From: a virus
DNA: 26,411 nt
Virus record (IMG/VR): IMGVR_UViG_3300046001_003075
Location: 1 to 26,411 of that record
Strand: one strand, 5' to 3'
In this document: one piece after another, positions 1-26,411 of the stretch
Layout: every line of letters starts with the position of its first letter
Position numbering within the stretch: position 1 is the stretch's first letter
Made by a program: the position numbers and the translations under genes
Notes under the pieces: generated by a model
The model's input: only the letters and a program-made list of their open reading frames with translations
Told to the model about the DNA's origin: nothing
Databases searched by the model: none

Positions 1-60
1 GAACACACACGCCGCCAAGTTCTTTAGAGATAATGTTAATGACAGGGGAGGGGGCGGCCA

Positions 61-576
61 GTGGCGACGAAAGCCAAGAAAAAACAACGCAGTGACTCTC
101 GCCACGCTGCGAGGCAGGAACGGAAGAAATCAACCGCAGCTGCCAGCCCTGTTCTGAGAGTGCAGGGAGAGGGGTTTTTGTGCGAGCCCTCAGAGATCCC
201 CAAAGACTTGCGATTGCTCGAACGTGCAGTGATTGAAGAATTCCCAGTCACAGCAGAAATGATGAGAACGAGCGTTGAGCGGCTCGAAGAGATTAAGACC
301 ACGAAGACATTCACGATCCCCTGCGGTGAGGGCGTGTTTGAGAGTGAGGCTGTTGCTGCGGGGCTGTCACTAAAGGCGATCGAGATTCAAAACAAGATGA
401 TTGAATCCAACATTAAGCGAAGAGCGCAAGCAACTAAGACGACTCCGCAAACGACAATCAACGTCGGGGTGAATGTTGACAACCGAACTGACGAGCGACG
501 AAATCAGCTTATTGCTCTTGGCGAGCGATTTAGAGCAGCAAGCGTTTTGGTCACGGATTCCACCGGAACAGATTGA
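61..576 (+). CDS. putative terminase small subunit
   Basis: This 171-residue protein would recognise phage DNA for packaging. The assignment rests mainly on position: it lies directly upstream of, and overlaps, the large terminase. The sequence is charged and mostly helical, with a Lys/Arg-rich N-terminus (residues 1-25), a central helical part (about 45-80) and a second helical part near residues 100-125, which suits a small oligomeric DNA-binding terminase subunit. No helix-turn-helix can be named with confidence. The GTG start at 61 is chosen because a strong purine-rich ribosome binding site (AGGGGAGGGGG, 44-54) sits 6 nt upstream. The last 104 nt overlap the start of the large subunit in another frame. 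Residues before position 61 belong to an unresolved upstream stretch. Confidence 0.55.
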   Translation: MATKAKKKQRSDSRHAARQERKKSTAAASPVLRVQGEGFLCEPSEIPKDLRLLERAVIEEFPVTAEMMRTSVERLEEIKTTKTFTIPCGEGVFESEAVAAGLSLKAIEIQNKMIESNIKRRAQATKTTPQTTINVGVNVDNRTDERRNQLIALGERFRAASVLVTDSTGTD

Positions 577-2638
577 TTATGTGATTGGGCAGATTGCTCG
601 ACATGGCGGCGGCCGGACTGGTGCTGATTATGCGGCACAGCAATCGGCAAGAGTGTCTGCAATTCAAAACGCAAAAACAGCAGCGAGCCAGGAGATCGGG
701 CCGCTGCCAGAGATCGCGAATCCACAACGCCGCGAACGATGCGCGGCCGACAACCTGCTATTTGCCGAAACATATTTCAAACCGACGTTCTACCTTCCGT
801 GGGCACCTTACCAGCGGGCAATGATGGATCGCTTTCAAGAGGTTATTTTCTCAGGCGGGAAAGAAGCTCACGCTGTTCGGCGCGGTGGGCTGAAATCGAC
901 CTGTGCTCGTGTTGCAACGATATGGGCAGCGGTCAACGGACATCGCAAATTCCCGGTCTTGATCGGGGCGACGGACGATAAAGCAAACGAACATCGGGAG
1001 AACTTCTTCAGTTTGCTGGCGTCATCGCCGACGCTTTTGGATGATTACCCGGAACTCACTCCGCTCCTGCTAAAACTCCGACAGCCGAAACGCCAGTTTC
1101 GACTGAATGGCAGACCGCTGACATTGAGCCACAAAGACGAACGAGGCCGAATCGTTTTTCCTGATATTCACGACGCTCCCTCTTGTCAGTGTCACATTGC
1201 CCCATACTCGGTCAACTCCACAGACGTTTCCGGGCTGTCCTATGTCGATCGTTTTGGCGTCACTATTCGTCCGGACCTGCTTGCATTCGATGACGTTCAG
1301 ACGCCTCAGACGGCACTGTCTCCATCTCAGACCGAACAGCTTGAAGACCGGATTACGAAGACATTTGGCGGGCTTGCGGGCCTCGGTCAAAAGATGGCTC
1401 AGATCATGGTTTGCACTGTGCGCGAACCTGATGATCTCACTATCCGATTCTTGAATCGAGAACGGCACAAGGACTGGCACGGCAAGGTTTATCCGTCCGT
1501 CTTGCGAATGCCGGACAGAATGGACCTGTGGGACTCCTACGCCGCAAAACTGGGGCAGGGAGCCACACCGGACGAGGGAAAGAAGCTCGCCCAAGAATTC
1601 TACCTGCAGAATCGGGCCGCGATGGATGCGGGCGGCGTGATTGCGTGGGAACACGATAAGTTGCCGGAGGAGCTGTCTGCTCTGCAGTCACTGATGACGA
1701 TCCGAGCACTTGACCCGGAGTTTTTCCGGAAGGAGATCCAGCAAGAGGGCGACGCGCCGGTCAATACGAGCGGGCTGAAATTGGATTCGCAAACGCTGAT
1801 GAATCGGCTTTCTCATGTCCCGCGGGGCACGATGCCAGCGGAATCGAGCTATCTGACGGCGTTCATTGACTCCTCGGATCAGGTTTTGTGGGGGATGGTG
1901 CTTTCGGTCAATTCAGATTTCAGCGGGTCGATCGTCGATTACAGAACGTGGCCGGATCAGGGCAGGCCAATCTTTTACAAATCGGATCTGGTGCGGACTA
2001 TTGGGCAGGAGCTTCCCGGCAAGTCATGGGAAGAGGCTTTCGTTCACGCTCACAATCAGTTCGAGGCCGAGTTGTTCGCGGACTTCCCGGATCTCGACAT
2101 CATGCTGAAAGACTGGTCGGACGGCGGTCAGATGCCGCTGATTCGTTCGCAGATTCAGTCGAGCAAAGAACGCTCACGGATGCGGCCATCGAAGGGGTTT
2201 GCCATCGCTGCGGGTCGAAAGCCAATTCATCTGTGGGGCGATCCGGTCAGAGACAAGTCAGGAACTGGATGGATTGAGCGACGATCGGATACACCAACGC
2301 ACGTCCAGTTCGACGCAAACCTGATGAAGAGCTTCGCCAGTCGCCGCCTACTCACCGCGGTCGGTGCTCCTTCTGCGATCGTTCTGCCTGGCACTGAAGA
2401 GCGAAGCAACAGACTTTTGGCTGAACACTTTACGGCTGAGACTCCAAAGGAAAAAGCAATTGACGGTGCGAAGTCGATCGTCTGGGCACAGAACGTTGGG
2501 CGTGATAATGACTGGTGGGACACCTTCGTTGGGTGTCTCGTGGGTGCCTCTGTTTTAGGATGCAAGCTAAATGGCGATAGCGGAACAAAGAAAGAGATTA
2601 GAGCGTTCGCACTACCAGGAGGGGCGCGACGTGGGTGA
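473..2638 (+). CDS. terminase large subunit (ATPase-nuclease)
   Basis: This 721-residue protein is the packaging motor: its ATPase pumps DNA into the prohead and its RNase H-fold nuclease cuts the concatemer. A Walker A-like segment RRGGLKST lies near residues 136-143. A Walker B segment DLLAFDDV lies near 268-275. The nuclease domain shows motif I at about 463-470 (AFIDSSDQ, D466), motif II near 542-550 (DIMLKDWSD) and motif III near 678-683 (DNDWWD). Length and domain order fit phage large terminases. The ATG at 473 is the furthest upstream start. The next possible starts are TTG codons near 512, but residues 5-40 look like ordinary protein, so the long form is preferred. It overlaps the small subunit gene by 104 nt and the next gene by 8 nt. 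Confidence 0.9.
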   Translation: MLTTELTSDEISLLLLASDLEQQAFWSRIPPEQIDYVIGQIARHGGGRTGADYAAQQSARVSAIQNAKTAASQEIGPLPEIANPQRRERCAADNLLFAETYFKPTFYLPWAPYQRAMMDRFQEVIFSGGKEAHAVRRGGLKSTCARVATIWAAVNGHRKFPVLIGATDDKANEHRENFFSLLASSPTLLDDYPELTPLLLKLRQPKRQFRLNGRPLTLSHKDERGRIVFPDIHDAPSCQCHIAPYSVNSTDVSGLSYVDRFGVTIRPDLLAFDDVQTPQTALSPSQTEQLEDRITKTFGGLAGLGQKMAQIMVCTVREPDDLTIRFLNRERHKDWHGKVYPSVLRMPDRMDLWDSYAAKLGQGATPDEGKKLAQEFYLQNRAAMDAGGVIAWEHDKLPEELSALQSLMTIRALDPEFFRKEIQQEGDAPVNTSGLKLDSQTLMNRLSHVPRGTMPAESSYLTAFIDSSDQVLWGMVLSVNSDFSGSIVDYRTWPDQGRPIFYKSDLVRTIGQELPGKSWEEAFVHAHNQFEAELFADFPDLDIMLKDWSDGGQMPLIRSQIQSSKERSRMRPSKGFAIAAGRKPIHLWGDPVRDKSGTGWIERRSDTPTHVQFDANLMKSFASRRLLTAVGAPSAIVLPGTEERSNRLLAEHFTAETPKEKAIDGAKSIVWAQNVGRDNDWWDTFVGCLVGASVLGCKLNGDSGTKKEIRAFALPGGARRG

Positions 2639-2831
2639 GTTCAAATTGCCGGGAAGCGGGTTAAAGTGCGACAAGTGCGGCGGGGAATTGCCGAACGTCG
2701 CACACACGAGGAAGACTGTGGGAATGATCATCCGAGAGCGTCGGTGCGTGAAATGCGGCGAGCTGAACAAAACTCTCGAAAGAGTTATCAGCGGTTATGG
2801 GCGCGGAACTTTTTCAGGTCCGTGCGAGTGA
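2631..2831 (+). CDS. small zinc-ribbon protein
   Basis: This is a 66-residue protein with two CxxC pairs, CDKC and CVKC, separated by about 22 residues. The pattern is typical of a zinc ribbon like that at the N-terminus of NrdR or in phage late-gene activators. The GTG start at 2631 is chosen over an upstream in-frame ATG (2571) because AGGAGGGG (2617-2624) lies 6 nt before it and because it gives a short 8-nt overlap with the end of the large terminase. Its place between terminase and the gpW-like gene suggests a packaging or late-transcription role, but no function can be assigned from the sequence. Confidence 0.7.
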   Translation: MGEFKLPGSGLKCDKCGGELPNVAHTRKTVGMIIRERRCVKCGELNKTLERVISGYGRGTFSGPCE

Positions 2832-2925
2832 ATGGCATTAGCGCCACACAACCCATCGACAACTCCTGACATCTAATCGACACTAACCAACGTCAAACCA
2901 TAACTAGGTTTCACGAGGCTTATCA

Positions 2926-3126
2926 GTGTCAGCAATTTCCGATCAACTCGCCGCCGAAGCGTTGAAGGCTCAGACCGTCAGCAATGATGGTGTGACTGTC
3001 TCACGTCGTTCGCTCACGGAGTTGATGGAATACGAAAAGCATCTTGCGGCCAAAGCTGCAACTGCCGACATGGGGGCAACCGTTCGCGGGATGTTCTCCA
3101 AGATCGTCGCACCGGGGGGCCACTAA
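2926..3126 (+). CDS. gpW-like head-tail connector protein
   Basis: This is a 66-residue protein. Lambda gpW (68 residues) plugs the portal vertex after packaging so that tail components can attach. The pattern here is a helix, then a short hairpin around NDGVTVSRRS, then a helix beginning LTELMEYEKHL, which is the gpW pattern. The position between terminase and portal is also that of W in lambda. The GTG start has GAGG (2915-2918) 7 nt upstream. The 94 nt before it contain no gene. The call rests on size, pattern and synteny rather than on long identity. Confidence 0.65.
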   Translation: MSAISDQLAAEALKAQTVSNDGVTVSRRSLTELMEYEKHLAAKAATADMGATVRGMFSKIVAPGGH

Positions 3127-3128
3127 TT

Positions 3129-4985
3129 ATGTGGCCATTCACCCGCAAGAAACACAAGCCGATTGAGGTTAACGCAAAGTTCGACCTCGCGCAAACCACA
3201 GCCGACAACCGCAAGCACTGGGCTGCTGCTGACGGGCTTTCCGCTCGTGCCGCAATGTCTGCTGCTGTTCGTCGCGTCGTTCGCATTCGCTCACGATATG
3301 AGGCCGAGAATAACTCGTGGTATGCCGGTATTCTTCGCACTGCCGTCAATCATATCGTCGGCAATGGCCCACGATTGCAGTTGTTGACGGCATCGCCCGA
3401 AGCGAACGCACGGATTGAAAAAGCGTGGCGGCAATGGGCCACGAAGATCGATCTTGCCGACATGCTCCGCACGATCTGCGAAGCGTATTGGCGAGACGGC
3501 GAAGTCTTCGTGATGCGAGCCGACCGGCCGCAAAACTGGCCGCTGACGTTGGACATTCGCACAATTGAAGCCGATCAAGTTGCGAATCCTTGGGCGTCGT
3601 CAGTTTACAACGATCCGTTCATTGACGACGGCATCCGGTTTGACCGATCGACGAACGAGCTTGAAGTTTACGTTTACAACCACCATCCGGGCGGCAACGT
3701 TCCGCTGTCAACGATGGACGGTAATTGGTATTCATCAAAAGAAGTTTTGCACCTGTTCAGGGCTGATCGTCCAGGACAAACACGCGGAATTCCACGGGCA
3801 ACGCCAGCACTCCAGACGCTGCCAATCATGCGACGGCAGGAACTAGCAACGCTCTACTCCGCCGAGACTGCCGCAAACTTTGCGATGTATCTCAAGAGCA
3901 ACTCACCAAGCCTCGATCCGTCATCGTCGCCAGCCGACTTTGCCGAAATCGAACTGACTCGAAACATGCTGACGACGCTCCCCGCAGGATGGGAGATCGG
4001 ACAAGTCGAACCAAAACAGCCGGGGCCACTCTACGAAATGTTCCAACGACAGGCTCTGCAGAGCTTCAGTCGTTGTACAAACATGCCTTACACGCTGGCA
4101 GCAGGCACTGGCAAAGACGCAAATTTCAGTTCCTTCAAAGGCGACATGAAAAATGTATGGGAGCCTGAAGTCCAATGTGAGCAAAGCCGGATTGAATGGT
4201 CCATCATTGAACCTGTCTTTCGTTGGTTCCTTGAATCAGCCATTTACGTTCCGGGCCTGCTCGATGGCCTCCCGTCAATCAACCAGATTGATCATCGCTG
4301 GCATTGGCCACCACTTCCAGAACTTGACGCAGTGGACTCAGCGAACGCCGCTGCAATTCGATTAAGCACAGGCCAGAGCACTCTGACGCAAGAGCACGCA
4401 CGACGCGGGCAAGACTGGGCGACAGAAGTCGCTCGGGCTGCGGATGACTTCGGGATTGATGTTCTGACTTACAAGCGGGCTTTGTTTGCAAAAACGTTCG
4501 ACTCAGCATCGTCAGCACCAACATCAACAACACTCACGACCGGCACGACCGCAGTCGCAGATACGGCGATGAACGGAGCGCAAGTCACGTCTATCGTTGA
4601 AATCATTTCGCAGGTCGCTGGCAGAGTCATTCCGCCAATCTCCGCGAAGGCGTTGATTCGATCCGCATTCCCCGCGATTCCAGAAGCAAACGTCGACGCA
4701 ATGCTATCGCCATTTGCTGCACTTCCGTCGACCGTACAGCCGGGAATTGCAGCCGATGGAATGCCACAGGGCGAATATACGCAGCTCGGGCAGAGGGCAT
4801 TTTCTAACAATCAAAAACGCATCATGCAAACTCTGCAAAAACTGGTGGACGGCGCAGTGACTCAAGTGATGGCTGAGCAAACGCTCGCTTCAATTGGCCT
4901 CGCTCCTGATCGCATCGCAGCACTCATCGCAGACGCATTGGACGGCGGCATTGAGCCGTCAGTCATTCAGGAGGTTGCGGTATGA
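3129..4985 (+). CDS. portal protein, lambda family
   Basis: This 618-residue protein forms the dodecameric portal ring at the head vertex, through which DNA enters and leaves. The N-terminal half, with the SRYEAENNSWYAGILRTAVN segment and the later VGNGPRL, is characteristic of lambda gpB-type portals. The middle part contains the expected mix of Trp/Tyr-rich wing and Gln-rich stem sequence (RRQELATLYSAETAANFAMY). The C-terminal 140 residues are Ala/Ser/Thr-rich and longer than the core fold needs; they may be a clip or crown extension. The ATG at 3129 follows the gpW-like stop by 2 nt. The 3' end overlaps the protease start by 4 nt, implying coupled translation. Confidence 0.9.
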   Translation: MWPFTRKKHKPIEVNAKFDLAQTTADNRKHWAAADGLSARAAMSAAVRRVVRIRSRYEAENNSWYAGILRTAVNHIVGNGPRLQLLTASPEANARIEKAWRQWATKIDLADMLRTICEAYWRDGEVFVMRADRPQNWPLTLDIRTIEADQVANPWASSVYNDPFIDDGIRFDRSTNELEVYVYNHHPGGNVPLSTMDGNWYSSKEVLHLFRADRPGQTRGIPRATPALQTLPIMRRQELATLYSAETAANFAMYLKSNSPSLDPSSSPADFAEIELTRNMLTTLPAGWEIGQVEPKQPGPLYEMFQRQALQSFSRCTNMPYTLAAGTGKDANFSSFKGDMKNVWEPEVQCEQSRIEWSIIEPVFRWFLESAIYVPGLLDGLPSINQIDHRWHWPPLPELDAVDSANAAAIRLSTGQSTLTQEHARRGQDWATEVARAADDFGIDVLTYKRALFAKTFDSASSAPTSTTLTTGTTAVADTAMNGAQVTSIVEIISQVAGRVIPPISAKALIRSAFPAIPEANVDAMLSPFAALPSTVQPGIAADGMPQGEYTQLGQRAFSNNQKRIMQTLQKLVDGAVTQVMAEQTLASIGLAPDRIAALIADALDGGIEPSVIQEVAV

Positions 4986-7072
4986 AGCCAGTAAGCATAA
5001 CAGCATTTCTTCGCCTGAAAGCCAACGGAGCAGGCAAGCCGAAACGGTTCTCGATTCTCGCATACTCAGGCGGAACACTTCCAGTTGATGGATTTCCGCA
5101 TCCTGTCGTGGTGGATCTGGCTGGCCTCGAATTACCTGGCTCAATTCCAATTCTGATCGACCACAAAAAGAGCGTTGAAGCAACCCTCGGACTCACTGAC
5201 AACATCCATAACGACGGCACGAAACTGACGCTTGCTGGCGCGGTTACGGGGCAGTCAGCACTTGCACAACAGGTACTCGCACAGGCCGCCGCAGGTCACA
5301 CATGGCAGGCGTCAATTGGTGCGATGGTCATTGAATCGGAAGACATTCCAGCCGGTCAAACGGCAACAGCAAACGGGCAGACCTTTACAGGGCCTGTTGT
5401 GATCGCACGGCGTTCCGTGCTTCGTGAAACGTCGGTCCTTCCAATGGGGGCGGATTCGACAACTTCAGTGAATCTGGCAGCATCCGCTCGCCGGTTTTTG
5501 AAAGGATCGGCAGCTATGTCGTTCGAAGATTATTGCAAGAGCTTGGGGCTTGATGCCGCCACTCTAACGCCAGAAGCTGCCGCTGCTCTGCAGGTCAGTT
5601 TCTCGGCAATGACCGCACCAGCTGCGCCAGTGATGGCCGCTCCCGTTGCTCCGGCATCTGCACCCGCGATGCCGACGGCAGCCGCTCAGGCCATACTTGA
5701 CCTGACGGCGTCATTGACGGAAGGACGAAAGCAGATCGCTGCTCAGTTCCGCAAGTCAGCAGAGATCCAGGCGAAGGCGGCTGGCCATCCAATGATTGCT
5801 GCAACAGCAATTGAACAGGACTGGTCAATCGAGAAGGTTGAACTGGAAGTCATTAAGGCCTCGATGGCGTCAGGCAAGACTCGTCCGACATCATTCGGAA
5901 CGGCCCAGAATGCACCTGAACTGATGCCTTTGGTTCTTGAAGCCGCGTTGTGCTCAACACGCGGAATCAAAGACACCGAAAAGCAGTTCGACGACAAGAC
6001 GTTGCAGGCTGCACATTCTCAGTTTCGTCGTGGGGCTGGTCTTCAGCAGATCATGCTCATGGCGGCTGCTGCCAATGGTATGCCAATGTCCGCCGGGCTG
6101 AAGATCACAACCGGAAACATTCGCGAAGTGCTCAGTTACGCTTGTCCAGACGGACGAACCGTGAGTGCCGCGTTTACGGCGATTAGCCTTCCGGGCATCC
6201 TGTCGAATGTAGCGAACAAAGAGTTGCTACAGGGTTACATGGAGGAGGATATGGTTTGGAAGGAAATCGCCCAGACGAAGACCGTCAGCGACTTCAAAAC
6301 CGTCACGAGCTACCGCCTGCTTGATGATATGTCCTATGACAAGCTCGGCCCTGGTGGCGTGATGAAACACGGCACCCTGAGCGAAGAGTCATTTACTCGC
6401 TCGGTCGACACCTACGCGAAGATGGCAAGCCTGACGCGACAGGACATCATCAACGATGATTTGTCGGCGTTCGACGATCTTCGCAATCGTATCGGCCGTG
6501 GCGGGGCCATGAAACTGAACGATCTGTTCTGGTCGACGTTCCTAGGCAACCTTGCGACGATCTTCACGGCAGCTCGAACCAACTACATCACCGGGGCGAC
6601 AACTAACCTCGGAACTGATGGCGTCGGTCTTGGACTTGGGCAGAAGGCCTGGCGTCAACGAACGACTCCATCGGCTGATGGGGCAAAGCGGCTGTCAGGG
6701 ACTGCGAAGTTCTTGCTTGTTCCGCCAGAGCTTGAAACCGTTGCAGACGCTCTTTACGGAGCACGCAACATTGCGGCCGTCAAGGTTTCGGATGTCAACA
6801 CATTCGCAAACAAGTACACGCCGATCGTCGCCAATCAGCTTTCTGATTCGTCGATTAGCGGATACTCAACCACAGCATGGTACTTGCTCGGTGACAAGTC
6901 ACAGGGTACGCCAGTTGTTGTGAGCTTTCTGAACGGCCAGGAAACGCCGACCGTCGAATCTGCTGACGCTGACTTCAATCAGCTTGGCATTCAGTTCCGT
7001 GGCTATCACGACTTCGGGTGTGACCTCGGCGACGGATACCTAAACGCACTGATGAGCAAGGGTGCAGCGTAG
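4982..7072 (+). CDS. fused prohead protease and major capsid protein
   Basis: This 696-residue protein joins two functions. Residues 1-170 match an HK97-type (S78) prohead protease: H61 in LIDHKKS and S111 in WQASIGAMV are the likely catalytic His and Ser. Residues about 180-270 are Ala/Pro-rich then helical and could be a scaffold-like delta domain. Residues about 300-696 look like an HK97-fold major capsid protein of the Mu gpT-like group (for example the segment SLTRQDIINDDLSAFDDL). The protease should cut the delta domain from capsid subunits during maturation. An internal ATG at 5516 (codon 179) with AAAGGA 9 nt upstream could make a separate scaffold-capsid product. The fusion is read through without any stop. 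Confidence 0.85.
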   Translation: MKPVSITAFLRLKANGAGKPKRFSILAYSGGTLPVDGFPHPVVVDLAGLELPGSIPILIDHKKSVEATLGLTDNIHNDGTKLTLAGAVTGQSALAQQVLAQAAAGHTWQASIGAMVIESEDIPAGQTATANGQTFTGPVVIARRSVLRETSVLPMGADSTTSVNLAASARRFLKGSAAMSFEDYCKSLGLDAATLTPEAAAALQVSFSAMTAPAAPVMAAPVAPASAPAMPTAAAQAILDLTASLTEGRKQIAAQFRKSAEIQAKAAGHPMIAATAIEQDWSIEKVELEVIKASMASGKTRPTSFGTAQNAPELMPLVLEAALCSTRGIKDTEKQFDDKTLQAAHSQFRRGAGLQQIMLMAAAANGMPMSAGLKITTGNIREVLSYACPDGRTVSAAFTAISLPGILSNVANKELLQGYMEEDMVWKEIAQTKTVSDFKTVTSYRLLDDMSYDKLGPGGVMKHGTLSEESFTRSVDTYAKMASLTRQDIINDDLSAFDDLRNRIGRGGAMKLNDLFWSTFLGNLATIFTAARTNYITGATTNLGTDGVGLGLGQKAWRQRTTPSADGAKRLSGTAKFLLVPPELETVADALYGARNIAAVKVSDVNTFANKYTPIVANQLSDSSISGYSTTAWYLLGDKSQGTPVVVSFLNGQETPTVESADADFNQLGIQFRGYHDFGCDLGDGYLNALMSKGAA

Positions 7073-7097
7073 TCACTTCGTGACAATGACGACATGA

Positions 7098-7122
7098 GCC
7101 TGCCGGAGTTGTTCCGGCGGGC
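7098..7122 (+). terminator. GC-rich hairpin after capsid gene
   Basis: A 10-bp stem (GCCTGCCGGA with TCCGGCGGGC, one G-U pair) with loop GTTGT lies in the 83-nt gap between the capsid gene and the decoration gene. It is followed by CACTTTTG, so the T-run is short. It may be a leaky terminator or an RNA-stability element that sets the level of downstream mRNA against capsid mRNA. Confidence 0.5.
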
Positions 7123-7155
7123 CACTTTTGAACACGAATTTTGGAGGTCACGAAG

Positions 7156-7872
7156 ATGCCGCAAGTTCCGGCTCAAACATATTCAGACGATTGTGCAATC
7201 GACTACACGCCATCTGTCGCAGTAACTGGCGGTGACGTTGTCGTTCTCAACGGAATTGTCGGTGTAGCAATCACCGACATCGCAGCGAGCGATCTCGGCT
7301 CACTGGCAATCGACGGGATCTTTCAGGTTCCCAAAACAACTGCCGCATGGGTTCGAGGTCTTGCGGTCCACTGGAACGCTACCGGAGATCCGGACAGCGG
7401 AACGGCCGGAACGGGTGCAGCGAATCAACTCGGTAACGGCGTCTACATGGGCGTTGCTGCGGAAACAGAAGCCAGCGGAGATGATCGCGGTGCGGTCATC
7501 CTGAATGCCGCTTTGCCATCAAGCAACAACGCAGCCGTTACGGCGACAACCGGCGGTGCGACAACTGGCCTGATTCCAGCCGCAGCAAGTTTTGTGACAG
7601 TCACAAGCGACAGTGCAGACAAGCAAATTAGCCTTCCAGCCGGATACGTCGGCAAGGTGCTGCGGATTCTCGTGGGAACGACAGCATGTGAGCTGATCTC
7701 GGCAGTTGCGGCTGACAAGGTCAACGAAGTCACGGTTGGCGCAACAAACGAACTCGCACTGACTGCAGAAGCACTTTACACCTGCGTTTACACCAAGTCT
7801 GGTTTCTGGATCGTCAACGGTCAGACCAAACTCGGTGCGGCAATCGCTACTCTGGTTCCTGACGCATTGTGA
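7156..7872 (+). CDS. DUF2190-like capsid decoration protein
   Basis: This is a 238-residue protein. The N-terminal 110 residues are beta-rich, with the run GGDVVVLNGIVGVAITDI followed by DLGSLAIDGIFQVPK. That is the pattern of DUF2190 phage proteins, which are capsid decoration or head-fibre components, although older databases sometimes misname them as recombinases. The C-terminal half is Ala/Thr-rich with further beta strands and may form the exposed part. The ATG at 7156 is preferred because GGAGG (7143-7147) lies 8 nt upstream. The position immediately after the major capsid gene supports a head-surface role, parallel to lambda gpD. Confidence 0.7.
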   Translation: MPQVPAQTYSDDCAIDYTPSVAVTGGDVVVLNGIVGVAITDIAASDLGSLAIDGIFQVPKTTAAWVRGLAVHWNATGDPDSGTAGTGAANQLGNGVYMGVAAETEASGDDRGAVILNAALPSSNNAAVTATTGGATTGLIPAAASFVTVTSDSADKQISLPAGYVGKVLRILVGTTACELISAVAADKVNEVTVGATNELALTAEALYTCVYTKSGFWIVNGQTKLGAAIATLVPDAL

Positions 7873-7884
7873 TTTGAGTAATTC

Positions 7885-8226
7885 ATGAGCGACTTTGATG
7901 ACGCAATCGGAGAGATGACGGAAGACCTGCTCACGGAAGCGGGCGAGTTTTTCGTTTATCGTCGCGGCTCAGTGTCAACGACAATCACTCTCCGAAAGAG
8001 TTCTCAGCAGTCGATGTTCATGGATGCTGGCAACGGGCAAACAATCGAAGTGAGGCCGGTGGATTTCATCGGCCTCACTTCAGCCCTGCCATATGACCCG
8101 CCAGAAAAGGGCGACTTGATTATTTCCGGTGCAGATCGCTTCGAAGTGCAGTCGACGACATCCGAAAAGGTGTTCCGGCGAATCAGTTCACAGATGACTC
8201 GGATACATGCGAAACAGGTTAAGTGA
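7885..8226 (+). CDS. putative head-tail joining protein
   Basis: This is a 113-residue protein. The size, the position after the decoration gene, and the pattern of a helical N-terminus followed by beta strands (residues 18-110, with YDPPEKGDLII near 71-81) resemble lambda gpFII-type head-tail joining proteins, which sit between portal and tail. The stop overlaps the next start in a TGATG. The family match is judged from pattern and gene order only. It could also be another neck protein. Confidence 0.6.
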   Translation: MSDFDDAIGEMTEDLLTEAGEFFVYRRGSVSTTITLRKSSQQSMFMDAGNGQTIEVRPVDFIGLTSALPYDPPEKGDLIISGADRFEVQSTTSEKVFRRISSQMTRIHAKQVK

Positions 8227-8675
8227 TGGCCGTTACTCAATCACCGTCAACCGAAGCAATGTCCGCAATTGTTGAGCAGATCAACAGCGGAACGGCTTAC
8301 GAATTGTCGGTTACGGCAACCTACAGCGAGACGCTCGACGACGAACTGGAGGACATTCCGGATCTTCGCGTCGATGTCGTCCAGGAAGAAGAAGAGCAAC
8401 TCAACGAAACGCTGGACGTAGAAGACAGAACGTCTCACATGATTCGCGTCTGGATTCGGAAACGAACACCGACGCAAGACGACATCGACGCAGTGAAGTT
8501 GATCGTGCGGCAAATATGGCAGCGAGTCAACAACTTCAACTCGTCGAATGCTCGGGTCAAGGTTTGGGAATGTGACATGGACCCGAAAGAGGTTCCGAAC
8601 AAAATGATTCTGAATCAGTCGGGGTTGTTCGTGGCTTCGATGCTGATGCGGGTGGAAGTTGAGGCCAGCGCGTGA
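8226..8675 (+). CDS. putative tail terminator or neck protein
   Basis: This is a 149-residue protein with an acidic centre (a QEEEEQLNE segment near residue 55) and a mixed alpha/beta pattern. It starts at ATG 8226 in a TGATG overlap, so it is probably translated by coupling to the previous gene. Lying between a joining protein and the gp10-like tail completion protein, it most likely belongs to the neck, for example as a tail terminator of the lambda gpU type. No diagnostic motif was recognised, so the role is inferred from synteny. Confidence 0.5.
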   Translation: MAVTQSPSTEAMSAIVEQINSGTAYELSVTATYSETLDDELEDIPDLRVDVVQEEEEQLNETLDVEDRTSHMIRVWIRKRTPTQDDIDAVKLIVRQIWQRVNNFNSSNARVKVWECDMDPKEVPNKMILNQSGLFVASMLMRVEVEASA

Positions 8676-9199
8676 CAGCCAGCGTTGACGGGCTTGAGGC
8701 GATTCTAAAGCGGATGGAGACGCTGAAGCAAACGTCAAAAGTCTCAGTGATGCGATCCGCAATCCGAGGTGGATTGAATGCCATCGGAAAGCAAATGAAA
8801 GCGGACCTTGACCCTGATGCAAAACAGGGCAAAGTCGCGGTCAAGAGTAAATTCAAAAAGGGCAAAAAACGAATCACGGCAAAAGTCGGTTTTGGTGTCG
8901 GAAAGAAACGCGGCAAAACATACCCAGTCAACCGCAAAGGAAATCGAAAGTCTGGCGTTGGAATTGACGGCAACAATGTGCATTGGTGGGTCGCAGGAAC
9001 AGGCCGCAGATCGACCGGGGCTGGTAAAGGCCGAAAGCGTGGCGGGCGGCAAATGTATCGTGGATCAATGCCAGCGATGCAGCCAGGGCTTGCAACGATT
9101 GCCTATGCAAAAAGCAAAGGCAAGGTTAAAGCAGAAATGATTAGGCGTGGTGCTCTTCAACTCGAAAAGGAAGCTAAAAAGCTCCAAAGGATAAACTAA
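8672..9199 (+). CDS. HK97 gp10-like tail completion protein
   Basis: This is a 175-residue, strongly basic protein. It opens with a helical stretch (LEAILKRMETLKQTSKVSV), then AIRGGLNAIGKQMKADL near residues 29-45, a Lys-rich middle, and a WWVAGTGRRS segment near 107-116. This succession is characteristic of HK97 gp10/lambda gpZ-type tail completion proteins. They act at the head-proximal end of the tail. The GTG start overlaps the preceding stop by 4 nt. The very high Lys/Arg content in residues 47-95 is greater than I would expect and may reflect contact with DNA at the tail entrance. Confidence 0.7.
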   Translation: MTASVDGLEAILKRMETLKQTSKVSVMRSAIRGGLNAIGKQMKADLDPDAKQGKVAVKSKFKKGKKRITAKVGFGVGKKRGKTYPVNRKGNRKSGVGIDGNNVHWWVAGTGRRSTGAGKGRKRGGRQMYRGSMPAMQPGLATIAYAKSKGKVKAEMIRRGALQLEKEAKKLQRIN

Positions 9200-9200
9200 C

Positions 9201-9608
9201 ATGGCAGCGAAAGTGAAGTCGAAGGGCACGGCTCTTTTGATGGAAATTACATCGGTCTATACGGCAATCACAGGACTGAAGCAGGTCAGCATCACCGGCA
9301 TTCAATCCGAGACATACGAATACAAGGTACTCGACGGGGCTGCCGCAATTGCCCATGCCGCGACTGGTTATGTGCAAGTCGCCACGATCAACGCAGACAT
9401 TTTCCGAGATCCAGATGACACTGTTCATGCCGCTTTCATCGCCAAGTGCTACGCGCCAGTCGACACGAACTTCAAAATCACCTACGCCGACGCGACTCCG
9501 CTCAGTGAAATCTACAGCGGTGTCGGATTCGGCATTGATACCACAGCAGCTCCGGCAGATGGCCTGAGTTCTTCAATCACGATTCAGACATCCGGAGCAC
9601 CTAGCTAA
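9201..9608 (+). CDS. putative major tail (tube) protein
   Basis: This is a 135-residue beta-rich protein placed where siphophages encode the tail tube subunit, two genes before the assembly chaperones. Alternating strands such as LKQVSITGIQSETYEYKVLDG and the small, soluble composition fit a tail tube fold. AAAGG (9186-9190) lies 10 nt before the ATG. It is short for the family, which suggests that it lacks the Ig-like extra domain found on many tube proteins. Confidence 0.6.
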   Translation: MAAKVKSKGTALLMEITSVYTAITGLKQVSITGIQSETYEYKVLDGAAAIAHAATGYVQVATINADIFRDPDDTVHAAFIAKCYAPVDTNFKITYADATPLSEIYSGVGFGIDTTAAPADGLSSSITIQTSGAPS

Positions 9609-10024
9609 TGAAAGCTCGCTTGGTTCTTGAACAGTTCATTAATCCAAAGAATGCCGCTGCGTATTTGCAGGATTCGATTAAGTATCGGTTCGGCAAGGAC
9701 ACAAACGGAAACACGGTGCCAATTGCCTACATTGAAGCTGGCACAATCATTGAGGGAGATCAGGCCGTCTTTATGTGCAAGACAGGTCAATGCTCTCCAG
9801 CGGATGACGAATGTGCCGCTGCTGTCGGAATGACATTAGATCAAATTGCTGCGCAGCAAGTCGAGTACAAGATGAACTCCCTCGGCATCAACAACAGTGC
9901 CGATCGTGAGTTGTACAGAGCTGGTGTGATCAAAGGTTATGACAAAGACCTGAAACCAATTCCGGGGCCGAACTGGGAAGCGTATCAGGCGGCCAAAGCT
10001 GAAACTGAAGACGAGGACGTTTGA
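9608..10024 (+). CDS. hypothetical tail-region protein
   Basis: This is a 138-residue protein that I do not recognise. It starts at ATG 9608, sharing one base with the tail tube stop, and ends in a TGATG overlap with the chaperone gene, so it belongs to the same translation unit. Residues 50-75 carry three cysteines (CKTGQCSPADDEC). The C-terminus is acidic. Its position between tube and chaperone suggests a tail component or assembly factor. Confidence 0.6.
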   Translation: MKARLVLEQFINPKNAAAYLQDSIKYRFGKDTNGNTVPIAYIEAGTIIEGDQAVFMCKTGQCSPADDECAAAVGMTLDQIAAQQVEYKMNSLGINNSADRELYRAGVIKGYDKDLKPIPGPNWEAYQAAKAETEDEDV

Positions 10025-10374
10025 TGGCTCTTTCTGTCGTTGACCGGATTCGAAAGCGTGCGTTTTATCCGCTGACGTTGGTGAATGGTGAGAAGATCCA
10101 TTTGCGAGCGTTGACAGGGCAGCAGTTACAAACGGCCCGCTTGTTCAGTGAAAAGGATTCATCAATTGGGTACGCGATCGGATGCTCATTGCTTGAGGAC
10201 GGCGGCGACCCCGTTTTTGTGCCAACTGATGAGGAATCGTCTGAAGCATTTGGTGAACGAGTGATGGCCGCAATTGATGTTGGTCGAGACGTTCAGCAGC
10301 AGATCGTTGCAAAGATTTTCGAGATCACTAATGAGCCTGACAAAGCCAGAGCGGAAGCCATCGTAAAAAACTGA
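10024..10374 (+). CDS. tail assembly chaperone, short form (gpG-like)
   Basis: This 116-residue protein is the upstream frame of the two-frame tail chaperone pair that lies directly before the tape measure in siphophages. The short form coats the tape measure protein before tube assembly. It is a helical, acidic protein with a LRALTGQQLQTARLF segment. Its last codons are GTA AAA AAC TGA, placing an A AAA AAC slippery heptamer right at the stop. The ATG at 10024 overlaps the preceding stop in TGATG. A TTG at 10021 is in frame but less likely. Confidence 0.75.
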   Translation: MALSVVDRIRKRAFYPLTLVNGEKIHLRALTGQQLQTARLFSEKDSSIGYAIGCSLLEDGGDPVFVPTDEESSEAFGERVMAAIDVGRDVQQQIVAKIFEITNEPDKARAEAIVKN

Positions 10375-10703
10375 TGAGGGACGGGGAGTCGCGGTTCGCC
10401 GCAGACCTTGCCCGTTCCGTTGGTCGATTTGATTGGTGGAACATTAAGGCAGAACACACGCCTTATGAGTGGGCGTGTCAAATTGCGATGTACCAGGTGA
10501 ATCCGTTTGGCGACCGGCGAGCGGACATGAGAGCAGCAGTCGGCGCAACAAATCAGATCATTGCGACATCGGCTTCAAAGTTGCCACCGGAAGACGTGCA
10601 GGCGTTGTTCGTGTCGATGCGAGATTACCTAAGATGCAATGAGAACACCGACGAAGAAGACGTTGATTTTGAGGCACTGCGGAAAGTAAAAGGATCGACG
10701 TAA
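10024..10703 (+). CDS. tail assembly chaperone, -1 frameshift form (gpGT-like)
   Basis: This is the predicted product of a -1 ribosomal frameshift at 10365-10371. The ribosome reads GTA AAA AAC, slips back one base, then continues CTG ATG AGG into the downstream frame, giving 116 + 1 + 109 residues, about 226 in total. In lambda the GT fusion bridges tail tube subunits to the tape measure. Here the geometry is the same: the two frames are adjacent, the second is in the -1 frame, and the tape measure starts at the end of the second frame. The proportion of frameshifting cannot be read from sequence. Confidence 0.75.
10365..10418 (+). promoter_or_regulatory. programmed -1 ribosomal frameshift signal
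   Basis: The slippery heptamer A AAA AAC (10365-10371) is in the correct register (X XXY YYZ). After a 6-nt spacer (10372-10377), an 8-bp stem forms between GGGACGGG (10378-10385) and CCCGTTCC (10411-10418) with one G-U pair. An inner stem GTCGCGG (10388-10394) pairs with CCGC and GAC (10399-10406, one bulged A) around a TTCG tetraloop. Spacer length and stem strength match known stimulatory structures. Confidence 0.8.
10374..10703 (+). CDS. tail assembly chaperone, downstream frame (gpT-like)
   Basis: This 109-residue open frame has an ATG in the ATGA overlap with the gpG-like stop, so it could be started by re-initiation, but it is better explained as the T part of a GT fusion. It has a WNIKAEHTPYEWACQIAMYQ segment (residues 22-41) of the kind seen in short tail-chaperone T domains, then an acidic C-terminus. 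It overlaps the tape measure start by 1 nt. A separately translated form cannot be excluded. Confidence 0.7.
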   Translation: MRDGESRFAADLARSVGRFDWWNIKAEHTPYEWACQIAMYQVNPFGDRRADMRAAVGATNQIIATSASKLPPEDVQALFVSMRDYLRCNENTDEEDVDFEALRKVKGST

Positions 10704-12478
10704 TGGCGGGACTTGGTGATCTGGTCGTCAACCTATCTGCCAACACGCAGAAGTTTGATAAGAACATCAGCAAGAGCCAAGGCGGCCTGAAAGCCTTTGC
10801 CACGTCTGCAATGTCCGCACTGAATCCCGTTACGGCAGCATTCACGGCAATGGCGGCGGGTGCTGTCGGCGTTGGTGCTGCGGTCTGGGGATTGACAAGC
10901 CGAATTGGCACTCTTGCCGGTGTCGCGGATAAAGCTGCACAGACTGGCCTTAGCGGAGCGTTTCTCCAGCAGCTTGAATATGCAGCCGATCAATCCGGAG
11001 TGTCTGCGGAAACTCTGACTGGTGGCATAAAAAAATTGACGGTCATGATTGGCAAGGCAGGAAGCGGAAGCAAAGAAGCCGCGGACGCATTGAAAGATAT
11101 CGGGTTGAGTGCGACGGATCTGCAACGTCTTTCCCCGGAACAGCAGTTTGAAAAAGTAGCAGCAGGCATTGGCAAAATTCCAACAGCAGCAGGGCGGGCT
11201 GCGGCTGCCGTCAAGATTTTCGGCAAGTCCGGTATTGAGATGACGGGGCTGTTTGCGGGCGGTCTTGATGACATTACCAAACTGATGCAGGACGCGAAGG
11301 ACATCGGCATCGGGCTTGACGACGATCAGCTGGCTCGTGTTGCTTCTGCAGATGACTCGCTCCAAAAGATGTACGCATCGATCAGCGCGATGGTCGATCA
11401 GGTTGCTGTTGGGCTTGCTCCAGCATTTGAAGCGGTTGCTAAAAACGTCACTGGACTAATTGGACCAGTTACAAATCTATTTGACACGTTCAACAACATG
11501 GATAATCGATGGGAGTGGTTGGGCAATACGCTTGTCGCTGCGTTCGATGTTGGCATCGAAACCATTAAAATTCACTGGGCAGACATGATCAGTGAATTGC
11601 TGAAGCAGACAGCAGAATTTGGAATCGACATTGCAAAGTTTGGGCTCGCTTTAACAAATCCAACACTGATGGCTCAACAAGGCGTTGAGATGGCGCAAAA
11701 AGCCGGAGCCAGGCCAGGCGCACAAGATGGTCTGCAAGGTGCTCAGGGGCGACTTGCAGGCTTGCTAGGGCAGTTCAAGGGTGCGGCAGATGAAAACAAA
11801 CCGCAGATAGATGCAGACCCGGTAAAGGCGGCCGAACAAGCACAAGATGCAGCGTTGCAAACGTTCGAAGATACTTTGAATGCGGCTAAAGAAGCCTTAG
11901 CAAAAACACGTGCAGCATTTGAGCAATGGGACGCAACGCCAATCACCGATGCAAATTACGAAGCAATAAAAGCGGCGTATTATGCGGCGAATAAAATTTC
12001 GGACCAGGCGATCGAACTGCGAAACAAAGCATCATCAGAATTTGATGTGGCAAAAGCTAATTTGGAAAAGCTGAATCAGCAAAAGCAAAAACAAGAAAGC
12101 CAAGACAAATTCAACTCCGGAATTGCGTCCATGTTCGGCAAGCTAAAAGACTCGCCGCTGATTGGCACAATCGAATCACTGAAGATGAGAGCGGAGGGCA
12201 TGATTGACCGTGCAAAAATTCAGGCGGGTGCAATCGGCGGGACGCTGTCAAACTGGCTCGGGACTGACCGCGAAAAACAGAAGATTATGACTCCGCAATT
12301 ATCGGGAGCAATGGCTGGCGGATCAGCTGAAGCCTATTCAACAATTGTGCAGGCGATGATGACACGCGGTAAAGATCCAGTTGTGGCGGCTACTGAGAAG
12401 CAGACCAAAGAATTGATCAAGGGGCTGAAGCCGAAGTCCACCACAAAAAACATCATGTCATTTTTGGGCATTGAGTGA
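10703..12478 (+). CDS. tape measure protein
   Basis: This 591-residue protein sets tail length and is ejected with DNA. It opens with LGDLVVNLSANTQKFDKNI, a typical tape measure N-terminus. A hydrophobic Ala/Gly-rich segment lies at about residues 37-63, and long helical stretches follow (about 380-470), rich in Ala, Lys and Gln. A second possible membrane-active part is not obvious. The protein is short for the family. At the usual 0.15 nm per residue the tail would be near 90 nm. AAAGGA lies just before the ATG. The 3' end abuts the next gene with a 1-nt gap. Confidence 0.85.
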   Translation: MAGLGDLVVNLSANTQKFDKNISKSQGGLKAFATSAMSALNPVTAAFTAMAAGAVGVGAAVWGLTSRIGTLAGVADKAAQTGLSGAFLQQLEYAADQSGVSAETLTGGIKKLTVMIGKAGSGSKEAADALKDIGLSATDLQRLSPEQQFEKVAAGIGKIPTAAGRAAAAVKIFGKSGIEMTGLFAGGLDDITKLMQDAKDIGIGLDDDQLARVASADDSLQKMYASISAMVDQVAVGLAPAFEAVAKNVTGLIGPVTNLFDTFNNMDNRWEWLGNTLVAAFDVGIETIKIHWADMISELLKQTAEFGIDIAKFGLALTNPTLMAQQGVEMAQKAGARPGAQDGLQGAQGRLAGLLGQFKGAADENKPQIDADPVKAAEQAQDAALQTFEDTLNAAKEALAKTRAAFEQWDATPITDANYEAIKAAYYAANKISDQAIELRNKASSEFDVAKANLEKLNQQKQKQESQDKFNSGIASMFGKLKDSPLIGTIESLKMRAEGMIDRAKIQAGAIGGTLSNWLGTDREKQKIMTPQLSGAMAGGSAEAYSTIVQAMMTRGKDPVVAATEKQTKELIKGLKPKSTTKNIMSFLGIE

Positions 12479-12479
12479 A

Positions 12480-13310
12480 ATGACAGTCACCTTTATTGAA
12501 GAAGATGCTGGAGCCAGAACAGCGACAAACTCGCGTGGCGTTCGAACGTACACGCGAGCGTTCCGATTTGAAACATCATCTCAGTCTGAAGACGCATGGG
12601 ATGTTGGTTCACATCCGGACGCGCCATATATTGGGCAGGCATTTCGTGACGCTTGGTGCATCAGCACAACTCCCGCATGCACAGACCCGTGGAAGGGTTG
12701 GACAATCACGGCGGAGTACAGCTCCGAACGGGAAATGAATCAAGACCCTACGCAAGATCCGATGCAAATTCGCGTCTACACAGAGCAATTTCAAAAGCCA
12801 GCGATATTCAATAAAGACAATCAACTGATTGTCAACAGTGCTGGCGATCCATACGACCCGCCGCCAATGATGGATGATTCGCGGCGTGTTCTGTCACTCA
12901 GCCGCAATGTGCCGGGTTGCCCATCATGGGTTCTTGATTATCAGGACGCTGTGAATTCTGACACGTTCGACGCTCTTGGCGTCACGTATGCAGTAGGCAC
13001 GGGCAAGGTGCAAAGCGTGTCGCTCAGTGTTGCCCAAAAACGAAACAACATTGACTTTTACACGCTGGAAGTATTGATCCATCTCCAGCGAAACGGATGG
13101 ATTCTAAAAACGCTCGACGCTGGGTTTCGCGAACTGGATTACAGCGGCGACCTAATCAACATCGTAAACGCTGGTGATCAGGAAAGAGTTTCTGCTCCTG
13201 TCCCGTTGGATGGATCTGGCAGAGCACTGGCAAGCCCATCGCCAACAAATAACGTTTTGAGATCTGACATTGTGTACAACACTCAGCCGTTTTCTGTCTT
13301 GTTCACGTAG
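12480..13310 (+). CDS. putative distal tail protein
   Basis: This is a 276-residue protein that I do not recognise at family level. It lies directly after the tape measure, where siphophages encode the distal tail ring and tip. It is beta-rich with many Trp, Pro and Asp residues (for example SEREMNQDPTQDPMQIRVYT), and residues near 190-220 (SVSLSVAQKRNNIDFYTLEV) look like a strand-turn-strand core. The ATG at 12480 follows the tape measure stop by 1 nt. A TTG at 12471 is in frame but overlaps further. The function is inferred from position only. Confidence 0.6.
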   Translation: MTVTFIEEDAGARTATNSRGVRTYTRAFRFETSSQSEDAWDVGSHPDAPYIGQAFRDAWCISTTPACTDPWKGWTITAEYSSEREMNQDPTQDPMQIRVYTEQFQKPAIFNKDNQLIVNSAGDPYDPPPMMDDSRRVLSLSRNVPGCPSWVLDYQDAVNSDTFDALGVTYAVGTGKVQSVSLSVAQKRNNIDFYTLEVLIHLQRNGWILKTLDAGFRELDYSGDLINIVNAGDQERVSAPVPLDGSGRALASPSPTNNVLRSDIVYNTQPFSVLFT

Positions 13311-13318
13311 GCAAAATC

Positions 13319-13687
13319 ATGGCCAATGAAATCAAAATCATGCAGTCAGTCAGGCTCGCCAAGGGTGCGATGAAGCATGAGTTCACGCCCCCGCAGCTAT
13401 CACTGACACAAACGGGATCGCTCGTTTACGACAACACGCTGAGCATCGGCACAGCCGAAGAAACAGCCGGGCCAACGTTCGGAGATATCGGCACGGAGGG
13501 ATTGTGCATCGTCTATAACCTTGACACCACGAACTACGTGCAGGTTGGTTTTGCGACTGGCGTTTACGGGATGCGTTTGCGCGGAGCAAGTTCTCCTGCA
13601 ATGTTTTTTCTTGAGCCAAACGCAACACTCTACTTGAAGGCAAATACAGCTGCCTGCAACGTTCGCATCATCGTTTACGAAGTTTGA
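13319..13687 (+). CDS. small beta-rich tail-region protein
   Basis: This is a 122-residue protein, unrecognised. The sequence alternates short strands (SLVYDNTLSIG, LCIVYNLDTTNYVQVGFATG, NATLYLKANTAACNVRIIVYEV), suggesting a compact beta-sandwich, perhaps a tip or fibre-associated subunit. It sits between two tail-tip candidates. There is no clear ribosome binding site. The start context AAAATCATGG is almost the same as that of the next gene (GAAATCATGG). Confidence 0.6.
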   Translation: MANEIKIMQSVRLAKGAMKHEFTPPQLSLTQTGSLVYDNTLSIGTAEETAGPTFGDIGTEGLCIVYNLDTTNYVQVGFATGVYGMRLRGASSPAMFFLEPNATLYLKANTAACNVRIIVYEV

Positions 13688-13691
13688 AATC

Positions 13692-14120
13692 ATGGGTGAA
13701 AACACTCTTGGCGATGAAGCTGTTGCAGAGCTTGCAAAGACGGTGCGCGAAGTGTCTCGCCGCATGATGAACGAGCAGCCGCATCGAGGCCGGTGGCAGT
13801 TTCACGGCGGCGGATCTGGCGGCGGTCACACCATCTGGTTCACAATCACGGATGTTCTCTGCCCCGAAACCGACTACGTTTCTGAAACGACATTAGTGGC
13901 CACGGCGACCTACTACAACCAAAGCTGCACGGGAACGCCACCGGGGGCGGAGTACGGCGGCGAGTATTATGTCTATGACATCTGCAATTACCTGAGCGGA
14001 TTGACTCCGCAGGACTTGGTTGGAACGACAGGTCGAGCCACCTACATGTACCCGCTAACCGGTGCGTGTACGCCAAAATGGATCATCGATGATTTATGTG
14101 CGCAGCCGGAGTGCGACTGA
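13692..14120 (+). CDS. cysteine-containing tail-region protein
   Basis: This is a 142-residue protein, unrecognised. A helical N-terminus (residues 1-30) leads through a Gly-rich linker (HGGGSGGGH) to a beta-rich, Tyr- and Cys-containing C-terminal domain with six cysteines. The layout resembles an anchor helix carrying an exposed domain. It overlaps the next gene in TGATG, and the next protein is also cysteine-rich, so the two may form one tip assembly. Confidence 0.6.
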   Translation: MGENTLGDEAVAELAKTVREVSRRMMNEQPHRGRWQFHGGGSGGGHTIWFTITDVLCPETDYVSETTLVATATYYNQSCTGTPPGAEYGGEYYVYDICNYLSGLTPQDLVGTTGRATYMYPLTGACTPKWIIDDLCAQPECD

Positions 14121-16015
14121 TGCCTCCGCGTTATCTTCGCAAAGCATCGCCAACGCGACTGAAACCCTGTGCAGAATTCACGGTTGAAACTTGCGACACG
14201 GCTCCGGCCGATCAATGCTGCGGGGCGTTGCCCTGCAAGATTTGCATTGAATGGGAGACCTACGAAAACGGCATCTCCTATGGCTCAGCAACCTTCGCAG
14301 GATCATCGTGGACAGGCACGGTTGGCGGCCATGCGTTTGTATCGTACTGGGAACGCGAAATTCTCCCGGACATCACTCCGCCAGTCAGTAGCAATTCGAT
14401 CGGAATGCCGTTTGCCCTGATCGAAGCGGGCACATATACGATGGGCAGCCCCGGATCGGAAACCGGGCGAGATGCCGACGAAACCGAGGTCTCAACAAGT
14501 GTCGATGAATTCGTGATCGGTACAACTGAGGTCACGCAATCGCAATACCTAACTGTGCGAGGATTGAGTCCGAGTCATTTTAGCGGCAGCGGCAGGCCAG
14601 TCGAAAAAGTGTCTTACGCGGATGCTCAAGCATTTTGCACGGCGTTGTCGGCGTTGCCTGCTGAAATCCTAATGGGACGGTCCTATCGGCTGCCAACGGA
14701 AGCGGAATGGGAGTTTGCTTGCCGAGCTGGAACAACAACGGCGTACAACTTCGGGGCAAATTCTGCGGACCTTCCAGACAATGGTTGGTTTGTCACAAAC
14801 AGCGGGGCTGAAACTCATGATGTGGGCGGCAAGCCGGCTAATGCTCAAGGACTTGTCGACACTCACGGCAACGTCTGGGAGTGGGCGCAAAACTTAAGAG
14901 CAGACGGTAGCGCCGGTGATCAGGTCATTCGCGGTGGCGGCTGGAATTCCACTGCTGCGGAATGCAGATCAGCAAACCGCACACTGATTGCCGAAACAAC
15001 GAAACGAAACGACATCGGCTTTCGGGTTGTGATGGTTCGGTCGCCAATACCTCAGTTTGGCGAATGCGAATATGTTGTTACTCTCGACGATGAGGAAGTT
15101 TACCGCGCGAACTGTTACGAGGGGGCAAGCTGCCGAGATCCGAGCGGCACAGTGGCGGTGGCAACGGCATATCTTGAAGGCACGTTGAGCTGGAGCAAGC
15201 ACGAGCCACGAGAATTGGCGTTGATTGTTGATCCTGACACGGGCTGCAATGATTTCTTCTGCGGAACCTGTCGTTGCTCCTGCGAGTGCGTTTGCGTGAC
15301 GATTACGGAATCGAACGGGACGACTTCATCTGGCGAACTTTGCAACATCAGCTACGAATGCGACGCGCCGGTTTGGGCTGGTTCAGTCGGCTACTATGAC
15401 TTGTCGATTGCACTTGGCCGGGATCAATATGGCGAGTGCATTATCACCATGTCCGTCGATGGAGAAGAACAGGAGCCAGTTGCTGCGCCGGGCTGTGCGT
15501 CGATGACCGCGACCGTGACGTTGTATGACGGAACGACGATTGCGGTTGCTTGCAAGCAGTGCTCGTGCGAATCAAGTGGCTGTCCATGCTGTCCCGGTTG
15601 GCTTCTTACGGCGTCGGCGTCAGTCGAATACACGACGATTCCAGAAACATCCGATTGCGGGGCATTTGATCCAGCCGTTGTGACTGGCGATTTTGGGTGC
15701 GAGGATACTGGTGATCCGGAGGGCACGGTTTTACGTTTGGACGCTACGTTTCTCAACGCCAGAGTTTTTTGCCAAGACAACGGAGATGGCACCTATCAAT
15801 GGAAAGCTCAGTACCGCTCCGCAATTTCAGGCGGAACATTTGAGCCGCCGATATCGGACACATGGGCAGACGCGGAAGATTTCGAGTTTACTTGCCCAAC
15901 GTGCGACGATCCTATCGGAGAATTTTCTTTTATCGCGTATATGGCGTGTGAGACGTCCGGAGGGGTGGTATCGTATCCCGTGCTAGTTCAAGGCGTGGTA
16001 ACAATCGGGTGCTGA
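14120..16015 (+). CDS. cysteine-rich tail-tip protein with inserted FGE/SUMF1 domain
   Basis: This is a 631-residue protein. Residues about 91-307 form an FGE-sulfatase (SUMF1) domain of the C-type-lectin fold: it begins near MPFALIEAGTYTMGS, contains RLPTEAEWEFACRAG and THGNVWEWAQN, and ends with RGGGW (271-275) and IGFRVV (299-304). The first active-site cysteine of true formylglycine-generating enzymes is absent (GGGWNS, with one Cys at 282), so a binding role is more likely than an oxidase. The flanks, residues 33-90 and 308-631, are Cys-rich beta domains. The insertion falls inside the first of two similar Cys-rich repeats. GGAG (14108-14111) supports ATG 14120 over ATG 14096. The protein is probably a host-recognition or tip protein. 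Confidence 0.7.
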   Translation: MPPRYLRKASPTRLKPCAEFTVETCDTAPADQCCGALPCKICIEWETYENGISYGSATFAGSSWTGTVGGHAFVSYWEREILPDITPPVSSNSIGMPFALIEAGTYTMGSPGSETGRDADETEVSTSVDEFVIGTTEVTQSQYLTVRGLSPSHFSGSGRPVEKVSYADAQAFCTALSALPAEILMGRSYRLPTEAEWEFACRAGTTTAYNFGANSADLPDNGWFVTNSGAETHDVGGKPANAQGLVDTHGNVWEWAQNLRADGSAGDQVIRGGGWNSTAAECRSANRTLIAETTKRNDIGFRVVMVRSPIPQFGECEYVVTLDDEEVYRANCYEGASCRDPSGTVAVATAYLEGTLSWSKHEPRELALIVDPDTGCNDFFCGTCRCSCECVCVTITESNGTTSSGELCNISYECDAPVWAGSVGYYDLSIALGRDQYGECIITMSVDGEEQEPVAAPGCASMTATVTLYDGTTIAVACKQCSCESSGCPCCPGWLLTASASVEYTTIPETSDCGAFDPAVVTGDFGCEDTGDPEGTVLRLDATFLNARVFCQDNGDGTYQWKAQYRSAISGGTFEPPISDTWADAEDFEFTCPTCDDPIGEFSFIAYMACETSGGVVSYPVLVQGVVTIGC

Positions 16016-16016
16016 C

Positions 16017-16190
16017 ATGCAGGAAATGATTGCAGTTGCAAAAGTCGTATTCTGGGCTGTGCTGTTGTCTCGAATCTCAATGGCTATCACGACGGATCTG
16101 GAGCTACGAAAGAAAAACGAGATCAATTGCCGAGCAGCAGAGGGCGTTTATCAGATGATGCAGGAAAAGGCCGCACAAAATGGGATGTGA
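16017..16190 (+). CDS. small membrane protein
   Basis: This is a 57-residue open frame starting 1 nt after the tail-tip stop and overlapping the next gene by 11 nt, so it fills what would otherwise be a gap in a tight operon. Residues about 4-24 (for example AVAKVVFWAVLLSR) form one likely membrane segment. The rest is charged and helical. There is no clear ribosome binding site. A holin-like or membrane-anchor role is possible but not shown. Confidence 0.5.
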   Translation: MQEMIAVAKVVFWAVLLSRISMAITTDLELRKKNEINCRAAEGVYQMMQEKAAQNGM

Positions 16191-17382
16191 AGGCTGCACT
16201 ACTGAGCTGTGCATTGTTCGAGGCAAGGCATTGGCAAAGGCGATGCTCACGACATGCCAGCGCGGAAATGGACCTGCTGTCGACGCGATGCTACAGAAGG
16301 TCGAGCAGGCGAGAGCGGCAGTCGCAACAAGTCAGCCGGACAGGCACCTACGCAAAGCAGTAGCCACTGCCAGCCACAAGCCATGCCAATCGTGCAACAG
16401 CAAGCCGAAATCAAAACTCGCCCGTGCAGTCGACCGCGTTGTCTCGCTCAAAAATGCAGCCGTCGATTTCATCCAGGACGGAATGGCGGTTGCCACCGCT
16501 GAGCAGCAGGCGAATCGCTCCGCAATCTGTGCCGCGTGTCCGCTCAACAAAGACGGATGGTGCGACGATACCAAAGGCGGATGCGGGTGCAATCTGTCGC
16601 TGAAGGTAATGCCTCGGGCCTCGTATTGTCCGCTTGGTAAGTGGGCGTCGTATCGAGAGGACTACAGACCGCTGGTGAATCCAACTCGAAGCCTGATGTT
16701 TCACTTGTACCCGCTAAAACGTCGCGAGGATGTTTGGAAATGGCATGTGCAGCAGATTCGAAAGCATCAAGACAAGTTTAATGGCAAGATTGTAATCGGC
16801 GTTGGAGTTGATTCATCGACAGCGACAATCGAAGAAGTGCAAAAGCAGTTTGATGGGATTCGAGTCGACAAATGGTTCCGGGCCGAAAACAATAAGCTGG
16901 CTGAGACGTTGACGCACGTAGAGATGTTGTCAGAGCTGCAGACAGACGATACGAACGCGATCATTTTCCGGGCTCACACAAAGGCCGTTACGAAACAGCC
17001 GGGGGCAGTGGAAGAAAAGTGGGCCGAAATACTCTGGGACGGCAACATGGATCTGCCGTCAGTAGAAGATGCCTTGGCGAGTCATCTTGTCTGTGGCGTG
17101 ATGCGATCGCAAACACCGCTAGTAAAGAAAAAGCCCGGTGATTTCTTCTATGCAGGTTCGGCGTACTGGATGCGAGCCAAGGAGGTCTTTGAGCGAGACT
17201 GGCAGTGGAAAGAAGCAAACAGGTGGATTGTTGAGTACGTGCCTGCTCATCTGTTTGCTTTTGCAGAATCTGCCTGCATATTCCATGATTTAGTCCCGTC
17301 CTCGGTGCTCAACCATCAATACTTTGCAGAGCACGTCGACGCCGAATGGAAAGCGTGGAAAGCAGCGAGGGGCATCGAATGA
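16180..17382 (+). CDS. cysteine-cluster protein with glycosyltransferase-like domain
   Basis: This is a 400-residue protein. The N-terminal part is cysteine-rich: GCEGC at residues 2-6, CQSC at 69-72, and a cluster between 117 and 150 (C117, C120, C128, C135, C137, C150), probably binding zinc or an Fe-S cluster. From about residue 170 a second domain starts (LMFHLYPLKRRED, then KIVIGVGVDSS) that resembles GT-A-type glycosyltransferases of the DUF616-like kind, although no clear DxD motif is visible. It overlaps the following GT2-like gene by 4 nt. The pair suggests sugar decoration of virion proteins or of the host surface. The assignment of the C-terminal domain is tentative. Confidence 0.5.
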   Translation: MGCEGCTTELCIVRGKALAKAMLTTCQRGNGPAVDAMLQKVEQARAAVATSQPDRHLRKAVATASHKPCQSCNSKPKSKLARAVDRVVSLKNAAVDFIQDGMAVATAEQQANRSAICAACPLNKDGWCDDTKGGCGCNLSLKVMPRASYCPLGKWASYREDYRPLVNPTRSLMFHLYPLKRREDVWKWHVQQIRKHQDKFNGKIVIGVGVDSSTATIEEVQKQFDGIRVDKWFRAENNKLAETLTHVEMLSELQTDDTNAIIFRAHTKAVTKQPGAVEEKWAEILWDGNMDLPSVEDALASHLVCGVMRSQTPLVKKKPGDFFYAGSAYWMRAKEVFERDWQWKEANRWIVEYVPAHLFAFAESACIFHDLVPSSVLNHQYFAEHVDAEWKAWKAARGIE

Positions 17383-18092
17383 TTCCAGTCTACGTCAACA
17401 CCTTCAACCGCCTCACCACGACGCGCAAGCTGTGCGAACAGATCGCGGCACTCGACAACGCAGTCCCGATCATCGTCGATAACAACTCCACATGGGGGCC
17501 ACTCCTCGATTGGTACGCAAGTGATTGCCCGTTCGAGGTTGTGAGACTCACCGAAAATCTGGGACATCACGCTCCTTGGCGGGCCGGCATCGTCGACAGG
17601 CCCAACAGCGGCTTTTACTGCGTCACTGACTGCGATCTGGACCTAGAAGGCGTCCCGGCCGATCTGATGCAGGTGCTCGCGTTTCCAATGACGTGGCGAC
17701 GGATGCCGGGCGTCGTAAAATCTGGCGTTGCATTGCGAATCGATGACTTGCCACCGTGGCAAACTCAGGTCAAGGAATGGGAGTCGCGATTCTGGCGGCA
17801 TAGCATCGCAGGAAGTTATTACGCGGCTCCAATCGACACAACGCTGGCAATGTATCGAGCGAGCACGCCGCACCGGACGGCAACAAAGGTTGCTGGAGTT
17901 CGGGCTGTTCGTGTCGGAGGCGATTACACGGCGCGGCATATGCCCTGGTATCTCGACCCGACGAATCTGGATGAAGAGAACGCGAACTACTTCGCGACGG
18001 CGAACGATAGTAACTCTTGGCGGCCGGATGGGAATAAGCTCACGTCACGATTTTGCAATTCAGGGAGATGCCATGCACCCCGGCGCGTTTGA
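17379..18092 (+). CDS. family 2-like glycosyltransferase
   Basis: This is a 237-residue protein with a GT-A N-terminus: IPVYVNTFNRLTTTRKL, then VPIIVDNNST, then VVRLTENLGHHAPW. A metal-binding DxD-like segment TDCDLD lies at about residues 83-88. It would transfer a sugar from a nucleotide sugar to an acceptor that cannot be identified here. The ATG at 17379 forms an ATGA overlap with the previous gene. The 3' end overlaps the methyltransferase by 20 nt. It lies at the end of the late operon, so the acceptor may be a virion protein. Confidence 0.75.
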   Translation: MIPVYVNTFNRLTTTRKLCEQIAALDNAVPIIVDNNSTWGPLLDWYASDCPFEVVRLTENLGHHAPWRAGIVDRPNSGFYCVTDCDLDLEGVPADLMQVLAFPMTWRRMPGVVKSGVALRIDDLPPWQTQVKEWESRFWRHSIAGSYYAAPIDTTLAMYRASTPHRTATKVAGVRAVRVGGDYTARHMPWYLDPTNLDEENANYFATANDSNSWRPDGNKLTSRFCNSGRCHAPRRV

Positions 18093-18564
18093 ATTTGTTG
18101 GGCGGTATGCGACGGCCGACGAAATCTCTGTAATAGAGATCGGCAGCCGCGACATCAACGGCAGTGTTCGGGCACACTTTCCCGGAGCCACATGGATCGG
18201 CCTTGATTTGATTGCAGGCCCAGCGGTCGACGTTGTGTGCGATGCGATGGAATACGATCCGACACAGTTGGTCGACATGGTGATCTGCTGCGAGGTGCTT
18301 GAGCACTGCATGACATGGGACTCACTGATTTCCCACGCTGCAAGCTGGCTGAAGCCCGGCGGAAAAATCCTGATCACATGCGGCGGTCCCGGCAGAGATC
18401 CGCACTCAGCAATTGACGGCGGGGCATTGCAGGTCGACGAACACTACGGCAACATCAGTCAGGACCAGCTTGCAGAGGAGCTTCATTACGCAGGATTCGT
18501 CGGAATCGACGTGAGCGGCAATGAACACTGGCGAGACACTTACGCGGTGGCGTGGAAATTGTAG
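18073..18564 (+). CDS. SAM-dependent methyltransferase (class I)
   Basis: This is a 163-residue protein with motif I at residues 22-27 (EIGSRD), the acidic residue after strand 2 (GLDL), and EVLEH at 74-78, the usual signature of small class I methyltransferases of the Methyltransf_11 type. ATG 18073 has AGGGAGA upstream, overlapping the glycosyltransferase end. The pairing with two glycosyltransferase-like genes suggests methylation of a sugar or of a small-molecule precursor, not of DNA. It is the last gene before the hairpin at 18616-18664. Confidence 0.75.
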   Translation: MHPGAFEFVGRYATADEISVIEIGSRDINGSVRAHFPGATWIGLDLIAGPAVDVVCDAMEYDPTQLVDMVICCEVLEHCMTWDSLISHAASWLKPGGKILITCGGPGRDPHSAIDGGALQVDEHYGNISQDQLAEELHYAGFVGIDVSGNEHWRDTYAVAWKL

Positions 18565-18615
18565 GCAAGACCGTCATAGCCAAGGCAAGCCGAGCGGATA
18601 AATAGCAAGGCAGCC

Positions 18616-18664
18616 AAACGCAGTCTGGGAACAGCCATCTTGATCGGGGTGGCTGTCTGCGTTT
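18616..18664 (+). terminator. large two-part hairpin at end of late operon
   Basis: AAACGCAG (18616-18623) pairs with CTGCGTTT (18657-18664), and inside it ACAGCCA (18631-18637) pairs with TGGCTGT (18650-18656), giving 15 bp with a 7-nt asymmetric bulge. The T-run after it is short (GTTTCTG), so termination may be weak or factor-assisted. It lies 52 nt after the methyltransferase stop. Confidence 0.6.
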
Positions 18665-18670
18665 CTGCAC

Positions 18671-18698
18671 TTGATTCTGGCGCGACGGGTGCTATCAT
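18671..18698 (+). promoter_or_regulatory. sigma70-like promoter with extended -10
   Basis: TTGATT (18671-18676) and TATCAT (18693-18698) are separated by 16 nt, and TGC directly precedes the -10 element (an extended -10). Transcription should start near 18705 and run into the structured leader and the ParB-like gene. Confidence 0.6.
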
Positions 18699-18704
18699 AG
18701 AATC

Positions 18705-18820
18705 AACGTCACACGGTCAGGTGTGATATGTCAGTAAGTTTTCCGGGCTGTAAACCCGGACTGCCTAAGCCCGCCGCAAGTCTGACCGCTTGCGTGCGGG
18801 TTTTGCATTTGGAGATTTGC
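18705..18820 (+). ncRNA. structured leader RNA with kissing-loop potential and terminator
   Basis: Three hairpins lie between the promoter and the ParB-like start. H1 is CACAC/GTGTG (18710-18725) with loop GGTCAG. H2 is CCGGG/CCCGG (18743-18759). H3 is CCCGCCGCAAG (18770-18780) with CTTGCG and GCGGG (18789-18800, one bulged T), followed by TTTT (18801-18804), and so is an intrinsic terminator. Loop H3 contains CTGACC (18782-18787), the exact complement of loop H1. GGGCT (18745-18749) can also pair with AGCCC (18768-18772), which would break H3. It is either a cis-acting attenuator or a roughly 100-nt small RNA. Confidence 0.6.
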
Positions 18821-19831
18821 ATGTTTACCACAGATAGCAGGACAGAGAATTTTCTGACTGCAATGGGAATTAAGTACGAGTATTGCAACGGGTTACGGCT
18901 GCCTGATGACTTCGCAAAAGGATGGAACACCGAGAACATTGGCAGGCCGGTTGCGGTGAGAGAAGATGCTGTTTTGGAATATGCAGCGTTGATGGAAGCG
19001 GGATCGGCTGCACCGGCACCGATTCTATGCAAGACGGAAGACGGGCTGCGGGTTTTGGATGGAGTTCAGCGATTGTCAGCGGCGGAACTGCAGCAGACAA
19101 CCAGAATTTCTGCCTATGTCGTTTCGACCGACAATGAGGATTCACTGGCTTCCATTCGTGTTCTTGCAAACGCACGAATGCAGGGCAGGGCAGAACCGGC
19201 AGAATGGACGCGACGACGGGCAGTTGAAGTGCTTGTCGTCGGCAGGGGAATGAGTGCGGCAGAAGTCGCCAAAATGGGCGGATGGAAAACAGCGGATGTC
19301 AAACGCATTGCGGACGCAATTGAATTGCAGTCAAGAATTTGCCACATCGGAGGGCCGGAACTGTCCGACGCAATGCTGGCAGAGTTGCGACCGTTTATTG
19401 AAAAGGGGCCAGTCCTTGAGCAGGCATCGCAGCCGGTGACAGGGTTTCTGCAGACTCTGAAGCAGTCGCGAATGTCGGCTACGGACGCAACGCCTTACAT
19501 TGAATCATTTTTTGGATCTCTGCCAAAGTCTGCAAACCCGCACAAGGTCTACGCAGACCGGCTGGAGGAATTGCACGAAGACCCGGAAATTCGCTCACGG
19601 ATTACAGGCAGGCAGTGTGCAGAGCTGCCGAAGGATGTCGTGCTGCTTCGAACGCTGAAGACAGCAGAAACTGTGATTGACCACATTTTGACGCATGGCG
19701 AGCGAGTGCCAAACGTCGATGAATTCTTTCGGCTGCTGAATCGACTGGAGACAAAACTGAAATCGATTGCACCAAACAAGGCGGCACAGACTGTTCGCGT
19801 TCCTGCTGATATGTGGAGTGACAAACGATGA
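18821..19831 (+). CDS. ParB-like nuclease-fold DNA-binding protein
   Basis: This is a 336-residue protein. Residues about 50-100 form a ParB/Srx-type domain, with DGVQRLSAAE at 80-89 and a following strand (RISAYVVS). A helix-turn-helix-like segment follows at about 143-170 (MSAAEVAKMGGWKTADVKRI). The C-terminal half is helical and unrecognised. Such phage proteins bind DNA in partition, transcription control or replication. No ParA is in the window. ATG 18821 (GGAG 18811-18814, 6 nt upstream) is preferred over ATG 18728, because the first 31 codons of the longer form lie in leader hairpins. The gene overlaps the next one in ATGA. Confidence 0.7.
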   Translation: MFTTDSRTENFLTAMGIKYEYCNGLRLPDDFAKGWNTENIGRPVAVREDAVLEYAALMEAGSAAPAPILCKTEDGLRVLDGVQRLSAAELQQTTRISAYVVSTDNEDSLASIRVLANARMQGRAEPAEWTRRRAVEVLVVGRGMSAAEVAKMGGWKTADVKRIADAIELQSRICHIGGPELSDAMLAELRPFIEKGPVLEQASQPVTGFLQTLKQSRMSATDATPYIESFFGSLPKSANPHKVYADRLEELHEDPEIRSRITGRQCAELPKDVVLLRTLKTAETVIDHILTHGERVPNVDEFFRLLNRLETKLKSIAPNKAAQTVRVPADMWSDKR

Positions 19832-20598
19832 GCGTTTCGCAAGTAAAAAAACGGTTTGCTGAAATGGAGTCATATCTCGGCAGGGACAAGGAAGCGTTGC
19901 GGCGTCTGAAGTTGTTGAAAGATGACGTGAACGTGCTAAGAACGTCGCTGGCGGCGGCAGAAGAAAAGGCAGTGGAAGCTGAGACAGTGAAGGAGGCTGC
20001 TAGGAAACGGGCAGATGAGGCTGAGGCTGAGGCTGAGGCAATGAGACTCGATAATCAGAAAATGCGGGATGTCCATAGATGTATGGAAGCGAAGCTTCGC
20101 AATGTGGAATTTCAGGCATTGCGGCAAGAGGCTGATGAGAGCGATATGGACGAATATGATGATACGGTGCCTACAGGTGATGGCGTTGAGGCAAAAAAAC
20201 TAATGAAAGCATTGCGACGGCAATTGCCTCAATGCCCTCAATTGACAGCCAAGGAATCTGCTAGACATTGCCCGGCGTTTATTCGACAGGGATTCTCTAG
20301 GGGCTGGTCACACAGAGATATTTGGACCCTTGGCGCATCAGTTGCAATAATTGCAGCACACGAAGGCGGCGTAACTATCATTGATCCAATAGGCACGGAC
20401 TTCGGAGGAAAGGACAAGAAAATAGGAGAGGGAATGGGAGGGGCTTTTATCCGGTGGTTTATGAAAAACTTTAAGGAGCGAGATCCCAGTTTGCCAAAGC
20501 CTAAGGTTTATTTCGGGAGTCGCGGTGCCCCAGCAGAATTGATTGAACCAGAAAGGTTAGAAGAACTCGCCACCGTTGGACCAGAACCCAGCAAATAG
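19828..20598 (+). CDS. coiled-coil protein of unknown function
   Basis: This is a 256-residue protein. Residues 1-105 form a long charged coiled coil, including an Ala-Glu repeat encoded by four GAGGCT-like hexamers (20017-20040). Residues about 125-235 form a compact domain with Trp and Gly residues (FIRQGFSRGWSHRDIWTLG) that I do not recognise. It is translated by ATGA coupling from the ParB-like gene, so the two probably work together. Confidence 0.65.
   Translation: MSVSQVKKRFAEMESYLGRDKEALRRLKLLKDDVNVLRTSLAAAEEKAVEAETVKEAARKRADEAEAEAEAMRLDNQKMRDVHRCMEAKLRNVEFQALRQEADESDMDEYDDTVPTGDGVEAKKLMKALRRQLPQCPQLTAKESARHCPAFIRQGFSRGWSHRDIWTLGASVAIIAAHEGGVTIIDPIGTDFGGKDKKIGEGMGGAFIRWFMKNFKERDPSLPKPKVYFGSRGAPAELIEPERLEELATVGPEPSK
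20017..20040 (+). repeat. (GAGGCT)4-like hexanucleotide repeat
   Basis: Three exact GAGGCT units plus one GAGGCA lie in frame and encode Glu-Ala pairs in the coiled coil. Copy changes would lengthen the coil without a frame change. Confidence 0.8.
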
Positions 20599-21062
20599 CC
20601 TTGACCGACTTCGTGGGTGTGGTAATGTGCGTTTGCTGTTCGGCGTGGAAACCGAGTAGCGACGATCAAATGGCAAAACGAATTGATTATTGGGCCGCAT
20701 CTCCCTTACACTGATGCACCGCGATTTGATCGTCGCACAATCCACAATGACAGCCAGAGCAGCAATGCCCTGGCTGTCGGCGTTTGGTGAGTGCAGAAAA
20801 GGTCGTTGTCTTGGTGGTAACTGGACACAGAAATACCGCCGCTGTGAAATTCGTCGCAAACTGCGTGAGGCGTTTAATTCTGGGCAACGTCCAAACTGAC
20901 GACCCAGACAGATCCAGAGCCCTCGGTCACTGTTGCACGAAACACCAAGACAGGCTGAATCCGAAGAGATCCAATATAGGATCTGGATAAAGTGGCGGTA
21001 TGCGCAAAGAGATATCTCAGTAAAACACGGGCAAAACAAAATCTTTTCCACAATCCAGCAAA
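20599..21062 (+). other. gene-poor region with inverted repeats
   Basis: No convincing gene was found in 464 nt. The region contains a 13-bp perfect inverted repeat (GCGACGATCAAAT, 20659-20671, with its complement at 20724-20736, 52-nt spacer) and a 9-bp hairpin (GACAGCCAG 20749-20757 with CTGGCTGTC 20770-20778). It also has a short dyad AGATCC/GGATCT (20967-20984), the palindrome GAGATATCTC (21009-21018) and one DnaA-box-like TTTTCCACA (21044-21052). It may hold a structured transcript, a terminator, or a replication or partition site. A possible 50-codon frame from ATG 20748 (with CRKGRC) is too weak to call. Confidence 0.5.
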
Positions 21063-21106
21063 ATGATATCACCACGCATTGACGCCCATGCCGATAGTGA
21101 TATCAT
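21063..21106 (+). promoter_or_regulatory. promoter overlapped by operator-like dyad
   Basis: ATGATATCAC (21063-21072) and GTGATATCAT (21097-21106) form a perfect 10-bp inverted repeat, and each arm contains the palindrome TGATATCA. A promoter, TTGACG (21079-21084), 16 nt, TATCAT (21101-21106), lies between and within them, so a protein bound to the right arm would cover the -10 element. It drives the following regulatory genes. Confidence 0.6.
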
Positions 21107-21146
21107 GCCCGCACCGAGACGCAAAACACTGGTAAGGAAAAGAACG

Positions 21147-21305
21147 ATGAGCTACTCAAAAGCATGTGAAATTTTGGGCTATACGACGCCAAAGTCTGTT
21201 GACGCAAACGCACGATTGGCTCGCATTAGACTAAGCGTGTTGCCGGTTGGCTCTCCTTTGCGTTATGCGGTTGCATGTGACGTTTTGATTAAAGCAGCGA
21301 GGTAA
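21147..21305 (+). CDS. small helix-turn-helix-like protein
   Basis: This is a 52-residue protein. YSKACEILGYTTPKSVDANARL resembles the first helices of an excisionase or MerR-like winged helix, and a short strand pair seems to follow. AAGGAAAAG lies before ATG 21147; an in-frame ATG at 21063 lies inside the operator and is less likely. It is the first gene after the operator-like promoter, so it may be a regulator, perhaps autoregulatory. Confidence 0.55.
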   Translation: MSYSKACEILGYTTPKSVDANARLARIRLSVLPVGSPLRYAVACDVLIKAAR

Positions 21306-21310
21306 TTGAA

Positions 21311-21466
21311 GTGAAAAAGAAAGTTAAAGGCAATCCTCAACTGCTGCTGCGTGTTCCGCCGGAACTGCAAAAGCCTTTGGCGGATGAATCAGCAAAGACC
21401 GGCGAAAGTCGGCAGGGCGTGTTGTGGCGGATCGCGGCAAAGTATTTTAAGGGGCGGAAAGCGTGA
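21311..21466 (+). CDS. ribbon-helix-helix-like mini protein
   Basis: This 51-residue open frame starts at GTG 21311. It has a short strand (QLLLRVPPEL) followed by two helices (KPLADESAKTGES, then GVLWRIAAKYF), the pattern of Arc/CopG ribbon-helix-helix DNA-binding proteins. It overlaps the helicase GTG start by 4 nt and lies 5 nt after the previous stop, so it is part of the same unit. Confidence 0.6.
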   Translation: MKKKVKGNPQLLLRVPPELQKPLADESAKTGESRQGVLWRIAAKYFKGRKA

Positions 21467-22941
21467 GAATTGATTTCAATACACGTTCAGCAGAAGACTA
21501 TGCACGTTTTCTAGCTGTACGCAAATGCCCGATCTACCAGTTCAAGGGATCGGCCGCAATTGTCCCTGACGAATACGCCTCACTCGTCGGAGTGAAGTCA
21601 AAGCGAAAGACGGGCAAGAAATACACTCCGGCCGTCAACCTGTTCGACTACCAGGCAGACATTGTTCGGATCGCTGTTGAGCGTCGCAAGTATGCTATTT
21701 TTGCTGACTGCGGACTTGGAAAAACGTTAATGCTTCTGGAGTTCGCTCGCCACTGTGCTGAGCAAACAAAAGGCAAAGTGCTAATCGTTTCCCCGTTGAT
21801 GGTGTGTCGTCAGACAGTGGAAGAGGCATTGCGATGGTACGGAGAAGCGTTCCCGATCGGTCGAGTCAAAGCCGCTGATTTACAGGAATGGCTGACCGCC
21901 ACAAATGGGCTACAAATCGGAATCACAAACTATGAAGCGATCCGCGAAGATCTTGCGCCGGGGAAACTGACTGGCCTGATTCTCGACGAATCATCCATGC
22001 TTAAAAGCCATTACGGGGCATGGGGCACGCGGCTAATCGAATTGGGCCGAGGACTTGATTGGAAATTGTGCGCGACAGGAACGCCAGCTCCGAACGATCG
22101 AATCGAGTTTGCGAATCATGCGGTACTGTTGGATCGTGCGAAAACCGTCAATGAGTTTCTCGCCACATACTTCATTAATCGCGGCGAAACGCAAAACCGA
22201 TGGGAACTCAAGCCGCACGCATTAAAGCCGTTCTATAGGTCGCTTGCTGACTGGTCGATCTTTCTGACGAATCCAGCCACTTACGGATGGAAAGATAACG
22301 TTGGCGTCACTCCGCCAATCAATATCCACATCGATCACATCGATCTGACAGACGAACAACGCAAGGCTGCTCAGAGTGTTACTGGCTCGCTGATCACGAA
22401 CAACATCGGCGGCATTGGCGATCGTGGCAAGCTGTCACAGATCGCAAAAGGTAAGGGCGGAATAGCATCACTCAAGCCTGCATTTATTCGATCACAAGTC
22501 GAGAGTTGGCCAGATGAATCGACAATCATTTGGTGTCACTACAACGACGAGCAAGAACAGATGGAAAAACTGTTTCCTGAAGCCGTTAGCGTTTCCGGTG
22601 ACACGAAAGAAGCAGACCGGGAAGCGGCGGTTGATGCGTTTAAATCAGGCCGCGTCAAAGTGCTAATCACGAAGCCAAAGATTCTTGGGTTCGGCTTGAA
22701 TCTACAGGTCTGCACTCGGCAAATCTTTAGCGGCATAAAGGACTCCTATGAAGAGTTCTATCAGGCCGTTAAGCGATCGAATCGTATCGGTTCCACAAAG
22801 CCTCTCAATGTCCATATTCCAGTGACGGAGCTGGAAGTTCCATTTGTTGACAACGTGCTGCGCAAAGCCGGTCGAGTTCAACAGGACACGGAAGAGCAGG
22901 AAGCACTTTTCAAGGAGATTGGCCATGCATGTTTTCGATGA
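21463..22941 (+). CDS. SNF2-like superfamily 2 helicase
   Basis: This 492-residue ATPase would translocate on DNA. The motifs are clear: I at 82-88 (CGLGKT), II at 175-178 (DESS in place of DEAH, common in phage SNF2-like proteins), III at 205-208 (TGTP), V near GFGLNL, and VI at 438-443 (RSNRIG). The length matches the compact phage form without accessory domains. The GTG start overlaps the previous stop by 4 nt. The 3' end overlaps the methyltransferase by 17 nt. A role in replication, recombination or anti-restriction is possible. Confidence 0.9.
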   Translation: MRIDFNTRSAEDYARFLAVRKCPIYQFKGSAAIVPDEYASLVGVKSKRKTGKKYTPAVNLFDYQADIVRIAVERRKYAIFADCGLGKTLMLLEFARHCAEQTKGKVLIVSPLMVCRQTVEEALRWYGEAFPIGRVKAADLQEWLTATNGLQIGITNYEAIREDLAPGKLTGLILDESSMLKSHYGAWGTRLIELGRGLDWKLCATGTPAPNDRIEFANHAVLLDRAKTVNEFLATYFINRGETQNRWELKPHALKPFYRSLADWSIFLTNPATYGWKDNVGVTPPINIHIDHIDLTDEQRKAAQSVTGSLITNNIGGIGDRGKLSQIAKGKGGIASLKPAFIRSQVESWPDESTIIWCHYNDEQEQMEKLFPEAVSVSGDTKEADREAAVDAFKSGRVKVLITKPKILGFGLNLQVCTRQIFSGIKDSYEEFYQAVKRSNRIGSTKPLNVHIPVTELEVPFVDNVLRKAGRVQQDTEEQEALFKEIGHACFR

Positions 22942-23860
22942 TTCAGAACAGTTCCACGTCCATCACGGCGATTGCATTCCGCACATGCTGGAAGACATGC
23001 CTGAAAACTCTGTCGACTTTGCTGTGTTTTCTCCGCCATTCCCTAGCCTGTATGCTTACAGTGACGCAGAAGGCGACATTGGAAACGTTGACTCAATGGG
23101 CATGGAAGCGGCGGTTCATCTGTCGTTCATGTTCAACGGGCTGATGCGAGTCCTGAAGCCGGGACGGGCCGCAATCGTCCACGTCTGCCAGATTCCACGA
23201 ATGAAGCGATCAGGCGGCGTTGGCCTGTGCGACTTTCGAGGAACCAACATTCGGCTCGGTGAGCGTGCTGGCCTTGTCTACGAATACGACTGGAGTGTTC
23301 GCAAGAATCCACAATCACAGGCTATTCGAACGCGATCACGAGAGCTTCAGTTTTCTGGACTGGAAAGCGATCGTTCAAAGCAACGCGGCACGCTTCAAGA
23401 CTACTTGATCAAGTTTCGCAAGCCAGGCGAGAACGCAACGCCAATCGACGCCAAAGGTCAGGTCAGCCGAAACGATTGGATTGCATGGGCTGAAGGCTGC
23501 TGGGATGACGTGCATGAAACCGATACTCTGAACACGGCGGCCGCGAAGTCCGACGACGACACGAGGCACATTTGCCCGTTGCAGCTTGAAGTGATTCGCC
23601 GATGTGTTTTGTTGTACTCGAATCCAGGTGAGATCGTTTTCAGTCCGTTTGCTGGCATCGGATCGGAAGGATTCGTTTCGCTTGGAGGAACATCGCCAAA
23701 GACAAAACGGGCCATCTACGACAAGCGGCGTTTTTATGGATGTGAACTGAAGACCGAGTATCACAAGCAGGCATTAAAGAATCTTGATCTGGCAACACGT
23801 CAGCATTCTGCGGTGCATCAGTCGAGTTTGTTTTCAGAACTTGAGGAGGCCGCAACATGA
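22925..23860 (+). CDS. DNA methyltransferase, SPPF type
   Basis: This is a 311-residue protein with the catalytic motif IV SPPF at residues 36-39 and the SAM-binding motif I FAGIGS at about 242-247, an order (IV before I) typical of the beta class. SPPF favours N4-cytosine methylation, but N6-adenine cannot be excluded. The target sequence is unknown. AGGAG (22914-22918) precedes ATG 22925. No restriction endonuclease partner is adjacent, so it is best read as an orphan methylase protecting phage DNA or marking replication, perhaps working with the overlapping helicase. Confidence 0.85.
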   Translation: MHVFDDSEQFHVHHGDCIPHMLEDMPENSVDFAVFSPPFPSLYAYSDAEGDIGNVDSMGMEAAVHLSFMFNGLMRVLKPGRAAIVHVCQIPRMKRSGGVGLCDFRGTNIRLGERAGLVYEYDWSVRKNPQSQAIRTRSRELQFSGLESDRSKQRGTLQDYLIKFRKPGENATPIDAKGQVSRNDWIAWAEGCWDDVHETDTLNTAAAKSDDDTRHICPLQLEVIRRCVLLYSNPGEIVFSPFAGIGSEGFVSLGGTSPKTKRAIYDKRRFYGCELKTEYHKQALKNLDLATRQHSAVHQSSLFSELEEAAT

Positions 23861-24186
23861 CGCAACTTACCCTCGGTTTCGACGCCCCCGCAAATATCTC
23901 CCGCAAATCAGACCCAATAACCAGCCAGAAATCAGCAGTCGAAACAGAGCTGCGAATTAACACGCTACAGAGCTTTGTTTTGCAAGCCATTAAGGACGCA
24001 CCAAAGCCAATCACGGCAAACGAAGCGGCACGCGAAGCGGCAAAGCAATACGTCGCGAACATCGAAACGTTTCGCAAGCGTGTGCGTGAACTGGTCCGGA
24101 TGGATCTCGTAAAAGAATGCGAGGATCGCAAGTGCGAAGTCACTGGCAAATCAGCGATGACATTCACAGCAAAGGGGCAGGCATGA
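23857..24186 (+). CDS. winged-helix-like DNA-binding protein
   Basis: This is a 109-residue protein. After a polar N-terminus (to about 28), residues 35-105 have the helix-helix-helix-wing pattern of a winged helix (LQSFVLQAIKDAPKPITANEA, then FRKRVRELVRMDLVKEC). It is probably a transcription or replication regulator. It is coupled by ATGA overlaps at both ends to the methyltransferase and the zinc-finger protein. Confidence 0.6.
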   Translation: MTQLTLGFDAPANISRKSDPITSQKSAVETELRINTLQSFVLQAIKDAPKPITANEAAREAAKQYVANIETFRKRVRELVRMDLVKECEDRKCEVTGKSAMTFTAKGQA

Positions 24187-24485
24187 CAGCAAACATTGGG
24201 CGACCACAAAAGCGAACGCCACCGATCCCGCCAGCAGGCTCGCGGCTGACCGTAATCCGCTATATGTTTACAGTCTCGCAATGGGACAACGCAGGCGGGT
24301 ATCAGGTTTGGCGTTGTCGATGCTCGTGCGGAGAAATTGTTGACACCCATCGTTCACGCATTCAGAGTGGCGGAACGAAATCATGCGGCTGCCTGCGTCG
24401 TGAGATGGCTCGGGAGCGAATCAAAAAAGCTCAGGATGCTCATGTCGAGGCGGCAAAGCAAAGGAGACTGGCAAATGCTAAATGA
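24183..24485 (+). CDS. small zinc-finger-like protein
   Basis: This is a 100-residue protein with the cysteine pattern CRCSCG near residue 40 and SCGCL near 69-73. The arrangement is common in phage proteins related to the N-terminal part of AP2/HNH homing proteins, and zinc binding is likely. No nuclease motif is present, so it may be a DNA-binding accessory protein or a remnant of a homing nuclease. ATG 24183 is in an ATGA overlap. The C-terminus is basic and helical. Confidence 0.6.
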   Translation: MTANIGRPQKRTPPIPPAGSRLTVIRYMFTVSQWDNAGGYQVWRCRCSCGEIVDTHRSRIQSGGTKSCGCLRREMARERIKKAQDAHVEAAKQRRLANAK

Positions 24486-24615
24486 AATTATCGCAACAGT
24501 TCTCTTGATGGTCTTGGCATGGTTTGCGGCTGGATCAGTTGAGCTGACGGAAGAACGGACAGAGCGGCGACGGGTGCAAAAGCAGATCCGTGAGAAGTAC
24601 GGAAGGACGTATTGA
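24475..24615 (+). CDS. small single-pass membrane protein
   Basis: This is a 46-residue protein with one membrane segment at about residues 5-22 (IIATVLLMVLAWFAAGSV) and a strongly charged cytosolic tail. AAGGAG (24461-24466) lies 8 nt before ATG 24475, so translation is likely. It overlaps the zinc-finger gene by 11 nt and lies directly before the structured region. The function is unknown. Confidence 0.6.
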   Translation: MLNEIIATVLLMVLAWFAAGSVELTEERTERRRVQKQIREKYGRTY

Positions 24616-24920
24616 ACCACAGCGACTCGTCAGAAAGGTCGCACATGTAAGGACGTCGATGCTGTGGCAGGGCGTCCGAAATCACTAACCGGCGAGAGCA
24701 ATGGCTCACCGGATTAAATCGGAACGGGCAGATCGTTTCTGTCCGGCCCGCTGTCAACGGCGGCGGGCGAATCTCCCTCAGAGCCTGACCGATTGGAGAA
24801 GACGCCAACGGTTGGCCCCCGCAAGCCATTATGGCTGGTCAGGCTCTGAATTTGTACTCCTGCGGACGGCTTGCCAGCGGTGGCGTGGTCAACAGTTCGT
24901 CGAAGCCGTTCGCAGGTTTT
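24616..24920 (+). ncRNA. densely structured non-coding RNA candidate
   Basis: About 300 nt without a gene fold into successive helices. They are CCACAGC/GCTGTGG (24617-24623, 24661-24667); CCGG..GAGC/GCTC..CCGG (24689-24712); GGGCAGA/TCTGTCC (24726-24744); GCCCGC/GCGGGC (24746-24768); and a perfect 12-bp stem CAGAGCCTGACC/GGTCAGGCTCTG (24779-24790, 24837-24848). The 12-bp stem encloses two further hairpins (24804-24816 and 24824-24836), making a three-way junction. The last helix is an intrinsic terminator (24859-24920). No known RNA family is recognised. It may be a free RNA or the leader of csrA. Confidence 0.6.
24859..24920 (+). terminator. intrinsic terminator upstream of csrA
   Basis: CCTGCGGACGGCTT (24859-24872) pairs over 14 bp with AAGCCGTTCGCAGG (24903-24916, one G-U pair), followed by TTTT (24917-24920). 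A small inner hairpin GCCA/TGGC lies in the loop. It lies 26 nt before the csrA ATG and could attenuate csrA. Confidence 0.7.
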
Positions 24921-24946
24921 CATTAACTAATCAGACGGAACGAATC

Positions 24947-25126
24947 ATGCTAGTGCTTAGCCGGAAAACTGAAGAAGACATCCTGATCGGTGATTCAATT
25001 GTTGTGAAGATAATCGAGATACGAGGCGACAAAGTTCGCCTTGGAATCGAAGCCCAAAAAGATGTTTCCGTTCATCGCAGGGAAGTTTCGGAGGCGATTG
25101 CGAGAGATGGCAAAAAGAAAATCTAA
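24947..25126 (+). CDS. csrA: CsrA-type RNA-binding translational regulator
   Basis: This 59-residue protein is a clear CsrA. CsrA dimers bind GGA motifs in mRNA leaders and block or alter translation. The sequence begins MLVLSRK and contains [18 protein letters not shown] and VSVHRREV. The RNA-binding residues L4, R6 and R44 are present, so it should be functional. ATG 24947 has GGA (24936-24938) in the ribosome-binding position, which is also a potential CsrA site for autoregulation. It lies next to a structured RNA. A carried CsrA could redirect host translation during infection. The 3' end overlaps the next gene by 20 nt. Confidence 0.92.
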
Positions 25127-25343
25127 GCGGCTACACGCTCCAACAGGCCACAAGCCAATGACCAGAGATCCATCATTGGAAGAGATTTGGGGCACGGAAA
25201 CAACAATGGGGCTGGCGGAATCAATCCGCATGGAACGGCCCGATCTTCTGCAGAACAAAGGATTGCATCGGCCTTCACAGATTCGTGAGTGTTCGACGCG
25301 AATGCTTCCGAGTGGCAGCGGCTTATTGAGGGGGCAGGGATGA
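25107..25343 (+). CDS. hypothetical small protein
   Basis: This is a 78-residue protein, unrecognised. It has a Lys/Arg-rich N-terminus (residues 1-18) and a short acidic helix ([20 protein letters not shown]), then no clear domain. It overlaps csrA by 20 nt and the next frame in ATGA. A weak ribosome binding site and small size keep the confidence moderate. Confidence 0.45.
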
Positions 25344-25692
25344 GCCGCAAAGCAAAGACTGACAGAGTCCCGAGAACTCGCGCCGGTGGCGAGTGGACTG
25401 AAGCCGCGTTCTGGGGATCCCACGTCGCTGGCCTCCGTTAGTTAGGCACGCACTGAATGTTGTGAAGCGTAAAAGCCAGAGCGACAACAAGCGGCTGAAG
25501 TGGGAATTCCAATGCGAGCGATGCGAAGGATGGTTCGCACGCAAGGACGTTGAAGTCGATCACATCGAGCCATGTGGCTCACTGAAATCATTTGCCGATT
25601 TGAGCGTGTTCGCCGATCGGCTGTTCTGCGAATCGGATGGGTTGAGAGTGTTGTGTTCTGAGTGTCATTTAGAGCGGAGAAAAGAGCAGTGA
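25340..25692 (+). pseudogene. HNH endonuclease gene broken by frame disruption
   Basis: Two frames together match a common phage HNH protein. Frame 1 (25340-25441) gives the N-terminus, with TRAGGEWTEAAFWG, then stops. The next part is in another frame: from about 25420 it reads RRWPPLVRHALNVVKRKSQS, and from GTG 25462 it continues with CERC, VDHIEPCG and LCSECH, the zinc and HNH motifs. In related proteins about 11 residues separate the FWG-like and RW-like positions. Here only about 8 nt separate them, fitting a roughly 25-nt deletion. The C-terminal 76 residues could still be made from GTG 25462. The 3' end overlaps the next gene by 4 nt. Confidence 0.65.
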
Positions 25693-26411
25693 AGATCTTG
25701 AAAGGAAAACAGGGCGGACCACGTCGCGTTCTGTTTCATGGGACGAACTTTATCGGAAAGACAACTTTTGCCTCGCAGGCATTTGGTGGGGCACTGTTGG
25801 CGAATCTCGAAGACGATCGAGACGTTGACATGGATAAGACTCCCCCGATTCGAACGTGGGATGAGTGGCAGGAATTTTGGTTGCATTGCGACACGACGGC
25901 GGCAAAAGGTGAATTCCCTTATCGCTGGATTGCCATCGACACAATCGACGCTTTGCAGCGGATCATTGAAAAGCAGATCTGCAAAGAAAAAAACGTCGAA
26001 TCGATGGCAGACGATAAATTCAGCTATGGCAAGGGCAACAAGTTTATTGAGGCCATGTGGGACAAGATCAAGTTTCAATTGGACTGGCTGCACACTGAAC
26101 GCGGGCTGGGAATCATCCTGCTGGCACACAGCGAAGCCGTGAAGATCACTCCGCCGGATGCGCCGTCCTACGAGCGGTGGGAACCGTCCGTCTGTGAGTT
26201 CGCTCGTGATCTGCTTTGCGATTGGTGTCAGGAAGTTTTCTTTGGATCGTTCCGAACTTACGCAGTCAAAGAAGACACCGGATTTAACCGCACTCGAAAC
26301 ATCGCGGCGGGTGGCAGCGAGCGTTTTGTCAGGACGCAGCCAACGGCGGGAGTCCGTGCCAAGAACCGTTTGAACATGCCGGAAGAAATGGTTGAGTTTT
26401 CGTTCGAGAAG
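25689..26411 (+). CDS. Sak4-like phage ATPase, partial
   Basis: The open frame from GTG 25689 runs off the window after 241 codons. Walker A is GTNFIGKTT at residues 18-26 and Walker B is WIAIDTID near 81-87 (D84). LLAHSEAV near residue 146 is a likely sensor segment. The pattern is that of phage nucleotide-binding proteins of the AAA_24/Sak4 type, RecA-like ATPases used in single-strand annealing recombination and replication. The GTG overlaps the preceding stop in GTGA. The C-terminus lies outside the window. Confidence 0.8.
   Translation, partial: MKILKGKQGGPRRVLFHGTNFIGKTTFASQAFGGALLANLEDDRDVDMDKTPPIRTWDEWQEFWLHCDTTAAKGEFPYRWIAIDTIDALQRIIEKQICKEKNVESMADDKFSYGKGNKFIEAMWDKIKFQLDWLHTERGLGIILLAHSEAVKITPPDAPSYERWEPSVCEFARDLLCDWCQEVFFGSFRTYAVKEDTGFNRTRNIAAGGSERFVRTQPTAGVRAKNRLNMPEEMVEFSFEK

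Follow-up and report, generated by a model that had tools for sequence, protein, structure and literature searches.

What does a transcription terminator do between a promoter and its gene, and why should the loop of that terminator be an exact complement of another loop in the same leader? These questions are raised by a leader, here termed leader A, in a 26,411-nucleotide IMG/VR virus record (the window, meaning the whole stretch of DNA analyzed). The window has genes for terminase, portal, capsid/protease and tape-measure proteins, and hence derives from a tailed phage, the portal of which has only distant cultured relatives. Leader A and five further types found in related phages, B to F, probably constitute a new family of cis-acting leader RNAs, namely attenuators with a kissing-loop terminator.

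Leader A and the gene behind it

The first gene block ends upstream of leader A, and the leader is followed by a gene at 18821–19831 (plus strand). It is preceded by a promoter-like sequence, TTGATT-N16-TATCAT (18671–18698, plus strand), which bears out, as a consensus match only, the promoter that an earlier, sequence-only reading of this DNA had placed just upstream, and from which transcription is predicted to start near 18705. An inverted repeat, TTGATTCT-N20-AGAATCAA (18671–18706; arms 18671–18678 and 18699–18706), spans this promoter and is a possible repressor operator. The plus-strand transcript is predicted by folding to form three hairpins. H1 (18708–18727) exposes the first kissing segment, GGTCAG (18715–18720), in its loop; H2 (18742–18760), TCCGGG(CTGTAAA)CCCGGA, corresponds to the middle hairpin of the earlier reading; and T (18767–18804) is an intrinsic-terminator-like hairpin extending to 18803, with a T-run at 18801–18804 and the second kissing segment, CTGACC (18782–18787), as its loop. 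The 3′ arm of T has a single bulged U at 18795; the hairpin went unreported in a simple terminator scan. Directly past the terminator, a Shine-Dalgarno-like GGAG can be read from the sequence (18811–18814). The leader folds with a minimum free energy of −47.3 kcal/mol (z −5.0), and none of 200 shuffled sequences was equally low.

The complementarity between GGTCAG and CTGACC, for which the region had been singled out, is exact over all six loop bases. Its proposed extension to 7 bp stands as an inverted repeat (CGGTCAG, 18714–18720, and CTGACCG, 18782–18788), but not as seven free bases, since the outer C and G are also paired in the stems. What did not survive is the suggestion that GGGCT pairs with AGCCC to break the terminator: the alternative pairing costs about 13.5 kcal/mol (−31.4 versus −44.9) and therefore does not provide the mutually exclusive antiterminator pairing expected of an attenuator, and no such pair was seen on inspection of leaders B to F.

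The downstream gene had been described as ParB-like. Its product has no match to a Pfam or PHROG family. Modeled with AlphaFold at moderate confidence (mean pLDDT 67.5), it matched structures of ParB, Noc and KorB in Foldseek (best E 1.8e-4), so that the label is a fair one. A search for the gene in bacterial genomes found none. The start at 18821 is kept in relatives, and an N-terminal extension from an in-frame ATG at 18728 was rejected because this ATG is absent in L023, a diverged relative. Elsewhere in the window, 24953–25126 encodes a phage CsrA (Pfam PF02599, E 2e-19), as does the related contig L163 at 5615–5854, and the gene at 14096–16015, near the end of the structural block, has an FGE-sulfatase domain (PF03781, E 7e-34), which is uncommon for a protein from the structural region of a phage.

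Seven near-identical relatives (ParB-like protein 99–100% identical) share leader A, with H1 identical in all of them, and they say little about the loops; in L005 to L008 the DNA further upstream of the leader differs from the window. L023 is more informative. Within H1, H2 and T it departs from the window at a single site, the bulged base, which is A in place of U. Both linkers have diverged, as have the promoter region and the first codons; the three hairpins, loops included, are thus under constraint. This copy has no good promoter immediately before H1; on inspection, TTGACA-N16-TACACT was seen further upstream and would give the transcript a longer 5′ part. Before its leader, at 330–960 (minus strand), L023 has extra DNA relative to the window, with a small helix-turn-helix-like gene and promoter regions containing GCGTACGC. 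Homologues of the ParB-like protein at 70–75% identity have no recognizable leader: in L009 to L013, L033 and L034, which encode divergent homologues, none is found directly upstream and the contigs gave no match to the covariance model described below.

Other structured or regulatory elements occur near leader A. Just upstream, 18616–18664 holds a second structured element, AAACGCAG...CTGCGTTT, in which an internal stretch, TCTGGGAA, does not vary and an inner stem shows apparent compensatory changes among the window, L006 and L023 (z −4.2 in the window). The non-coding stretch 20712–20905 is conserved with L163 1216–1397 (93 columns at 90%, then 27 nt at 96%), contains GACAGCCAG...CTGGCTGTC and has no Rfam match; it is possibly another structured RNA. 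At 21064–21106, a promoter-like TTGACG-N16-TATCAT is overlapped by a 10-bp inverted repeat, ATGATATCAC/GTGATATCAT, which is likely a repressor operator.

Leaders of the same plan with other loop sequences

Further leaders were sought with a covariance model (R1) built from the window, L006 and L023, in which H1, H2 and T were paired and the kissing interaction was left out. In 245 kb it found two further sites, in L014 and L015 (about 21 bits, E about 0.01), which define leaders B and C and are weak by score but have the same plan as leader A. In leader B, GTAGAAG from the 5′ part and CTTCTAC from the terminator loop match at all seven positions; the leader precedes a helicase gene, downstream of which an N6/N4 methylase is encoded. 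In leader C, H1 is CAGTC(GTACGAG)GACTG and the terminator loop, CTCGTAC, is its exact seven-base complement; the leader precedes a gene of 109–112 amino acids that resembles the window gene at 23857. Leader D (L163, about 9193–9300; H1 loop AGGACAAG, terminator loop ACTTGTCC) was first found by a descriptor scan for complementarity and was recovered also with a pattern that left the loops free, and downstream of it are a small gene, a replisome-organizer-like gene (weak tblastn matches) and a DnaB-type helicase. Leaders E (L183, AAGCTGTA/TACAGCTT) and F (L186, CCCTACCAC/GTGGTAGGG) come from relatives whose ParB-like gene is 71–74% identical, and the gene behind F is similar by eye to the replisome-organizer-like gene downstream of D. 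Contig G014 has types B, C and D almost unchanged, and G015 likewise has B and C.

Common to A to F are a hairpin, a small hairpin and a terminator with a one-base bulge, followed by a gene. Nearly all of the sequence is variable, the constants being the site between promoter and gene, the three hairpins and their spacing. H2 is a short hairpin of different sequence in the other types (loops UUCG, GAAA, UUAG or other), the bulge lies on the 3′ arm of T 7–9 bp below the loop in A to E and elsewhere in F, and the T stems of A, B and D have a common core, CCGCCG...GCGTGCGG. The loop pairs (GGTCAG/CTGACC, GTAGAAG/CTTCTAC, GTACGAG/CTCGTAC and GGACAAG/CTTGTCC, together with two weaker types) are unrelated in sequence between leader types, yet each is perfectly complementary. 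For A, its L023 copy and leaders C and D, the predicted ensemble leaves both segments at least 94% unpaired. Leaders B, E and F, in which the first segment is predicted to be partly paired, may for that reason be looser or less certain members.

The weight of this complementarity depends on how each leader was found. Leader A entered the comparison because the sequence-only reading had noticed its loops, and a complement scan supplied E and F, so these three are not independent tests of the pairing. For leader A alone the loop match is only mildly improbable by chance: the probability of a match of at least seven bases anywhere upstream of the terminator is about 0.014, and in a survey of about 1.1 Mb, 46 of 32,362 pairs of neighboring hairpins have at least six complementary loop bases; this survey takes in the window, and it counts each overlapping variant of a hairpin separately. 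Leaders B and C come from a model without the kissing interaction, and D is recoverable with the loop left free; for these, the probability of a seven-base match anywhere upstream is 0.016, 0.005 and 0.009, respectively, and in C and D the match additionally falls within the loops. Across the six pairs (E and F included), 42 of 42 cells are paired and all seven positions have changed on both sides, compared with 24–42% in slid controls. The sequence-only reading had held that compensatory changes in both loops would support the pairing and that loops varying independently would refute it. Compensatory changes are what was found, among leaders of the same plan in different operons and not among orthologues, and in no copy found do the loops vary independently.

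Geometry and specificity point the same way. The segments are 61, 60, 61, 57, 60, 58 and 65 nt apart, a range of 57–65 nt over all types and 57–61 nt in B, C and D, and under uniform placement the chance of such narrow spacing is about 3e-4 for six types and 0.015 for B to D, the latter estimated over a narrower scan range. Duplex energies are −6.9 to −15.7 kcal/mol for a leader's own pair and no better than −2.9 kcal/mol for cross-pairs. The full motif (segment, H2 and strong terminator) has 13 matches in 552 kb of family phages, some of them one leader seen in several contigs, whereas a control set of 1.39 Mb, made up of random viral loci of different composition, has none; its frequency across the relatives is far beyond chance. 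In 12 of the 13 matches all parts of an attenuator are present (promoter-like site, leader, G+C-rich hairpin, T-run and gene). Taken together, these comparisons of sequence make pairing of the two loops well supported.

Pattern scans of viral contigs with a free H1, H2 or T loop returned the known family and matches judged in context to be due to chance, and a relaxed scan (six kissing bases, spacing 54–67) gave weak extras only, in family and control alike. One candidate, in L156 (ACACGGTCAGGTGT...CTGACC), was rejected as a chance match because the hairpins are absent. No sequence similar to the leader was found among cultured phages or plasmids, a three-hairpin pattern search in genome contigs found none, and the motif was absent from the stretches examined in four phage records that matched the helicase of leader B by tblastn.

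How the kissing loops could control read-through

The three-hairpin plan, complementarity kept with different letters, near-constant spacing and position ahead of a gene are established as features of the sequences; from them we infer that the loops pair within one RNA and control the frequency of read-through. The reading that we favor, with a probability of about 0.6, is that the leaders act in cis on early (DNA-metabolism) phage operons and that the kiss between the H1 and T loops sets read-through by stabilizing the terminator. Transcription would start just upstream of H1, which would be the first hairpin to fold and would expose a loop of 6–8 bases; H2 would fold next and act as a spacer, and T would be made afterwards. 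Because the T loop lies about 17–24 nt before the end of the U-run, it would exit RNA polymerase near the choice between stopping and continuing at the U-run, where the already folded H1 loop could kiss it and thereby set the frequency of read-through into the gene. By stabilizing the terminator, the kiss would create an attenuator that is off by default and is relieved by some factor or a modified polymerase. With no leader peptide, riboswitch or energetically cheap antiterminator in evidence, control of a terminator by RNA tertiary structure is the remaining economical reading.

The direction of control is the weakest step, and we favor a strengthening of the terminator because a bridge of constant length is more to be expected with a terminator that has already folded than with one that is still open. 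The same spacing bears on the reverse arrangement, in which the H1 loop would grab the T loop before the 3′ arm of T exits and so delay the terminator, as a built-in antiterminator of early genes that resembles HK022 put in function. Lambdoid phages are known to place early genes behind terminators that have to be overcome (PMC9378689), and since the U-run ends only 19–24 nt past the T loop, loop pairing could precede stem closure. Catching an open strand would not need near-constant spacing, however, and A to F have neither a second processive element nor a common contact sequence; we consider this arrangement, the main rival, unlikely.

Still less probable is action in trans, whereby the terminated leader, a small RNA of ~100 nt, would pair with its own copies (the H1 loop of one to the T loop of the next) and give the operon concentration-dependent feedback. 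The loop pairs do match their own type only, as homotypic recognition requires, and a compact fold ending in a terminator would yield a stable small RNA, but pairing within a molecule benefits from a higher effective concentration, and a trans model leaves the constant spacing of 57–65 nt unexplained. Nor does the anatomy alone demand regulation, and the elements could simply be a promoter and a structured 5′ UTR in which the kiss tidies or stabilizes the transcript end or protects the mRNA; this is very improbable, as an unregulated strong terminator separating promoter from gene would be a cost borne by every copy. Barely tenable is a purely DNA-level account, with H1 and H2 as operator palindromes, T as a plain terminator and the loop complementarity as incidental, since, even with a perfect dyad (TCACAC-N6-GTGTGA) adjoining the predicted start site and a product resembling the DNA-binding ParB/KorB, it fails on the matching loops of B to D, with their other letters, their spacing and their unrelated downstream genes, and is largely refuted by the covariation of loops among paralogous leaders.

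If the kiss does control termination, the leaders would be attenuators in which the terminator loop is tied to the first hairpin and the pairing letters can change freely, an additional class of phage gene control. As each copy recognizes only its own partner, they would also be ready-made orthogonal RNA parts. A more tentative extension is a phage-wide code, in which the terminators of several early operons of one phage are gated by private, mutually orthogonal kissing pairs that respond to one general factor or to homotypic RNA feedback. Acting through tertiary structure and not common sequence, such leaders would form a new class of RNA for transcription control. The case also shows that, even where there is no common sequence and Rfam-type models are weak, structured leaders can be traced through their conserved geometry and complementary loops.

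Relation to known systems

The sequence-only reading knew of no named family with this plan, and the searches agree. Among 4227 Rfam families there was no match at the gathering threshold in the window, including the leader, and none up to E=1 in 18541–21470; in L163 only two sub-threshold, chance-level matches were obtained, both off the leaders. Open PMC papers yielded nothing with this leader plan.

The closest comparison among phage elements is with HK022 put, a cis-acting antitermination RNA of a lambdoid phage, which has about 70 nt and two stem-loops and no internal terminator, and which acts on distant terminators via the β′ zinc-binding domain (PMC9378689). The leaders resemble put as short hairpin RNAs that start early phage operons with terminators ahead of genes. 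They do not, however, consist of two stem-loops lacking an internal terminator: they have three hairpins, the third a terminator whose loop pairs with the first hairpin, and their copies have no common sequence. In the lambda nut/N system an RNA element likewise sits between an early promoter and a terminator (PMC9378689), but no boxA- or boxB-like common sequence was seen in A to F and no N-like protein was identified.

With ribosome-, TRAP- and riboswitch-type attenuators the leaders share an intrinsic terminator in the leader before the gene. They differ in having no conserved leader peptide, no Rfam riboswitch, no conserved sequence resembling a ligand pocket and no conserved antiterminator pairing; a leader peptide was considered and rejected, as A to F have no common leader ORF such as a ribosome-mediated attenuator requires.

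Kissing of fully paired loops of 6–7 bases is known from ColE1 RNAI/RNAII and pT181, where the partners are sense and antisense RNAs. The loops of the leaders are fully complementary over a similar length, but both lie in one transcript. Two complementary loops within one RNA, with letters that vary between phages, are found in the phi29 packaging RNA, an RNA of the packaging motor. The leaders have the same two properties, and differ from it in that each bears a terminator and that they are repeated before several operons.
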